From Bdellovibrionales bacterium (GTDB lineage: Bacteria > Bdellovibrionota > UBA1018 > CAIMNF01), in assembly GCA_947502835.1 (NCBI GenBank), contig CANNBJ010000006.1, forward strand, positions 153,106-217,105: 64,000 nt of DNA, in the 5' to 3' direction. The position numbers and the translations under genes are program-made. The notes beneath the pieces were generated by a model. It searched no databases, had not been told where the DNA came from, and worked only from the letters and a program-made list of their open reading frames with translations. Below are positions 1 through 64,000 of this stretch, one piece after another. Each line of letters starts with the position of its first letter. The stretch's first letter is position 1.

Positions 1-2715
1 CGGCCCGATGCCCACATTGACCTTGAGGGGAACCGCAAGCGCCATCGCTGATTCCATCACACGGATGGTGAGCGCGCGGACTTGATCGACCTCGCCTTCC
101 GGACACTCGAGCACCAACTCATCATGTACCTGCAGGAGCAGCTTCGAGCGGAGTCCCTGTGTTTTCAACTCCTGATGCAAACGGACCATTGCCATCTTGA
201 TGAGATCGGAGGCAGTCCCCTGGATCGGACTGTTCATTGCCATGCGTTCGGCATTTGCTCGAATGGCCGGGTTTGAGGATTTGATCTCAGGGAGCGCGCG
301 CTTTCGTCCAAGGAGAGTCACAACAAATCCGCGCTCATGCGCCAAAGCGACCTGTTCATCGAGGAACTCCTTCACCCTCGCATACCGAGAAAAATATTGA
401 TCGATCATCTTCTTTGACTCACCCCTTGAGATCTTGAGCTCTTCTGCCAGGCCAAAGACGGTTTTTCCATACATGAGCCCGAAATTGATCGCCTTCGCAA
501 ACGAACGCTCCTGATCACTCACCTCGGCAGGGCTCTTGTGGAACATCTCGCCTGCCGTCCTTCGATGGACGTCCTCGCCCCGATTGAAGGAATCGACAAG
601 AACCGGATCCCCGCTCATGTGCGCAAGAATCCTGAGTTCAATTTGGCTGTAATCGGCAGAGAGAAGAACCGATCCCGGTTCGGCGACAAATGCCTCCCGG
701 ATCCTCTGCCCGCGCGCGCTTCTGACCGGAATGTTTTGCAGATTGGGATCCGAACTTGAAAGCCGGCCCGTGGCAGTGCCCGTCAGGTGAAAACTCGTCC
801 GGATGCGCCCATCCGCCCGATCCCTCAGTTCTTGAAGCGGAATCACGTAGGTGCCCTTCAGTTTTGAGATTTCCCGGTACTCAAGAAGCAGTTTTGGCGC
901 AGGATGCAGGGGTGAGAGGGCCTCCAGAACCGACGCATCCGTGGAAAGCCCCGTCCGTGTTTTTGATTGGGGCGGGAGATTCAGCTCTTCGAACAAAAAA
1001 GCCGCCAACTGTTTGGGGGAGTTCAAATTCAGGGAAGGATTCTTTGTGTAGGCTTGGATCTTGGTTTCAATTGCCCGAAGTTCACCTTCAAACTCCCCTT
1101 CGAGCTTTTTCAGGAACACTGGATCCACCTTGATGCCGGCATCCTCCATGTCTGCCACCACCCCCACCATCGGAAGATCCACTTCCTGATACAGCTTCTC
1201 AACGCCGGCGCGCTTCAGCTCCGGCTCGAGCTTCTTCCAAAGCGCCCACGCACACCAGGCATCCTCGGCAGAGTAGCGGGTGGCCTCTTCAATCGAGACC
1301 TCGGAAAACGGAATCTGCGATGCACCCTTCCCGGTCACGGACTCATAGGTTTTCACGTCATAATCAAGGTATTTTTTTGATAGAAAATCAAGATTGTGCC
1401 GGCCACTCGAATCAAGGGCATACGCCGCCACCATGGTATCAGCCCCGACCCCGCGCAAATCGATGCCCTGCCTCCGCATGACTCTCAGGTCATATTTCAA
1501 ATTCTGCCCGATCTTTCGGACCTCCGCCGACTCCAACACGGGTTTCAGCGCAGTCAGAACTTTTGATTCTTCGAGCTGCGGGATCTTCGATTCAAGGGTG
1601 AGCTCATGCCCGACCGGAACATAGAAACCCCCATCCTCCGAGACGGAAAAGGCAAGACCCACAAGCTTCGCATTTCTGGGATCGAGAGACGTGGTCTCGG
1701 TGTCAAAGGCGAATTCACCCGCCACTTTCAGACTCCGGATGAGCTCCTGAAGACCCTCGTCCGTGCTGATGGTTTTGAATTCAAGATTCCGGGGCTTCAG
1801 ACTTGTGTGCACGAGGTCGATGGGCGGAGCATCCTGGGCCGAGCCCATCGAGGAATACTTCGACACGAGTGATTTGAAATTGTAGCGCTTCAAAAACTCC
1901 AAAAGACCGGCATGGACCTTGAATTCGAATCGAGCACGATCTGCGGAAAGCTGCAGCTCGATGTCTTCCTTGAGCGTTGCCAGCTCCTGCGAGAGCTTTG
2001 CCATCGCCTCGCCTTGGACGATCTGCTCTCCCTTTTTTCCCTTGATCTTGCCTTCCTTTGCGGCCGCGATCACACCCTCCAGGGTTTCGTGTTCGTTCAA
2101 GAGTTGCTCGGCACCCTTTGGCCCGATTCCCGTGATTCCGGGAATGTTGTCGGAGGAGTCCCCAACCATGGCAAGATAGTCCCGCACCTGGGACGGTTTC
2201 ACACCGAATTTTTCCATCACCTCATGAGGCGTGTAATGGACCTCTTTCATGGTGTCCCACACCTGGGTTTTCGAATCCACCAACGCCATCAGATCCTTGT
2301 CACCGCTGACAATCACAACCCGGTGTTTGGAATCTTCCGCCTTCCAGTTGCGATTGAGGGTTGCAATCAGGTCGTCGGCCTCCACACCGCTTTGACGGAA
2401 CGAGGGAATCCCCATCTGGTTTACGAGTTCTTCGATGATTTCGAATTGCGGGAGAAGCATCTCGGGAGGAGCCGAGCGGTTGGCTTTGTACTCCGGATAC
2501 TGGATTTTGCGAAAGGACGGTTCCTTTGAATCGTACACCACCGCCAGAAACTGCGGATCCGCCTCATCCATGAGCCGCTGAAGCATGGTTGCAACGCCGT
2601 AGACGGCGTTCACCGGGGTTCCATCGGGCGCTGTAAGCTCGCGGACTGCATAGAACGCGCGAAAGATGAAGGAACTGATGTCAATCAGATAGAGGGTATT
2701 GTAGGAGGGTTTCAT
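1..2715 (-). CDS. polA: DNA polymerase I, 3' end cut by window edge
   Basis: Repair and Okazaki-fragment polymerase with nick translation. Reading the minus strand from the ATG at 2715 gives 905 codons without a stop; the frame runs off base 1 inside the terminal V-N-V-G-I-G-P, so perhaps only 6-12 residues are missing. Order: 5' nuclease domain (about 1-300, beginning with an L-I-D-x-S-S-F type motif), 3'-5' exonuclease with an intact D-T-E-T-T motif near residue 336, polymerase motif A (S-A-D-Y-S-Q-I-E-L-R) near 687 and motif C (V-H-D-E-L) near 863. The proofreading acidic residues are kept, unlike in several bacterial Pol I lineages. The start overlaps the stop of the upstream RDD gene (ATGA), so translation is probably coupled. 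Identification is certain. Confidence 0.97.
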   Translation of the reverse strand, partial: MKPSYNTLYLIDISSFIFRAFYAVRELTAPDGTPVNAVYGVATMLQRLMDEADPQFLAVVYDSKEPSFRKIQYPEYKANRSAPPEMLLPQFEIIEELVNQMGIPSFRQSGVEADDLIATLNRNWKAEDSKHRVVIVSGDKDLMALVDSKTQVWDTMKEVHYTPHEVMEKFGVKPSQVRDYLAMVGDSSDNIPGITGIGPKGAEQLLNEHETLEGVIAAAKEGKIKGKKGEQIVQGEAMAKLSQELATLKEDIELQLSADRARFEFKVHAGLLEFLKRYNFKSLVSKYSSMGSAQDAPPIDLVHTSLKPRNLEFKTISTDEGLQELIRSLKVAGEFAFDTETTSLDPRNAKLVGLAFSVSEDGGFYVPVGHELTLESKIPQLEESKVLTALKPVLESAEVRKIGQNLKYDLRVMRRQGIDLRGVGADTMVAAYALDSSGRHNLDFLSKKYLDYDVKTYESVTGKGASQIPFSEVSIEEATRYSAEDAWCAWALWKKLEPELKRAGVEKLYQEVDLPMVGVVADMEDAGIKVDPVFLKKLEGEFEGELRAIETKIQAYTKNPSLNLNSPKQLAAFLFEELNLPPQSKTRTGLSTDASVLEALSPLHPAPKLLLEYREISKLKGTYVIPLQELRDRADGRIRTSFHLTGTATGRLSSSDPNLQNIPVRSARGQRIREAFVAEPGSVLLSADYSQIELRILAHMSGDPVLVDSFNRGEDVHRRTAGEMFHKSPAEVSDQERSFAKAINFGLMYGKTVFGLAEELKISRGESKKMIDQYFSRYARVKEFLDEQVALAHERGFVVTLLGRKRALPEIKSSNPAIRANAERMAMNSPIQGTASDLIKMAMVRLHQELKTQGLRSKLLLQVHDELVLECPEGEVDQVRALTIRVMESAMALAVPLKVNVGIGP

Positions 2716-3152
2716 GTGTCTTTGGGTAAGTGGTTTTCGGCACGGACGACCAGGGTTTCCGCCATCACGTCACCAAGGCGCTGCCGTTCCTTCGCGCGTG
2801 CAATGAGGGTCAGTTCAATCAATCCAAGCGGAATTCCAACGAGAAAACTCAGGATCCAACCCCAAAAGGGAACCACCATCAGGAGCGTCACCAGCCCCAC
2901 CGGGATGTTCCGGATGACAGATGCCTTGAGGCCCACCATCCCCTCCCCCTGGGATACCACGCGGATTCGAAGAAGCTTCTTTCCAATGCTCTGGCCCTGA
3001 AACGGGCGAAACGGAAGACCGTCCGCCACAAGTGAATAAAAAAACCCGACGAGTGCTCCCACACCTCCCTGAAGCACGAGCCCCAGAAGAATCACAACGA
3101 GGAGATCCGTGAATTTTGCAAAAAGCCTCGATTGGAGATTGGCAAGCCTCAA
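2712..3152 (-). CDS. RDD-family membrane protein
   Basis: Small integral membrane protein of 146 residues. Hydrophobic segments lie near residues 14-40 and 85-120, with the family-like stretch G-Q-S-I-G-K-K-L-L-R-I-R-V-V between them, which is typical of RDD proteins (named for Arg-Asp-Asp). The eponymous N-terminal arginine is not obvious here (L-F-A-K-F-T-D instead). The biochemical role of most RDD proteins is unknown; some are linked to Na+/H+ exchange. Its stop overlaps the polA start, and gmhA ends 4 bp upstream, so gmhA-RDD-polA looks like one transcript. The family call is good; function is not predicted. Confidence 0.8.
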   Translation of the reverse strand: MRLANLQSRLFAKFTDLLVVILLGLVLQGGVGALVGFFYSLVADGLPFRPFQGQSIGKKLLRIRVVSQGEGMVGLKASVIRNIPVGLVTLLMVVPFWGWILSFLVGIPLGLIELTLIARAKERQRLGDVMAETLVVRAENHLPKDT

Positions 3153-3156
3153 GAAC

Positions 3157-3762
3157 CTACTCCTTCAGGAAAAACCGGTCCATGAGATCCACAAGCGAGT
3201 GAACAATGAAAATATGGGTTTCCTGGATCCGGCTCGAATTCTTCCCCAGTGCCACGTTCAGATTCACATCCGAAAGCTCCCGAAGTTTTCCTCCGGTTCC
3301 GCCCGTCATGGATACGACTTTCATGCCTTTTGCCTTGGCAGCTTCCGCTGCCCTGATCACGTTCCTTGAATTTCCCGAGGTGGAGATTCCGAGCAGGACA
3401 TCGCCCGGCCGACCAAGTCCTTGCACCTGTTTTTCAAAAACCACATCGAAGGAATAATCATTGGCGATCGCGGTCAGATTGGAGGTGTCTGTCGTAAGCG
3501 CCATGGCTGGGAGTGGATTCCGTTCAATGAGCATCCGTCCAACCATTTCGGCAGCCATATGCTGGGCATCCGCGGCAGACCCCCCATTTCCGCAAATCAA
3601 CAACTTGTGCCCTGCCTTCAAGGCGGCAGAAATGAGGGAACAAGCTCCAATCAGTGCCTCCTGGTTCTCCTCGAAGAACTTTTGCTTGGCCGCGAGTGAT
3701 TCGTCGAACGTTGATTTCAGGTATGCGTGAATCGAATCCATTGCTTTTCTTGAAGCCTCCAT
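3157..3762 (-). CDS. gmhA: Phosphoheptose isomerase
   Basis: Cytosolic SIS-domain isomerase converting sedoheptulose 7-phosphate to glycero-manno-heptose 7-phosphate, the first step to the heptose of LPS inner core. The 201-residue length fits. Visible motifs are the sugar-phosphate loop C-G-N-G-G-S-A-A-D-A-Q-H near residue 58, the L-T-T-D-T-S-N-L-T-A-I stretch, and the C-terminal Q-E-T-H-I-F-I-V-H helix. The frame opens with TTG at 3765, but the ATG at 3762 has GAGAGG 5 nt upstream and is preferred. The DnaA-associated paralogue DiaA is the main alternative; the heptose-isomerase motifs favour GmhA. It implies an LPS-bearing cell. Confidence 0.9.
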   Translation of the reverse strand: MEASRKAMDSIHAYLKSTFDESLAAKQKFFEENQEALIGACSLISAALKAGHKLLICGNGGSAADAQHMAAEMVGRMLIERNPLPAMALTTDTSNLTAIANDYSFDVVFEKQVQGLGRPGDVLLGISTSGNSRNVIRAAEAAKAKGMKVVSMTGGTGGKLRELSDVNLNVALGKNSSRIQETHIFIVHSLVDLMDRFFLKE

Positions 3763-3809
3763 CAAGCCTCTCTATTGGAACTGTGACCGATTAGTGGTAC
3801 GCTAGTTCC

Positions 3810-4142
3810 ATGGCGAATTCAAAAAATGTTTTTACAGCAACCGACACCAACCTCGATTCCGAAGTGATGAAGAGTCCGGGCCTCACCCTCATTGATTTCT
3901 GGGCAGAATGGTGTGGCCCATGCCGCGCACTTGCCCCGACACTCGATGCCTTGGCCGATCAATACGAGGGGAAGGTGAAGGTGTACAAACTCAACGTGGA
4001 TGAAAACCCGGAGTCAGCCCAAAAATTCAAGGTCCGCGGGATCCCGACCATTATGCTCGTGAAGAACGGTCAGGTAGTGGACCAGCTCGTTGGCAATCAG
4101 CCAAAGGACAGTTTCATCACTGCAATCGAGAAGCATCTCTAA
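3810..4142 (+). CDS. trxA: Thioredoxin
   Basis: Cytosolic dithiol-disulfide oxidoreductase of 110 residues, the usual size. The active site W-C-G-P-C is at residues 35-39 within F-W-A-E-W-C-G-P-C, and the cis-proline loop (R-G-I-P-T) follows near residue 76. It is divergent from gmhA with only 47 bp between the starts, so the two promoters must overlap. A strong intrinsic terminator follows, making it monocistronic. No Shine-Dalgarno sequence stands out before the ATG. Confidence 0.96.
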   Translation: MANSKNVFTATDTNLDSEVMKSPGLTLIDFWAEWCGPCRALAPTLDALADQYEGKVKVYKLNVDENPESAQKFKVRGIPTIMLVKNGQVVDQLVGNQPKDSFITAIEKHL

Positions 4143-4170
4143 AATTTTAAACCTTTTCAGTTTAAAACTT

Positions 4171-4207
4171 CAGGCCTGGGGGCTTTCCCTCAGGCCTTTT
4201 GTCTTTT
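4171..4207 (+). terminator. Intrinsic terminator after trxA
   Basis: CAGGCCTG and CAGGCCT arms flank a GGGGCTTTCCC loop that can itself pair (GGG/CCC), followed by TTTTGTCTTTT. It lies about 30 bp downstream of the trxA stop and separates trxA from the motor operon. Confidence 0.85.
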
Positions 4208-4273
4208 CCTCATTGATCTTTCTTGGGAATTCCTTGTATCTTCGCTTCCCTGAACCCGTAGGGAGAGACCCAA

Positions 4274-4936
4274 ATGGAAACACAAGCTCACAGCCTGAAC
4301 ATGATCACCGCACTCCAGAACGGTGGATTTTCCACTGCTTTGATCGCAGTCACAATGGCGGCCGCCATCGCATTCATCATTGAACGCTTTTATCGTTTGT
4401 TTCTGCAGCTCAGCATCAACGGGCGTTCCTTCATGGCCGAGATCCAAAGCTACCTCCTGAACAATGATCTCGACGGTGCGCTTCGGGTTTGCAATGGTGC
4501 CCAAAAGGCTGCTCTGCCGAAAGTGATCAAGGCCGGCCTCATGCGTGCATCCCGATCGGAGGAGCAGATCCAAAACGCACTGGATGCAGCCTCCCTTGAG
4601 ATGATTCCGCAACTCGAGCGAAATCTTCCCTATCTCGCCCTGATTGCAAACGTCGCAACCCTCCTTGGGCTTCTCGGTACGATCGCAGGTCTGATTCGTT
4701 CCTTTGCCGCGATCGCAAATGCGGATCCAGCACAGCGCCAGGCATTGCTTTCTGCCGGGATTTCGGAAGCCATGTTCGCAACAGCATTCGGTCTCGTGGT
4801 TGCGATTGCCACCATGGTCTGCCATTCGGTCCTCTCCTCGAAAGCAGCCCGAATCGTGTCAGATATCGACGAGCACAGCGTGAAACTGCTTGATCTGCTT
4901 TCCGCCCGCAAGGTCGCCCACACGTCCGAAAAATAG
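4274..4936 (+). CDS. MotA/TolQ/ExbB-family proton-channel subunit (AglR/TolQ-like)
   Basis: Inner-membrane stator subunit that couples ion flow to mechanical work. At 220 residues it has the three helices expected of TolQ/ExbB (about 14-36, 117-143 and 162-185), with the conserved L-L-G-L-L-G-T-I-A-G-L loop in the second and a long cytoplasmic segment between helices 1 and 2. Two TolR/ExbD-type proteins follow directly (13-bp gap, then a 1-bp overlap). One TolQ plus two TolR homologues without TolA, TolB or Pal is the layout of the Myxococcus gliding motor AglRQS; classical Tol or Exb systems have one of each. The motor role is sound; gliding is inference. Confidence 0.85.
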   Translation: METQAHSLNMITALQNGGFSTALIAVTMAAAIAFIIERFYRLFLQLSINGRSFMAEIQSYLLNNDLDGALRVCNGAQKAALPKVIKAGLMRASRSEEQIQNALDAASLEMIPQLERNLPYLALIANVATLLGLLGTIAGLIRSFAAIANADPAQRQALLSAGISEAMFATAFGLVVAIATMVCHSVLSSKAARIVSDIDEHSVKLLDLLSARKVAHTSEK

Positions 4937-4949
4937 GACTTGAACCCAG

Positions 4950-5498
4950 ATGCTGAAACGGCCTTCCACGCGGAGACACTCCCAGCCCCATGAGATCCAG
5001 ATCAATCTGGTTCCCATGCTTGATGCCTTGGTGACGATGATTTCGTTCCTGATGTACACCATGGCCTTCATGTCGCTGACCATGATCGAGTCTCCTCTTC
5101 CCATCGTGAGCAATGAGGCCAATCAAATTCAGATCAAGGACCGGCCTCTTCAACTCACTCTCTCGATCGGTGAAAAAGATGTACTCCTTTGGAGTCCCTT
5201 TGATCTGATTTCCCAGGTTCCGGTGCCCCACCTTCCCGACGGGGCAATCGACATCCTGAGGCTTCACGAGAAGCTCATCGAGATCAAACAGAAGTTCCCG
5301 ACCGAGGACAAGATCATCATCGTTCCCAAGGCCTCGACTTCCTATGACCAAATCGTGATGGTTTTGGATGCCGCACGAAACCTTGAAAAAACAGATCCCG
5401 TGATTGCCGTAAAGAACGAAAAAACTGGAGTCCAGGAGCAAGTGCAGAAACTCTTTCCCGACACCATTTTCGGGAACCTGCTCGGGGGGGATGAATAA
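4950..5498 (+). CDS. ExbD/TolR-family motor subunit 1
   Basis: Second stator component, 182 residues: a short basic N-terminus, one membrane helix (about 25-45) and a periplasmic domain. The helix is preceded by I-N-L-V-P-M-L-D, containing the conserved membrane aspartate that carries protons in TolR/ExbD proteins. The periplasmic part ends in a segment resembling the TolR peptidoglycan-binding fold (K-I-I-I-V-P-K-A, then D-Q-I-V-M-V-L-D-A-A-R). It is cotranscribed with the TolQ-like gene upstream, and its stop overlaps the start of the second ExbD/TolR gene. Confidence 0.85.
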   Translation: MLKRPSTRRHSQPHEIQINLVPMLDALVTMISFLMYTMAFMSLTMIESPLPIVSNEANQIQIKDRPLQLTLSIGEKDVLLWSPFDLISQVPVPHLPDGAIDILRLHEKLIEIKQKFPTEDKIIIVPKASTSYDQIVMVLDAARNLEKTDPVIAVKNEKTGVQEQVQKLFPDTIFGNLLGGDE

Positions 5499-6073
5499 TG
5501 CCCGCACATCGTTCCATCCGGCATCGCAGGGTCCGGCGCAAGATCCACAAGGATTTCGAACTCCAACTCACCTCGATGATGGACATCCTTGTCATCATCC
5601 TCGTGTTCCTTCTCAAGAGCTATTCCACCAGCACGAACTCCTTTTCGTCGGTTGCCGGTCTGCAGTTGCCGATTTCAAAGAGCCAGGAATTGCCTCCGGA
5701 TTCCCTTCACCTGATTGTGACCCCCGAGGCAATCACCTTCGAGGACGCTCGGGTGGTCGAGTTCCTTCAGACTCCTGATTCGCTCTCGAGCTCGCAGGCG
5801 ACCTATTCCTTCAAGCCCGGAGACCTCACCGAGGGCAACATGCTGATCGCAGCACTCTTCGACTCCCTCAACAAAGCCCGTGAGAAGGCAGAGCTTCTCC
5901 GGCAAAAATCGCCGGCGCGCGATGAAAAGGGGAACCCCCTCCCCTTCGACGGGATTCTTGCCATTCAAGCGGACAAGCGAGTGAAATACGACACCCTTCG
6001 GAAAATCATGTACACCGCCGGAGCCGCACAATTCCGGACCTTCCGGCTTCTTGCCACCCGACAGGATCAATAG
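5498..6073 (+). CDS. ExbD/TolR-family motor subunit 2
   Basis: Second TolR/ExbD-like partner, 191 residues. A basic N-terminus (R-H-R-R-V-R-R-K) precedes F-E-L-Q-L-T-S-M-M-D-I-L-V-I-I-L-V-F, again with the membrane aspartate, followed by a periplasmic domain with G-I-L-A-I-Q-A-D-K-R-V-K-Y-D. It diverges strongly from subunit 1, consistent with a heteromeric stator rather than a recent duplication. The ATG overlaps the upstream stop by one base. It ends 29 bp before the convergent CheX-like gene. Confidence 0.83.
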   Translation: MPAHRSIRHRRVRRKIHKDFELQLTSMMDILVIILVFLLKSYSTSTNSFSSVAGLQLPISKSQELPPDSLHLIVTPEAITFEDARVVEFLQTPDSLSSSQATYSFKPGDLTEGNMLIAALFDSLNKAREKAELLRQKSPARDEKGNPLPFDGILAIQADKRVKYDTLRKIMYTAGAAQFRTFRLLATRQDQ

Positions 6074-6102
6074 ACTGGATCGTCAGGCACTTCGAGCACT
6101 GA

Positions 6103-6951
6103 TCAGGCAACACTGCGCTCGGATGCACTCGAGTGCGCCATGATCTCGGAATAGATCATTCCCCACTCTGTCTCGAAGGGCAGCACCATGCACTTTCCAG
6201 AACCGAAGTGCTTGATCTTGTGTTCCTTCCCCCAGACACAGGAGGGAAGCGCCATCTCGACCCGGTAGCCAAGGGAGGAGAGCTCCACCTTAGCCTGCCC
6301 GAGAATCATGTTTGCAAGCTCCCCAATCAGGTCCACATTGGTCTCATTGATCGCGGCTGCATCCTCTCCGAGCATGTTTTTCGCGATCCTCAGGAAAATC
6401 GTGTCCGACATGCTGATGGCAAGCGTGCCAGCGAAGGTCTCGGAGGTGATCGAAATGATGCCGCTCACATCACCCAGGAGAGCCGGGTCGGAAGTTGATT
6501 TCAGATATGGCTTTTTTGCTTTCAGCTCCACAAAACACTGGATCTTGAAAACCTTCACCGTGGCATTGAGAAAAGGGTTGATGAAGTTGACGTCAATGTC
6601 CCTCGATTTCGCAAGACCGAAGTCGGCAAGCGCCCCCTTCATGCTGAGCTTGTGAATGAGAACGCGGTCCACTCCGTTGGATTTGAGGAATCCCTGAACA
6701 GATTCACTTGCTCCCACAAGCCGGATCTGCCCGTTCATTGATTTCAAAGACTTGTAGATCGCAAGAAGCTCTCGAAGAAAATTTCCCGAAATATGCCCGC
6801 AATCCACACATTGGACAATCACATGCTTTGCTCCGGTCTCCTTCTGGTGGGCCGCAAACGTGTCCGCAGGCGAGGGTTTCTCCTCCCCCGTGCAATCCCC
6901 GGAAAGTTTCAAGACAAGGTGATCGCTTTGGCGAACCCACTCAAACGGCAC
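6103..6951 (-). CDS. STAS-CheX fusion, CheC/CheX-type phosphatase
   Basis: 282-residue cytosolic signalling protein. Residues 1-115 resemble a STAS/anti-anti-sigma fold (alternating beta strands, I-V-Q-C-V-D-C-G-H-I-S-G, then I-R-L-V-G-A-S). Residues 120-275 resemble CheX, with the phosphatase helix I-G-E-L-A-N-M carrying the E-x2-N pair (E211, N214) that removes phosphate from CheY. It overlaps the response-regulator gene upstream by 11 bp, so its likely substrate is that neighbour. STAS plus CheX in one chain is less common than CheX alone; the STAS part may place the phosphatase in a larger complex. Confidence 0.75.
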   Translation of the reverse strand: MPFEWVRQSDHLVLKLSGDCTGEEKPSPADTFAAHQKETGAKHVIVQCVDCGHISGNFLRELLAIYKSLKSMNGQIRLVGASESVQGFLKSNGVDRVLIHKLSMKGALADFGLAKSRDIDVNFINPFLNATVKVFKIQCFVELKAKKPYLKSTSDPALLGDVSGIISITSETFAGTLAISMSDTIFLRIAKNMLGEDAAAINETNVDLIGELANMILGQAKVELSSLGYRVEMALPSCVWGKEHKIKHFGSGKCMVLPFETEWGMIYSEIMAHSSASERSVA

Positions 6952-7354
6952 GTTTGCCCTCCTGATCCTGAAGAATCTGCTCGATCGCAGATTTGATGTC
7001 TTCGTTCGAAAAGGGCTTGGTGATGTACTTGGCCACGCGGAACTTCATGCACGCCTCGATCTGATCGAAATAGGTCTCGGCAGTGAGCATCACTACAGCA
7101 GGCTGCCTGAAGAAAGCCCCCGTTCCACGAATCCTCTTCAGGAGTCCATAACCCGAGAGCTTCGGCATCATCCAATCAAGAAATACGATATCAATCGGCT
7201 CCATCATGGCATTTTTCTCCTGAAGAACCCGTTCCGCCTCTTCCCCGTCGGTTGCCTCGAACACCTCGGCTTCAAACTCCTCCTCGATGAAGGACCGCAC
7301 GAGGGAGCGAATGCTCCGGGAGTCGTCGACAAGGAGGATTCTCAGGTTTTTCAT
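6941..7354 (-). CDS. CheY-like single-domain response regulator
   Basis: 137-residue receiver domain with no output domain. The acidic pair D10-D11, phospho-acceptor D60 (V-F-L-D-W-M-M-P), T91 (V-V-M-L-T-A-E) and K113 (Y-I-T-K-P-F) are all present, so it should be phosphorylatable. The start overlaps the stop of the HPt-kinase gene by 4 bp and the 3' end overlaps the phosphatase gene by 11 bp. Kinase, receiver and phosphatase are thus one tightly coupled module. No flagellar or receptor gene is nearby to say what it controls. Confidence 0.92.
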   Translation of the reverse strand: MKNLRILLVDDSRSIRSLVRSFIEEEFEAEVFEATDGEEAERVLQEKNAMMEPIDIVFLDWMMPKLSGYGLLKRIRGTGAFFRQPAVVMLTAETYFDQIEACMKFRVAKYITKPFSNEDIKSAIEQILQDQEGKRAV

Positions 7355-9015
7355 AACTTGAAATACCTAGGTACTTCGATTTTGAACTCGGTGCCCCGAC
7401 CCACCTCGCTCTTCACTTCAATGGAGCCACCGATGCGCGCAAGTTCGGATTTGACCGCTCCAAGACCCACACCGCGACCCGAGAACTCGGTGGCTTCCAT
7501 CCGGGTCGACAAGCCATCCAGGAATACGAGTTGAAGCATTTGCTCCGGGGTCAGGTTGGAAAGCGACTGGGAATCGATGATTTTCTTTTTCAAAACCGAC
7601 TCCTTCAGCTTTTCAGGTTCGATTCCATGACCATTGTCCCGGATCACAATTTCGAAACGATCCGGGCGGATCCTCGAAATCCTGAATTCGATGTGGTTCC
7701 CGGTGGGTCTCCCCTCGAATCCGTGGTCAATGGAATTGCGAACCGTATGAACGAGCGCGGTTTCAACCCGGCTCAAGACCTCATGATCAATCGAATCCTG
7801 CTCATCAAATTCGAGCGTATATTCCACTTCGCGCGAAAGTTTCTGGCTTGTCTCGGGGACAATGCGGGCAAGGAGGTCCTTCACCCTCGACAGAGGCACA
7901 ACCCGAAGGGTGATGAAAAAATCCATCATGTGAGCCGAATGCTCGGAGAGCTCCTCATGAATGCGCCCAAGGTCCTCCGGAAACTTTTCATCCGGAAACT
8001 CCGCTCGTAATGCCCGGGCGAAGTTGGCAAGCCGGTTCTTTGTCTGGATGATTTTCTTCACCTGCTCCTGCAAATGATCGAGTTTTTCGTTCTGGATTCG
8101 GGTCGAGATCCCGTCATTCATGACTCCAGCAGGATGATGAGTCTTCGATTCCGGCTTTCCCTGCTCCGGATTGCCGGGAGTTTCACTTCTCGAGGCCTCC
8201 GGAGGTTTTCCAAAATCACGTAGAATCTTGAAGAGTTCCGGATGCTCGATCTTCGCGGCACGGGCTTCAAAGATTCCAAGAGCCATCTCACGGATGTACC
8301 CGAAGGAAAGAGTGAGAAAATTCAAGAGTGACGGGTCCGTGAACTTCACCGCCGGCGTTTTCTCAGTCCCACTCCCCCGTTCAAGCGCCCGCTCGAGCTC
8401 ATGGATGAATTCCCCGAGTACCGGATACTGGTATGAAAATGCGTTTCCCTTGATCGTATGCAGATGACGTTTGATCTCCTGCATGCTTTCTTCAGTGAGC
8501 GAAGACAGGAGTGTTGAACACTCCGAAACTCGATCCATCACCTCTTCACTCAGGTGCACTTCCGCCTCACGGTCCTCCTTCAGCTGGGCGAGTTTATGCT
8601 CCACAGCCTCGAGAGCCACCACCACGTGGTCCCCCTGCAGGGGCTTTTCAAGATATTGGAACACTCCAAGGGCCAGAGCCTTTTTCTTTCGGTGCTCTTC
8701 GCTTTCCGCCGACACCATGATCACGGGAATGAGATGGTAGCGGGGATGGCTCTTGAGCCAGCGCAAGAAGTCCATTCCATCCATCCCGGGCATGGCCTGG
8801 TCGGTGAAAATGACATCCGGGAGCTCGTCTCCCGACATCCCCTCAAGACGGGCAACGGCCTCCTTGGCCGAGGAGAAGCAACTGAGCTCCAAGGCAGGAT
8901 CGACCAGATGGAGGGTGTCCTTTACAAACCTCTGGGAAATGCTCGAGTCATCCACATGAAAGGCCCGCTTGATCATAATTGGCGTATCGGCGAAAGGTGC
9001 GCATCCCTTAAACAT
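7351..9015 (-). CDS. REC-HPt-HATPase kinase, CheA-like without a CheW domain
   Basis: 554-residue cytosolic hybrid. It has a receiver (about 16-140; D22-D23, acceptor D72, K124), an HPt domain with H186-T-I-K-G, a linker, a segment like CheA P3 (L-R-V-V-P-L-S-R-V near 370), and a CheA-type ATPase with N-box N427, G1 box D460-N-G-H-G and G2 box G513-R-G-V-G-L-G. No C-terminal CheW/P5 domain follows, so coupling to classical receptors is not expected. The ATG at 9015 is chosen over the internal ATG at 8976 because GGAGG lies 8 nt upstream of it; the receiver would be intact either way. Confidence 0.85.
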   Translation of the reverse strand: MFKGCAPFADTPIMIKRAFHVDDSSISQRFVKDTLHLVDPALELSCFSSAKEAVARLEGMSGDELPDVIFTDQAMPGMDGMDFLRWLKSHPRYHLIPVIMVSAESEEHRKKKALALGVFQYLEKPLQGDHVVVALEAVEHKLAQLKEDREAEVHLSEEVMDRVSECSTLLSSLTEESMQEIKRHLHTIKGNAFSYQYPVLGEFIHELERALERGSGTEKTPAVKFTDPSLLNFLTLSFGYIREMALGIFEARAAKIEHPELFKILRDFGKPPEASRSETPGNPEQGKPESKTHHPAGVMNDGISTRIQNEKLDHLQEQVKKIIQTKNRLANFARALRAEFPDEKFPEDLGRIHEELSEHSAHMMDFFITLRVVPLSRVKDLLARIVPETSQKLSREVEYTLEFDEQDSIDHEVLSRVETALVHTVRNSIDHGFEGRPTGNHIEFRISRIRPDRFEIVIRDNGHGIEPEKLKESVLKKKIIDSQSLSNLTPEQMLQLVFLDGLSTRMEATEFSGRGVGLGAVKSELARIGGSIEVKSEVGRGTEFKIEVPRYFKL

Positions 9016-9018
9016 CCA

Positions 9019-9215
9019 AACTGCCTCCGAAGATTGCGCCTAAAGGGAGGCTCAAGCTTGACTAAACACTCTAAACCATTGAGGTTTTTCGAAAACCGCC
9101 TGCACTCAATCCCTGCAGCCCCGAATTCCTGGCACACCATAAGCAGAATCCTCAACCTTTTCGTATCCCGGGCTCCTCGATCTCAACCCCGCAGGCGCAA
9201 TCTTCGGGGGCAGTT
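9019..9215. repeat. Inverted 23-bp repeat forming the leaders of two divergent genes
   Basis: Arms at 9019-9041 and 9193-9215 match at 22 of 23 positions in inverted orientation (one T/C difference), with about 150 bp between them. Each arm ends 3 nt from an ATG: 9015 on the minus strand (REC-HPt-HATPase) and 9219 on the plus strand, in frame with the yebC gene. Each arm carries a purine-rich Shine-Dalgarno-like core (GGAGG or GGGGG). This is either a duplicated leader, the ends of a small element, or a symmetric regulatory site. Confidence 0.7.
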
Positions 9216-9257
9216 CCCATGGCAATCCTCACCATTTTTTGCCATACTTCCCCACCT

Positions 9258-9986
9258 ATGGGCGCACAATGGAAAGCCCCGCTCAAGGCGGCGGCTGCAG
9301 CAAAAAAAGGGGCCATCATTGGCAAACTCACCAAGGAACTGATCGTAGCGGCGAAGCTCGGTGGCGCGGACCCGGCCTCGAACTTCAGGCTTCGAGGTGC
9401 AATCGAAGACGCACGGCGTGCCTCGGTTCCGCGCGATACCATCGAGCGCTCCATCAAGCGAGGCGCGGGCCTCCTTGATGATCCCATCGTTTATGAAACC
9501 ATTCTCTATGAGGGGTTTGCGCCCCACCAGGTGCCGATCATTGTCGAGTGCCTGACCGAAAACCGGAACCGTACTGCTGCAGACATGCGGGTGAAGTTTC
9601 GAAAAGGACAACTTGGATCCGCAGGCTCGGTGGCTTGGATGTTTGATCGGAAAGGTGTTGTGGAGGCCCATCACACCGATGCTTCGATCGATCCTGAGAC
9701 CGCAGCCATTGAAGCGGGTGCGGATGAAGTGAGCAAGATCACTCCGGGCGAGGGGCAACCTGCGGGCGGAATGCTTGCGCGGTTCCTCTGCTCTCCTGCT
9801 GATTTCGATGCTGTGAACAAAGCGCTCACGGCACAAGGGTGGAATGTGCTGAACTCTGAACTCAGTTACCTTGCCAAGAACATGGTTGATCTGTCAGCGG
9901 ATCAGCTGAAGGAAGTTTCCGAGTTCTTAGGCGAGATCGATGATCACGATGATGTGCATCGGATCTATGTGGCTTTGAATTCTTAA
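9258..9986 (+). CDS. YebC/PmpR (TACO1) family protein
   Basis: 242 residues, the normal length. The family acts as DNA-binding regulators (PmpR) or, as shown for TACO1 and YebC homologues, as ribosome-associated translation factors for difficult stretches such as polyproline. Visible motifs are the N-terminal M-G-A-Q-W-K, R-A-S-V-P-R-D-T-I-E-R-S-I-K-R-G, and E-G-F-A-P-H-Q-V-P-I-I-V-E-C-L-T-E-N. The start at 9258 gives the family N-terminus but has no clear Shine-Dalgarno. The in-frame ATG at 9219 adds 13 residues and has GGGGG 8 nt upstream in the inverted leader repeat; either may be used. The stop overlaps the convergent nucleotidase stop. Confidence 0.9.
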   Translation: MGAQWKAPLKAAAAAKKGAIIGKLTKELIVAAKLGGADPASNFRLRGAIEDARRASVPRDTIERSIKRGAGLLDDPIVYETILYEGFAPHQVPIIVECLTENRNRTAADMRVKFRKGQLGSAGSVAWMFDRKGVVEAHHTDASIDPETAAIEAGADEVSKITPGEGQPAGGMLARFLCSPADFDAVNKALTAQGWNVLNSELSYLAKNMVDLSADQLKEVSEFLGEIDDHDDVHRIYVALNS

Positions 9987-11503
9987 AGGCACCGCACCGG
10001 AGAATTCTCGCGCACGTAGCGCTCCATCACCGGCCACATGTATTGCCCGGAATACTCAAGACCCGGAAAGATCTGCTGCACCTTCGTGGGCAAAAGAGCT
10101 TTCACTGCAAAAGCCACCTCTGCCGGAAAGGCAAGCCGGTAGAAGCGTTCCTTGTCGATGGGCTTGCCTCCGATTCGAAGATCAAATGCAATCACGATGG
10201 GTTTTTTAAGCGGAATTCGAATCGCACGATAGGTCAGTCCCTCGAAGTTCATCCCCATCTGACCCTCAAGGTTGATCAATGCTTGGAGGACAGTGCGCAT
10301 CACCTTGCCCTTTACCCGGAAGCTTGCGACCTCCCAGCCCGGATCTCCGGCCTTTCTGATGTGCGGAAAATTATCGACAAGATTCCCGAAAGTGACGGGG
10401 CCTGGCAGAAACGTCATCCCCTCGAAGCTCGCCACATGGAGTCCCACATCTGCGGCGGCGGCTTCTTTTGCCATCTTTGCCATGTGGGTTCCCCAACAGG
10501 TCTTGGCAAGAACATGCCCCCCGTTCTCGTAGCCTGTGAGCTTGATCTCTGAAACTCCGATCACCTCGTCAAAACGCCCGCCAAACTCACGGTTTCTGAG
10601 ATCAACGGCATCCGTCACCATCCGCTTCACTTCCGGATTCTCAGGAATCGGATCCGCAATCGTATGGAGGGTATATTCCAAAACAGTAACCCTTCCATCC
10701 TGCGCAACATCCAGAAGCATGCTTCCCACTGCAAGTCCGTGCGAATGTGCCTGAACGATCGGCACAAAACGGCCGGCCTTGTTCTTGACCAGAACCGGCT
10801 TCTCAAGCTTGGTGTGGGAGTGCCCTCCGACAATCAGATCGATGTCATTTGATTTCTTCGCGAGGTTTTTGTCTGTTCCGATTCCAAGATGCGTGAGCGC
10901 GATGACAAGATCTGCGCCTTCCTTCCGCGCGCGTTCCGCTTCACTTTGTCCGCTGACCTCGGCTGGCATGAAGAACCCGTCCGGAAGAAGAGGATACAAA
11001 AAATGGGGCTCTGGCGTGGAAAGTCCCACCACTGAAATCCGAAGACCGTTTTTGATGAACTTCGCACTTTTCTGAATGGCATCTCCGATCTGAAGCTCGG
11101 GCCGAACCACCATGTTTGCGGACAAGAATCGGGTCGGGACGGAGGCAGCACGAATCTGATTTGCAAGAACAGGTCCGCCCATCATGTAATCATGATTGCC
11201 GATCACCGATGCCTCGACCCCGAGGGCTCCAAGCATCTTGAGCGATGGCACCCCCCCTCCGGTCAGAAAGAACGAGGTACCCTCTCCGAAATCACCACCA
11301 TCAATGGTGAGGGTTGGAATCCCGCGAGCATCATATGCGGCACGGACTTCGTCCATTTTGGACTTGAGTCTGGCATATCCGCCCCGACCATCGGCATATC
11401 CTGTGAAATAGGAATGGAGGTCGTTCGTGTGCAGGATGTGAACCGGTACTGCGAAACTTTGTGAGTAGATCAGGGTGAGGGAAAATAAGAAGAAAAAGCG
11501 CAT
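9983..11503 (-). CDS. Secreted 5'-nucleotidase/metallophosphoesterase, UshA type
   Basis: 506 residues with a signal peptide (about 1-18, cleavage after S-F-A). The calcineurin-like metallophosphoesterase domain has the metal-binding motifs H-T-N-D-L-H-S, D-G-G-D-F, G-N-H-D-Y, T-H-L-G and G-G-H-S-H-T. It is followed by the 5'-nucleotidase C-terminal substrate domain. The expected role is periplasmic hydrolysis of nucleotides to nucleosides for salvage, which would also feed the purine-catabolic genes elsewhere in the window. It stands alone, divergent from the dbpA-like gene. UshA and CpdB cannot be told apart safely by eye. Confidence 0.88.
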   Translation of the reverse strand: MRFFFLFSLTLIYSQSFAVPVHILHTNDLHSYFTGYADGRGGYARLKSKMDEVRAAYDARGIPTLTIDGGDFGEGTSFFLTGGGVPSLKMLGALGVEASVIGNHDYMMGGPVLANQIRAASVPTRFLSANMVVRPELQIGDAIQKSAKFIKNGLRISVVGLSTPEPHFLYPLLPDGFFMPAEVSGQSEAERARKEGADLVIALTHLGIGTDKNLAKKSNDIDLIVGGHSHTKLEKPVLVKNKAGRFVPIVQAHSHGLAVGSMLLDVAQDGRVTVLEYTLHTIADPIPENPEVKRMVTDAVDLRNREFGGRFDEVIGVSEIKLTGYENGGHVLAKTCWGTHMAKMAKEAAAADVGLHVASFEGMTFLPGPVTFGNLVDNFPHIRKAGDPGWEVASFRVKGKVMRTVLQALINLEGQMGMNFEGLTYRAIRIPLKKPIVIAFDLRIGGKPIDKERFYRLAFPAEVAFAVKALLPTKVQQIFPGLEYSGQYMWPVMERYVRENSPVRCL

Positions 11504-11614
11504 GGATTGATTTAATCATAAGCCCGATCCCGCCTGCAATGCCGAAACCTGATGAAGATTTCTTGAAAAGGACCGGACAAACTCGTCAGATCCGTGGCAG
11601 ACTGAAAAGCACAC

Positions 11615-13057
11615 ATGAATTCTTTTGAAAGCCTTTCTCTCTCAAAAAAACTGAAGAGCGTACTCTCGGAACTTGGTTTTCAAAAGCCAACCCCGATCCA
11701 GGAACAAAGCCTGCCCATCCTCTTGCAAGGACGGGACCTGATTGGTCAATCCGCGACCGGCAGCGGCAAAACAGCGGCCTTCACCCTTCCGATTCTGGAG
11801 CGGCTTGACAAAGATTTTCCGGATCTTCAACGGAATCCACAACTTCAGGCGCTGATCCTTTGTCCGACCCGTGAACTCTCCCTTCAGGTCGTAAGTGAAA
11901 TCCGGAAACTCGGAAAAAAACACATGGGCCTGAAAGTCCTGGCCCTTACCGGCGGGGTGCCTCTTGGACCCCAGATCGCTGCACTCGAAAAAGGAATCCA
12001 CATCGCGGTCGGAACTCCTGGACGGATCTGTGATCACCTTAGAAAAGGAACTCTGGCCACCGAGTCCGTCAAAACACTGGTACTGGATGAAGCGGATCGG
12101 ATGCTGGAGATGGGGTTTATTGAAGAAATGGATTTCATCTTCGAGCGCCTGCCCTCTGACCGGCACACCCTCCTTTTTTCGGCAACCTTTCCGGCCTCGA
12201 TCGAAAAACTCAGTCGGAACATCCAACGGGATCCAGTGAGGATCACCATTCAAACCGAGCAAAAAAGCAACCCCGATATCGAGCAGCGAGCCTATGTGGT
12301 GCTTCCTTTCCAGGAGGAAACCTTCGAGTTCACCGATCGTTTGAAACTCACGCTTCAACTCCTGAAAGAATTGCAACCCGTAAGCTGCATCGTCTTTGTG
12401 AACTTCAAGGCGGATGCCGCAGAACTTGCCCGAGAACTGGTGCGCTTCAAGGTAAGTGCCGCAGCTCTGCACGGCGACCTCGAACAGACGGATCGCGAAC
12501 GGGTCATGGCAAAATTCAGAAACCAAAGCCTAAGGGTCCTCATCGCAACCGATGTTGCGGCACGGGGGATCGATGTTGATTCTGTGGATGCGGTAATGAA
12601 TTTTGATCTTCCCCAAAAGCCTGATGTCTATGTCCACCGGATCGGACGAACCGGACGCGCAGGCAGGTCTGGGATTTCAATCACCCTGATTCTTCCAAAG
12701 CAAAAGAACAAGCTTGAGCATCTTGAAAAATTGACCGGATCCAAAATCCATCTCCATGAGGAGCTTGATCTCAGGAACATTCCTCTCTCCGAAATTGGAG
12801 CGAATCTGAACCTTGAATCAAACATGGAGACTCTCTTCATTGCTGCAGGCAGAAAGAACAAGATGCGACCGGGCGATATCCTGGGTGCACTTACGGGAGA
12901 GGCCGGCGGACTTCAGGGATCGGACATTGGAAAAATCGAGATCCAGGACTACTTCTCGTTTGTTGCCGTGTCGAAGACCGTCGCAAAACGGGCTTTAAAG
13001 AGCCTTCAAGAAGGCCGGATCAAGGGACGAAGAGTGAGAGCAGAGCTCGCACGCTGA
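11615..13057 (+). CDS. dbpA: DEAD-box RNA helicase with DbpA-type RNA-binding tail
   Basis: 480 residues. Complete helicase core: Q-motif region, Walker A A-T-G-S-G-K-T (47-53), D-E-A-D in V-L-D-E-A-D-R-M-L, S-A-T in F-S-A-T-F, A-R-G-I-D, and H-R-I-G-R-T-G-R. The last 70 residues (G-D-I-L-G-A-L-T-G, then Y-S-F-V-A-V-type RNP strands) match the DbpA RNA-recognition fold that binds hairpin 92 of 23S rRNA during 50S assembly. Residues 180-240 include an inserted stretch longer than in E. coli DbpA. The ATG at 11615 gives the normal N-terminus. Repeat copy A begins 18 bp after the stop. Confidence 0.9.
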   Translation: MNSFESLSLSKKLKSVLSELGFQKPTPIQEQSLPILLQGRDLIGQSATGSGKTAAFTLPILERLDKDFPDLQRNPQLQALILCPTRELSLQVVSEIRKLGKKHMGLKVLALTGGVPLGPQIAALEKGIHIAVGTPGRICDHLRKGTLATESVKTLVLDEADRMLEMGFIEEMDFIFERLPSDRHTLLFSATFPASIEKLSRNIQRDPVRITIQTEQKSNPDIEQRAYVVLPFQEETFEFTDRLKLTLQLLKELQPVSCIVFVNFKADAAELARELVRFKVSAAALHGDLEQTDRERVMAKFRNQSLRVLIATDVAARGIDVDSVDAVMNFDLPQKPDVYVHRIGRTGRAGRSGISITLILPKQKNKLEHLEKLTGSKIHLHEELDLRNIPLSEIGANLNLESNMETLFIAAGRKNKMRPGDILGALTGEAGGLQGSDIGKIEIQDYFSFVAVSKTVAKRALKSLQEGRIKGRRVRAELAR

Positions 13058-13075
13058 TCGAATCAACGCTCCAAT

Positions 13076-13228
13076 TGGCATCTTTGAATGGGCATGGGCT
13101 TCGGGCTTGTGGATGCGAACCCCTTTGATTCTTTGAGGTTTTGCCGACTCTGCTCTGAGACTGAAACCACAAGAATCACAGTGAGTTACCTACCAAAATC
13201 AAAACGCCATACCCATACAAAGATGCCA
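13076..13228 (+). repeat. Intergenic repeat, copy A (153 bp, 22-bp terminal inverted repeats)
   Basis: Ends at 13076-13097 and 13207-13228 are inverted repeats with two mismatches over 22 bp, starting TGGCATCTTTG. The first 65 bp (13076-13140) match copy C (47937-48001, opposite orientation) at 60 of 65 positions. The shared terminus also caps both ends of copy B (18059-18250). The interior contains no open frame of note. It sits between the dbpA stop and a barrel-protein gene. No clear target-site duplication was seen. Confidence 0.75.
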
Positions 13229-13270
13229 TTTCGAGACTTGTTGCGTCAAAGTGTGCTAGCGTCCTGATCC

Positions 13271-14170
13271 ATGAATCTGAAAGCCATCCCAACACTCCTT
13301 CTTCTCTGCCTGACTCCGATCGCTTCCGCGCAGGTTGCACAACCCAAACCGGATCACCACGAAGACCTGATGATTGAGGTGGTCGAAGAAGGTGAAGTCA
13401 AATCCCAGTTTCCGGTGCATGCGCGAGTGACGGAATCAAACGGAAAAAAGGAAGTCACGTTTTCAGAAAGCACCGTCCCTCAACCGGTAAAGAAATTCCG
13501 GATTGATCTTGATCTCGGAATCACCAACATTCTGAAGAATGATGTGAGAATTCCTAACGAGGGAGGAACGCTGTTTTCCTTGAGGCAAACGCAATTTGCT
13601 CCTGGAATTCGAGCCTACTTTACTTGGGCCATCAATGCCCACCACAGTATCCGACTCTTATACGCTCCCCTCTCCGTCACCCGAACGATCGTTCCCAATG
13701 AAGACATCGTTTTTAATGGCCTGACCTACCTTGCGGGCGCACCCGTTGAGGCCTACTACCAATTCAACTCTTATCGGATCGGATACATCTACACTTTTGA
13801 CCGGGTCGGAAACACGGTATTTCGTCTGGGATTTACGAACAAGATCCGGGACGCACGAATCGGTCTTGGCCCGAACTCCGGAAGCACCGGCAATGGTTTT
13901 GATGATTTAGGATATGTTCCGCTCCTCCATTTTGGTGCCAATTACTCCTACTTGAAGGATAGAGCATTTGCCGACATCGAGCTCGAGGGACTGGCTGTGC
14001 CGGGCGCCCCCGGTCGTGCAATCGAGATCACCGCACAAACCGGAATTCGTTGGAATGAGCGCTTCGGATCAGCCGTAGGATATCGGTTTTTGGAAGGCGG
14101 AGCGGATGTGAACATCTACAACTTCGCATTCGTTCAATCGTTTTTTGCGAGATTGACCTACCAGTTCTAG
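13271..14170 (+). CDS. Outer-membrane beta-barrel protein, unknown function
   Basis: 299 residues with a signal peptide (about 1-20, cleavage after A-S-A). After a polar N-terminal segment (20-70) come alternating amphipathic strands, e.g. I-R-A-Y-F-T-W-A-I-N, Y-R-I-G-Y-I-Y-T-F and L-H-F-G-A-N-Y-S-Y-L. It ends Y-Q-F, the terminal aromatic that BAM recognises in barrel proteins. No family name is recognised. The 3' end overlaps by 4 bp the stop of a small gene on the other strand. Confidence 0.7.
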   Translation: MNLKAIPTLLLLCLTPIASAQVAQPKPDHHEDLMIEVVEEGEVKSQFPVHARVTESNGKKEVTFSESTVPQPVKKFRIDLDLGITNILKNDVRIPNEGGTLFSLRQTQFAPGIRAYFTWAINAHHSIRLLYAPLSVTRTIVPNEDIVFNGLTYLAGAPVEAYYQFNSYRIGYIYTFDRVGNTVFRLGFTNKIRDARIGLGPNSGSTGNGFDDLGYVPLLHFGANYSYLKDRAFADIELEGLAVPGAPGRAIEITAQTGIRWNERFGSAVGYRFLEGGADVNIYNFAFVQSFFARLTYQF

Positions 14171-14334
14171 AGTCTGCACCAGGTTACGTCCGCGTCCAAA
14201 ACCAACGACTGCCACCTCCTCGGATAGCAATTGTGATTTCCCGAGCCGGAACACTGGATGCACACATTGCGCTTGCAGGTCTCACACTCATGATCCATGG
14301 GCGCTCTTTTGCAGAAATAACAATTTCCAGCCAT
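14167..14334 (-). CDS. Small cysteine-rich zinc-ribbon-like protein (55 aa)
   Basis: Short gene of 55 codons plus stop. An AAGGAG Shine-Dalgarno lies 7 nt before the ATG. The N-terminal half contains eight Cys/His ligands in pairs: C-Y-F-C, H-E-C-E-T-C, C-I-Q-C and H-N-C, suggesting one or two bound zinc ions (treble-clef or RING/B-box-like spacing). The gene starts 10 bp downstream of the stop of 14345-15250, so the two are probably cotranscribed. The strong ribosome-binding site and patterned cysteines argue that it is real; function is unknown. Confidence 0.65.
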   Translation of the reverse strand: MAGNCYFCKRAPMDHECETCKRNVCIQCSGSGNHNCYPRRWQSLVLDADVTWCRL

Positions 14335-14344
14335 GATTTTCTCC

Positions 14345-15250
14345 TTACCTCGGCACCATCAGGCGATAGGCTTCGCCGGACACTTGCGGGCTGATCGCAG
14401 CTCTCAGCTCCACCCCATCCAAAGTGGTCGCGTAGGGAACCACAAGGTAGTACCCGCCGACAAGCACTTCATTGATCTGATAATCAATCACTTGCTCAAC
14501 GCCCGCCTCCAAGGTCTGACGGACCGACTCCCAGACTTTGCGGCCATAGGAATCATACACCCTTACCAGGAAGCTCACCCCTTCTTCTGCTGAAACCTTC
14601 ATCTTGAAAGCTCCTCCATTCAGGATGGTTGGATAAGGAATATCTGCAAACACCGGAGCAAGCTCGCCTCCCGCATCCACGCGAATCCGGATATCGTGAG
14701 GGGCCACTTGATTTCCGCCAAAATAAGGATGAAGCGCATAGCCCACGGCCTTTGCGTCCTCACACCCCCGCTCGACCTCCAGCCGAGTGCCATTCATCTC
14801 GTAGATGTAATTCTTCCGATCCTCACTCAGTGAAATCGAACCGCGATTGAATTGATTCGTTTCCACAAATCCAAGGGATTCATAATAGAACTTCCCACTT
14901 CGGTGGGTGAATGCCATGACTTCGATTCTTCCCTGATTGCTTCGCCACCCGAAACGCGCGCTGTTCTCGCTGTGATGGGACTTGCAATCCGAAAACCCGT
15001 AGAGCTTATTGGTATCGAGCTGATCGGAAGCGGCCGAACCCGTGAATACATAGTTTGCGGATTCATCAAACACAAAGCCAAGCTTCATGCTCGTTCCCGA
15101 GAAAAATCGGACCACCCGAGGGGAGCTTGCGTGATCCCCTTTTTTGATCGTGAAGTCCCGGGCATGAGTAAGTCCCGAAAAGAGCATCCCCGTCACCAAA
15201 ACCCCGAATCCCAGAACCCGAACGCTGAAAAACCCAGATGTTTGTTTCAT
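14345..15250 (-). CDS. Secreted protein of unknown function
   Basis: 301 residues from the ATG at 15250, chosen because it begins a good signal peptide (M-K-Q-T, hydrophobic core, cleavage near T-H-A-R); the frame is open further upstream to 15340. The mature part is polar with a few cysteines (F-S-D-C-K-S and E-R-G-C-E-D). Its last 100 residues look like a beta-sandwich carrying an N-I-L-N-G-G / V-R-V-Y-D-S-Y-G-R-K-V-W-type extracellular module. It is not recognised as a known family. It follows the DUF455/ATP-grasp gene with 47 bp between. Confidence 0.65.
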   Translation of the reverse strand: MKQTSGFFSVRVLGFGVLVTGMLFSGLTHARDFTIKKGDHASSPRVVRFFSGTSMKLGFVFDESANYVFTGSAASDQLDTNKLYGFSDCKSHHSENSARFGWRSNQGRIEVMAFTHRSGKFYYESLGFVETNQFNRGSISLSEDRKNYIYEMNGTRLEVERGCEDAKAVGYALHPYFGGNQVAPHDIRIRVDAGGELAPVFADIPYPTILNGGAFKMKVSAEEGVSFLVRVYDSYGRKVWESVRQTLEAGVEQVIDYQINEVLVGGYYLVVPYATTLDGVELRAAISPQVSGEAYRLMVPR

Positions 15251-15297
15251 CGAAGGCAGTGGTAGCATGCCCAAAAAGGTTTTTAAATGATTTTTAT

Positions 15298-17328
15298 TTA
15301 AAACCCGAAATCCCCATAACCTTCCTGATTCATTAGGCAAAAAACGAAGCTTGCGTGTGCATCCTTGGCAACGGTCGCCGCCACGAAGTTTGCCCCGTGA
15401 CGTGCCTTCATTTTGGTTTCAAACCCTAAAAACGAAGACACTCCGTGCCTGATCAGATCCGATTCCTTCAAGAATACAAAAATCCCATGGCGAAATCCGC
15501 CGCGCTTTCGGAGTGCCGCCTCGATCTCGTGCGCAATCCTTCCCATGGTGTACCGCACATTCACCTCAATCACCGGCACAAGCTTGAACCCCCCACCTGA
15601 TTCCCGCGCAATCAAGCCATCCACTCCGAATGGTCCCGTGTACCGGTACTCCTTCAAAATGGAAATGATCTTTTCGTGCATCGAGCGGAGCACTTTGCGC
15701 TGTCCTGAAAGAAACCTTGTGGCCGCATCCATTTCCTCTGAAGACCCGGATCGCCCGAAACTCGAACCCAGATAAGAGCCCAAATAGGAGCCCAAGTACT
15801 GATGGGCCCCGTCTGTTCGAAAAAGCCCGGGCTCGAACTCACGAACGCTTTGATCGGGTCTGATCTCGTACTGAACCGAAAAATCTAGAACCTTGTCATG
15901 ATAAGGCTCGATCACATAGACATGATCCGACTTGATTCTGCTTCTCAGTTTTGAGACGAGACCGGGATCACCAAATTGAGCCGCATCCACTCGAAGGTGC
16001 CCTCGTCCTGAGGTCCCTTTCCCGCTTTTGACAATATACTCTGAATTGTTTGTAGCGCTCTTCATCCAGGAGGTAAGATCATCCTCGTTTTCAACCACAA
16101 CTCCGTCGGTCTGAAGCGCCTTTTTCCAAAACGCTTTTGAAAAAAGATGGTCCTCGTGAATCCCCTCCTGAAATGCGGGAGGTTTTCGAAGACGGGATCG
16201 TACCGGAGCGATCCTTTTCCAAGCGGACGCACCAAAACCCCAGGGCTTGAATTCCTGGAATGCGGCATAGCGCTTCAGCTCCTCATCGGATGTAATGATT
16301 TCGGGAAGCTCACCCCTCACTTCATGCACTTCTTCCAAAAATGAAAGCGGCGGACGCCGCCTCAGTTCAAGCACATCATCCTCGCCCGGAAGCCAGAGCA
16401 TGAGCGGCTCGAGATCCTCGATTTTTTGGATTAGCCCCTTCGAAAGCGTCGGCAGGACGGACTCGATTTCACACTGTGGATTGAAGAAATACAGATCCGG
16501 GACCCGGCCCCTCGAACCGCCGGAAACGCGGATCTCGCGGATGTAATCTTGCTCAAGCCCGGCACGAGCCCTCGATTCCGCAGCAAAGAGAGTTGATCCG
16601 CGGGCTCGCCTTGCAGTCATGGGGAATGGAAGCAGGTCCTGATACACCTCAAAGTTCGTTCTTGAATCCTTCGGCCGCCATTCCTGAAACCATTTCCAAC
16701 CGTGCTGCACATGTCGTACCTCATCCTCATGAACACGCCTAAGGAGTTCCGCGGTCTTCAGATCCTCGCACTGATTCTCGAAAAAAGTGGCATACTCGAG
16801 GGCAAAATCCAGATTGGCCTGCTCAAAGGTGAGACTCATCTGGGTCACAAAATCGAGCGGCGAGCGCATGCCCTTCAAACTGTTCCAAAAATAAAGGTTG
16901 AGCGGCACCTCACCAAAGGAAACGCCGTATTCCTTCATTCGGGAAATGTATTCTCCAAAATGCTGTTGCTCTTCTTGCAGGACGCGAAACACCCCACGCT
17001 TGAAATTTTCGGGAGCATCCGGAAAGCGGAGCAGGACATAGGCCATGGTTTCGATGGCAAGAAGTTCGTGGTTTGCAAAAAAATGAAGAAGTCGTCCTCG
17101 CGCAATTCCACTCTCTCGAATCTCGGCATGACGGGGAAACGCACTTTGGGATCTTTTTTGGGAATCAGTCGAGAGGAGCCCCTCCCGTCCCGGTGCCTCA
17201 ATCGGTGGAATCCCCTCCACTCCATCAAAGTCAAGAGCAGCATACGGGAGCTTCCCGCCTGCAAGCTTGTCCTCGATCGTTCCTCCAAAGAGGATTTGCT
17301 TTAGAACCTGATCCGCCCGTTCCATCAT
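15298..17328 (-). CDS. DUF455 ferritin-like domain fused to ATP-grasp-like domain
   Basis: 676 residues. Residues about 20-230 match DUF455, a ferritin-like four-helix family related to di-iron MiaE-type proteins: R-G-R-L-L-H-F-F-A-N-H-E-L-L-A-I-E-T, then E-E-Q-Q-H-F and H-E-D-E-V-R-H carry the iron-ligand pattern. The C-terminal half resembles ATP-grasp ligases: Y-I-V-K-S-G-K-G-T-S-G-R-G, V-I-E-P-Y, and F-G-V-D-G-L near I-E-V-N-V-R-Y-T. The start at 17328 overlaps the SOUL-gene stop (ATGATGG; 17325 is equally possible), so the genes are coupled. Substrate is unknown. A Y-L-G-S triplet repeat lies in the ATP-grasp part. Confidence 0.75.
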   Translation of the reverse strand: MMERADQVLKQILFGGTIEDKLAGGKLPYAALDFDGVEGIPPIEAPGREGLLSTDSQKRSQSAFPRHAEIRESGIARGRLLHFFANHELLAIETMAYVLLRFPDAPENFKRGVFRVLQEEQQHFGEYISRMKEYGVSFGEVPLNLYFWNSLKGMRSPLDFVTQMSLTFEQANLDFALEYATFFENQCEDLKTAELLRRVHEDEVRHVQHGWKWFQEWRPKDSRTNFEVYQDLLPFPMTARRARGSTLFAAESRARAGLEQDYIREIRVSGGSRGRVPDLYFFNPQCEIESVLPTLSKGLIQKIEDLEPLMLWLPGEDDVLELRRRPPLSFLEEVHEVRGELPEIITSDEELKRYAAFQEFKPWGFGASAWKRIAPVRSRLRKPPAFQEGIHEDHLFSKAFWKKALQTDGVVVENEDDLTSWMKSATNNSEYIVKSGKGTSGRGHLRVDAAQFGDPGLVSKLRSRIKSDHVYVIEPYHDKVLDFSVQYEIRPDQSVREFEPGLFRTDGAHQYLGSYLGSYLGSSFGRSGSSEEMDAATRFLSGQRKVLRSMHEKIISILKEYRYTGPFGVDGLIARESGGGFKLVPVIEVNVRYTMGRIAHEIEAALRKRGGFRHGIFVFLKESDLIRHGVSSFLGFETKMKARHGANFVAATVAKDAHASFVFCLMNQEGYGDFGF
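15766..15801 (-). repeat. Three 12-bp tandem repeats encoding Y-L-G-S
   Basis: Within the DUF455/ATP-grasp gene, three near-identical 12-bp units encode Q-(Y-L-G-S)x3-S. Third-position changes between units (TTG/CTG, TCC/TCT) show that the array is not brand new. Being in frame, copy-number change would lengthen or shorten a loop without a frameshift. Confidence 0.7.
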
Positions 17329-17945
17329 TCCACCGGAATATGAACCTCGTTGCGACGAAGAAACCAAGGGGTAAAGGGCGCATTGAAGCGTGCGAAGGTT
17401 GCAGGGCCAGACTCTTTCATGCCCTTTGATTTGATCCAATTCCGGAGCGTCTCCTCGCGCGTCCGATAGCGTTCCTCGGACCAGGTGCCGGAGTAGCGAA
17501 ACACAGCGACCTTGTGGGAGGGAATCAAACGAAGCTTGACCCTCTCATCATTCGGAACAGGAAGTGTCTCGAGCGTGAATGATGACGGCATGGTGAAACT
17601 GACCAAGTATTTCCCGGATGTGGTCGCTGCAAGACCCACGGGAGCGGTCATCTCGATTTTCTGGCCTTTTGACAGACCCACCGGGGCTGTCATGTCGATT
17701 TTTGTTTTCTGCCGATTTCCCCCGAAAATGTAGCCCGCAAGGCGACGGAAGCCCTCATTGCCGGAACCTTCGAAATCGCCAGAAACTTCGGTCTCCGCGA
17801 CGATGCCCGGCTCATATTCCCGAAGTTCGATCTCATCCTCTTTCAGGATGGATTTGAATTTAGGTTCTTCAATCGCCATGGCTACCTCCGGACTCAAACA
17901 CAAAAGAGCTAATAAAAACAGGATCGGCTTTTTCACGGGCTTCAC
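17325..17945 (-). CDS. SOUL-family heme-binding protein, exported
   Basis: 206 residues with a signal peptide (about 1-24, cleavage after A-M-A). The remainder matches the SOUL/HBP fold: E-I-E-L-R-E-Y-E-P-G-I-V-A-E-T, F-R-R-L-A-G-Y-I-F-G, and a duplicated I-x-M-T-A-P-V-G-L (residues about 83-104), the SOUL hallmark M-T-A-P-V. SOUL proteins bind heme or tetrapyrroles loosely; in bacteria the role is unclear. It is upstream of and translationally coupled to the DUF455/ATP-grasp gene, so a shared metal or tetrapyrrole job is possible. Repeat copy B separates it from the VWA gene. Confidence 0.88.
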   Translation of the reverse strand: MKPVKKPILFLLALLCLSPEVAMAIEEPKFKSILKEDEIELREYEPGIVAETEVSGDFEGSGNEGFRRLAGYIFGGNRQKTKIDMTAPVGLSKGQKIEMTAPVGLAATTSGKYLVSFTMPSSFTLETLPVPNDERVKLRLIPSHKVAVFRYSGTWSEERYRTREETLRNWIKSKGMKESGPATFARFNAPFTPWFLRRNEVHIPVE

Positions 17946-18058
17946 TCTACCGCGTTTGCCATTTTCCGGAAACTATCCCTTCACGAATTGGCCGCGATCT
18001 TTGAGCGCGCCCAGGATGGGCTGCCGCGAAAAGTACCGGATGTTCGAGGGGAACTCAC

Positions 18059-18250
18059 TGGCATCTTTGAATGGGCACGGACCTAAGTGGATTAGCCAGG
18101 AGCTATTTGGAATGATTGAGTTTTGGTCGACTCTCGCGAGACAGGATTGGCGCAAGCGAGGCCGCAGGATGCGGCTCGGAGACCAAAATTCAATCATTCC
18201 AAACAGCTTCTCGTGAGTCCATTGATGTCCATGCCCATTCAAAGATGCCA
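18059..18250. repeat. Intergenic repeat, copy B (192 bp, near-perfect hairpin)
   Basis: Two 70-bp arms (18059-18128 and 18181-18250) are inverted repeats matching at about 59 of 70 positions without gaps. The 52-bp centre holds two further small palindromes (TCTCGCGAGA, and GCCGCA/TGCGGC around a short loop). The outer 22 bp are the same terminus as copies A and C. Short frames cross it on both strands but only read through the palindrome and are not taken as genes. It fills most of the 311-bp gap 17946-18256 and ends 6 bp past the VWA stop. Confidence 0.8.
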
Positions 18251-18256
18251 GCTGGC

Positions 18257-19159
18257 TCACTTCACCCAACTGCGAATCGCGTGCAACAAAAAGCGTGGAA
18301 GCTCGTGCATCTCTCGCACTTCGGCAAATCGTCCTTGGCCCGTATCGGCAATTTCGCGCATGACGGCCCGCCCGCCAGGATCCTTCCCGATCTTTACCGG
18401 GTAAATCGCCCTGAATTTACGCGCCTCGATCACCGGATTTTTTCCTTCGGTATATCTTCCGTCACTGATCAAGATGACTCGTGATGCCGGGAGACGCGAG
18501 GCTCCGATCCGCTCGAGCGCCGACCGAAGCCCCCGCTCAATATTGGTAAACCCTCCGGCCGGGATCGAGAGAGTGCGCTCAATGGCAAGGCCTGTATCGA
18601 TCTTCTCCCCGAACTCCTTGATGGCGTGAATCTCGGAATCAAATCCGAGGATACACAGCGCATCCGAAGGAACACTCTCGCAGGTGGCCGCAACGGTCAC
18701 CCCGAGAAGCGCAAGTTTTTCGCCTTTCATTGAAAGCGAGGTATCGAGCAAAAGTACAAGTCCATGTTCCTTCTCGGAGCGGACTTGAAACATGGGTTCC
18801 GCCTGAAGAAGGGTTTCTTCCACATCCAGCTCCAACGATCCTCCACGAGCAGCCCATTCCCGGGCCGAATGCTGATCCACGGTCAGATATCGATAGGGCT
18901 TTTGAATCGGTCCCAAACTCTCACGGGCCTTTTCCAAAATCGAGAGAATGGCTTTTTCGCTCATCTCCTTTTTTTTCTTTGGTTCAAGGTAGCCGTATCG
19001 TTGAATGTCGCGGAACCTGACTGCAAGATCCCAATCGTCTTTCTTGTCATGTCCTTGCGGGTCGCTCTGGTCGCCTGCGCGTCCGGAGTCATCCGAGCTC
19101 TCGCCCGTCTGCTCCACCTCATCTTCATCCGATATTGAATCCGCATGAAAAATCAGCAT
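18257..19159 (-). CDS. VWA-domain protein paired with MoxR ATPase
   Basis: 300 residues. An acidic, low-complexity N-terminus (about 1-45) and a linker precede a von Willebrand A domain (about 130-300). The metal-ion-dependent adhesion site is D139-T-S141-L-S143 (D-x-S-x-S), with a second metal loop at I-L-I-S-D-G-R. The adjacent upstream gene encodes a MoxR-type AAA ATPase 38 bp away. MoxR/VWA pairs act as chaperones that insert metals or mature protein complexes; the client here is not evident. No signal peptide, so cytosolic. Confidence 0.82.
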   Translation of the reverse strand: MLIFHADSISDEDEVEQTGESSDDSGRAGDQSDPQGHDKKDDWDLAVRFRDIQRYGYLEPKKKKEMSEKAILSILEKARESLGPIQKPYRYLTVDQHSAREWAARGGSLELDVEETLLQAEPMFQVRSEKEHGLVLLLDTSLSMKGEKLALLGVTVAATCESVPSDALCILGFDSEIHAIKEFGEKIDTGLAIERTLSIPAGGFTNIERGLRSALERIGASRLPASRVILISDGRYTEGKNPVIEARKFRAIYPVKIGKDPGGRAVMREIADTGQGRFAEVREMHELPRFLLHAIRSWVK

Positions 19160-19197
19160 GCCTTCGGGAGCTGCCCCCGCGGACTCAGAGCGTGGGC

Positions 19198-20040
19198 CTA
19201 GAAACCGGGCTTTTTTTTTAACGAAGCCTTAAGCTCCGACATCAGTTCATCCAGAAGCTCGGCATAGTGACGATTGGAGAATTTGCCTGTTTGAAGCTCA
19301 ATCCGATTGGCAAGCACGCTTCGAGCCGCAAGAAAGAATCGCTCCTCAGTGAGGGATCCTGGCTTTTCCGCACGCAGGATCTGGGCAAGGGCGATTGCGG
19401 CCCTTACCGAGGCTCCCCGCTTCACCTTGGGATGCGTGCGCGTAAGCCGCACAAGCTCCACACAGGACTCGACCGGAACAGGCGCACCCTCCGGTTTCAG
19501 ATGGCTTTTGACCACCTCAATCTCTTCGTCTTCGGTGAGCGGCGCAATCCCGATCCACTCAAGGCGGTCGAGCAGCGCCTCCGAGAGTGTGGATGTGGCG
19601 ACAAACTCGCGCGGGTTCTGGGTTGCAATCACCGAAAACCCGGGCTGCGCCTTCAGCTCGCCCAAAACCGGAATCTGGATCTTCCCCTCGTCGAGCGCGG
19701 GAAGCAAGACATTCTGGACCATCTCCGGCATCCGGTTCAACTCATTGATGAGCAGGATCTCGCCCTCCTCCATCGCCTGATACAACGGGCCCGGAATGAA
19801 ACTTTCGCGCACAAAGCCCCGCTCCATGACGAGCTTTGGATCAAAGGAGCCTACCAACTTTTGCTCGGTGTAGCGACCATCCCCGTCCACCCGGACCACA
19901 GGCCGACCGAGCTTTTCCGATACGGCCAAGGCAAGCGTGGTTTTCCCAACGCCCACAGCCCCCTCCAAGAGCACGTGACGGCCGGATTTCATCATTTTTT
20001 CGATTTGATCCTGTTCGGATTTCCGTCCGACGAGCTTCAT
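19198..20040 (-). CDS. MoxR-type AAA+ ATPase (VWA partner)
   Basis: 280 residues. Walker A is G27-A-V-G-V-G-K-T34, Walker B is I-L-L-I-N-E-L-N-R-M, sensor 1 is I-A-T-Q-N-P, and the arginine-finger region is A-L-L-D-R-L. This matches the MoxR/RavA branch, whose members remodel VWA-bound complexes. It lies 16 bp downstream of the small membrane protein gene and immediately upstream of the VWA gene. A second, separate MoxR gene lies at 24413-25279 with different partners. Confidence 0.88.
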   Translation of the reverse strand: MKLVGRKSEQDQIEKMMKSGRHVLLEGAVGVGKTTLALAVSEKLGRPVVRVDGDGRYTEQKLVGSFDPKLVMERGFVRESFIPGPLYQAMEEGEILLINELNRMPEMVQNVLLPALDEGKIQIPVLGELKAQPGFSVIATQNPREFVATSTLSEALLDRLEWIGIAPLTEDEEIEVVKSHLKPEGAPVPVESCVELVRLTRTHPKVKRGASVRAAIALAQILRAEKPGSLTEERFFLAARSVLANRIELQTGKFSNRHYAELLDELMSELKASLKKKPGF

Positions 20041-20056
20041 CCGGAGTGTGTTTCCT

Positions 20057-20232
20057 TCAACTGAATTGGGTTTTGTAGAGAATATAGATCATGATCACCA
20101 TGAAGATCACGATTGGAATTTGCAACACTGCGTACAAAAAGAGGGGGCTCTTTTCGACCGGAACATCAAAGGAATCGGTGCTCTTTGGAACCTTTGTCTG
20201 CTGAACATCCCCATTTTTTCCATCTGAGTCAC

Positions 20233-20236
<4 letters not shown>
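20057..20236 (-). CDS. Small single-pass membrane protein (59 aa)
   Basis: The frame is open upstream to 20407, but the ATG at 20236 overlaps the permease stop (ATGA) and gives a sensible 59-residue protein: a polar, acidic N-terminus (1-30) followed by one membrane helix (about 33-54, L-F-L-Y-A-V-L-Q-I-P-I-V-I-F). It ends K-T-Q-F-S. Coupling to the APC permease suggests an accessory subunit, but no family is recognised. Confidence 0.65.
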
Positions 20237-22008
<1,772 letters not shown>

Positions 22009-22079
22009 ATACTTGACGCACTCCTCTAAATGGGTATGATCGCGTCCGAGGATAAAACACCAACTGGGAGAAATAAACA

Positions 22080-23675
22080 ATGGCAAATCTTTTCCTGAAA
22101 AAGGATCTGAACAAGCTCATTTCGGACGCAGGCGACCCGAACGCAAGTGAACACTCGGGCGGCTTGAAGCGACACCTGAATGCGCTGAACCTCACTCTCC
22201 TGGGAGTCGGCGGAATCATTGGCGCCGGAATTTTCTCGCTCACCGGAGTCGCTGCTGCGAACTATGCGGGGCCGGGGATTGTTTTCAGTTTTATCATCGG
22301 TGGAATCCTGTGCGCCTTTGCAGGCCTGTGCTACGCCGAAATGGCCGCCATGGTTCCGGTATCGGGATCAGCCTATGCGTATTCCTATGCCACCTTGGGT
22401 GAATTCATTGCCTGGATCATTGGCTGGGACTTGATTCTGGAATACGCCTTCGGTTCAGTGACCGTGGCTGCGGCGTGGTCCGGATATTTTGTTTCGCTGT
22501 TTCAAAAAACGCTTGGGATTCCATTTACCGACACTCTATTGCAGTTCACCAAGGGCCCTTGGGAGCTCGTGACCCTGGCGGATGGTTCGCAAGTTCATGG
22601 AATCTGGAATCTTCCTGCTTCGATCGTTGCCCTTTTTGTCGGCATGGTCTTGTACCGGGGAATCAAAGAAAGCGCGACTCTGAACAATCTCATCGTCGCA
22701 ATCAAGCTTACGATTATTCTTGCCTTCATCGCGGTTGGCTGGGGCGTGATCAATTCTGTGAACTGGCATGCAAACCCCGGAGCGGAAGGTCTTGCGGGCT
22801 TTGTTCCTGCGGTCGCCAAGTCGCTCAGAAACGGTGAGGAAATCATGAGCTTTGGCTGGCCCGGAGTCCTGACCGGTGCGGGAGTCGTATTTTTTGCCTA
22901 CATCGGATTTGATGCGGTTTCGACCACGGCACAGGAGGCAAAGAACCCGCAGCGGGATCTTCCGATCGGGATTCTGGCTTCCCTCTTCATCTGTACCGCG
23001 ATCTACATCCTGATGGCGCTTGTGATGACCGGAGTGGTTCCTTATCAGGAACTGGGAGTTCCTGATCCAGTTGCGGTCGGTGTGGATCGCATCGTGAGCC
23101 TTCGTGGCTGGAGCGAGGGCGCTCAAAAAACCCTCTCCTTTGCAGTGAAGTTCGGGGCGCTTATGGGACTCACCTCGGTGATTCTCGTGCTGATGCTGGG
23201 ACAAACCCGGATTTTCTACTCCATGGCAAAAGACGGACTTCTTCCCTGGTTTGATCAGCTCCATAAAACGTTTCAAACCCCCCACAAAGCAACCTCCATC
23301 ACGGCGATCTTCGTTGCGTTTTGTGCGGGCTGCATGCCGATGAGCCTCGTGGGAGAACTCGTATCGATCGGGACACTCCTTGCGTTTGTTTTGGTGTGCG
23401 TGGGTGTGGTGATTCTCCGGGTGAAATCCCCGAATACCCCTCGCCCCTTCAAGGCCCCCCTCTTTTGGTTTGTAGGCCCGGCCGGTGCGCTCTCGTGCCT
23501 TTGGGTGATGAGTGGCTTGCCAAAAGACACCTGGATCAGGCTTTTTGTCTGGCTTGCGATCGGGTTTGTGATTTACTTCGTCTACGGGATCAAACACTCA
23601 AGACTCAGGCAAACTCAGCCCCCCCGAAAGACAACGAGCTCCAAGGGCGGAGAAGCTCCGGCAGTTCGAGTTTAA
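22080..23675 (+). CDS. APC-family amino acid permease (divergent paralogue)
   Basis: 531 residues, about 13 helices. The same signatures as its divergent neighbour occur: G-V-G-G-I-I-G-A-G-I-F and F-F-A-Y-I-G-F-D-A-V-S-T-T-A-Q-E. The two are paralogues facing away from each other over a 71-bp spacer, so they probably share a control region. GGGAG 10 nt before the ATG supports the start. It is followed at 15 bp by two DoxX-like genes. Confidence 0.88.
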   Translation: MANLFLKKDLNKLISDAGDPNASEHSGGLKRHLNALNLTLLGVGGIIGAGIFSLTGVAAANYAGPGIVFSFIIGGILCAFAGLCYAEMAAMVPVSGSAYAYSYATLGEFIAWIIGWDLILEYAFGSVTVAAAWSGYFVSLFQKTLGIPFTDTLLQFTKGPWELVTLADGSQVHGIWNLPASIVALFVGMVLYRGIKESATLNNLIVAIKLTIILAFIAVGWGVINSVNWHANPGAEGLAGFVPAVAKSLRNGEEIMSFGWPGVLTGAGVVFFAYIGFDAVSTTAQEAKNPQRDLPIGILASLFICTAIYILMALVMTGVVPYQELGVPDPVAVGVDRIVSLRGWSEGAQKTLSFAVKFGALMGLTSVILVLMLGQTRIFYSMAKDGLLPWFDQLHKTFQTPHKATSITAIFVAFCAGCMPMSLVGELVSIGTLLAFVLVCVGVVILRVKSPNTPRPFKAPLFWFVGPAGALSCLWVMSGLPKDTWIRLFVWLAIGFVIYFVYGIKHSRLRQTQPPRKTTSSKGGEAPAVRV

Positions 23676-23690
23676 TTTAAGGGTAACCGA

Positions 23691-24035
23691 ATGGAAAACA
23701 TCATTCCTGTTCTTCAAGTCTTGATTGCCGCTTCCATCTGGGTGGTCTGGGTCTTTCGTTTTGACAATATCGTGAAGGAGTTTGAGCAGTTCGGGTATCC
23801 CGTTTGGTTTCGAAGCCTGATCGGTGCTTTAAAGATCAGCCTTGCGACCTTGCTCGTTGCCGGGATTTGGTTTCCAACGCTTGTGTTTTATTCTGCAAGC
23901 TCGATGGCGCTCCTCATGATGGGGGCCCAAATCACCCATATCCGAGTCAGGAATCCACTGAAGAAGTTTTTTCCCTCGTTTGCACTCCTCGCATTGAGCC
24001 TCTTTGTCGCCTACTCGCACATGGGTCAATCCTAA
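23691..24035 (+). CDS. DoxX-like four-helix membrane protein 1
   Basis: 114 residues, almost entirely hydrophobic, with four helices (about 5-25, 43-62, 66-85 and 95-111). The pattern R-F-x-N-I-V-K-E-F-E-Q-F-G-Y-P after helix 1 is typical of the DoxX-like (DUF4149/DoxX_2) group. Function in the family is largely unknown, with links to redox or quinone chemistry. It lies 15 bp after the permease and abuts the next gene (TAAGTG). Confidence 0.7.
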   Translation: MENIIPVLQVLIAASIWVVWVFRFDNIVKEFEQFGYPVWFRSLIGALKISLATLLVAGIWFPTLVFYSASSMALLMMGAQITHIRVRNPLKKFFPSFALLALSLFVAYSHMGQS

Positions 24036-24371
24036 GTGCTCCTGAATGCGGCATCGATCCTCTCGGGCATCGGGTTTCTTTTGTATGGCCTCCAGTGCCT
24101 GCGCTCCCCATTCATGAAACAAGAGTTTGAAAGGTTCAAAGTCCCGCAATTCCGGACGCTCACCGGGGTACTCGAAATCCTGGGCGGACTTGGAGTCATT
24201 CTCGGAATCTATTTTCCGCCCATTGGCATTCTTGCGTCACTCGGTCTTTGCCTTCTCATGGGGCTTGGTGTCGTCACGCGAGTCAAGATCAAGGACACGT
24301 GGATTCAGTGCTTGCCCGCCCTGTTTTTTTGCCTGTTGAACGGCGTGATCGCGGCGCTGCATTTGAGATAA
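24036..24371 (+). CDS. DoxX-like four-helix membrane protein 2
   Basis: 111 residues with the same four-helix plan as the gene just upstream: F-M-K-Q-E-F-E-R-F-K-V-P after helix 1, then G-V-L-E-I-L-G-G-L-G-V-I-L-G. The two are tandem paralogues. The start is the GTG immediately after the upstream TAA, so translation is probably coupled. It may pair with protein 1 in a heteromer; that is inference. Confidence 0.68.
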   Translation: MLLNAASILSGIGFLLYGLQCLRSPFMKQEFERFKVPQFRTLTGVLEILGGLGVILGIYFPPIGILASLGLCLLMGLGVVTRVKIKDTWIQCLPALFFCLLNGVIAALHLR

Positions 24372-24412
24372 TTCACTTGCGACAAGTCCCCCTTTGATCC
24401 AACTTTACTCAG

Positions 24413-25279
24413 GTGAATCGTCCTGAAATCCGCGCCCTTGACACCCTGAATTCAATCCTTCTTGGAAAGCCCCGCGAAGTGGAGCTTGCGCTTGCGACGT
24501 TCATTGCTCGCGGCTCGCTTCTGATCGAGGATCGTCCAGGCTTTGGAAAAACCACTCTTGCCAAGGGACTTGCCTCGGTGTTGGCGCTCTCCTTTGGCCG
24601 GATTCAATGCACAAATGATCTCCTCCCCATGGACATCCTGGGCCGAACGAGCCCGGATCGCGACGGACACTTGCAGTTCATAAAGGGTCCGATCTTTGCG
24701 CAAGTCGTATTGCTCGATGAACTCAATCGCGCGCCCGCGCGGACCCAAAGTGCGTTTTTGCAAGCCATGGAAGAGGGCGAAGTCACGGTGGATGGAGTTA
24801 CAACAAGGCTTCCAATCCCCCAGATGTTCATCGCAACCCAAAATCCATCCGATCACATCGGCACATCCCTCCTTCCGGAGTCGGAGCTTGATCGCTTCAT
24901 GGCACGCCTATCGATCGGTGCGCCGGAACCTTCGATTGAAAAAAAGATCCTGCTCGAAGGCCCTAGAGGAACCCCCTCGCCGCCACCTTGTCTCGATTGG
25001 AACGAGTGCCTCGGGATCCAAGCACTTGCGGATGCGGTTCATGTCTCGGAAACACTGTTGGACCTCGTGGTCCGCTTCTTAAACCACGCAAGAGCAAAGG
25101 GTGCGATCTTGTCACCCAGGGCGGGAAAGGACATGATCCGACTGACCAGGGCACTTTCTCTTCTCCGGGGCCGGAACCACGCACTGCCCTCGGACTTCAA
25201 GGACGCGCTCCTTCCGGTCATTTCCCATCGGGTAAAACATTCGCATGAAATTTCGGAATCCTTTTCGTTTCTGGCCTGA
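24413..25279 (+). CDS. MoxR-type AAA+ ATPase (DUF58/transglutaminase cluster)
   Basis: 288 residues, GTG start. It has Walker A near D-R-P-G-F-G-K-T-T, Walker B V-V-L-L-D-E-L-N-R-A-P, and sensor F-I-A-T-Q-N-P-S. The lid domain ends V-I-S-H-R-V. It resembles the YeaC/MoxR subfamily found upstream of DUF58 and transglutaminase genes. The next gene begins 35 bp before this one ends. Members are thought to act as chaperones for the DUF58 protein. The first five residues lack good support; a downstream start is possible. Confidence 0.88.
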   Translation: MNRPEIRALDTLNSILLGKPREVELALATFIARGSLLIEDRPGFGKTTLAKGLASVLALSFGRIQCTNDLLPMDILGRTSPDRDGHLQFIKGPIFAQVVLLDELNRAPARTQSAFLQAMEEGEVTVDGVTTRLPIPQMFIATQNPSDHIGTSLLPESELDRFMARLSIGAPEPSIEKKILLEGPRGTPSPPPCLDWNECLGIQALADAVHVSETLLDLVVRFLNHARAKGAILSPRAGKDMIRLTRALSLLRGRNHALPSDFKDALLPVISHRVKHSHEISESFSFLA

Positions 25280-26093
25280 AAGAATCTATTCAGTCCCAAC
25301 CCTTCGGGGACTGATTCCTCTCCTGATTACCCTGACTGCCGGATATTTTTCCTTCTTTCGCGGGTCAACGCCCCACCAATTGTTTGTGGTCACAATGTCA
25401 TTTTTCACGGTGATTCATTTGATCGAATCAAGCAAGGCGATGCGTTCGCTTGAGCTTTTGCCGGATCCGGATGCAAGCGTGTTTGCAGGCATTCCGACCT
25501 TGGTCAGGCTCATTGCCACTCCGGAAGACTCGATTTCTTCGCTTTCCTTGAACGCAGATTTTGCAAACCCGGGGCTTTTTTCGTATCCCAAAAAGCGCGT
25601 CGACCTTATCGCCCCGTCCGGGCTGTTCAGGTACTGGCGCTATTTCGAGTTCAAGGAGCGGGCGATTGTGCTTCCACCACCGCGGGATCATGGTGTGCCT
25701 TGCGGGATGGAGCAAGCAGGTGGAGCAGGAGATCCGGATGAACTGCATCCGATTCGAGATCCCCGCTTGCTTCACCTTCGGGACGAAAAGATTTTTCAAA
25801 AGACCGGAAAATCACTGCTTCGCTCCCGCACCAGTACCGAGGAGGTTCTGACGTACAAGCTCCACTGGGAGAATCTTCAGCACCTTTCCCGTAAAGAAGC
25901 GTATGAACAAATCTCTTTTTGGATCATGGAACTCGAAACAGGAACGAGCGCAATGAGATTTTCCCTTTCTGTTGATGTTCCGTTTTTCAGACCGATCCCT
26001 CTCCGCTCCCGCGAGGAAATGAGGGAGTTCAAGAGAGCTTTGGCAAGGGTCGCAGGTGAAGAGGCCTTGCGGAGGGAACCCCATGCCCCATAA
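25245..26093 (+). CDS. DUF58-like membrane-anchored protein
   Basis: 282 residues. Two membrane helices (about 20-37 and 46-62) are followed by a soluble part. The pattern resembles DUF58, the usual partner between MoxR and TgpA-like transglutaminase genes: F-K-E-R-A-I-V-L-P-P, then G-D-P-D-E-L-H-P-I-R-D in place of the common G-D-P-x-R-x-I-D-W, then T-G-K-S-L-L. The motif is degraded, so this is a divergent member. It overlaps the MoxR gene by 35 bp and the transglutaminase gene by 11 bp. Position supports the call as much as sequence does. Confidence 0.65.
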   Translation: MKFRNPFRFWPERIYSVPTLRGLIPLLITLTAGYFSFFRGSTPHQLFVVTMSFFTVIHLIESSKAMRSLELLPDPDASVFAGIPTLVRLIATPEDSISSLSLNADFANPGLFSYPKKRVDLIAPSGLFRYWRYFEFKERAIVLPPPRDHGVPCGMEQAGGAGDPDELHPIRDPRLLHLRDEKIFQKTGKSLLRSRTSTEEVLTYKLHWENLQHLSRKEAYEQISFWIMELETGTSAMRFSLSVDVPFFRPIPLRSREEMREFKRALARVAGEEALRREPHAP

Positions 26094-27300
26094 GGACACT
26101 TCCATTCTTCTTTTGGGAATTGCGGTCTTAGGCGGGACCGCCAAGTGGCATCCCGGATTCGGAATCCTCATGAGCGTCCTCTCCGTGGTATATTTCTGGT
26201 GGGCCCACGGGTTCCGGTTTGTTGGCGCGAACCTTCGGATCCTCGGGTTGCTTCTCTCGGGTGTGACCCTATTTTGGTACCTGGGTGGAAACCTTGGATT
26301 CACAGGGATTCAGGGACTGGAGCCGCTCCCGAGCGAGTACGAGTTTGATCCAAGCGAGCTGAGACGCCTGAAAAAATCAAATCGAGTCGCCCTGCGACTC
26401 GCCCTTGACCACCCTCCCACCGAGGAAGAGCGATATCTCCGATTGGGAAGCCAAAAACCCGCTCAGCTTGTCTCGGGAACCGATCATACCTCAATCTGGG
26501 CGAACAAACATTTGACCGGACTGCCTCTTGCACAAAAAATCCAAACGCTCAGGGAATGGTTTTCGGGGGAATTCCGGTATTCGCTCGACTCGGAGTGGAG
26601 CACCCTTGATTCATTCCTGTTTGAAACCAAACAGGGGTATTGTCAGCATTTTTCATTCTCCGCGCATCAGCTGCTGACCCTGTCCGGAGAAAGAGTCCAA
26701 ATGGTGTTCGGGTATTCGGGAGGAAGCTGGAACCCGGTGTTCCGGACGCTTACCTACCTCGACTCGGATGCCCATTCCTGGCTTGAGGTTTGGGACGGAA
26801 GTGTCAAAAGCATCCAAAGGATTGACCCGACCACTTGGGTCACCCGTATGGATCCGGAATCCCGGGGATTCCCCCATTCGGGAGCGCCCCTCAAGATGAG
26901 CCTGGGCTTGATCATCGCGTTCGCATGCGGCGTTCTGTTTTTCCTTCTCAGGGACCCGAGGGGCGAGCTTGCCCGGATTCTTGCAACACGCGAACCGATT
27001 TCAGAGGCCCTGAAACAGGAAGCACTCAAGGAACTCGATCGGGGGGACACGCGATCGGCGAACCGGATCGAGAACATCAGGAATGGGTATGAGACGTTGT
27101 ACTTTTCGGGGCGTTTCGGACGGAGTCCCGTTAGGGCATCGATTTTTTCCCTCCTTCTCCAAGCCCGGATTTTCAGATTTCAATCGAGGCTGCTGTGTGC
27201 ACGATTTCGGGAACGGTTTCGGGACCATTTTCTTTCGATTTCCCGTAGCCCAAACCCGGTATTTTTCTTATGCTTGTTCCATGCCACGCTTGTTGCTTAG
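26083..27300 (+). CDS. Membrane transglutaminase-like protein (TgpA type)
   Basis: 405 residues. There are three hydrophobic helices in the first 75 residues, then a transglutaminase-like core with the catalytic triad C187 (Q-G-Y-C-Q-H-F), H231 (D-A-H-S-W-L-E-V) and D248 (I-D-P-T). A further helix lies near 275-295, followed by a basic cytoplasmic tail. This is the layout of TgpA-like proteins with a periplasmic catalytic domain, although the N-terminal helical bundle is shorter than the usual six. The ATG at 26083 overlaps the DUF58-like gene. The natural substrate of the family is unknown. Confidence 0.82.
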   Translation: MPHKDTSILLLGIAVLGGTAKWHPGFGILMSVLSVVYFWWAHGFRFVGANLRILGLLLSGVTLFWYLGGNLGFTGIQGLEPLPSEYEFDPSELRRLKKSNRVALRLALDHPPTEEERYLRLGSQKPAQLVSGTDHTSIWANKHLTGLPLAQKIQTLREWFSGEFRYSLDSEWSTLDSFLFETKQGYCQHFSFSAHQLLTLSGERVQMVFGYSGGSWNPVFRTLTYLDSDAHSWLEVWDGSVKSIQRIDPTTWVTRMDPESRGFPHSGAPLKMSLGLIIAFACGVLFFLLRDPRGELARILATREPISEALKQEALKELDRGDTRSANRIENIRNGYETLYFSGRFGRSPVRASIFSLLLQARIFRFQSRLLCARFRERFRDHFLSISRSPNPVFFLCLFHATLVA

Positions 27301-27817
27301 CTTTCTTGTTCTCTGCTTCTCCATGCTCACCCCTCCTTCCTTTGCTCTCGACTCGCGAGTCCCGGATCGCTTGAATTTTGATTTGCTCCCGGTCGTGGCG
27401 AGCGCCACCCATGTGCGCGGCGCCGGTTTCGGGCTTTCGCTTGAGAAAATCAACCTTGAGGCGGGAACGATCACGGCAATCCAGGGTGATCTTTCGTTTC
27501 CCTTCATGCAAAAGCGGCTTGGAAAAAACTCATTGTTCGGGAGTCCGCCCGACTGGAATGGATCCCTGAACCTTATGGCGGAGGTGAAGCCCACGGTTTA
27601 CTTCGGTGGCAAGGTGGGGGCCTCGATGCTGGTTGAGGATGGGCCGGTGGCCTTCATGGCACTCTCGTTTCGGATGATCCCGAAGGATCCGGAATCCTGG
27701 GGCTTCTTCAACTTCTGCACCAAGCAGCTCGACATGGGGATCTTTGCGAATCGGGAACTGTATGCTGTGATTCGGTTAGGGTTTCAGCTGTACCACTATC
27801 GGGAGAATGCTCCCTAG
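27281..27817 (+). CDS. Secreted protein, possible small outer-membrane barrel
   Basis: 178 residues from the ATG at 27281, which opens a signal peptide (M-P-R-L-L-L-S-F, cleavage near S-F-A); the frame is open further upstream inside the transglutaminase gene. The rest alternates short strands and turns (G-A-G-F-G-L-S-L-E-K-I, L-M-A-E-V-K-P-T-V-Y-F-G-G-K-V-G-A). It does not end in an aromatic, so barrel status is uncertain. It overlaps the transglutaminase gene by 20 bp and closes this operon. Confidence 0.55.
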   Translation: MPRLLLSFLVLCFSMLTPPSFALDSRVPDRLNFDLLPVVASATHVRGAGFGLSLEKINLEAGTITAIQGDLSFPFMQKRLGKNSLFGSPPDWNGSLNLMAEVKPTVYFGGKVGASMLVEDGPVAFMALSFRMIPKDPESWGFFNFCTKQLDMGIFANRELYAVIRLGFQLYHYRENAP

Positions 27818-27888
27818 GAATCAGAAACCCCCGGTGTCTGCATTCACAGGCCTCCGAGGGCTTCCCCTGAAAAGTTCAACAGCTTGAT

Positions 27889-28410
27889 TTAAAACACCCA
27901 ACCAAAATAGAATCCGGGAACTCCGGTTCCGCTTGCGATGCCTTTACCGAACAAAAGGGCATACTCCACTCCAAGCAGAAACCCGATGCTGGTCTGCCAA
28001 TCCACTCCGATCAGACCCGAAAAAAGAACCCCGGTTCCGGAAACACCAATTCCGCCCACATCACCAGTTCCAGTCACCGTTCCGCTGATCGAGGAAGCAC
28101 CGGCTCCTACAAAGGGGGCAAAGTTCCAATCCAAAAGAAAATACTTGGCGTTCAAACCGATGGTCTTCACATCAATATTGAATCCGCTTCCGCTTGAACT
28201 CACGCTTCCATAACCCGCCGTTACCCTCAATCGGTTGTCAAGGTTGTAGGAGAGGTTGTACCCGAGCAAGGAAACTGCGGGCTCCGAAATCAACCCAAGG
28301 CTGAGCCCGATCTTGTCAACCGATCGGGAGCTGGCCTGGGCCGATGGCACCATTGACACAAGGATGGACGAAAAAATCACAAATGCCGCAACGAATTGTT
28401 TTTTGTTCAT
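27889..28410 (-). CDS. Small outer-membrane beta-barrel protein
   Basis: 173 residues with a signal peptide (about 1-26, cleavage after A-Q-A). The mature part is glycine- and serine-rich amphipathic strands (Y-N-L-S-Y-N-L-D-N-R-L-R-V-T-A-G-Y-G; F-A-P-F-V-G-A-G-A) and ends F-Y-F-G-W-V-F, a C-terminal aromatic typical of BAM substrates. It looks like an eight-stranded barrel of the OmpA/OmpW size class. It is divergent from lexA. Confidence 0.7.
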   Translation of the reverse strand: MNKKQFVAAFVIFSSILVSMVPSAQASSRSVDKIGLSLGLISEPAVSLLGYNLSYNLDNRLRVTAGYGSVSSSGSGFNIDVKTIGLNAKYFLLDWNFAPFVGAGASSISGTVTGTGDVGGIGVSGTGVLFSGLIGVDWQTSIGFLLGVEYALLFGKGIASGTGVPGFYFGWVF

Positions 28411-28471
28411 CCCTCGACTCTATCGGGAGCCCTGCCCGATCGGCAAGCGGGACGTAAAAAAAATCTTGCAT

Positions 28472-28486
28472 GTTCGTATTTTGTTC
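28472..28486 (+). promoter_or_regulatory. Direct-repeat LexA-box-like site upstream of lexA
   Basis: GTTC, seven bases, GTTC: the direct-repeat form of SOS box best known from alphaproteobacteria. It lies 20 bp before the lexA start at 28506, where an autoregulatory box is expected. Confidence 0.6.
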
Positions 28487-28505
28487 GGTACCTTTGGTTC
28501 AGGAC

Positions 28506-29228
28506 ATGGAACGGTCGCTTACGCCAAAACAAAAACAGATTCTCGAATGGATTGAGAACTATCTCAAATCCCATCAAACGATGCCCTCACGAAGGGAAAT
28601 CGCAAGCGGAATCGGCCTCTCCTCGCCTGCAACCATACAGCAGCACATTGAAGCGCTCGAAAAAAAAGGATTCTTAAAACGAGGGGAAACCCGTGAGAGC
28701 CGGGCGCTTCAATGGACTGCGCGTTCAAAAAAACATTTTTATGCCAAAATAAAAGCCAGCCCTGCGCGCGATGCCTCCACCCCTGAGGAAACCGAATCCC
28801 TCTCCTTCAACGGAGAGACGATTCCCCTCATCGGGACCATCGCCGCAGGGTATCCCATCGAGGTCTATCCCGATCCAAGACCCGTTCGCATCCCGGGAGA
28901 ATGGTTTCAAGGCTCAAACGGACGCAGTTCCGGAATCCGAGCCGAGGATCATTTTGTTCTCTCGGTCCGCGGGGACTCAATGATCGACGATGGCATTTTC
29001 CCGAATGACTGGGTGGTTCTCAGGCGAACCCATCAAGCCAAACCCGGAGAAACCGTGGCCGCTCTTTTAAACGGTGAGGCCACCCTGAAGCGATTGCAAA
29101 AAACGAAAGTCGGGTACGCACTTCTGCCTGCCAACCCCAAATACCCAATCATTCAAGTCAATGAGGGGGATCGCTTTGAGATTCAAGGGGTTTTGGTGGG
29201 CCTGATCCGGAATTACTCGAAATCCTGA
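28506..29228 (+). CDS. lexA: LexA repressor
   Basis: 240 residues. The N-terminal winged helix (1-70: L-T-P-K-Q-K-Q-I-L-E-W-I, R-R-E-I-A-S-G-I-G-L-S-S, T-I-Q-Q-H-I-E-A-L) binds SOS boxes. The C-terminal S24 peptidase domain self-cleaves on RecA filaments: cleavage site A114-G115, nucleophile S158 in R-G-D-S-M, general base K195. The linker is about 35 residues longer than in E. coli LexA (202 residues). The frame is open from 28470, but the ATG at 28506 gives the family N-terminus and leaves the SOS-box-like site outside the coding region. Likely targets in the window include dinB, though no matching box was seen there. Confidence 0.93.
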   Translation: MERSLTPKQKQILEWIENYLKSHQTMPSRREIASGIGLSSPATIQQHIEALEKKGFLKRGETRESRALQWTARSKKHFYAKIKASPARDASTPEETESLSFNGETIPLIGTIAAGYPIEVYPDPRPVRIPGEWFQGSNGRSSGIRAEDHFVLSVRGDSMIDDGIFPNDWVVLRRTHQAKPGETVAALLNGEATLKRLQKTKVGYALLPANPKYPIIQVNEGDRFEIQGVLVGLIRNYSKS

Positions 29229-29297
29229 TCTGTTTTCTAGGTCGACATTCGAACCAATCCACATCATACTGCCGCTCACAAGGATCAGTCGGGACGC

Positions 29298-30515
29298 ATG
29301 GCACAATCAAAGGCACTCATCGCGATTTTCTTCATCGTCTTCGTGGACATCCTGGCCTTCACTCTCGTCCTCCCGTACCTTCCTTTTTTTGCCGAACACT
29401 TCGGAGCATCCCCCACCCAGGTGGGCCTGATCCTGACGAGCTTCTCTCTTTGCCAATTTCTTGCAGGCCCCGTGCTTGGACGCATGTCCGACACCATGGG
29501 GCGAAAACCCATCCTGATCTTGAGCCAGATCGGAACCTGTTTTGGATTTGTGATCCTGGGCCTGGCCCAGAATCTTTGGATGGTCTACTTGGCACGCGTT
29601 CTGGACGGGATTACGGCCGGAAATATCACCGTGGCCCAGGCCGCAATCTCGGACATCACAAAACCTGCCGAGCGGGCGAAGGCGTTTTCGCTGATCGGCG
29701 TTTCTTTTGGCCTTGGGTTCTTTGTTGGTCCGGCAATCTCGGCATTCTTGTCACACTTTGGTCCCCAAGCTCCGGCCTGGGGTGCGGCCTTTCTTTCTTT
29801 TTGCAGCATCCTCTCCACCATCTTTCTCTTTCAGGAACCACCCCACATCCATGAAACCAAGCAGCCCTTCAAAATCAAAAGGAGCGATCTTGCACTTGCC
29901 TTCGATTTCAAGCCGATCCTTCGCTATTTGAAGCACGAAAAGATCCGGCCGTTGATGGCTCAATTCTTCTTTTTCAATCTTTCCTTCTCGGCCCACATCT
30001 CCTGCTTTGCCCTTTTTGCAGAGAGAAGGCTTTTGTGGAACGGGGAGCCTTTTGGCGCGAAGGAAGTCGGCTACCTCTACGCGTATCTTGGCTTCATCGG
30101 AATTGCCGTGCGCAGCTGGGTGATCTCGGCCCTGATCAAGAAATTCGGGGAAAGAGGCACTTCCCGAATCGGATTCATCGCACAATCACTCGGGTTCGGC
30201 GGATATTTTTTCGTGGATTCCATTCAGGGCGCCCTCGTGGCCTCGACCATTTCGAGCATCGGCTCTGGACTGATCCGCCCCTCTCTTGCCGCCCTCATGT
30301 CGCACGCAGCAGACTCCAAGGAACAGGGAGTGGTCTTTGGTGTCGGTCAAAGCCTGGCATCGATCGCATCCATCATCGCGCCCTTCATTGCAGGAATGAT
30401 GATCGGCCATCTCCCCCTTGGCGCGTGGGCTCTTTTCTCGGGCGGTTCGATGCTCCTTGCATTTCTATTCCGCGAGCCGTTTTCGGAACCGAATGCCGAG
30501 CCAGAGCGCGGGTAA
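29298..30515 (+). CDS. MFS drug/metabolite exporter, TetA-like
   Basis: 405 residues, 12 helices. The loop 2-3 signature G-R-M-S-D-T-M-G-R-K-P and the motif C region (G-P-A-I-S-A-F-L) place it with proton-driven antiporters of the TetA/MdtG type. The last 51 bp overlap the convergent membrane protein gene at 30465. It is likely monocistronic, 69 bp after lexA. Substrate unknown; nothing argues specifically for tetracycline. Confidence 0.88.
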   Translation: MAQSKALIAIFFIVFVDILAFTLVLPYLPFFAEHFGASPTQVGLILTSFSLCQFLAGPVLGRMSDTMGRKPILILSQIGTCFGFVILGLAQNLWMVYLARVLDGITAGNITVAQAAISDITKPAERAKAFSLIGVSFGLGFFVGPAISAFLSHFGPQAPAWGAAFLSFCSILSTIFLFQEPPHIHETKQPFKIKRSDLALAFDFKPILRYLKHEKIRPLMAQFFFFNLSFSAHISCFALFAERRLLWNGEPFGAKEVGYLYAYLGFIGIAVRSWVISALIKKFGERGTSRIGFIAQSLGFGGYFFVDSIQGALVASTISSIGSGLIRPSLAALMSHAADSKEQGVVFGVGQSLASIASIIAPFIAGMMIGHLPLGAWALFSGGSMLLAFLFREPFSEPNAEPERG

Positions 30516-31007
30516 ACCAACAAAAGCGCAGAACCAAGCCATGACAAACTCTGCATGAAGATGGGGCACACTTTTGTTCCACATGAAGGATCCGAGTACC
30601 AGAGTCGATAAAGATGCTGCGCCGAGGGCCGCATAGGGAAGAATCGGATTCGAACGAATCGCATGAAGATAATCGAGTCCAAGAAAAAAGCGGACATGGA
30701 TCACATTCAGAAAAACAAAAACCGATCCACAATACGCCCCGCAAACCCAATGGCCGAACTCTGAAACCCAAGCCATGATTCCCTCTCCACCTCCAAGAGG
30801 TCCTATCCCGAACTGAGGACAGATCAAAAGTGTGAGTGCTCCGGAAATCACCTGAACCCTGAGCAGCTCACGCAAAACCTTGAAGAATCCGGGTTTCATC
30901 TGGCGGCGGATCTCAGACTCTGTTTTTGTAAACACATGGCTCGGGACCGATTCTACATTCCCCAAAAAATCGCCAAGCCCTTGCTCTTCCACTTTCGTTT
31001 TTTTCAC
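30465..31007 (-). CDS. Membrane partner, probable anti-sigma, of the ECF factor
   Basis: 180 residues. The N-terminal 45 residues are soluble, followed by four helices (about 47-65, 85-110, 122-142 and 152-174). Potential metal or redox ligands are C63, C89, C93 (W-V-C-G-A-Y-C), C160 and several histidines in or near the membrane (H87, H104, H149, H151). The start overlaps the ECF sigma stop (ATGA). That gene order is standard for sigma/anti-sigma pairs and is reminiscent of NrsF/DUF1109-type membrane anti-sigma proteins, but I do not claim that family. It has a 51-bp tail-to-tail overlap with the MFS gene. Confidence 0.65.
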   Translation of the reverse strand: MKKTKVEEQGLGDFLGNVESVPSHVFTKTESEIRRQMKPGFFKVLRELLRVQVISGALTLLICPQFGIGPLGGGEGIMAWVSEFGHWVCGAYCGSVFVFLNVIHVRFFLGLDYLHAIRSNPILPYAALGAASLSTLVLGSFMWNKSVPHLHAEFVMAWFCAFVGLPALWLGIRFRKRLAE

Positions 31008-31552
31008 ACACGCCTCCTCAGCTTTTGCAACAATCGGCTCAACCGCTTCCGGATTGTTTCTTCCCTGACTCCTGCTGCCCTTGCCATTTCCTCAAAACTT
31101 AACTCTTGTTCGTAGCGCTGCTCCAACAACTCCCTCTGATCAGAGGGAAGCTCGGATAGGAACCTCTCCACATCTGAATCCTCCCTCTCCGAATGATTCA
31201 AAGAAGTCATTGCAGGGGCGACATTTTCCCACTCAAGGGGATCTGTCGGGATCTCGGGGCGGGCCCCGAGCCTACGCATGCGATCCATCCACACTGACCG
31301 AGTGATGGTGTAGATCCATGCCAGGGGATGAAACTTAGGATCATACTGCTCGCGGGAACGGTGGATCTTAAGCCAAGCCTCTTGAAAAACCTCCTCCGCA
31401 ATCGATGAATCCGAAATCCGCCGTTTCACAAAGGACCAAACCTTCGGAGACACCCGGGCATAGAATTTCCGAAAGGCTTCTTCGTCTCCCTCTATGTAGA
31501 GGCGGAACAACTCCCGCTCATCGTTTTTCTGACTTAGCCCGGCCCTTTCCAT
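31004..31552 (-). CDS. ECF RNA polymerase sigma factor
   Basis: 182 residues with region 2 (E-E-V-F-Q-E-A-W-L-K-I-H, then A-W-I-Y-T-I-T-R-S-V-W-M-D-R-M-R-R) and region 4 (L-P-S-D-Q-R-E-L-L-E-Q-R-Y and a helix-turn-helix, F-E-E-M-A-R-A-A-G-V-R-E-E-T-I-R-K-R). The upstream promoter-like motif puts the -10 only 6 bp before the ATG, so the transcript could be leaderless; no Shine-Dalgarno is visible. It likely controls itself and the divergent Cys-rich protein gene. Confidence 0.9.
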   Translation of the reverse strand: MERAGLSQKNDERELFRLYIEGDEEAFRKFYARVSPKVWSFVKRRISDSSIAEEVFQEAWLKIHRSREQYDPKFHPLAWIYTITRSVWMDRMRRLGARPEIPTDPLEWENVAPAMTSLNHSEREDSDVERFLSELPSDQRELLEQRYEQELSFEEMARAAGVREETIRKRLSRLLQKLRRRV

Positions 31553-31557
31553 ATGGA

Positions 31558-31585
31558 TTTACGCATTCAAACAGAATTTTGTGAC
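31558..31585 (-). promoter_or_regulatory. ECF-type promoter for the sigma/membrane-partner operon
   Basis: Reading leftward: GTCACA (31585-31580), 16 bp, CGTAAA (31563-31558). It is identical in both hexamers and in spacing to the divergent promoter at 31589-31616, and its -35 sits in the same palindrome TTTGTGACCCTGTCACAAA (31578-31596). The CGT-type -10 is typical of ECF promoters. Confidence 0.7.
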
Positions 31586-31588
31586 CCT

Positions 31589-31616
31589 GTCACAAAGAAG
31601 TAGCGGGCAACGTAAA
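31589..31616 (+). promoter_or_regulatory. ECF-type promoter for the Cys-rich exported protein
   Basis: GTCACA (31589-31594), 16 bp, CGTAAA (31611-31616), followed after about 10 bp by a GAGAGGAG ribosome-binding site and the ATG at 31641. It mirrors the leftward promoter exactly. Confidence 0.7.
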
Positions 31617-31640
31617 GAAGAGTGAGAGGAGAATTTCATC

Positions 31641-31865
31641 ATGAAGAAATTCAATCAAAGCTGGGTTTACGGGATGATGTTTGCGAATCTATTGGCTTTT
31701 CAGCCGGCGGGAGCCCTTGCCGGGGACTGCGCCTGCGATGAAGCGTGCCAGAAGAAATGTGCGGAGGGAAAAGGCGACTCCTGCACATGCAAGGAATGCG
31801 AGTGCGCAAAAGGGCACTGCAAACACGGGAAGTGCGCCCATCATCCGAAAAAAGATCAGGAATAG
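31641..31865 (+). CDS. Exported metallothionein-like Cys-rich protein (74 aa)
   Basis: 74 residues: a signal peptide (about 1-28, cleavage near A-L-A-G) and a short mature part with ten cysteines and four histidines, arranged C-A-C, C-Q-K-K-C, C-T-C, C-E-C and H-C-K-H. That is a metal-chelating composition. GAGAGGAG provides a strong ribosome-binding site. It is monocistronic: its own ECF-type promoter lies upstream and a strong terminator downstream. Role inferred: periplasmic binding of a soft metal (Cu, Zn, Cd, Hg or similar), induced through the divergent ECF factor. It is not a bufferin of the kind made with DUF692 enzymes, since no such gene is near. Confidence 0.72.
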   Translation: MKKFNQSWVYGMMFANLLAFQPAGALAGDCACDEACQKKCAEGKGDSCTCKECECAKGHCKHGKCAHHPKKDQE

Positions 31866-31917
31866 CGGCATTGGACAAAGCAGATTGGGCTTTTTCAGCG
31901 GTCTGAAGAAAATGGAG

Positions 31918-31972
31918 AAAGAGGATGGCGCGGAACGGATCTCTCGATCCGACGTTTCCATCCTCTTTTTTT
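31918..31972 (+). terminator. Intrinsic terminator after the Cys-rich gene
   Basis: An 11-bp perfect outer stem (AAAGAGGATGG / CCATCCTCTTT) encloses an inner GGATC/GATCC hairpin and runs into a T7 tract. It lies 53 bp after the stop at 31865. Confidence 0.85.
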
Positions 31973-32847
31973 ACCATTCCGTACGTCGGGATTTCCCCGA
32001 TACGGCTGATCGGCTTGCATCTCAAAGGAGGCCTTCCCGCGTCCTGAACCGGCTTATCCAGCCTTGATGGTCCATCCGGACAGAACGGGTTTGCCTGCCT
32101 TCTTCGCACCGGTTGACATCAAACCGGCACCGCAACTGAAGTTGCTGCGGGCATGATTGGGGAGTCCGTTCCGTTTACCACTAAAACGAACCCTCCCACC
32201 ACGTCCACCACAACTCACCGCAGAGGTCCTCGCGCAAATGCGCTTCACGACCTCATCCGCCACACTCGATCACCACGATCACCGTGTTTCCCGGGTTGAT
32301 ATACCAGGCTCACCCGAGATGATCAGAGTGCTTCCGTGCCTTGATTCTTCTTCTTCCAAACCGTGTTGTCCTCTCCCGCACCCGAAATCCGGAAGTCCCG
32401 TACCCTGCGGTTCTTGACTTCCAACCCTGGCCTTCGTCAAGTTTCACCCTGACTCGGCTTTTCGAACCGGCCCCTCTCGATCAACGTGGACCGGAAAGTG
32501 CATTCTTCGAGTTTCGCTTTCGCTACAACCCGGTTCTTCAGCTGCATCACGAACGATTCCGTAACGCGTTTCCCCTCCTGCACTCCCGAACCCCGTCACC
32601 GGGCCTCAGGAAAAAGAGGTGCTGCAGTGGCAACCGAAGGATTCCACCGATGGGACTTCAACCCACAAGAAGAAGAACGAGCATCGCTGCCTTCTCTCCA
32701 CCACCGGATTTCTCCGGCAGCAAGAGCAGATAAAGCAGGGTTCATGCCACGTTCGTTTGCAGTTTTACTGGAGAAGAGCTGATCGAACATGCCCGCTCCG
32801 GGACGTTTTCGTACATCCGGGGGACAAATGCGGGGCAACGGACCGTT
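31973..32847. other. About 870 bp with no recognisable gene
   Basis: No frame here has a recognisable product, a good ribosome-binding site and sensible codon use; the several overlapping short frames (69-130 residues) on both strands look random and rich in Arg, Ser and Pro. No rnpB, tmRNA or SRP RNA signature was found. Possibly a decayed gene or an untranslated RNA region; which of these cannot be said. Confidence 0.5.
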
Positions 32848-33777
32848 TCAGGACTCCGACGAGTCGAGGTCTGCCTCTTCGTCAACCGCAGTCATTTTCG
32901 CTTCCGGCACATAGTACAGGTAAAAGCCTGCGTAAATTTTGTTGGGATCGCGAATGAGACGTTTGTTGTTTTCCCAGATCATTTTCCACTTGCCCATGCT
33001 TCCATACACCTTGCTTGAAATCTTTCCCAAGGTGTCACCGAACACGATCAAGTACTGCTCCCCGTTGTGCTCCGTGGCGGATGCGGGAGAGCGTCCCTGG
33101 CCTGCAATCTGAAGAACCGTTCCCGGGGGAACGTTGTTGGGATCCGCGATCTTCGCCTTGTTGAGCGCATAAATTTCGCGCCAACGAAACAAGTCACCGT
33201 ACTGCTCCCAGGAAATCCTCATGAGGGTATCCCCTTTTTGCACGGTGTACGTAGCACCATCGGCACTCGCCACCTCCTGCACCGGAGCGGGCGGAGCCGC
33301 AGGCTCACTGACTTCGGGAGTTGCTGTACCTGTTGCCGCTGCCACTTCGGTCTTCGCTTCAGGAGTGACCACCTTCGGAGTCACATCGACATCGGCAGGA
33401 GGCGGAAGTGCGGACTCGGTTGCCAAATCCAAGGGAGGAAGTTCCTCGACCGGCGGGGGCATTTCGCTTGCCTGGGATGAAGGGGATTCGGTGCTCGCTA
33501 CCGGAGCGGCCTCGGTGGATCCTTCGGTTCCCCCGGCCTTGGCAAGCTCCAACTCGGGATTCGCCTCAGTCTCACCCGCAGGAGGAGTCTCGGCTGCGAG
33601 CTCTTCTCCCGGGACCGCATCTGCGGGAGCGGCCTCTTCGCCTTCCGTGGTCGCCACTGTTTCTTCTCCCGTATAATCCCCATCTTCAAGCTCCATCGAT
33701 GAGGTACAGGCACTCAGTGCCACCACAGCAAGGATCGCAAACGGAGTTCCAAAACGATTCGAAAGGTTCTTTTTCAT
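32848..33777 (-). CDS. LysM-domain lipoprotein
   Basis: 309 residues from the ATG at 33777, which has GGTGA 5 nt upstream; the GTG three codons earlier is less likely. Signal peptide with lipobox V-A-L-S-A-C (Cys about residue 24). A long Ala/Glu/Pro/Thr-rich linker (30-165) would span the periplasm. Two LysM-like modules follow (Y-T-V-Q-K-G-D-T-L-M-R-I-S-W-E-Q-Y-G, and Y-L-I-V-F-G-D-T-L-G-K-I-S-S-K-V-Y-G) that bind peptidoglycan. An acidic tail (D-E-E-A-D-L-D-S-S-E-S) ends it. A C6/C8 homopolymer lies about 60 bp upstream of the start. Confidence 0.88.
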   Translation of the reverse strand: MKKNLSNRFGTPFAILAVVALSACTSSMELEDGDYTGEETVATTEGEEAAPADAVPGEELAAETPPAGETEANPELELAKAGGTEGSTEAAPVASTESPSSQASEMPPPVEELPPLDLATESALPPPADVDVTPKVVTPEAKTEVAAATGTATPEVSEPAAPPAPVQEVASADGATYTVQKGDTLMRISWEQYGDLFRWREIYALNKAKIADPNNVPPGTVLQIAGQGRSPASATEHNGEQYLIVFGDTLGKISSKVYGSMGKWKMIWENNKRLIRDPNKIYAGFYLYYVPEAKMTAVDEEADLDSSES

Positions 33778-33993
33778 ACGATTCACCCATTGGCGTATCG
33801 GAAAGCGTCAAAAAAACTTGAGGGAATTTTTTACCCCCCGCTCCCCCCCCTTTGGGCTCAAGCACAGAAATAAACCCGTAAAAACATGGAATCATTGGGA
33901 AATTGAACGAAAAACTTGCCGCTTGTTTTCCTGAATCAAAAAGGCAAGATTTCCAAGAACCAAACTCATCACCCTAAACCCAAAGGAGCAACC

Positions 33994-34308
33994 ATGAAGA
34001 CTCTGCTACCAACACTCTCCCTTATCATCCTCACTGCGTGCGCGACCACCGGCATGAACTCCGGTACCGGAACCGCATTCATCAACATGGAAACCACCGA
34101 AGCGGTTAGCGTAACCGCTCACAAGCTGGGCACGAAAACAGGAATGGCATGTTCCTCAAACATTCTTGGCGTCTACGCTTCCGGGGATGCCTCGGTCCAC
34201 ACTGCAGCCAAGGCCGGAGGGATCACCAACATCACCTCCATCGACAAACAATTCACGAACTATGCTTTCGTGTACGGAAAAATGTGCACGATTGTGACAG
34301 GAAACTGA
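33994..34308 (+). CDS. TRL-like lipoprotein
   Basis: 104 residues. A short signal peptide ends in lipobox L-T-A-C (Cys about 16). The remainder matches the TRL family, small lipoproteins of unknown function: G-T-K-T-G-M-A-C-S-S-N-I-L-G, then G-D-A-S-V-H-T-A-A-K-A-G-G-I. AAGGAG lies 6 nt before the ATG at 33994, fixing the start (the frame is open from 33916). It appears monocistronic and ends 1 bp from the convergent gene. Confidence 0.78.
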   Translation: MKTLLPTLSLIILTACATTGMNSGTGTAFINMETTEAVSVTAHKLGTKTGMACSSNILGVYASGDASVHTAAKAGGITNITSIDKQFTNYAFVYGKMCTIVTGN

Positions 34309-34309
34309 T

Positions 34310-35392
34310 CTACTTCGAGACCTTCTTCTTCAAAAGAAGGAAGTCTTGCAGCAAGGAATCCATATTGGCGAGCGCAGCACCGCGCTCGCCTTTTTCTTTT
34401 CCTGAATCCGGAAAGTCACCCGCGTACTGGAGAAGCGCAGAGAGAAGCGGCTGAACATTGAGAATCCAGGATTCCTGATTCTTGAAATAGGTGCGTTTTT
34501 CCTTCAGAAGGCTCATTCCGAGCATGTGGGTCACGCCCGCAAGATGGAAAAAGGGCGCCACGTTCCGGGGGTCGATCGCGATTTGCGAAAACAGAAGGTT
34601 CTGGGTCTCGATCCACTTCTGATATTTGAGCTTTGCATCCGGAATCGACGAAATCCGGGTCAGGTCCACGCCTTTCAATCGGGCTGAAATCCACTCGCGC
34701 GGGATTTTCAAGTCATCCCGGAGCGTGAATCCCTTCATGATCTTCCGGAACTCGGTCCGTGCAGCCTCCCCGATTTCATTCTTTGCGGATTTCAAAGTAA
34801 AGTTCTGCGTATTCCCGGAATCCGTAATCATCACAAAACGCTCAAGCCACTCGGATCCAAGGTCGATCCCCAGATGCAGCCCGCGACCAGCATCAAGAGC
34901 CGAAGACTCGAACCACTGAAGACTTTTCAGTTTGGATCGGTGCTTCACAAGGTCCCTCAGGACGATCTCAGTGAAACGATTTTTCTTTGATACGCAAAAC
35001 ACGCTCTCAAGACAGGATTTCCATTGGTTCACCGTCATTCCGGCCTCGGGGGTTCTGGGGCCCTCGATGATCACTTCGGCATTGCCGGGACTCCAGATCT
35101 GGGACATCCGCGTGATGAACTTGGAGGGGGGACCTTTTTGATACTCCATGGTCGATACCACCGGATCTCCCTGAAAGAACTTGGGCCAAGGCACCAGATG
35201 GTACCCGAAACTGAGGGTCATGTAGCCCCCGTCTTCCCGATCAAGGTCTTCCGGAATCAGGACTTCATAGGACTCCTCCCCCAGGTTTCCATGAATGAGG
35301 GAAGTGCGTTCATGCCACCAGATTCTGCCTCCCTGTCCAAGACCAAGCAGGAGGAGAATCAAACCAAGCCATTTGATTGTGGAGGAATTCAT
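34310..35392 (-). CDS. Membrane-anchored protein of unknown function
   Basis: 360 residues with one N-terminal helix (about 8-24, probably an uncleaved anchor or signal) and a soluble remainder, probably periplasmic. There is one cysteine pair (C-L-E-S-V-F-C near 128-134). The C-terminal half is helical with many leucines (L-L-F-S-Q-I-A-I-D-P-R-N, then L-L-S-A-L-L-Q-Y-A-G). No family is recognised. It is divergent from dinB, with 73 bp between the starts. Confidence 0.65.
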   Translation of the reverse strand: MNSSTIKWLGLILLLLGLGQGGRIWWHERTSLIHGNLGEESYEVLIPEDLDREDGGYMTLSFGYHLVPWPKFFQGDPVVSTMEYQKGPPSKFITRMSQIWSPGNAEVIIEGPRTPEAGMTVNQWKSCLESVFCVSKKNRFTEIVLRDLVKHRSKLKSLQWFESSALDAGRGLHLGIDLGSEWLERFVMITDSGNTQNFTLKSAKNEIGEAARTEFRKIMKGFTLRDDLKIPREWISARLKGVDLTRISSIPDAKLKYQKWIETQNLLFSQIAIDPRNVAPFFHLAGVTHMLGMSLLKEKRTYFKNQESWILNVQPLLSALLQYAGDFPDSGKEKGERGAALANMDSLLQDFLLLKKKVSK

Positions 35393-35465
35393 TCCTTCAT
35401 CATACGGTGATCCTCCGGAATCGAAAAGGCTTTCTCATGCAGGGCTTGTGGTAGAGTGGGGTGCG

Positions 35466-36563
35466 ATGCAAGACCCAGGAGGCGAACCAAGAAAAATCAT
35501 TCATGTCGATATGGATGCCTTCTTTGCATCCGTGGAACAACGGGATCATCCGGAGTTCCGGGGCCGCCCCCTCGTTGTCGGAGGTGATCCGGACGGCCGC
35601 GGGGTGGTTGCATCCTGCTCCTATGAAGCCCGGGCCTTCGGTGTGCGCTCTGCCATGAGTACGGCAAAAGCAAAACGACTTTGCCCGGATGCGATTTTCG
35701 TTCACCCGAGATTCGAGGCCTACCAGGAGGCAAGCCTTGGAATCCGGGAGATTTTTCATGAGGTCACTGATCTTGTGGAACCCCTCTCCCTTGATGAAGC
35801 CTACCTTGACGTCACGAAGAACAAATGGAATGAGCCGATGGCGGGAAAAATAGCAATCCGAATCAAGCGGGAGATCAAGGCGCGCCTCTCCCTCACCGCC
35901 TCGGCAGGAGTTGCCTCCACGCTGTTCCTTGCAAAAGTCGCAAGCGATTACCGGAAGCCCGACGGACTCACGATCATTCCTCCGGAAGAAGCCCTCTCCT
36001 TCATTGAAAAGCTTCCCGTGACCAAACTCTGGGGTGTCGGTCCTGCAACCGAATCATCGCTGCTTCGAATCGGGGTCAGGACGGCGGGCGACTTGCGCGC
36101 CCTGAGCCCGGAGAGTGTCCGGGCCGCGCTTGGAAAGAACGGAATGTTTCTCCATCAACTTGCCCACGGAATTGATCCGCGCGTGGTGAACCCCCATTGG
36201 GAACGGAAGAGTTACGGGGCGGAACGCACCTTTGAAAAGGACATGACCTCGATCGGAGCCCTTGAGGCGGAGCTCAGGGAACTCTGCCTCGAGGTTTCGG
36301 AATCACTCCAACAGGACGAACTCAGGGCAAGGACAATCACCCTCAAAATCCGATACGGAAACTTTGAAACCATCACCCGCGGCATCACCCTCGCAAGGGC
36401 AATAGACTCGGCCGAACGGATCTATGATGAAATTCTGCATCTTCTCCAAGAAAAAACAGATGCGGGGATACGACCGGTTCGTCTGGCGGGAGTGTCGGCA
36501 TCGCAGCTCCTTGGCTTCGATCAGCCGGAACAGCTATGGTTCGAGCTTCCGGAATTCCTTTAA
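35466..36563 (+). CDS. dinB: DNA polymerase IV (Y family)
   Basis: 365 residues. Translesion polymerase: H-V-D-M-D-A-F-F-A-S-V-E-Q at the N-terminus and the catalytic S-L-D-E-A-Y-L-D-V near residue 105. A helix-hairpin-helix region (L-W-G-V-G-P-A-T) and little-finger domain (S-Y-G-A-E-R-T-F) follow. It lacks a C-terminal Q-x-x-L-x-L-F-type clamp motif in its usual form, ending Q-L-W-F-E-L-P-E-F-L, which may still serve as a clamp peptide. The frame is open upstream, but the ATG at 35466 matches the family N-terminus. It is commonly under LexA control; no SOS-box-like site was seen upstream. The stop overlaps the convergent methyltransferase by 4 bp. Confidence 0.94.
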   Translation: MQDPGGEPRKIIHVDMDAFFASVEQRDHPEFRGRPLVVGGDPDGRGVVASCSYEARAFGVRSAMSTAKAKRLCPDAIFVHPRFEAYQEASLGIREIFHEVTDLVEPLSLDEAYLDVTKNKWNEPMAGKIAIRIKREIKARLSLTASAGVASTLFLAKVASDYRKPDGLTIIPPEEALSFIEKLPVTKLWGVGPATESSLLRIGVRTAGDLRALSPESVRAALGKNGMFLHQLAHGIDPRVVNPHWERKSYGAERTFEKDMTSIGALEAELRELCLEVSESLQQDELRARTITLKIRYGNFETITRGITLARAIDSAERIYDEILHLLQEKTDAGIRPVRLAGVSASQLLGFDQPEQLWFELPEFL

Positions 36564-37192
36564 CCGGATTTACGCCCCAACATCCGGACCACGGCACTTT
36601 GCCCAAAGTGGCCCTCCCCCTCCTGCACTTCGCGGACCATCTCCTCCATCACCTCGAAATCAAGCCCATCGAATTCGGACTTCAGAATCGAGAGTGTCAT
36701 CATGAGTTCTGGAATCGGCGGGCCTCCGGTTTTAAACTCAAGTTGCCTCGGATGATACGCTTCCAAAATTACCATCCCGCCAGGGACCAGGGCATGTTTC
36801 ACGCGCTCATGCACCATCCTGCGCAATTCCGTGGGCAAATGGCACCAGATGGAAACAACGGCATCCCACTGCCCCACCCCCGGATCATATTCAGAGAGGT
36901 CGCAAAGAATGGTTTCGATGTCGAGACCATCGCGCGAAGCCCAGTCCGAAAGCTTTCTCAACCCCACCCCAGATTGATCGACAGCGGTCACCCTGAATCC
37001 CTGCTTTGCAAGATGGATTGCATTTCTACCCTCCCCCTCGGCAAGGCAGAGAATCCTCCCCCCTGGCTTGATCCTTGATGTATTTGCGCGCAGAAAATCG
37101 TTCGGCTCAACCCCGTAGTGAAACGAGTCCTTGTCGTAGCGCTCATCCCAGGCACGGGCGCCCGGAGTCTTAAGACGGTCCGCTTCATTCAT
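36560..37192 (-). CDS. SAM-dependent methyltransferase, TehB-like
   Basis: 210 residues, class I Rossmann methyltransferase. It begins W-D-E-R-Y-D-K-D-S-F-H-Y-G-V-E-P-N, then the SAM motif I I-L-C-L-A-E-G-E-G-R-N (residues about 47-57), motif II near V-T-A-V-D-Q-S, and post-motif W-D-A-V-V-S-I-W. The pattern is that of TehB/thiopurine-methyltransferase-like enzymes, which methylate small soft nucleophiles such as tellurite, selenium or sulfur compounds. It is the last gene of the ArsR-TolC-RND-DUF2892 operon (4-bp overlap), which fits sulfur-related chemistry. Substrate is inference. Confidence 0.78.
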   Translation of the reverse strand: MNEADRLKTPGARAWDERYDKDSFHYGVEPNDFLRANTSRIKPGGRILCLAEGEGRNAIHLAKQGFRVTAVDQSGVGLRKLSDWASRDGLDIETILCDLSEYDPGVGQWDAVVSIWCHLPTELRRMVHERVKHALVPGGMVILEAYHPRQLEFKTGGPPIPELMMTLSILKSEFDGLDFEVMEEMVREVQEGEGHFGQSAVVRMLGRKSG

Positions 37193-37401
37193 GCTTTTGC
37201 ACTGCCCTTGTCAGGGGCCACCGGCAGCACCTTTTTCAGGATCATTTCAAGGGGACAAAATCCAGTGATACTCGATTGGATCAAATTCACACCGACAAAG
37301 GCCGTGAAATACAACCAGGCCTCGGAATGAACCCTCGACAACACCAGACTGATCAAAACAAAACTCCCTGCAAACCTGCGAATCCAATTTTCGACTCTCA
37401 T
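37189..37401 (-). CDS. DUF2892/YgaP-like small membrane protein
   Basis: 70 residues with two helices (about 8-24 and 28-45) and the motif Q-S-S-I-T-G-F-C-P-L-E-M-I-L, matching the DUF2892 membrane domain that in YgaP is fused to a rhodanese. Here the rhodanese is a separate gene (42687-43034) across the regulator. It overlaps the RND gene upstream and the methyltransferase downstream by 4 bp each. DUF2892 proteins recur in sulfide/persulfide operons. Confidence 0.82.
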   Translation of the reverse strand: MRVENWIRRFAGSFVLISLVLSRVHSEAWLYFTAFVGVNLIQSSITGFCPLEMILKKVLPVAPDKGSAKA

Positions 37402-40400
37402 CCTTCACTCCTTAATGCCCGCATTCGGGACTTTCCTACCAACCAATAGTACAACGCAGGCACCGCAAAGCGACTGAGCACCGTTGCGGCAATCTCACCA
37501 AAGATCAAGCTGACCGCAAGCCCCTGAAAGATCGGATCCGCAAGCATCACGGCCCCTCCCACCACCACGGCAGCCGCCGTAAGGAGCATCGGCCTGAACC
37601 TCAAGACCCCCGCATCGATCACGGCCATCTTCAGCTCCGATCCCTCACGGATTCTTTGCTCGATGAAATCGACCAGGATGATGGAGTTCCGGACAATAAT
37701 CCCGGCACCCGCAATGAAGCCAATCATGGAAGTGGCAGTGAAGTACGCTCCCAGCATGGCATGGCCGGGAAGAATCCCGATCAGGCTGATGGGGATCGGT
37801 GCCATGATGACAAGGGGTACTGCGTAACTCCTGAACCACCCGAGGACGAGCACATAAATGAGAACAATCACCACCGCAAAGGCGCCACCCAGGTCGCGGA
37901 ACACCTCGTAGGTAATGAACCATTCCCCGTCCCACTTGAGCACCGGCTCACGCGTATCCCACGGTACATCCGAGGTCTGGGTTCGAACCTTGATCTTCGG
38001 AGCAAGTTTCAAGATGCCGTAGACCGGGGCTTCCTCAGCTCCCGAGAGCTCGCTCATCACCATCACCACCGGCTTCAGGTTTTTCCGGTAGAGCACGGGA
38101 GTTTTGAGAACTTCGGGGTCCGCTTTCAGAAGGCCTTGCGCATTCACGCTCCCCGACTCGAACGAGGAGAGGGATTGGGATCGGTACGGCTCTGCTCCGG
38201 ATCGCGCAGACCCTGCCAGCGAAAGATCAATGCCGACCTCTTCAGGCTCCCGCGTCTCATCAAGAATCCCCACCCGGGTCTCCGAGAACATCAACCGGCT
38301 CAGGGCCGAAAAATCGCGACTGTTTGATCCGAGCAAGCCTGCCCGATCGAAGTCGAATCCGTACCGGATGCGACTCCTTTGCTCGCGCATCGTAGTGTCG
38401 AGATCCACAACGCTGGGCTCACTCCTGAATACCGACTCAATCTCGCGTGCGGTCGCTTCCCGGGTCGCGGCATCGGGTCCGTAAATCTCGGCCACCATGG
38501 TGGAGAGAACCGGTGGCCCTGGTGGAACCTCAAGGACTTTGGTCACCACATGGTTCTTGTTCCCGAAGTCCGAGATGACCGGTCGCAGACTTTCAATGAT
38601 CGCGTGGCTTGACTCCTTTCGCTCATCCTTTTCACTCAAGACCACTTGCAGATCGGATTGGTCATCCTGTCCACGCAAAAAGGAATGCTTCACCATCCCC
38701 GAGAAGGAAAACGGCGCGGGTTCCCCGGAAAAAACCTGCACACGTTTCACCTCCGGGTGGGACAGCAACTGGCGCGACAGCTCGGTGGAGAGCCTCAAGG
38801 TCTCCGTCATCGGAGTTCCCTCAGGGGCATCCAGAAGGACCTGGAACTCGTTCTTGTTGTCGAATGGGAGCATCTTCACCTTCGCGGCCTTGAAAAACAG
38901 CAATGAAAATGACAGCAGGAACAGACCCGCCACCAGGGAAAGAAACAAAAGCACCGAACGCTTCCGGCTCAGAAGACGTTCCATGATCTTTCGATACACT
39001 CTGTCGAGACGGCCCTCGCCTTCGGCGGCCTCATGCGATGGTTCGTGGGCCTTCAGGAGCTTCACGGAGGCCCAAGGAGTCACGACAAACGCTACGAGCA
39101 GGGACAGGATCATGGCAAGACTCGCTCCTACCGGAATCGGCTTCATGTAGGGCCCCATCATGCCTCGGACAAACGCCATCGGGAGAATTGCCGCGATGAC
39201 CGTGAAGGTCGCAAGGATCGTGGGATTCCCGACCTCATTCACCGCTCGAATTGCTGCTTTCGCGATTCCCTGTTTTGGATCAAGCTTCAAATGCCTCTCG
39301 ATGTTCTCCACCACCACGATGGCATCATCGACCAGGATCCCGATTGAAAAAATCAAGGCAAACAGGGTGATCCGATTCAGGGTATAGCCCAGGAAATAAT
39401 AGATCCCGAGTGTCAGTGCGAGAGTCACCGGGATTGCGATCGCCACCACCAAGGACGCCCGAAGCCCCATGGCAAGCGCGATCAGGGCCGCAACCGAGAT
39501 TGTGGCAATCAGGAGGTGCTCAATCAGCTCAAGCGACTTTTGGTTTGCGGTCTTTCCGTAATTCCGGAGCTCCGTCATGCGAACTTCCTTTGGCAGTCCA
39601 CGGGAAAACACCTCTGCCCGCGAGAGCAGGGCTTTTGACAGCTCCACAACATTGGTCCCTTTTCGTTTCGAAAACACGATCGACACGGCATTCTCGGGAA
39701 GACTTCCGGTCTGCCGGTCAAGGAGAAGCGATGCACGCGTTCTTGATTCGGGACCATCGATCACTTCAGCCACATCCCGGACCCGAATCACACGCCCCGA
39801 GCGCTGACCCACGGGGAGATTCCGGATGTCCTGAGCGGAAGAGAGCCTTCCTCCTGCCTCCACGTCATAGACCCGAACCTCACTCCAGTTCTTTCCCGAG
39901 GGCGAAAGAACATGGTTTTTTTGAAGTGCATCGTGAAGAGCGAGCAGTCCGATCCCGCTTTGGCTCAAACGCTTGGGATCAGCGATCACCCGGATGGTTC
40001 TCTTCAGTCCACCCCGAAGTTCCACTTTCGAGAGATCAGGGGTGCTTGAGAATTCCCGGGCAAGGGGTGCCACGAGGGCTCTCAGCTGATCGGGACCCAT
40101 TGAACTTGAGCTGAACGCGAGATTCAGGAACGGAACATCGTCCACTGAAAACGACTTGACTTGCGGCTCAGAAACTCCGACAGGCAGGTCCTGGCGCACA
40201 ATCATCAACTGATGGTGCACCTTGACCAGACTCGGCTCCATGGGCTCACCCACCTTGAAACGGACCGTGATCAACGACCCATTTGCCCTGGAGGATGAAT
40301 ACACATATTCGACTCCCTCCAAACCCCAAACCGCGCGCTCAATCGGTTCGGTCACCTTCCGCTCGACTTCCGCGGCCTGAAGACCGGGAGCACCAATCGA

Positions 40401-40571
40401 GATGTCAATCATGGGTACTGAGATCTGCGGCTCCTCCTCTTTTGGAGTGAGGATCACCGCGGCAAGCCCCAGAAGAATTGAGAACACAGCCACAACGGGA
40501 GTGAGTTTTGAGTGGATGAACCCTAAAGCCATTCGGCCGGCAATTCCTGTTTTTTCAGCTTCCGGATTCAT
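37398..40571 (-). CDS. RND-family efflux pump, inner-membrane transporter
   Basis: 1057 residues, 12 helices with two large periplasmic loops, AcrB/MdtB-like. Proton-relay signature in helix 4: F-S-I-G-I-L-V-D-D-A-I-V-V-V-E-N-I-E; the second half has S-M-I-G-F-I-A-G-A-G-I-I-V-R-N. The ATG at 40571 overlaps the TolC stop (ATGA). No periplasmic adaptor (HlyD/AcrA) gene lies in the operon, which is unusual for a tripartite pump with its own TolC. The exported compound is unknown; neighbours point to sulfur species or their conjugates. Confidence 0.9.
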   Translation of the reverse strand: MNPEAEKTGIAGRMALGFIHSKLTPVVAVFSILLGLAAVILTPKEEEPQISVPMIDISIGAPGLQAAEVERKVTEPIERAVWGLEGVEYVYSSSRANGSLITVRFKVGEPMEPSLVKVHHQLMIVRQDLPVGVSEPQVKSFSVDDVPFLNLAFSSSSMGPDQLRALVAPLAREFSSTPDLSKVELRGGLKRTIRVIADPKRLSQSGIGLLALHDALQKNHVLSPSGKNWSEVRVYDVEAGGRLSSAQDIRNLPVGQRSGRVIRVRDVAEVIDGPESRTRASLLLDRQTGSLPENAVSIVFSKRKGTNVVELSKALLSRAEVFSRGLPKEVRMTELRNYGKTANQKSLELIEHLLIATISVAALIALAMGLRASLVVAIAIPVTLALTLGIYYFLGYTLNRITLFALIFSIGILVDDAIVVVENIERHLKLDPKQGIAKAAIRAVNEVGNPTILATFTVIAAILPMAFVRGMMGPYMKPIPVGASLAMILSLLVAFVVTPWASVKLLKAHEPSHEAAEGEGRLDRVYRKIMERLLSRKRSVLLFLSLVAGLFLLSFSLLFFKAAKVKMLPFDNKNEFQVLLDAPEGTPMTETLRLSTELSRQLLSHPEVKRVQVFSGEPAPFSFSGMVKHSFLRGQDDQSDLQVVLSEKDERKESSHAIIESLRPVISDFGNKNHVVTKVLEVPPGPPVLSTMVAEIYGPDAATREATAREIESVFRSEPSVVDLDTTMREQRSRIRYGFDFDRAGLLGSNSRDFSALSRLMFSETRVGILDETREPEEVGIDLSLAGSARSGAEPYRSQSLSSFESGSVNAQGLLKADPEVLKTPVLYRKNLKPVVMVMSELSGAEEAPVYGILKLAPKIKVRTQTSDVPWDTREPVLKWDGEWFITYEVFRDLGGAFAVVIVLIYVLVLGWFRSYAVPLVIMAPIPISLIGILPGHAMLGAYFTATSMIGFIAGAGIIVRNSIILVDFIEQRIREGSELKMAVIDAGVLRFRPMLLTAAAVVVGGAVMLADPIFQGLAVSLIFGEIAATVLSRFAVPALYYWLVGKSRMRALRSEG

Positions 40572-41890
40572 TCTCGGACTCCTTCTCTGCTTCGATAACT
40601 TTGCAATGCACTCCGATCCTCGATCCACGAAGACTCAAGCCTGACCCGGTCCAAGAGCAGATCCACCCGTCGATTCAGAGCCTCCGCAAGGGAGAGCGCT
40701 CCAATGGCCCCATCGCGGAACAATCGAAGGGTGATTCGAGTCTGCTCTGCAAGAAGCTCCTCAGACTCGGAAACGAGCTTCAAATTGGATTCGAGTGCGG
40801 CAGCGTGTGCACTCAACCCTTCAAATGAGATCTTTGTTTGTTCGGAGGCCTCTTCCGCGCGAAGGGACTCCCTCTTTGAACGCAGCTCCGCCTCGCTTTG
40901 GCGATTCCAGGAGTCGGGGGTGAAGAGCGACCACCTGAGATAGACTCCGGCGGTGGTGGTGAAGGCACTTCCTCGGGCACCCGTGTTCCAGGACTCGTTT
41001 CCAAAGAGGCCCACTCCGGGCAAATATCTGCTTTTTTCACTGTTCGCCTGCTCAGCTGCTCCGAGTGCTGCAAGTCGCGCGGCTTCTTCTTCGCGGGTCG
41101 GGATTCTGGCCGCGGGCTTCGGGAGATTTTCCTCTACGAATCCAATCACAAGACCATCCAATGGAATCCACGCCGCATCGATCCCGGCAAGGGTCGAGAT
41201 CCGGGCTTTGAGTCCCGCTTCTTCGGAGCGGAACGATTCCAGCACGGAGAGAATCCGGTTTTGAAGCGCCTTTAATCCAAGCATTCCGGAATACCCCACG
41301 GGGTTCGAACGGCTCCCCAAGGAGTACCGGCCGAGGATTTTTTCAATTTCGGTTCTCAAGGCCAAAGACTGCTTTTTGGCCTGATGAAGAGACAGAATCC
41401 GTCCAAAATCGGACGCGGTTCGGGCATGCAATCCGATCTCGCGAGCATCCAAAAGCCGTTCTTGGGACTCTTGCCAGTAGGCCGCGGCCGCGCGAAGTGA
41501 TTCTTTTGCGCCCCCTTCATAGATCGGGAGCTCCGCCTGCAAAGAAAGAAGCCCGTAGTTTTGGAATCCGGGCTCATTCAGAGCTGCGGGACCAAAGTCC
41601 GCGGAGAGGATCTGGCGCTGGCCGAGTCTTGAAAACAACGACACACCCGGATCATTCGTTGTAAAGTATCGCCCGCCAAGGGACAGGGACGGAAGCCAGT
41701 GAAGAGATGCTCGCTCGGATGCCTTCTCTGCAATGCCCGCCTCCAGACGCGCTCCTTTGATCGAGTTCGAGCGGGATTGGATTGAGCTCCAGATCTCGCC
41801 AAATCCGATTTCCGCTGCGTGCGAAGGAAAGGAGAACGAGACCCCAAGAATCACGAAAAAAACGGAAGATGCCATGGTCAGGGATTTCAT
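40568..41890 (-). CDS. TolC-family outer-membrane efflux protein
   Basis: 440 residues from the ATG at 41890, which opens a signal peptide (cleavage near S-H-A-A); the frame is open further into the regulator gene. Two helical hairpins (E-K-I-L-G-R-Y-S-L-G; E-Q-T-R-I-T-L-R-L-F-R-D-G-A-I-G) and inter-hairpin strands fit the TolC/OEP repeat. The start overlaps the ArsR stop by 4 bp and the stop overlaps the RND start by 4 bp: one cotranslated operon. Confidence 0.85.
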   Translation of the reverse strand: MKSLTMASSVFFVILGVSFSFPSHAAEIGFGEIWSSIQSRSNSIKGARLEAGIAEKASERASLHWLPSLSLGGRYFTTNDPGVSLFSRLGQRQILSADFGPAALNEPGFQNYGLLSLQAELPIYEGGAKESLRAAAAYWQESQERLLDAREIGLHARTASDFGRILSLHQAKKQSLALRTEIEKILGRYSLGSRSNPVGYSGMLGLKALQNRILSVLESFRSEEAGLKARISTLAGIDAAWIPLDGLVIGFVEENLPKPAARIPTREEEAARLAALGAAEQANSEKSRYLPGVGLFGNESWNTGARGSAFTTTAGVYLRWSLFTPDSWNRQSEAELRSKRESLRAEEASEQTKISFEGLSAHAAALESNLKLVSESEELLAEQTRITLRLFRDGAIGALSLAEALNRRVDLLLDRVRLESSWIEDRSALQSYRSREGVRE

Positions 41891-42189
41891 TCGCAGAATA
41901 CCTCCTTGATGGCATGGATCAACTTCTTCAGCTTCGGGTCGGAGAGCGTGTAGTACACGGAGGTGCCCTCCTTCCGCGACTGCAGCACCCCTTCTGATCG
42001 AAGGCGGATCAGGAACTGGGACATCGCCGACTGCGAAATCCCGCCAAACTCCACAAGTTCGCCTACGGTCTTTTCGCGGTCGATCAACGCACACAACACC
42101 TTGAGCCGAACGGGGTGCGAAAGGGATTTCAGCACCTGACTCACCTCTTCACACTTGCCTGCCATCAGTCTGATTTCGGATTCTTTCAT
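41887..42189 (-). CDS. ArsR-family regulator, BigR/SqrR-like persulfide sensor
   Basis: 100-residue winged-helix dimeric repressor (H-P-V-R-L-K-V-L-C-A-L; S-A-M-S-Q-F-L-I-R-L; Y-Y-T-L). Cysteines are at 13, 33 and 99. C33 (helix after R-L-K-V-L) and C99 (C-terminal helix) are 66 residues apart, the spacing of the dithiol pair in SqrR (Cys41/Cys107) and BigR, which forms a tetrasulfide or disulfide with persulfides and releases DNA. The arsenic-type C-V-C motif is absent. Its operon and the divergent DUF302-rhodanese pair share the 93-bp spacer that holds an A/T palindrome. Confidence 0.83.
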   Translation of the reverse strand: MKESEIRLMAGKCEEVSQVLKSLSHPVRLKVLCALIDREKTVGELVEFGGISQSAMSQFLIRLRSEGVLQSRKEGTSVYYTLSDPKLKKLIHAIKEVFCE

Positions 42190-42208
42190 GCTTGCCTCTT
42201 TTATTAAA

Positions 42209-42228
42209 ATATTATAATTTTATAATAT
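42209..42228. promoter_or_regulatory. A/T-rich palindromic operator in the ArsR/DUF302 spacer
   Basis: ATATTATAATTTTATAATAT: 8-bp perfect inverted arms with a 4-bp spacer. A/T-rich palindromes of this kind are the operators of BigR-like regulators. It sits 20 bp from the regulator start and 55 bp from the DUF302 start, where binding would block both promoters. Confidence 0.7.
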
Positions 42229-42282
42229 ATGCAAGCAGAAAAAACCGTGCTAAAAACCAAGCGCACCTGAAGGAGGCCTAAC

Positions 42283-42690
42283 ATGTCCACACTCAGTCTT
42301 GAAACCACACTGAACCTGCCCTTTGATTCCGCAATCGAGAAAACCACCGAGGCATTGAAAGCCGAAGGGTTTGGCGTGCTGACCCGGATTGATTTCGACC
42401 AGAAAATCAAAGAAAAGCTCGGGCATCACCTTCCGAGAACCGCAATCCTGGGCGCCTGCAACCCGGGCTTTGCCTATGAGGGGTACACAAAAAATCCGGA
42501 CATGCTCCTTCTCGTGCCATGCAATGTCGTGGTGGAAGATTTGGGCAAAGACCAGTCCAGGATCCGCTTCATCAAACCCTCCGCAATGGTCAAGGCACTC
42601 GATTCAAGCGAGATGTCAAAAATGGCTGAACAAGTCGACCAGGTCCTCGACAAAGTCCGAAGGTCCTTGATTCCCGGGAGCGCCCCATGA
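42283..42690 (+). CDS. DUF302 protein
   Basis: 135 residues, soluble, the usual size for DUF302: F-D-S-A-I-E-K-T-T-E-A-L-K-A-E-G-F-G-V-L near the start, G-A-C-N-P-G-F-A-Y-E and L-L-L-V-P-C-N-V-V-V-E in the middle, and a C-terminal helix. Two cysteines (in G-A-C-N-P and V-P-C-N-V) are the only ones and are family features. DUF302 genes occur often in sulfur-oxidation and persulfide operons; the activity is unknown. AAGGAGG gives a strong ribosome-binding site. It overlaps the rhodanese gene by 4 bp. Confidence 0.85.
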   Translation: MSTLSLETTLNLPFDSAIEKTTEALKAEGFGVLTRIDFDQKIKEKLGHHLPRTAILGACNPGFAYEGYTKNPDMLLLVPCNVVVEDLGKDQSRIRFIKPSAMVKALDSSEMSKMAEQVDQVLDKVRRSLIPGSAP

Positions 42691-43034
42691 GTTTTGAACC
42701 TGCACACCTCCTGCCCCTTGCCCTGATCCTGGGTTTCATCCTTTACCGCAGCCTCGGGTTCCGAAGAGCCCGGAAGGCGATTCCGGAGATGCTCAAGGCC
42801 GGAGCCGTGATTGTGGATGTCAGGACGCCCTCGGAATACGGTTCCGGACACCATCCTGGGAGCATCAACATTCCCTTGAACCGCTTCGACTCCGGGTGCG
42901 AGGAGCTGAAGAGGGAAACCCCCGTCATCCTCTGCTGCGCAAGCGGAGCTCGAAGCGGAATCGCCGCTGGCGTTCTCCGCGCCAAGGGCTTCCCGCAGGT
43001 ACTGAATGCCGGACCCTGGACAAATATCCCCTGA
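42687..43034 (+). CDS. Membrane-anchored rhodanese (single domain)
   Basis: 115 residues. One N-terminal helix (about 5-21) anchors a rhodanese domain: V-I-V-D-V-R-T-P-S-E-Y, H-H-P-G-S-I-N-I-P, and the active-site loop C84-A-S-G-A-R. The preceding C83 gives a Cys-Cys pair. It should transfer sulfane sulfur from a persulfide or polysulfide donor. It is cotranscribed with DUF302 (ATGA overlap) and under the probable persulfide-sensing regulator. Confidence 0.9.
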   Translation: MSFEPAHLLPLALILGFILYRSLGFRRARKAIPEMLKAGAVIVDVRTPSEYGSGHHPGSINIPLNRFDSGCEELKRETPVILCCASGARSGIAAGVLRAKGFPQVLNAGPWTNIP

Positions 43035-43166
43035 AACGACCGATGGGCTCCGGGCAGGGACTTCCGCCCCCCCCACCCCTCACCATATTCTGATTTGATT
43101 TTTGGCCCCTTCTGACTTAATTAAACTATCAGAATTTAAAACCCAGGAGCGGAGGCCGAAATTCCC

Positions 43167-44669
43167 ATGAATCTGCAAACCTTACAGACCGACCTTGGTC
43201 TGCTCTTTTCCGGTTTTACCCATGCGAGCGCGAATGGCACCCTCTTTCTGTTGGTGCTCGCGCTTTTGGTCGCCTGCGCATTCGAGTTTATCAATGGCTT
43301 CCACGACACGGCTAACTCGGTCGCCACCGTCATTTACACCCGCTCCCTGAAACCCTGGACCGCAGTTTTTTGGTCGGGGATCTGCAATTTCATCGGGGTG
43401 TTCATCGGGGGCATTTCGGTTGCCATGGGGATTGTAAAACTCCTTCCGGCAGACGTTCTCTCCTCGCACAGTAGCACGCTCAGTCTGATTGCCGTGTTCT
43501 CGATGCTCCTCTCCTCCTGTATTTGGAATCTTGGAACCTGGTACTTTGGCATTCCCGCCTCAAGCTCCCATGCTCTGATCGGAGGAATTCTTGGTGTCGG
43601 CGTGGGTCACGCGGTTTCCAGCGGCAACTCCATTTCCTCGGGAATCAACTGGACCAAAACAAGCGAGATCGGCCTCTCGCTTCTGATTTCCCCTTTGCTC
43701 GGGTTTCTTCTTGCTGCACTCGGATTGATTCTCTTGAAGGCGCTTACCCGGAACTCGAATCGCCTCCACTCGCCCCAACTTCCCGGGAAAACACCACCGA
43801 TCCCCATTCGCCTTGCGCTCATCGGAACCAGCACGGGTGTAAGCCTTGCCCACGGCTCGAATGATGGCCAAAAAGGGGTTGGACTCATGATGATGATCCT
43901 GATCGCCCTGCTTCCCGCCCAGTTTTCCCTGAATCCGTCCGTGGGTTCCGAAAAAATCGAACAAGCGCTCTTGGCCGCACAGCAGATCGAGGTGAAGGTG
44001 GCTGCGCTTTCCGGGGAAGCCAGAGACTCGAACGGATTCTTGATCCGAAATGCCCATGCGGATGCGATTCGGGCCCTTCCCGAAAAGGCCAAAAAAGCGG
44101 TCGAAACCTCACTTCTTCTTTCAACGCAGATCCAGGAGGATTTGAAGGGTGTGACCACAACCTCGGACGTGAGCGAGGAAAAACGACTCAGACTTCACTC
44201 CAATATCGTACAACTGGAATCGGGACTCAGCACCCTCGAGCGCTCAGGGTACGCACTGCCGGACACCAAAAAATCAAGAAAGGCCCTTTTCTCGCTGATT
44301 GAATACGCGCCGTTCTGGGTGATCGTCCTGATTGCAATCTCGCTTGGTTTCGGGACCATGATCGGGTGGCGGAGGGTGGTCGAGACGATTGGCGAAAAAA
44401 TCGGAACTTCGGAACTCACCTATGCCCAAGGGGCGGTGGCACAAAGTGTGGCCATGAGCATGATCGGCGTTTCCGCTTTGGTGGGCGTTCCCGTGAGCAC
44501 CACGCACTGCTTGTCCTCCGGGGTGGCGGGAACCATGATCGGCGCAGGCTCAAGCGTGCGCGGCTCGACCATCAAGACGATCCTCATGGCCTGGGTTCTC
44601 ACCCTTCCTGTGACTCTCGGACTCTCCGCCGGCACCTACCTGCTCCTGCGCGCGCTGATTCACTCTTGA
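43167..44669 (+). CDS. PiT-family inorganic anion transporter
   Basis: 500 residues. It has the paired PiT signatures, G-F-H-D-T-A-N-S-V-A-T (residues about 44-54) and S-L-A-H-G-S-N-D-G-Q-K-G-V-G (about 225-238), plus P-V-S-T-T-H in the C-terminal repeat. The usual substrate is phosphate; some PiT members (CysP) carry sulfate, and the sulfur-linked neighbours make that worth noting. An insert of about 120 residues (255-375), predicted helical and soluble, splits the two halves. The start follows a GGAG-containing leader; it is not obviously part of the rhodanese transcript. It overlaps the convergent gene's stop by 10 bp. Confidence 0.9.
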   Translation: MNLQTLQTDLGLLFSGFTHASANGTLFLLVLALLVACAFEFINGFHDTANSVATVIYTRSLKPWTAVFWSGICNFIGVFIGGISVAMGIVKLLPADVLSSHSSTLSLIAVFSMLLSSCIWNLGTWYFGIPASSSHALIGGILGVGVGHAVSSGNSISSGINWTKTSEIGLSLLISPLLGFLLAALGLILLKALTRNSNRLHSPQLPGKTPPIPIRLALIGTSTGVSLAHGSNDGQKGVGLMMMILIALLPAQFSLNPSVGSEKIEQALLAAQQIEVKVAALSGEARDSNGFLIRNAHADAIRALPEKAKKAVETSLLLSTQIQEDLKGVTTTSDVSEEKRLRLHSNIVQLESGLSTLERSGYALPDTKKSRKALFSLIEYAPFWVIVLIAISLGFGTMIGWRRVVETIGEKIGTSELTYAQGAVAQSVAMSMIGVSALVGVPVSTTHCLSSGVAGTMIGAGSSVRGSTIKTILMAWVLTLPVTLGLSAGTYLLLRALIHS

Positions 44670-45247
44670 TCGGATTTTTTCGGATATTCGATCGTATCCT
44701 TTTCGGCCTCGCCCGGACTTGCCGTGCTATCCCCGTATTCAGTCGGGGATTTTCCAGCATCTTTCCGGAAGGTTCGTGAGGGGGTCTGTTTCACATCCTC
44801 GCTTTTTGATTCCTTGATTCGCACCTTGCCCGCATTTTTCTCGTCTTTCTTGATCCCCTTGGCCTTTTTCTCGGCCTCCTCGATTCTCGCCAGATTCTTC
44901 TTCACCCGCGCCAACTGCTCAGGTGTGAGCTTTTTGGTTTTTGCGGCGAGCTCGCGTGCCTCGGCCGCATCGATTGCCGCTTGTTCCTCTTTCGACGGAA
45001 GCTTGGGCGCGGGTTTTTCGAGCTCTTTTGCAACCTCGGGTTTCAGGTTGCGCGCCTTCAGGAGCTCCTTTGACTTTGCTTGCATCTCCAGAATGCGGTC
45101 GGCCCTCATCTTTTTCGCCTGCTCCGAAATGGAGAGTGTCTTTTCTTTCTTATCCAGAGCGCTCGCAGGAGCTGCAAAGGAAATGCCCAGAATGATTAAA
45201 CTGAAAGCATTGAAAATGAAACGAGCCCCCTTGAATACCTGATTCAT
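44660..45247 (-). CDS. Exported lysine-rich coiled-coil protein, unknown function
   Basis: 195 residues from the ATG at 45247 (an ATG at 45259 is also possible). A signal peptide (cleavage near A-S-A) is followed by a highly charged, Lys/Glu/Ala-rich helix, probably coiled coil (L-A-A-K-T-K-K-L-T-P-E-Q-L-A-R-V-K-K-N). The C-terminal 60 residues are disordered, with S-E-D-V-K-Q-T-P-S. No family is recognised. It is divergent from the unknown secreted pair at 45297. Confidence 0.6.
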   Translation of the reverse strand: MNQVFKGARFIFNAFSLIILGISFAAPASALDKKEKTLSISEQAKKMRADRILEMQAKSKELLKARNLKPEVAKELEKPAPKLPSKEEQAAIDAAEARELAAKTKKLTPEQLARVKKNLARIEEAEKKAKGIKKDEKNAGKVRIKESKSEDVKQTPSRTFRKDAGKSPTEYGDSTASPGEAEKDTIEYPKKSDQE

Positions 45248-45296
45248 ATTGTAGATCATAGCACAATCTTCTAAAATCACTGAAGGGGGATCTGTT

Positions 45297-46892
45297 TTGA
45301 ATTCATACTTCATCTCGGCATGTCTGGTTGCCATTGCGGTGTTCGCGGCTCCCGCGAATGCAGGACTCGTCTTCAAGTGTGTCAATGACGACGGTTCCAT
45401 CTCGGGTGGCACGCTCGAGAACTCATGCAAGAACCTTCTTCCGAAATGCTCGAATGCTCACGAAAAATACAAAACCGAGGTGTTTGAGTCCTTGAGTCTC
45501 AAGATCTACGGGTATCACAAAGGCTACGATCTCAATGTTTCGAAAACCACGGCAGAAACACCCGTCGGCAACCCGATGCCCCTCCCCGTTTGCAGCGTGG
45601 TCGGGAAATCGATTCGATACAAAGGGGATCGCGATCTCGCACTTCAATACCGCGACATGGGCTCTTCCGTGGCAAATGACGGATACACCAATTACACGAA
45701 CACCCAAGCCTGCGGGAAACTTCCGAAAGCAAACATCGACAAAGAGAACCGTGCGATCTACCTGAAATTCGAGGGAAATGATGGAAATACCGTAGGATCA
45801 TGGATGCTCGGTGCCATGCCCTATGAGATCAGGGCGCAGGCCTATGATTTTTTTCAGACCGTGAAGAAGCCCTCCGACCTCGATGCGGCTCTCACGGATC
45901 CCGAACTGGCAGCGGCAAAAACAAAGTTCGCAGAGACTCAGCAAAGGTCCGACAATTTCCTGAATTCTCTTTCCGCAGAAGCACGGGCTGCGTGCAATGA
46001 TCCAGGGTATGCGACGCTTGTGGACAGGTGCATTCAAACCCCGGGCCATGATCCCCTGAGCCTTGACGAGCCCGCAATCCGTCTTTGCAATCTTGCGAAG
46101 GCCTCGATGATCATGAACAAAATCTCTGTTTCACGATTGATTGAATTCCACATCATGAAAAAGGCAAAAACCTCTTTTGACCAACATTTCGGATCTGCAT
46201 TTTTGAGTGCCGAAGCAAGTCCTCTTTGGGGAAATCTCGCCAAAAAGGCGTCCGCGGACAGCGGGTTCTGGGATTGCCTCTTCAACCTTCAGGGCCAGAG
46301 GAAGTGTGCTGCCAATGTGGTTTCTGGAGTGATGGGGGATGGTTCCTGGAAAATTCCAGGAGGGACTTGGTGGGCAGAACAGAATTGGGAATCGCCCTCC
46401 AAGCCCCGGGTCGGCAGAAGGTTCTTTGGTTTTTTGTTGAATGGATCAAACACAGTAATGCGCGCGAATCTCCCCTCCAACTCAGCGCCCTACCAGCGAG
46501 GAACTCTATCCTTGAGTCTGGATTTTGGTTTCGTGAGATACCTTGCCGGTGCAGTAGGGGCCGTGGTCAATCTTGCCGGAGAGCTGATCGGGTCCATTGT
46601 GGGATTTTTTTCCGGGATTTTCGGGGGTGACGAGGAGAAGGATTGGCTGAATGACATGATGAATTGGGCAAATGGACTTTTCGATTCATTCCTGAATTCC
46701 GAGAACATGAATGGATCGCTTTCAGGCCTTGGGGCAAGATCCATGACCCTCTCAAGCGGAATTGGCGCCGTAATCGAGAAGATCATTCGAGTCGACATTT
46801 GCCAGCAATCCAGTCCCGGAGCCTTCAGTGCCCGATGCGATGAGACCTCGATTCCGAACAAGCCAAACAATGGGGTGAACTACTCATGGTAA
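45297..46892 (+). CDS. Large secreted Cys-containing protein, unknown family
   Basis: 531 residues. TTG start with AAGGGGG 7-8 nt upstream. Signal peptide about 1-22 (cleavage after A-N-A). The mature protein has about 16 cysteines in its first 340 residues (e.g. C-V-N-D-D-G, S-C-K-N-L-L-P-K-C, C-N-D-P-G-Y), suggesting disulfides. A glycine/valine-rich hydrophobic stretch (about 420-450: Y-L-A-G-A-V-G-A-V-V-N-L-A-G) could insert into a membrane. It ends N-Y-S-W. The second gene overlaps by 7 bp, so the two act together. Nothing identifies the function. Confidence 0.6.
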   Translation: MNSYFISACLVAIAVFAAPANAGLVFKCVNDDGSISGGTLENSCKNLLPKCSNAHEKYKTEVFESLSLKIYGYHKGYDLNVSKTTAETPVGNPMPLPVCSVVGKSIRYKGDRDLALQYRDMGSSVANDGYTNYTNTQACGKLPKANIDKENRAIYLKFEGNDGNTVGSWMLGAMPYEIRAQAYDFFQTVKKPSDLDAALTDPELAAAKTKFAETQQRSDNFLNSLSAEARAACNDPGYATLVDRCIQTPGHDPLSLDEPAIRLCNLAKASMIMNKISVSRLIEFHIMKKAKTSFDQHFGSAFLSAEASPLWGNLAKKASADSGFWDCLFNLQGQRKCAANVVSGVMGDGSWKIPGGTWWAEQNWESPSKPRVGRRFFGFLLNGSNTVMRANLPSNSAPYQRGTLSLSLDFGFVRYLAGAVGAVVNLAGELIGSIVGFFSGIFGGDEEKDWLNDMMNWANGLFDSFLNSENMNGSLSGLGARSMTLSSGIGAVIEKIIRVDICQQSSPGAFSARCDETSIPNKPNNGVNYSW

Positions 46893-47911
46893 AACAGTGC
46901 CTTGCGGGTCCGCTTCAGCTTTGCTTGGTTCTCCTCTGCCTCGCCCCCGCAGGGGCGAATGCGGGTTACTTCAACAACAATGATTTCAATGTTTTCCTCG
47001 ACTACGACTGTCTCAACATCGACGGCGTTCCCATTCCCCACGGCTCCACCCTCGCAAACCTATGCTGTGGCGACAATCCATCTGCGCATCCGATCTGCAA
47101 CTCGGGGTTCTTTTCAATCCTTCCCGATGCCCTGGAGCAGACCGATGCCTCCTTGGATCTGGCTTTTTCGATCATCGACGACACGATCCTACTCAATGAA
47201 AATCCAAGCAATCTGGATTCGCCCCCCGAGCCCGGCTCCGGGGATCAGGAAGAGCCCTCCACCTCAAGCGGCTCGATCCTCTCCAGCCTCTCGGCACTCC
47301 TCTCGGGCGGCCAAGTTCCGGTGCCCGCGAAAAAACCTCCCGCCCAAAGCACCTCCCTCTCTGGCGGTTCATCAGGATCAAGATCAGGAACCCAAACCGG
47401 TGTCGGCGGAATCTCAAGTCTCGGGGGCATGGGAAGTGGCGACTCGCTGTGGAACTCCAGGAGACGGGGAAAAAAGTCCTCCGCTGGCACGAGCACGGAG
47501 CTTTCTGAGATCGGGGGAAAATACTCCTCCAACGGATCCCTTCGCGATGCGGTTCCGGAGTCGATCGGCCCCTCCGAGGTCTCCTCGGGACACGAGGTTG
47601 AAGTTGTGGAGTACCCAGGCGGTAAAAACGGTGCGGGCGCATCAGGCTCTGACGAAACCAAGGAGGGCGCTCTCGCAACGAACGCTGAAGCCGGGGCCGA
47701 AGGGCTTGAGGGAAGCGGTGCGGGCGAGGATGGCGACCTTGCAAACTCAGGCACCCTCGGGAACGGGGAAGGTTCTTCCGAGGATGCGCCCGATTACCTG
47801 AAGCGGATCCACAAGAAGGACTCGATTTTCAAGATCGTATCGCGACGCTACGCAAGAGAAGAGTCGCGAAAAAACATCGGATTTCCGAAGGCTCGCCCGG
47901 TAAAACGGTGA
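46886..47911 (+). CDS. Secreted Gly/Ser-rich protein, partner of the upstream gene
   Basis: 341 residues with a signal peptide (about 1-26, cleavage after A-N-A). The N-terminal 75 residues contain five cysteines (D-Y-D-C-L-N; L-C-C-G-D; I-C-N-S). Residues 110-310 are low-complexity Gly/Ser/Glu, as in linkers or surface repeats. The C-terminus is basic (S-R-R-Y-A-R-E-E-S-R-K-N, ending P-V-K-R), possibly an anchoring or nucleic-acid/peptidoglycan-binding tail. Translationally coupled to the preceding gene; no recognised family. Repeat copy C lies 25 bp after the stop. Confidence 0.58.
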   Translation: MVKQCLAGPLQLCLVLLCLAPAGANAGYFNNNDFNVFLDYDCLNIDGVPIPHGSTLANLCCGDNPSAHPICNSGFFSILPDALEQTDASLDLAFSIIDDTILLNENPSNLDSPPEPGSGDQEEPSTSSGSILSSLSALLSGGQVPVPAKKPPAQSTSLSGGSSGSRSGTQTGVGGISSLGGMGSGDSLWNSRRRGKKSSAGTSTELSEIGGKYSSNGSLRDAVPESIGPSEVSSGHEVEVVEYPGGKNGAGASGSDETKEGALATNAEAGAEGLEGSGAGEDGDLANSGTLGNGEGSSEDAPDYLKRIHKKDSIFKIVSRRYAREESRKNIGFPKARPVKR

Positions 47912-47936
47912 TCCATTCCAACCGGTTCGGAGGCTG

Positions 47937-48001
47937 AACCTCAAAGGATCAAAGGGGTTCGCCTCCACAAGCCCGAAGGCCATGCCCACTCAAAGAGGCC
48001 A
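47937..48001 (-). repeat. Intergenic repeat, copy C (65-bp half element)
   Basis: On the minus strand this matches the first 65 bp of copy A at 60 of 65 positions, starting TGGCCTCTTTGAGTGGG and ending TTTGAGGTT. No second terminus is found within 150 bp, so it is a solo end. It lies between two plus-strand genes, in the opposite orientation to copy A. Confidence 0.72.
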
Positions 48002-48116
48002 TTTGGTGAAACAACCCTATTCAATGAATCAGGTTTCAGAAAGCCCCTCTCTCGACAAAAAGAATCGATTTCAATCCAAAATGCGCTAAGCTCGAACCTC
48101 GGAAAAGGGGTTTAGT

Positions 48117-49730
48117 GTGAATCAGGAAATCTTCGAGTGGCTGCAGCTCCTCGGGCGTTGGCTCCACATCACCGTGGGAATCACGTGGATCGGAACATCG
48201 ATCTTTTTCATGTGGCTTGACCGGAGTTTTGTCCGGAATCCCGACTCAAAGAACCCGGGCCATGTCGGCGAACTGTGGATGGTCCATGGAGGCGGATTCT
48301 ATCACGTGGAAAAGCTGCTCATGGGACCGACCGCAGTCCCGAAAGAGCTTCACTGGTTCAAATGGGAATCCTACTGGACCTGGCTCAGTGGAATCTTCCT
48401 GCTTGCTCTGATCTTCTATTCCGGATCCGGAACCTTCCTTCTCGATTCGAGTGTCTCGGGAATCAGTTTTCCGGAAGCGGTCCTCCTCAGTCTCGGTTCT
48501 TTGATCGGCTCCTGGGTGTTTTACGATACTCTTTGGGAATCGAATTTCGTGAAACGAAGCCCTTTCACGGGCCACATGATCACCCTGCTTTGGTTCGGCG
48601 GTATGGTGTACCTGCTCTGTCACACCCTGAGCGGTCGCGCCGCTTACATTCATATCGGCGGAATGCTCGGAACGTGGATGACCGCGAATGTGTTCCTGCG
48701 GATCATCCCCCGGCAGGTGAAGATGGTCGAGGCCGCGAAACGCGGAGAGCCCGTGAACCAGGAGTGGGCAAAAAACGCAAAAAACAGATCGACCCACAAT
48801 ACCTATTTCACGCTTCCCGTGATCTTCATCATGCTCTCGAATCATTTTCCGAACACCTACGGAAACGCCTACAACTGGCAGATCCTGATTGCGATCAGCG
48901 CTGCGGGAGCTGCGATCCGCGAGTTTTTTGTCGTGCGCCTGTCCCATCCGATGCGATCGAGGCGTTTTGGGGTCCTCGGTGCCGCAATCATTCTTGCGGT
49001 GATGTTCCTGACCCGTGAGAACACGGGCGGAAACACAAACCCGATCGAAGATCCTGCGGCCAGCACACCTGCCACTGTCGCGCCCACGCCATCGGGACCT
49101 CACGGATCCATCCGGGGAGTTGTCCGCTATCAGGGAACCCCTCCCCCGCGCGAACGCTTGTCGGTGCCCGGAGGATGCAACCCCGGAGGAAAATCAGAAA
49201 TCCTCTCCAATGACATCCTGATCGAAAGCGGCATGGTCCAAAACGTGCTCGTTTCAATCACCCGTGGACTTGCTCAAGGACCGTACGGCCCGATTCCGAA
49301 AGCCGCTGCGATCCTGGACCAAAAGGAATGCCAGTATGAACCAAGATTACTTGCCGTTCGGGTCGGTCAGCCCGTGGAGTTTCTGAACAGCGATCCGATC
49401 TTCCATAACGTGAAGTCTCTCAGCAAGAACAACGAGAACTTCAATGTGGCGATGCCTCTGAAGAACGACAAGATGACCAAGGTCTTTAGCAAACCGGAAA
49501 TCTTCATCGAATCCAAATGCAGCGTGCACCCTTGGATGAGCGCCTCCATTGCGGTCCTTGACCACCCGTATTTCAGCGTGACCGGAAAATCAGGATCCTT
49601 CCAGATCCCGGATCTTCCAGTAGGGAGCTATACGCTCGAGGCCTGGCACGAGGTTTTTGGAAGCCTGAAACAGGAAATCAAGATCGAGGACGGGAAAACC
49701 CTTGAGCTTGAGTTCGCGTACGGAAAGTAG
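48117..49730 (+). CDS. PuuD-type membrane urate oxidase fused to a cupredoxin
   Basis: 537 residues, GTG start with AAAAGGGG 6 nt upstream. Residues 1-300 match the membrane domain of the PuuD urate hydroxylase: about eight helices, W-L-H-I-T-V-G-I-T-W-I-G, H-G-G-G-F-Y-H-V-E-K and W-F-K-W-E-S-Y-W-T-W. It should oxidise urate to 5-hydroxyisourate. Known PuuD proteins end in a cytochrome c; here no C-x2-C-H exists. Instead residues 330-485 resemble a blue-copper domain with ligands H430, C468, H471 and M474, followed by a regulatory-like beta-sandwich (485-537). Electrons may thus pass to copper. HIU hydrolase follows after 6 bp. Confidence 0.85.
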   Translation: MNQEIFEWLQLLGRWLHITVGITWIGTSIFFMWLDRSFVRNPDSKNPGHVGELWMVHGGGFYHVEKLLMGPTAVPKELHWFKWESYWTWLSGIFLLALIFYSGSGTFLLDSSVSGISFPEAVLLSLGSLIGSWVFYDTLWESNFVKRSPFTGHMITLLWFGGMVYLLCHTLSGRAAYIHIGGMLGTWMTANVFLRIIPRQVKMVEAAKRGEPVNQEWAKNAKNRSTHNTYFTLPVIFIMLSNHFPNTYGNAYNWQILIAISAAGAAIREFFVVRLSHPMRSRRFGVLGAAIILAVMFLTRENTGGNTNPIEDPAASTPATVAPTPSGPHGSIRGVVRYQGTPPPRERLSVPGGCNPGGKSEILSNDILIESGMVQNVLVSITRGLAQGPYGPIPKAAAILDQKECQYEPRLLAVRVGQPVEFLNSDPIFHNVKSLSKNNENFNVAMPLKNDKMTKVFSKPEIFIESKCSVHPWMSASIAVLDHPYFSVTGKSGSFQIPDLPVGSYTLEAWHEVFGSLKQEIKIEDGKTLELEFAYGK

Positions 49731-49736
49731 GACCCC

Positions 49737-50069
49737 ATGATCAGCACCCATGTCTTGGACACCAGCATTGGAAAGCCCGCCGAAGGAATCGAGGTCGTTC
49801 TCGAACGCTTGAGCGGGGATTCTCCAGACTCCTTTCAGGAAGTGGCCCGGGGAAAGACCAACGCCGATGGCCGCCACTCCTTTGAATGCGGTCCGATTCC
49901 CGGCACATACCGGCTCACGTTCGGAATCGCGGACTATCTTGAGAAAACCCAATCCGAGTTCTTTTTCCTCTCGGCTCCGGTCATTTTCAGGATCATCAAT
50001 ACCCATAGAAAGTACCATGTGCCCCTTCTTTTAAACCCGTTCGGATATTCCACCTACCGCGGATCCTGA
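49737..50069 (+). CDS. uraH: 5-hydroxyisourate hydrolase (transthyretin-like)
   Basis: 110 residues. It hydrolyses 5-hydroxyisourate to OHCU, the second step of urate breakdown. Family motifs: I-S-T-H-V-L-D-T-S-I-G-K-P-A at the N-terminus, and at the C-terminus K-Y-H-V-P-L-L-L-N-P-F-G-Y-S-T-Y-R-G-S, the active-site signature. It lies 6 bp after the urate oxidase and 3 bp before the multidomain gene, so the three are one operon. No signal peptide, so it is cytosolic. Confidence 0.97.
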   Translation: MISTHVLDTSIGKPAEGIEVVLERLSGDSPDSFQEVARGKTNADGRHSFECGPIPGTYRLTFGIADYLEKTQSEFFFLSAPVIFRIINTHRKYHVPLLLNPFGYSTYRGS

Positions 50070-50072
50070 GCC

Positions 50073-53000
50073 ATGAAACCACTCGACATTCCCTACTACC
50101 AGGACTACCTCTCTCCCTCTCTCCTTGCGCGACTGGAGAAGGAAAGCACTCCTGTCGACGGCGTGCCGGGACTCCGGCAGATCGGGCGCTCTGGTGGACT
50201 GGAGACCCAGAGCTCACTTCGTTTCTTGTGCGAGCTCTACCATCTCTTGAAAGGCCCGCTGAACCGGATCCTTGAGCAGAGAATCGCCGATCGCAAGTTC
50301 ATCGACGAGCGGACACAGGCCTGCTTTGAACTCAATCAATCCTTGACCATCGACATCCGCGATCGGGACTATGAAACCATTCTTGGCCAGGAAGATGGTG
50401 ATGGCCGGATTGTGATGGGACCAACGAACAAATTCTATTGCCGAAAAGGCCACGGGGATCACATCGCAAATCTCCCTCCTTTTCTGCAAGGCACCCATGT
50501 CACTCTCTTTGGTCCGCCGGATGATGCAAAACTTTCCATCAATGCGATGAATGCCTTTCACCGGAGACTCAAGGACGAGCCGACCGTGGTCGGAAAGATC
50601 CTGGAAACCTGTACCGAATCCCCTTTTTGGGGTGCGGATGATGAGGACTCGAAAACCCCGTTGCGACAGGATCTGATCGCAGCAGGTGAGAACCTCAGGG
50701 GCTGCTTTCAGGGGAATTTGTCCCATCACGACGAGAAAACGGGAAAGTCCTACCGGCTCGAAGAGGAGCGTCTCTCCCTTCCGATCAAACGGTTTCCCGG
50801 GCTTGCACTCCCGTCCCCGTTTTTGTTGTTTGAGGGGAATCCGATCCCTCTTCATCTGTATGACTTCGCCCTCCATTTGTACGAGCACTGGAGAAACGAG
50901 CGGGCGCTTTGCTACTACGTGCCAAAACTCGAGAATGAAGAAGAGGCGGCCTACATCAAACTGATGATTGAAACGGCCGAGGGACTTCTCCAGAAGGAGC
51001 ATCCGGAATACGAGACAGGCTCGATCCGGCTGTTCATTGTTCTTGAGAACCCCCGCGCGATTTTCCGCGTGCATGAAATCATGGACGCACTCCATCCCTA
51101 TTTCGCGGGTGCTTCCCTGGGATGGCATGACTATCTCGCCTCCACCGCGCGCGTCTTCAAGAACGACGGAAACTACCGGATCCCCGTGAAGGCGGATCCC
51201 GAGATCGTCATCAAATACATCAAGGCATCCCACGATCTTCTGTCCGAAGTGGTGGGTTCACGGGGCGGGATCAAGATCGGAGGGATGTATGGCGTTCTTC
51301 CGATTGACAACGATCTGAAAAGCCCGTCCTTCCAGCTGACCATGAAAGGCTACATCAAGGATGTCGTTACCCAGCTGAAACGCAATCTCAGCGGGTTCTG
51401 GGTGGCACATCCGGATTTTGTAAGGCTCGGAATGGCACTCGTCCAGGCCTGGAAGCTCAGGGATTCCTCACCCCAATACCTCGATGAATTGGTGTGCTCA
51501 CTCCTCCTTCCAGAACACCATGAAGAGATCCTTGCCTTCATCCAGGGGCCGGACATCGAGGGCCTGAGTCCCGACGATCCCCGGTATCCCCGCTCCCTGA
51601 TGGTCTCTGACTTGAAAGAGTCCACGTACATCGCAAATCACGATCCCGAGGAAGTTCGCTACAATGTGTTCCAGTCCCTCCAGTATCTGACCGACTGGCT
51701 CTCCGGAAACGGCTGCGTCGCACTCCCTGCACAGATCGGAGGGGTGCCGGTCCGCGTGATGGACGATCTCGCGACCGCAGAACGATCGCGTTGGGAAGTC
51801 TGGCTCGAGATCCGCCATGGCCGGGTGTCGCTTCAGGACTTCGTGCGAATCGCCCACGAGGAAATGCGATTCATCCGGAAGGACCTCTCCGATCAAAAGA
51901 AAATCGTCCAGGTCAAGTGGGATGAACGTACCGGGAAATGGTATCCGATCGCCTATCACCTGATGATGAAGCTCATGACCGACCCCGATCCGGTCGAATT
52001 CGCATCCGAGCTTTTGCTCCCCTTCACCATTGAATCCATCCGGAACGATACGGATCCGCTCAAGCGCCTTCTGGATCTTGAGCCTGAAAAGTACAAACTT
52101 GCTCCGGATCTGGAACGACTTGACCGGTATTTCTCGATCTGCGGTTCGATGAAATTCGCACTCCCCCTCTCCCGGAGCGCGGCCTTGGATCTCAAGTTTG
52201 CCGAAACCCTCGTGATGGGATTCACAAAACAGGACATTCTCGATGCCGCATCTTTCCATGGTGACATCGGGGAGAACAAAAAAACCCTCGATCAGATGGC
52301 CGCAAACGAACAGTCCGGAGTGCTTGCGGATGGTGAAGAGCTGCGATCCCGCCTCAGGGAAGGTGGCAAGACCTACCTCTCCCGATTCGGAATGAAGTTC
52401 CTGATCTCGGCTCAAGGAAAGTCCGGATCCGAGATTCTGGGCTCACTCGAAAACCGCCTGAAAAACACCGAGGAAGAGGAGCTGCAAAATGCCAGGCGCG
52501 AGCTTTGGGCGATCAGCACGAAGCGCCTTGCTCCGCTTCATGACTCTTCCCTTGCGGTCCGGATTGAGGCACTCAGATTAAAACACGGAATCACAGGAGC
52601 ACAGATCTCGCTGAGTTCAGGGACAGGAATCCATCAGGATCTTTGCTTCGGGCATGCATTCCGCGGAGGTCCCGAGGTCGAGCCTGCCACCCGATTTGAG
52701 CTCGCATCCCTCAGCAAGACACTTGCGTCCGCATTTGCCCTCGAGTTCTTCAAATCAAAATCAATTTCCCTGGATGCCCAGGTGAATCCGATTTTGAAGA
52801 AAACCCGCTCCACCTGGCAGATCGGATCCCTTGATATCTCCCATCCGACTTGGGGAGATCAGGTCCGCATTCTGAACCTGATGAAGCACAATGCCTTAAA
52901 CCAGCACTATGTGAAGGGGTTTCCCGCCGGAAAGCCCCTTCCCGGCATGCTCTCGATCCTGAAAGACCCGACACGGTACGGCTACACTGAAACGGGGGCG

Positions 53001-54800
53001 CTGTTTCAGCCGGGAACAGGATTCCAATACTCCGGCGGCGGCTTCCTTGTTCTTGAGCACCTCCTCGAGTCCCTGGAAGGGAAATCCATGGCCGAGCTTG
53101 CGGATCCGTTTTTCAAAAAAATGGGACTCCCCGAGCTCACGTTTCAGTGCCTGGATCAAGAGGGTCTTGTCTATGCCAAGGGGTATCGAAAAAACGGATC
53201 CGAAATTCCGGGCGGTCGGCTTTCCTTCCCCGCCTGCGCGGCGGGGGTTCTCGGAACGGCCGGAAGTTACCATCGCTTCCTCTCGATTCTGGAAACCTCC
53301 TTTCATCAGGATCAACCAAGTTCCGGCATTTCCCATGACACCGCCACACGCATGCTCGAGGACACCGACAGCGCAAGCCAGGAATTCATGGGTGTCAATG
53401 CAGGAATCGGCGTCTTCATCGGCGAGGCGCTTGAGAACCGCTTTGCCATTCATCAGGGCGCAAACGATGGATTCCGCTGCCTCTCGCTCCACTGCTTCCG
53501 AGGGCCGGATCGCGGCAAGGGCCTGGTCATTCTCTGCAACGGCGATGACAATGGGGTTCTGTTTTGTGCCGAGGTCGCTCAGGAAATCTTGAAGGAACTG
53601 GAAATTTCCGGCGTCGACACGCGTGCCTTCCGGACCGATCTTGATTCAACGAAGGTCCCGGTCGAGGAAATCGTGAACCTCGGGTACAAGAATCTCGTAT
53701 TCAAGGCGTTTCTGCCGGACCTTCCGGAGGAAATCCACCCGAGGGGCCCACTTGATCCTCTCGCAAAATACAATCTTCTCACGGGTGCATCCATCAAGAG
53801 CGTCACCAATCAACGATTCGCCCGCGCCGAGAATCTGATCTCGCCGCATGAACCCGTGTTTGATCCCTCTCTTTACGGAAGACAAGGCAAGGTCATGGAC
53901 AGCTGGGAGAGTGCCCGTCACAACCCGCGCGAATCCGATCGTGTGGTGATTGAACTCAAGCGCCCCTCCTATGTTCATTACATTCGCCTCTCCACACGCT
54001 ACCATTTCGGCAACCAGGCTCCCTTGGTCGAAATCCTGGGCCAGAAGGCCGGAGCGAACACGTGGATCACTCTGTTGCCCAAAACCCCGATGGAAGGTCA
54101 CTCAAGGAAACACTTGCTCTCCTCGAATTCTTCCACACTGATTTCCACCATCAAAGTGAAAATGACCCCCGACGGCGGGCTCACACGACTGGCACTTTTT
54201 GATGATCTTTTGCCCCCTGAAGAGAAAGCACGCTACAAGGATGCAGCCTCGGCGGAGTGTCTCCACGATCCGGACCCGATTCCACAGCCAAGAAAACCAC
54301 TTGCTCCTGACTATGATCCGGATCCTGAAAAGGTGATCCGGAACTTTGGAAGGCTCCCCCCCGGCAAGGCGTTTGATCTTGCAAGCGTGGCCTATGGTGC
54401 AAGAATCCTCTCTGCCTCGAACGAACATTACAGCCCGGCCTCCCGCATGATCTCTCCCTTCGCACCGATCCACATGTTTGATGGTCTTGAGTCGGCCCGG
54501 AGCCGGAATCCGGGGCACACGGAGTCCGTGCATCTGCAACTCGCACGACCAGGGAAATTAAAGCGATTGGAAATGGATTTCACCTATTTCCGGAACAACA
54601 ACCCCCGCGAGGTCGAGCTCCATGGCCTATCAAACGGAGTCTGGAAGCAAATCCTGCCAAAGACCCTTGTCAAACACTACGCGGGGAATCGATTCCTGAA
54701 GGACCTTGACCTGAAAGAAGTCTTCACCGAAGTGAAGCTCATCGTACATCCGGACGGGGGAGTGAACCGCCTCCATCTGTTCGGGACTCCTGCGGATTGA
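50073..54800 (+). CDS. Four-domain ureide enzyme: malate synthase, OHCU decarboxylase, beta-lactamase-like, allantoicase
   Basis: 1575 residues. 1-665: malate synthase A-like: A-D-D-E-D-S (188-193), E325 in V-L-E-N, D353, I-G-G-M (402-405), W-V-A-H-P (443-447), and M-D-D-L-A-T-A-E-R-S-R with the catalytic-base position D565; the R-P-R-G-W loop is not clear. 685-822: OHCU decarboxylase (UraD)-like, H729 in F-H-G-D-I-G, E746 in N-E-Q-S-G. 825-1170: serine beta-lactamase/esterase fold, S879-L-S-K882, Y986-S-G, H1127-Q-G. 1200-1575: two allantoicase repeats (F-A-R-A-E-N-L-I-S-P at 1249; S-R-M-I-S-P at 1457). Each part supplies a ureide step except the beta-lactamase-like one, proposed as allantoinase replacement. 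No breaks in frame. Confidence 0.88.
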   Translation: MKPLDIPYYQDYLSPSLLARLEKESTPVDGVPGLRQIGRSGGLETQSSLRFLCELYHLLKGPLNRILEQRIADRKFIDERTQACFELNQSLTIDIRDRDYETILGQEDGDGRIVMGPTNKFYCRKGHGDHIANLPPFLQGTHVTLFGPPDDAKLSINAMNAFHRRLKDEPTVVGKILETCTESPFWGADDEDSKTPLRQDLIAAGENLRGCFQGNLSHHDEKTGKSYRLEEERLSLPIKRFPGLALPSPFLLFEGNPIPLHLYDFALHLYEHWRNERALCYYVPKLENEEEAAYIKLMIETAEGLLQKEHPEYETGSIRLFIVLENPRAIFRVHEIMDALHPYFAGASLGWHDYLASTARVFKNDGNYRIPVKADPEIVIKYIKASHDLLSEVVGSRGGIKIGGMYGVLPIDNDLKSPSFQLTMKGYIKDVVTQLKRNLSGFWVAHPDFVRLGMALVQAWKLRDSSPQYLDELVCSLLLPEHHEEILAFIQGPDIEGLSPDDPRYPRSLMVSDLKESTYIANHDPEEVRYNVFQSLQYLTDWLSGNGCVALPAQIGGVPVRVMDDLATAERSRWEVWLEIRHGRVSLQDFVRIAHEEMRFIRKDLSDQKKIVQVKWDERTGKWYPIAYHLMMKLMTDPDPVEFASELLLPFTIESIRNDTDPLKRLLDLEPEKYKLAPDLERLDRYFSICGSMKFALPLSRSAALDLKFAETLVMGFTKQDILDAASFHGDIGENKKTLDQMAANEQSGVLADGEELRSRLREGGKTYLSRFGMKFLISAQGKSGSEILGSLENRLKNTEEEELQNARRELWAISTKRLAPLHDSSLAVRIEALRLKHGITGAQISLSSGTGIHQDLCFGHAFRGGPEVEPATRFELASLSKTLASAFALEFFKSKSISLDAQVNPILKKTRSTWQIGSLDISHPTWGDQVRILNLMKHNALNQHYVKGFPAGKPLPGMLSILKDPTRYGYTETGALFQPGTGFQYSGGGFLVLEHLLESLEGKSMAELADPFFKKMGLPELTFQCLDQEGLVYAKGYRKNGSEIPGGRLSFPACAAGVLGTAGSYHRFLSILETSFHQDQPSSGISHDTATRMLEDTDSASQEFMGVNAGIGVFIGEALENRFAIHQGANDGFRCLSLHCFRGPDRGKGLVILCNGDDNGVLFCAEVAQEILKELEISGVDTRAFRTDLDSTKVPVEEIVNLGYKNLVFKAFLPDLPEEIHPRGPLDPLAKYNLLTGASIKSVTNQRFARAENLISPHEPVFDPSLYGRQGKVMDSWESARHNPRESDRVVIELKRPSYVHYIRLSTRYHFGNQAPLVEILGQKAGANTWITLLPKTPMEGHSRKHLLSSNSSTLISTIKVKMTPDGGLTRLALFDDLLPPEEKARYKDAASAECLHDPDPIPQPRKPLAPDYDPDPEKVIRNFGRLPPGKAFDLASVAYGARILSASNEHYSPASRMISPFAPIHMFDGLESARSRNPGHTESVHLQLARPGKLKRLEMDFTYFRNNNPREVELHGLSNGVWKQILPKTLVKHYAGNRFLKDLDLKEVFTEVKLIVHPDGGVNRLHLFGTPAD

Positions 54801-55581
54801 GATCACGCCGAAACGAGAGCATCTGGGCTGCAATCGAGATGGCGATCTCGGATGGATCGTTCTTCCCGTAGTCCTCACCCATGGGACAGTGAAAGCCCTG
54901 CACCCGCTCAGGCGGAATTCCGGCCGCAAGGAGATCGGAATTGATCTTGAGACGTTTGACCTTGCTCCCGATCACTCCAAGGTACGGAAACTTCCGAACC
55001 TCAAGCGCCCGCTTCACGAGTGGATAATCGGTGGCATGCCCCATCGTGATGATGCCCACAAAACACTCCTCGGGCAGTCTTTCGATTTCCGCCACCATGT
55101 CACCACAAACCTGCTTTGTCAGTCTCGGATGATCCGAAAGTTTTGCGATCCACTCGGACCTCGGATCAAAGACCTGAAGCCTGCACTCGAGCTTCAAAAG
55201 CAGGGGCGCAAGTTCCTGAACAATGTGCCCTGCCCCGAAAAGTGCAATTTGCCATTCCCGATTGCCCGAAAACACCTCAAACAGGATGCTCACCTCGCCC
55301 CCGCAACTCATCCCGATGTCGCGCTGTAAATTCCAGGTAAACCCCCGCTTCAAGGGTCCGTCCTTTGCCTCGAGATATTCCCTTGAAAGCTCGATGCACC
55401 GTTTTTCGATCTTGCCTCCCCCAATGGTTCCAAACAGAATCCCCTCATGTCCCACCACCATGCGCGCTCCGAGATCCTGCGGCACATGGCCCCGCTCACC
55501 TGTGAGCGTGACCACCACGATCGGCGTTCCGGCTCTGCGCCACTCAAGGAACTTTTCACAAAACACTTCGAAATTCGCCAT
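54739..55581 (-). CDS. xdhC: XdhC-type molybdenum cofactor sulfuration/insertion factor
   Basis: 280 residues. Chaperone that binds Moco, promotes its sulfuration and inserts it into xanthine dehydrogenase. The N-terminal XdhC/CoxI domain has G-T-I-G-G-G-K-I-E and G-M-S-C-G-G-E (Moco-binding Cys); the C-terminal Rossmann part has F-G-A-G-H-I-V-Q-E-L-A. The ATG at 55581 (AAGGGG 8 nt upstream) is preferred to the in-frame TTG at 55587. It lies 2 bp after xdhB. Its last 62 bp overlap the end of the four-domain gene tail to tail. Confidence 0.9.
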   Translation of the reverse strand: MANFEVFCEKFLEWRRAGTPIVVVTLTGERGHVPQDLGARMVVGHEGILFGTIGGGKIEKRCIELSREYLEAKDGPLKRGFTWNLQRDIGMSCGGEVSILFEVFSGNREWQIALFGAGHIVQELAPLLLKLECRLQVFDPRSEWIAKLSDHPRLTKQVCGDMVAEIERLPEECFVGIITMGHATDYPLVKRALEVRKFPYLGVIGSKVKRLKINSDLLAAGIPPERVQGFHCPMGEDYGKNDPSEIAISIAAQMLSFRRDLNPQESRTDGGGSLPRPDVR

Positions 55582-55583
55582 GA

Positions 55584-57920
55584 TCAAACCCCTTTCGGAC
55601 GGCTGAGCTCCATCAGAATCACCTCAGACGTGGCCGGAGAGGTCAGTCGAATCTCCTGCCCGTCTGCACGGAAGGACAAGGCATGCTTGATCGCAGTCCA
55701 GACACTCGTGCCAAGCAGAAACGGGGGCTCGCCCACGGCTTTGGATCCGTGAACATTCCGGTCGTTGTTCGGATTCTCGATGAAGTCCACATGAAATTCG
55801 CGGGGTGTGTCCTGCACGTTTGGAATCTTGTAGGTGGTCGGGGAATGGGTCAGAAGATTCCTCTTCTTGTCATACACCAAATGCTCGGAACTCACCCAGC
55901 CCATGCCCTGAATGAATGCACCCGTGGTCTGGCCCCGATCGATTCCGGGATTCAGTGATCTCCCGAGGTCCATCAGAATGTCGACCCTTCTGACCTTCAT
56001 TTCTCCGGTATACTCATCCAGCTCAACCTCGGACACCGCCATCCCTTGGGTGAAATAGTTGAACGCACGGCCCGTAACCCGGGTCTTGTCAAAGCCCAGG
56101 CCCGGTGTCTTGTAGTGCGCATAGGAACCAAGGGGAATCCGGTTTTGGTAGGCTGTTTGAATGAGTTCCTTAAGTGGCACCGAGGCCCCGGACCGCGAGT
56201 CCCTGACTTGAGCGTCTTCGAACACGAATGAAGCATCGGGTGCGGCGTCATGATCAGGCCCCGGATCGAATTCCGTGGTGGGATCAAACACAAAGCCCTC
56301 GAATTTTGCTTTGGCAAGCTTGATCAGTCGATTCTTGATCCGGTTGCAGGCAAGCAAGGCGGCAGCACCGTTCAAATCAGACCCACTTGAAGCGGCGGTG
56401 GGCGAGGTGTTGTGGTTCTTTTCGGTCGAGGTCGGCATCATCCTCACGGCATCCGGGATTACGCCGAAGGCGTGCGCCACGATCTGCTGGATCTTGGTGT
56501 TCACCCCTTGTCCCATCTCGGTGGCCCCGGTGCTCACTTGCAGGGTTCCATCGAGTTGAAGGTTCACCAGGGCATTGGCCTGGTTTAAGAACCTCGCCGT
56601 AAATGAAATCCCGAACTTGGTCGCCGTAAGCGAGATCCCCCGCACGCGGCCCTGGCGCTTGGAATTGAACGCGATGATCTCCTGCAAGCGCTCGCGGTAG
56701 CGAGAACTCTCAAGGATCCTCTCATGGATCTCGGGCAGGAGATTGTTCTCAAGGACCTGTCCATACGGAGTCCGAAGATTGTTTCCGGAATACAGGTTGA
56801 TCCTTCTGACCTCACTTGCATCTTTCTTCAGAAAATGCGCCACATCCTCCAGAATGCTCTCGATGGTCATATTGCCCTGCGGTCCGCCGAAGCCGCGAAA
56901 CGCGGTGTGTGGATGATGATGCGTCCTGAAACACACGCCCTCGATCCGGACATTCGGAAGGAAATAGGCGCCATCCAGATGAAACATCGCGCGCTCCAGA
57001 ATCGAGGAGGAGAGATCAAGGTAGGCGCCCCCATCCGATTGTAGAAGGGCCTTCACGGCGAGCAAGCGCCCCTCCGGATCAAACCCGACTTCATACTCGT
57101 TTTGAAACGGGTGCCGTTTTCCGGTGATCATCATGTCCTGGTCTTTGGTGAGGACAATTCTTGCCGGACGCTTCAGGCGATCCGCAACCAGGGCGGCATA
57201 GGCAGCAATCGGCGCACCCTGTGACTCCTTGCCCCCGAATCCACCTCCCATGCGCTTCACCACACACACGACCTGATGAAACGGGATCCCAAGTGCCTCC
57301 GCCACCACTCGTTGGGTTTCGCTTGGATGCTGGGAAGAGGAGTGAACCTCGATTTGTCCGTTTTCAAGCGGATAGGCGATCGCAGCCTGGGACTCGAGAT
57401 AAAAATGCTCCTGGCCCCCGCAAATGAAAACCCCTTTCAGCCGATGGGGAGCAGCCTGCAGAACGGCATCCACATCTCCTTGCACAAAGGGACTTGCGGC
57501 GCGATACAAAACCTCCCCCTTGGCCCTTGCCTCATCAATGCTGAAAACCCCCTCTGTTTCGATGGTCTCGATTCTGACAAGTTTCTTCACCGTCTCAAGT
57601 GAATCCCTGCGGGCGCACGCCACAAGACACACGGCCTCCTGCATGTAAGAAATTTCATCGACCACCAAAAAGGGCTGATCGTGTGTGATCGTTCCCCAGC
57701 GTTTTGCATGGAAATCGCTCGCCGTATAGACCCCAAGACAATCCGGATGTGAGAGCGCCTCGCGAGCATCAATCGACTTGAGCTTCCCGCGGGCAATCGG
57801 ACTCCCGACCACTCCCACATGAACCTCACCCCGTACCTCGGGGCGGTCATCGATGAAGATACTTTCGCCTGCCACATGGGTGAGTGCGGAATCATGCCTG
57901 AGATTCGTGCCGATGCTCAT
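55584..57920 (-). CDS. xdhB: Xanthine dehydrogenase, molybdopterin-binding subunit
   Basis: 778 residues. Large catalytic subunit that hydroxylates hypoxanthine/xanthine to urate. Motifs: G-G-Q-E-H-F-Y-L-E (Mo-site Gln), G-G-G-F-G-G-K-E, A-F-R-G-F-G-G-P-Q (substrate Arg region), E-M-G-Q-G-V-N-T-K, and catalytic Glu in V-G-E-P-P-F near residue 735. The length matches the XdhB subunit of two-subunit enzymes. It overlaps xdhA (ATGA) and is followed by xdhC. Related aldehyde oxidases are the alternative; the urate-breakdown genes opposite favour xanthine. Confidence 0.93.
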   Translation of the reverse strand: MSIGTNLRHDSALTHVAGESIFIDDRPEVRGEVHVGVVGSPIARGKLKSIDAREALSHPDCLGVYTASDFHAKRWGTITHDQPFLVVDEISYMQEAVCLVACARRDSLETVKKLVRIETIETEGVFSIDEARAKGEVLYRAASPFVQGDVDAVLQAAPHRLKGVFICGGQEHFYLESQAAIAYPLENGQIEVHSSSQHPSETQRVVAEALGIPFHQVVCVVKRMGGGFGGKESQGAPIAAYAALVADRLKRPARIVLTKDQDMMITGKRHPFQNEYEVGFDPEGRLLAVKALLQSDGGAYLDLSSSILERAMFHLDGAYFLPNVRIEGVCFRTHHHPHTAFRGFGGPQGNMTIESILEDVAHFLKKDASEVRRINLYSGNNLRTPYGQVLENNLLPEIHERILESSRYRERLQEIIAFNSKRQGRVRGISLTATKFGISFTARFLNQANALVNLQLDGTLQVSTGATEMGQGVNTKIQQIVAHAFGVIPDAVRMMPTSTEKNHNTSPTAASSGSDLNGAAALLACNRIKNRLIKLAKAKFEGFVFDPTTEFDPGPDHDAAPDASFVFEDAQVRDSRSGASVPLKELIQTAYQNRIPLGSYAHYKTPGLGFDKTRVTGRAFNYFTQGMAVSEVELDEYTGEMKVRRVDILMDLGRSLNPGIDRGQTTGAFIQGMGWVSSEHLVYDKKRNLLTHSPTTYKIPNVQDTPREFHVDFIENPNNDRNVHGSKAVGEPPFLLGTSVWTAIKHALSFRADGQEIRLTSPATSEVILMELSRPKGV

Positions 57921-59356
57921 ACACTGACCTCCCCCGAAAGCTCGTCATGGAAGCGAAGAAGCAGATTGGCTGCAAGCCGGTGCCGGTACTCGGCTGAACC
58001 CCGCACATCCGAGATCGGTGTGATCTCGTTTCGAATGGATTGGGACAACCCTTGAAACAGCGCGCGGGTCAGAGGCTTCCCGATGACTTCCTTCTCGATT
58101 TTTCCGAATCGCAGAACGCTCGGCCCCACTCCGCCTAGCGCAAGCGAAAACTCGCGAAAGACTCCGTCTTCGAGTCGGTACCGTGCTGCAAAGGTCACGG
58201 CCGAAATGTCGAGATCCTTGCGGTTTGATGCCTTATAAAGCTTGAATTCATCGGAGGTGAGCGGAAGCTCGATTGCGGTAACCAGTTCGTTGGCATTGAG
58301 GTCCATCTTCTTGTAACCCGGAAGGATGAACTCATTTACTCCCACCCGCCGCTCCCCCGCAGGGGACGAGAGAATCACCACCGCATCCGCGACCCTGAGG
58401 AACGGGATCGTGTCCGCGATGGGAGAGGCATTCATGAGGTTTCCCACGAGGGTGGCCGAGTTCTTGATCTGCGGTGAGGCGAAAATACGGAGAAGTGACG
58501 AAAACTCAGGAAACTCCTGTGTAAGCTCTCGCTCCAACTGATGAAGACTCACGCGCGCGCCGATCCGGACAAAGTGCGGAGTTCGTTCCACCCGGTGAAG
58601 CTCCTCGATCTGTTGCAAGGAAAGCACGCGATTCAACTGCAAACGCCCCTTGTTCGATACGACGCCGAGATCCGTGGTTCCTGCCGAAAGGCGGATCGCG
58701 GGATCAGAGGCTCTCTCCGCCAGGGCTTCAGAAAGGGTAACCGGCAGGAACACTTCCTTGCCTACTCCCTTGATCCGGATGCTTTCGTGTGGAACAAGGG
58801 AAAGCTCCGAAAGAACCACCTCATCCCTGTGGAGTTCCGAGAGTTTCGTTACACGACCGAGGTCCATGGAAACTCCGGCCTCGAGGATCGGTGCGTATCC
58901 TGTGCATCGGCAGAGATTCCCGGTGGTGTAGTTCCGAACCTTCTTTTCATCCGGAGTGAACCCCTTGCTCAACGCATCCTCCGCAAGGAGCGCCATCGAG
59001 CACACGAATCCGGGAGTGCAGTATCCGCATTGGGATCCTTGCTTCTCGACCATCGCCGCTTGAACCGGATGAAGCTGCCCGTCTTTCTTGAGTCCCTCGA
59101 CCGTGATCAGATGCGCGCGATCGAGCGAATACACATACGCAATGCAGGAATTGATCGAATGATAGGGACCAAGTCGACCTTGAATCATCCGGGAGACAAG
59201 CACGGTGCAGGCACCACAATCTCCTTCCGCACAAACCACCTTGGTGCCTGTGAGGCCCCGTTCATAGCGCAGGTAATCCGAAACCGTAAGGAATGCCAAA
59301 TCTCCCGAAACTTCCTGCCGTTTTCCGTTCAGATAAAATACAATGCTTGATCTCAT
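57917..59356 (-). CDS. xdhA: Xanthine dehydrogenase, [2Fe-2S]/FAD subunit
   Basis: 479 residues: two [2Fe-2S] domains (C-A-E-G-D-C-G-A-C near 40-50; C-G-Y-C-T-P-G and C-R-C-T-G-Y near 105-145), then an FAD-binding CODH-flavoprotein-type domain from about 190 (L-S-A-G-T-T-D-L-G-V, I-G-A-R-V-S-L). This is the fused small subunit as in Rhodobacter XdhA. The frame is open to 59425, but the ATG at 59356 (M-R-S-S-I-V-F-Y-L-N-G) starts the family N-terminus and overlaps the moaE stop. Electrons go to NAD+ or another acceptor. Confidence 0.93.
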   Translation of the reverse strand: MRSSIVFYLNGKRQEVSGDLAFLTVSDYLRYERGLTGTKVVCAEGDCGACTVLVSRMIQGRLGPYHSINSCIAYVYSLDRAHLITVEGLKKDGQLHPVQAAMVEKQGSQCGYCTPGFVCSMALLAEDALSKGFTPDEKKVRNYTTGNLCRCTGYAPILEAGVSMDLGRVTKLSELHRDEVVLSELSLVPHESIRIKGVGKEVFLPVTLSEALAERASDPAIRLSAGTTDLGVVSNKGRLQLNRVLSLQQIEELHRVERTPHFVRIGARVSLHQLERELTQEFPEFSSLLRIFASPQIKNSATLVGNLMNASPIADTIPFLRVADAVVILSSPAGERRVGVNEFILPGYKKMDLNANELVTAIELPLTSDEFKLYKASNRKDLDISAVTFAARYRLEDGVFREFSLALGGVGPSVLRFGKIEKEVIGKPLTRALFQGLSQSIRNEITPISDVRGSAEYRHRLAANLLLRFHDELSGEVSV

Positions 59357-59799
59357 ATTCCTCCACACAGGGCATGGCCCTTGAGCCATTCGGTTTCCCC
59401 GTCCCGGTAAAACTCTTTTTTCCAAATGGGCGCTCTTTTCTTCAATTCTTCAATCACATACCGGCATGCCTGAAACGCCTCGGCCCGATGGGGTGTGACT
59501 ACCGCAATCAGCACACTGAGTTCCCCCACCCCGAGCTTGCCGGTCCGGTGGCGAATCACCACGGTCCCGTGCGTTCCCGCTTGTGTCAGAGCCTCCTCCG
59601 CGATTCTCTGCAACTCACGCCTTGCGAGCGGAACATAGGCATCATAAGAAACGGCAATCACCTCGCGGCCGTGATTTCGCGCTCGCACGGTCCCGAAAAA
59701 CAAATCGCATGCTCCACAATCGGGGCGAATCCAGGATGAAACATCAAGATTTCCTGCATCAAGCGGAGCCTCGCTCACTTCAATCTCGATCCGGTTCAT
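59353..59799 (-). CDS. moaE: Molybdopterin synthase large subunit
   Basis: 148 residues. With MoaD it inserts the two sulfurs that turn cPMP into molybdopterin. Motifs: F-F-G-T-V-R-A-R-N-H-G-R-E-V, Y-D-A-Y-V, H-R-T-G-K-L-G-V-G-E, and P-I-W-K-K-E-F with the conserved lysines. The ATG at 59799 is chosen over the longer frame (to 59940) because it gives the family N-terminus. One base separates it from the moaD stop. Confidence 0.94.
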   Translation of the reverse strand: MNRIEIEVSEAPLDAGNLDVSSWIRPDCGACDLFFGTVRARNHGREVIAVSYDAYVPLARRELQRIAEEALTQAGTHGTVVIRHRTGKLGVGELSVLIAVVTPHRAEAFQACRYVIEELKKRAPIWKKEFYRDGETEWLKGHALCGGI

Positions 59800-59800
59800 T

Positions 59801-60082
59801 TCATCCTCCACACACCGGAGGAAGCAGCGCCAGATTCTGAAGGGTGCGCAAGCGCTCACCGGGCGAAAGCACGGACTCCTCATCCGCAAGGGCACATTCC
59901 CGGAGGATGCCCGGATCAAACCCCGCCCCGTTTCTTTCAAAATGCCGGATCAGTTCGTCCTTAAGTTCGGCGCACGTTTCGACATCAACAGGGCTCTCGA
60001 GTTCAAGTTCGAGCATTCCATTCGCATCGGAATGATTTCGAAGCACCCCGAACACCCGAAGCTTCAGTTTTTGCACTCTCAT
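59801..60082 (-). CDS. moaD: Molybdopterin synthase small subunit (sulfur carrier)
   Basis: 93 residues, ubiquitin-like fold, ending P-V-C-G-G: the C-terminal Gly-Gly is thiocarboxylated and donates sulfur to cPMP. The activating enzyme MoeB is not in the window. It overlaps moeA by 4 bp. The Cys just before the Gly pair is unusual. Confidence 0.93.
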   Translation of the reverse strand: MRVQKLKLRVFGVLRNHSDANGMLELELESPVDVETCAELKDELIRHFERNGAGFDPGILRECALADEESVLSPGERLRTLQNLALLPPVCGG

Positions 60083-61356
60083 GCGTCCATCCTTTCCGCG
60101 AAGGGAAAAAACTCAATGCCCCCCGCTTCTCCCGGCACACCCGACGCAGGGATCACCGCCCAGCCATTCGCTCCGGAGAACGAATGCACCATGAACGAAG
60201 CCTGTCCTTTGGGAATCTCGATCTGGAGCACTCCATCGGCTCTTGACTCGGCTTTTGCCCTGAAAAACGTTTTGAATCCAGGCGGTGCCGAGGGGCAGGT
60301 TCCAGAAATCCTCCCGAGAAGCGGCCTTGGTTCCGGGATTCCGAATCGTTCGCGGAGAAAGGGGGCCACAAAAAAATCCACACCCACGACCGTCGAAACG
60401 GGATTTCCCGGAAGACCAATGAGACGGGTTTCCGGGAAACCCGGAAACTCCGAAAAAAGAACCGGCTTCCCCGGACGAATGGCCACCTTGTGAAACAAGA
60501 CCCGCCCTCCATTTCGCTCCACAGACGGCCTGATGAAGTCATGAATGCCCATCGAAACGGCGCCTGTAGTCAGGATCAAATCAAACCCCTCCGACAAGGC
60601 AGCCTTCAGGGCCCGTTCAAACTCTTCTGGTTTTTCGGAAGCCTCGTCTCGAACGACACCGAAATTCCGGACCTCACACCCCAACTCCCGGAGTGCCTGC
60701 ATCAAATAAGGCGCTGTCGAGTTTCGAATGGCTCCCTCGGTCACTTCTGTTTGATCATGCGGAACAAGTTCATTTCCCGTCGAGATCAGCGCAACCCGTG
60801 GCTTCCGGTGCACCACGACTCGCGCGCATCCAAGAGCCGCAAGCCCAAGAATGGCTTTTGCGTCGATCCTGCTTCCCGGGCGAACCAGTAGATCGCCCTT
60901 CTCAAAATCGGATCCGCGCCGCCTCACATGGGCTGCACTCGCAGAGATCGATTCAAACCGGATCAAAGTTCCACCCGTGGAATCCTTTAGAATGCCCACA
61001 TCCTCGACCTTCACAATCAAATCAAATCCACCCTGTGGAAGCGGCGCCCCCGTCATGATCTGAACTGCAGTTTTTTCTCTCACCTGAGTGTCCGGCAAAT
61101 CTCCCGCGATCTTGAGCGAAGAAACGGGGAACTCATTCCAACCGGACTGAAGGTCGCAGGAACGTACCGCAAACCCGTCCATGGCGGAATTGTCGAGCGA
61201 GGGCACATCGAACCCGGCCCGAACCTCCTTTGCAATCACCCGGTGAGCACTCTCGGTCAGAGGAATCTCCTCCACGCTCGCAGGGCAGGCCCGGGCCGAA
61301 TCGCATAGAATCCGGATCGCATCCTCATAAGAAAGCAAGGATCCCATGGCCTTCAT
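60079..61356 (-). CDS. moeA: Molybdopterin molybdenumtransferase
   Basis: 425 residues. It inserts molybdate into adenylylated molybdopterin. Typical strings: D-V-P-S-L-D-N-S-A-M-D-G-F-A-V-R (residues about 50-65), M-T-G-A-P-L-P-Q-G, I-S-T-G-N-E-L-V, and L-T-T-G-A-V-S-M-G with the C-terminal L-P-G-N-P-V-S. The start at 61356 overlaps the moaA stop; an internal ATG at 61347 is possible. No separate mogA is needed because the divergent moaC gene carries a MoaB/MogA-like domain. Confidence 0.94.
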   Translation of the reverse strand: MKAMGSLLSYEDAIRILCDSARACPASVEEIPLTESAHRVIAKEVRAGFDVPSLDNSAMDGFAVRSCDLQSGWNEFPVSSLKIAGDLPDTQVREKTAVQIMTGAPLPQGGFDLIVKVEDVGILKDSTGGTLIRFESISASAAHVRRRGSDFEKGDLLVRPGSRIDAKAILGLAALGCARVVVHRKPRVALISTGNELVPHDQTEVTEGAIRNSTAPYLMQALRELGCEVRNFGVVRDEASEKPEEFERALKAALSEGFDLILTTGAVSMGIHDFIRPSVERNGGRVLFHKVAIRPGKPVLFSEFPGFPETRLIGLPGNPVSTVVGVDFFVAPFLRERFGIPEPRPLLGRISGTCPSAPPGFKTFFRAKAESRADGVLQIEIPKGQASFMVHSFSGANGWAVIPASGVPGEAGGIEFFPFAERMDA

Positions 61357-62345
61357 CCTCCCATCACCGAAAAATTCCGGGCCGCACCGACACGGCCTTC
61401 CTTCAAAAAGTGGGACACGGGCTTTGCCCTCAGGAGCTCGCCCATGCGATCGGAGATGCCGAGCGCGTCCTCTTTCGAACGAAGGAGATCACGGAGCGAT
61501 TGGTCCTTCTCTCCGAACAAACAAAGCTTCAGTCGGCCCCTTGAGGTGACCCTCAAGCGGTTGCACGACTCGCAAAAGCCCTCCGCATGAGGTGCGATCA
61601 ATCCGATTCGACCGACAAATTCAGGATGAGAAAATTCCATCGCAGGACCTGAGGTCTCTCCCCTAGCAAGAGGCATCCATCCGTTTTGCAACAACTGAAG
61701 CTTCAGTTCTCCTGCCGAGAGAAAATGCCGATCACGATACTCCCCCCTCTCCCCCGTCCGCATGAGCTCGATGAAGCGAACACTGAGTGGCCGCGTTTTG
61801 ATCAACTCCAAAAACCGATCGAGCTCCTGAACCGCAGTCTCCTTGTGCAAGACTGCGTTGACCTTGACGCCTGCGAAGCCAAGCGAAAGCGCCTCTTCGA
61901 TCCCGGCAAGCACAAGAGGAAGGGAGTCACGCCCGCTGAGACTCTTAAAGCGTTCCCGATCCAGGCTGTCCACACTCACATTGAGATGGGTAAGACCTGC
62001 GGTTCGAAGACGAGCTGCGATCGATTTCAAATTCCATCCATTTGTGGAGAGCGCACGAATCCCGATTCCAGGCGTCTCACTGGCTGCTGAAATGATTTCA
62101 AAGAGATCCGCCCTCAGGGTCGGTTCGCCGCCTGTGATCCTCACCTTTTGAAATCCTGCTGCGGCCACTCCGTGGAAGAGGTTTTCGATTTCGTAAAGGT
62201 CAAGCTCCGGCTCGGATTCGCTCAACTTCGGTCGATACCCCTCCGGCAGGCAATACCGGCAGCTGAAGTTGCACATTTCTGTAATCGACAACCTCAAGTA
62301 GCTGAATTTCCGAGCATATGGGTCCGTGAGCATCGCCCCGAGCAT
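61353..62345 (-). CDS. moaA: GTP 3',8-cyclase (radical SAM)
   Basis: 330 residues. First step of Moco synthesis, forming 3',8-cH2GTP for MoaC. The radical-SAM cluster is C25-N-F-S-C-R-Y-C32; the second cluster uses C-E-S-C-N-R-L-R and G-R-L-K-L-C near 265-285, and the chain ends M-G-G with the catalytic Gly-Gly. The ATG at 62345 or the one at 62333 (M-L-T-D-P-Y) may be used. First gene of the minus-strand run moaA-moeA-moaD-moaE-xdhA-xdhB-xdhC, so one transcript may make both cofactor and enzyme. Confidence 0.95.
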   Translation of the reverse strand: MLGAMLTDPYARKFSYLRLSITEMCNFSCRYCLPEGYRPKLSESEPELDLYEIENLFHGVAAAGFQKVRITGGEPTLRADLFEIISAASETPGIGIRALSTNGWNLKSIAARLRTAGLTHLNVSVDSLDRERFKSLSGRDSLPLVLAGIEEALSLGFAGVKVNAVLHKETAVQELDRFLELIKTRPLSVRFIELMRTGERGEYRDRHFLSAGELKLQLLQNGWMPLARGETSGPAMEFSHPEFVGRIGLIAPHAEGFCESCNRLRVTSRGRLKLCLFGEKDQSLRDLLRSKEDALGISDRMGELLRAKPVSHFLKEGRVGAARNFSVMGG

Positions 62346-62404
62346 GCCACAATCCCAAGACAGTTTGAATTGATTTCGCGCCCTGTGTCTGCGAAGGTAG
62401 GGGC

Positions 62405-63379
62405 GTGAAAAACCAAGGAATTTCGGAGTTTACGATGATCAATGTGGGTGAGAAACCCATGACCCGGCGGGAGTGTCTTGCCCGGGGGGCCTTTCGGGCC
62501 AAGGCCTCCACCATCGACGCCATCCGGAATGGCCTGCTTCCCAAAGGGAACGCACTCCCCCTGGCCGAAGCCGCAGGAATTCTCGCAGTGAAAAAGACAA
62601 GCGAGATCCTGCCCCTGTGTCACCCCCTTCCCGTGGATGCGGCCCACGTGCACTTCGAGTTTGACAGCACTTCCGTCACGGCATTTTGCAGGGTCATCGC
62701 CCATGCGAAAACGGGGGTCGAGATGGAAGCGTTGAGCGGCGTTACCGCGGCACTCCTTTGTATTTATGACTTGGCAAAAGGAATCGACCCGGAGCTCGAA
62801 CTCGGGGCGATTCATCTGGTCGAAAAAACGGGCGGAAAATCCGGAGTCTGGAGGCGATCGGGAGAGCCCCTGGAGCAAAGCCAAAAAAACTCCTCGTGGC
62901 AGGAACTCCGTGCTGGGGTGATCACGCTCAGTGATCGGTGTGCGCGAGGCGAAGCTCAAGACCTCTCCGGCCCAGCCCTCGTGGACGACCTAAGTGCCCG
63001 CGGGGTGCGAGAGATACAATCCTCACTCATCCCTGATGATGCTGCCGCACTTCGAAGCTCGATTTTGAAGCTCATCGAATCCGGGATTGATTTGATTCTG
63101 ACCACGGGGGGAACCGGAGTGGGCCCCCGCGACATCACTCCTGAAACCCTGGCCTCCCTTTCAGGAACCCTGATCCCAGGATTCGGGGAGCGGATTCGAG
63201 CAGAGGGGTTTAAGAAAACTCCACTTGCCCCGCTTTCAAGAGCCGAGGCCTATTTGATCAGAGGCCGGCTTGTGATTTCCCTTCCCGGGAGTCCTAAGGG
63301 AGCAATCGAGAGCTTCGAGGCCATTGCTCACTTGATTCCTCACACGCTCAAGATCCAAAAAGGAGCCGCCCATTCGTGA
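62405..63379 (+). CDS. MoaC-MoaB/MogA fusion (cPMP synthase plus molybdopterin adenylyltransferase)
   Basis: 324 residues, GTG start; an ATG ten codons later (62435, M-I-N-V-G-E-K-P) is an alternative. 1-158: MoaC (T-R-R-E-C-L-A-R-G, I-L-P-L-C-H-P-L-P, V-E-M-E-A-L-S-G-V). 165-324: MoaB/MogA (T-L-S-D-R-C-A-R-G, L-T-T-G-G-T-G-V-G-P-R-D, L-P-G-S-P-K-G). This combines two Moco steps that flank molybdopterin synthase. Only 59 bp separate it from divergent moaA, too short for a Moco riboswitch. The stop overlaps the transporter start. Confidence 0.93.
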   Translation: MKNQGISEFTMINVGEKPMTRRECLARGAFRAKASTIDAIRNGLLPKGNALPLAEAAGILAVKKTSEILPLCHPLPVDAAHVHFEFDSTSVTAFCRVIAHAKTGVEMEALSGVTAALLCIYDLAKGIDPELELGAIHLVEKTGGKSGVWRRSGEPLEQSQKNSSWQELRAGVITLSDRCARGEAQDLSGPALVDDLSARGVREIQSSLIPDDAAALRSSILKLIESGIDLILTTGGTGVGPRDITPETLASLSGTLIPGFGERIRAEGFKKTPLAPLSRAEAYLIRGRLVISLPGSPKGAIESFEAIAHLIPHTLKIQKGAAHS

Positions 63380-64000
63380 GCGATCTTGATTTCACGCACT
63401 CCTTGCCGGAAAAGCAGTCCCGCTTCAAAAACGCATTCCGCGGCCTTGCGGGCGATTTCTCCGGAGCTTTTGCCGACAGCGCGATCCTTCTGCCGCTTTT
63501 GGTTTTTTTGTCACGCATTCCGGGCTTCTCGCTTGTGGGCCTCCTTGCCTCGGCAGGCCTTACCGCACTTCTCGCGGGAGGATTCTTCCGGGTCCCGATG
63601 CCGGTCCAACCCCTGAAGTCCATCGCCATTGCCTCCGTCACCCTGGGTGCAGGCTCACTGGAGATCCGCGCCGCGGGATTCCTGCTTGGTCTGTTTTTCC
63701 TCGTTCTTTGCCTCCTTAAGGTAAGATCCCTCCCCATTCCGGAACCCGTGGTTCGCTCCGTTCAGGCAGGCCTTGGAATCCTTTTGCTCTTGCAAGCAAG
63801 GAGGGCGCTTCCCTTGGATCAAACACTTGCGCTTTCGTCTGTGCTTCTTTTTTTGATGATTCTGCTCCTCCAGTACAGCTTCCGAGTGGCGAGCATCGGC
63901 TGGATCGCACTCCTTTTCTTTCTCTCCTCTCTCACGCACGAAAGCCTTCCGCCGGGAACCCTGATCACTGATTTTGCGCCCACCCATTCGGGAAACTGGA
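63376..64000 (+). CDS. MOT1-like molybdate transporter, cut by window edge
   Basis: 208 codons in the window, continuing beyond 64000. GTG start overlapping the stop of the moaC-moaB fusion by 4 bp. It is hydrophobic, with about six helices so far. G-A-F-A-D-S-A-I-L-L-P-L and M-P-V-Q-P-L-K-S-I-A match the MOT1 (SulP-related) molybdate transporter family. Cotranscription with Moco genes supports molybdate rather than sulfate as substrate. Confidence 0.8.
   Translation, partial: MSDLDFTHSLPEKQSRFKNAFRGLAGDFSGAFADSAILLPLLVFLSRIPGFSLVGLLASAGLTALLAGGFFRVPMPVQPLKSIAIASVTLGAGSLEIRAAGFLLGLFFLVLCLLKVRSLPIPEPVVRSVQAGLGILLLLQARRALPLDQTLALSSVLLFLMILLLQYSFRVASIGWIALLFFLSSLTHESLPPGTLITDFAPTHSGNW

Follow-up and report, generated by a model that had tools for sequence, protein, structure and literature searches.

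The window, a stretch of 64,000 nucleotides of contig CANNBJ010000006.1 in assembly GCA_947502835.1 of a Bdellovibrionales bacterium, holds on its forward strand (50073..54800) a gene for a 1575-residue protein in which malate synthase-like, OHCU decarboxylase-like, beta-lactamase-like and allantoicase-like parts follow one another. Two genes precede it on the same strand. The first (48117..49730) encodes a PuuD-like membrane urate oxidase (Urate_ox_N, PF06181, 2.4e-105) with a cupredoxin-like C-terminal extension, and the second (49737..50069) a transthyretin-like HIU hydrolase ending in YRGS (PF00576, 5.1e-30), which starts 6 nt after the PuuD gene and stops 3 nt before the fusion gene. These matches bear out the link of both genes to the ureide pathway drawn in an initial annotation made from the sequence. 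The C-terminal extension distinguishes this PuuD from the published one, in which a passage of PMC4562309 places a cytochrome c at the same position. The extension motif FHN...C-x2-H-x2-M is kept in all 16 aligned extensions, and the protein is possibly a blue-copper urate oxidase.

On the reverse strand and convergent with the fusion gene lies an XdhC-like xanthine dehydrogenase accessory gene (54739..55587; PF13478, 7.1e-29; TIGR02964, 4.5e-46, just under the cut-off); the 3′ ends of the two genes overlap by 62 nt (54739-54800). The genes for an XdhB-like molybdopterin subunit (55584..57920; TIGR02965, 5.4e-252, 838.3 bits against a cut-off of 849.5) and an XdhA-like small subunit (57917..59425; TIGR02963, 1.9e-132, 442.2 bits against 467) of xanthine dehydrogenase are found on the same strand, where the xdh genes are followed by the molybdenum cofactor genes MoaE, MoeA and MoaA (59353-62345).

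Scanning of GTDB contigs found 34 fusion loci; Bdellovibrionota and Planctomycetota are represented, along with a few further groups. HIU hydrolase adjoins the fusion gene in 26 of the 27 loci that hold the gene start and more than 500 nt upstream (in 21 it shares the strand, in 5 it is divergent). Among all 34 loci, many of which are cut by contig ends, 20 have PuuD and 18 have xdhB. The only locus of the 27 without the HIU hydrolase neighbour, L027:9001-13590, whose contig is titled Pseudomonadales, is interrupted by a single in-frame stop within its serine hydrolase part.

Domain composition and conservation of the fusion protein

The gene is a single open frame of 1575 codons, unbroken in the assembly copy (G000:C6:203178-207902), and the same full-length gene recurs on independent contigs at identities of 99, 80 and 79%. 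This recurrence opposes the frameshift or assembly join that the initial annotation had named as fatal to its reading, and an assembly error is ruled out by the unbroken frame together with the independent contigs. A chimeric or decaying gene is highly improbable: frame breaks or stops do occur in some relatives (G185, G197 and L027), but the open frame is accompanied by full-length relatives from many species at 40-80% identity, with invariant active sites and on independent contigs.

Pfam matches above the curated cut-offs run in the order first annotated, namely MS_TIM-barrel (residues 240-456, 4.6e-19), MS_C (526-643, 2.5e-11), OHCU_decarbox (709-820, 2.1e-20), Beta-lactamase (832-1161, 9.8e-23) and Allantoicase in two stretches (best 1238-1376, 3e-50). 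The same five domains are present in all homologues among the matches listed in a protein search (120 of 639). The NCBIfam equivalog models for these enzymes also match, but below each cut-off, so that the domains are regarded as divergent members of their families. All 121 aligned family members share R240, E325, D353, D565, H729, E746, S879, K882, Y986 and H1127, a set that includes every residue initially singled out as kept (D565, E325, D353, H729, E746, S879, K882 and H1127). The residues of the two allantoicase repeats, DxWExxRH and DxxExxRxR, are equally invariant (121/121). The catalytic roles of all these positions are presumably those familiar for the respective families, as alignments to known enzymes also suggest.

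The N-terminal part (residues 1-665, 50073..52067; PF01274, PF20659) is classed with malate synthase A by its TIM-barrel and C-terminal domains and by R240, E325, D353 and D565, which we take to be the malate synthase active-site set. These four residues align with those of E. coli malate synthase A (2.3e-31) and the fold is the same, whereas the fusion part is only ~24% identical to it in structural alignment, has an extended N-terminal part and is joined to ureide domains. The AlphaFold2 model has a pLDDT of 91.0 and its best Foldseek match is 3cv2 (TMt 0.83). Judged by its residues the part resembles malate synthase A, yet with 138.6 bits against a cut-off of 594.5 it lies outside the TIGR01344 equivalog.

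The OHCU decarboxylase-like part (residues 666-824, 52068..52544) reaches 74.3 bits with PF09349 (cut-off 24), resembles 5uou_A (1.9e-14) and keeps H729 and E746, presumably the catalytic His and Glu of this enzyme, in all 121 members; the cut-offs of the NCBIfam OHCU decarboxylase subfamilies are not reached. The allantoicase-like part (residues 1215-1575, 53715..54797) consists of two repeats, scores 170.4 bits with PF03561 (cut-off 27) over two stretches, and is similar to yeast allantoicase 1sg3 (2.5e-34), with 188.6 bits for TIGR02961 against a cut-off of 277.9. The initial annotation had made its reading depend on profile matches in residues 685-822 and in the C-terminal region, and both regions match significantly. 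Two of the same domains are also fused in the allantoicase-OHCU decarboxylase proteins (NF010371/PRK13797), whose model matches the fusion at 7e-46; those proteins, however, have the other domain order and neither malate synthase nor serine hydrolase, and the fusion scores 156.9 against their cut-off of 814.

Databases name members of the fusion family serine hydrolase, malate synthase or allantoicase/malate synthase/CubicO. No paper on the fusion architecture or on a serine-type allantoinase was found in the open-licence literature, which is no proof of absence. The initial annotation knew of no single protein with this architecture; in the databases, a conserved family of hundreds of proteins exists. 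The parts are already named there, but without a functional account that could be found.

The serine-hydrolase domain and the allantoinase step

The third part of the chain (residues 825-1214, 52545..53714, forward strand) is a serine hydrolase with the class C beta-lactamase fold and is the predicted allantoinase. Its end, first placed at residue 1170, lies near 1214, the additional tail being common to stand-alone relatives. Fold, SxxK motif and catalytic Tyr assign it to the S12 group (PF00144, 81.3 bits against a cut-off of 27; S879, K882 and Y986 in 121/121), and the NCBIfam model bla_class_C gives 17.6 bits against a cut-off of 415, so that it is not a true class C beta-lactamase. Besides S879, K882, Y986 and H1127, it keeps the family-specific H939, H945, Y946, N1131 and R1135. 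Unlike class C beta-lactamase, D-amino acid amidase and R61 DD-peptidase (S12, PF00144), it has YSG and not YxN, carries the invariant motifs HxxxxxHY and HQxAN, and sits inside a ureide protein; of 140 close relatives 127 have HYV, against none of five distant S12 rows. Solved enzymes resemble the domain only weakly in sequence (best 1.7e-4), and the fold does not tell the substrate, since esterases, peptidases and beta-lactamases have it in common.

An allantoinase is needed between allantoin, the product of OHCU decarboxylase, and allantoate, the substrate of allantoicase. The fusion protein has no match to either TIGR03178 (AllB amidohydrolase) or TIGR03212 (PuuE). The domain is proposed to work like an allantoinase, outside the AllB family: the reaction and the position in the pathway would be those of AllB, but AllB is a metal-dependent cyclic amidohydrolase, whereas the fusion domain is a serine hydrolase of class C beta-lactamase fold without an amidohydrolase domain. 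PuuE, of the polysaccharide deacetylase family, is the known precedent of an unrelated allantoinase, beside which the fusion domain would be another unrelated fold recruited to hydrolyse allantoin. The initial annotation had recognized the fold and the kept residues, which stand, and had left both the role of the domain and the allantoinase step open; a comparison of genomes now points to the domain.

As judged from gene content, the serine-hydrolase domain replaces canonical allantoinase near-perfectly across genomes. Allantoicase (PF03561) is present in 74 of the 290 genomes of the phylum, as the fusion in 50, as a separate gene in 23 and as a mixture in G262. For 41 of the 50 fusion genomes, one match covers at least 95% of the protein; the other nine were put together from matches cut by contig ends or broken in frame, and G276 shows no more of the serine-hydrolase domain than its end. 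Canonical allantoinase above the cut-off was found in 22 of the 290 genomes, i.e. in 21 of the 23 separate-gene genomes and in G262, and in 0 of the 50 fusion genomes; the two other separate-gene genomes, G021 and G117, hold contig-cut allantoinase pieces (308 and 312 bits). PuuE above the cut-off occurs in none of the 290, source genome included. Fisher tests, which ignore shared descent and have G262 in neither group, give p values of 2.3e-16 when genomes are counted and 2.1e-9 when genera are counted (0 of 18 versus 14 of 14 genera, with the cut piece of G021 counted as present). Genera g15 and g19 each contain one fusion species and one separate-gene species. Canonical allantoinase is likewise absent from all 34 genomes reached through the GTDB loci, a set that repeats some of the species and adds Planctomycetota and others. 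With 0 of 50 and 0 of 34, classical allantoinase is thus gone wherever the serine hydrolase is in the chain, save in G262. The single TIGR03178 match of the source genome (225.7 bits against a cut-off of 357.85) was rejected as an allantoinase, being a dihydroorotase (TIGR00857, 393.6 bits, cut-off 279.05).

G262 (loci L077, L078 and L079) has both a canonical allantoinase, fused to OHCU decarboxylase in a 617-residue protein, and a frame at a contig edge in which the serine hydrolase end is joined to allantoicase, which rules out strict mutual exclusion of domain and allantoinase unless the bin is mixed. The state of this genome is mixed or intermediate, and its malate synthase part occurs twice on its own.

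The domain could instead act on ureidoglycolate or a later ureide, with dihydroorotase or another enzyme opening allantoin. Ureidoglycolate is the substrate immediately before the malate synthase step, and the source genome has no match to the PF04115 ureidoglycolate lyase, which leaves that step open. Lack of the lyase is, however, ordinary: among the 97 nearest genomes, it is missing in seven of the ten with a separate allantoicase (only G018, G021 and G035 have it), while all ten have an allantoinase gene or piece. Dihydroorotase-like matches, for their part, are found in nearly all genomes of both kinds, and yet the separate-gene genomes keep allantoinase, so that this alternative appears unlikely. 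We consider it quite unlikely that the domain has only a side role as a serine hydrolase, for example peptide or ester cleavage or D-amino acid release, and was fused for co-expression, in a pathway that stops at allantoin or uses another allantoinase. Such a role would suit a fold shared with many esterases and peptidases and the weak similarity to solved enzymes, but a stop at allantoin would deprive two domains with residues unchanged in 121/121, allantoicase and malate synthase, of their substrate, and mutual replacement with allantoinase would be unexpected. The sequence evidence as a whole makes it likely that, in this fusion of four ureide and malate synthase domains, the serine hydrolase is a metal-free allantoinase acting between OHCU decarboxylase and allantoicase.

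Stand-alone relatives

A domain-only search, followed by a single-domain alignment search, retrieved stand-alone proteins of ~420 residues that are 35-42% identical to the domain and whose sources include EukProt, MMETSP, Prymnesium parvum, Sphaeroforma arctica and Amorphochlora amoebiformis. They were taken from the matches listed (120 of 195), among which only 14 relatives carry a eukaryotic source or species label, the others being called eukaryotic by grouping only. Screening of 145 proteins by start Met, length and motifs left 88 full-length sequences (57 dropped). Among these matches listed, a strict PTS1 ([SAC][KRH][LM]) ends 37 of the 88 (25 with SKL), compared with 0.27 expected from shuffled tails, and 51, including the three with an NCBI species name, are without it; it ends six of the 14 labelled relatives, and only two of 120 bacterial fusions among the matches listed. 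Passages of PMC8919083 and PMC9244630 describe urate oxidase and other enzymes as peroxisomal in many eukaryotes, and a peroxisomal ending therefore fits an enzyme of urate breakdown; in passages of PMC6320678 and PMC9244630, an allantoinase is named for the protists studied. In a tree, the 18 stand-alone rows sampled fall together on one side of a branch (98/96), adjoining 24 bacterial rows, which are weakly grouped (89/66), with long outgroup branches flagged. H939, H945, Y946, N1131, R1135, S879, K882, Y986 and H1127 are invariant across the stand-alone and bacterial rows.

On balance, we lean towards an allantoinase that evolved independently as the third of its kind, a serine hydrolase with a beta-lactamase fold and no metal. 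Diverse protists would have it as a separate peroxisomal enzyme, and predatory-type bacteria and planctomycetes as part of one chain leading from urate to malate, in which ureide intermediates would pass between domains and glyoxylate would be caught by the chain's own malate synthase.

Proposed route from urate to malate

PuuD and HIU hydrolase would convert urate into OHCU, from which the OHCU decarboxylase part of the fusion would produce (S)-allantoin. Beta-lactamases open cyclic amides; by analogous chemistry, S879 may attack the ring amide carbonyl of allantoin, assisted by the presumed base and acid K882 and Y986, and the opened acyl-enzyme would be hydrolysed by water to allantoate. 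The allantoicase domain would then release urea and ureidoglycolate, which may decay or be cleaved by an activity without an assigned enzyme into glyoxylate and urea, and the malate synthase domain would condense glyoxylate with acetyl-CoA to malate. Urea is probably excreted, since no urease was seen in the source genome. The urate-to-malate chain of the initial annotation agrees with the upstream genes, the domain order and the residues; it stays conditional as a whole, its ureidoglycolate step having no PF04115 match in the source genome.

We regard the architecture as new for a known pathway, and the enzyme class proposed for one of its known reactions as probably new. If so, a domain that in many bacteria and protists bears no annotation beyond serine hydrolase or CubicO would gain a substrate, a missing step would be filled in lineages seemingly without allantoinase, and core metabolism would offer a case of a natural hydantoin ring opened by beta-lactamase-type chemistry. 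As a single chain covering most of a catabolic route and ending in a central metabolite, the fusion would be a rarity, with channelling directly testable. For annotators, absence of AllB or PuuE need not mean absence of the allantoin step.

Glyoxylate capture by the malate synthase domain, as initially suggested, is likely dedicated to ureide glyoxylate: the source genome has no isocitrate lyase match, so that the domain can hardly serve a glyoxylate shunt there, and this role was ruled out. Isocitrate lyase above the cut-off is absent from 32 of the 50 fusion genomes. Near-full matches occur in 17, and 16 of these also have a separate malate synthase; in the remaining genome, G170, the match has only 53 bits in a 306-residue frame. 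On three contigs (G183:C18, G207:C101 and G236:C124), matches to classical malate synthase and isocitrate lyase are joined in one open frame (984-1004 residues) as a fused glyoxylate shunt.
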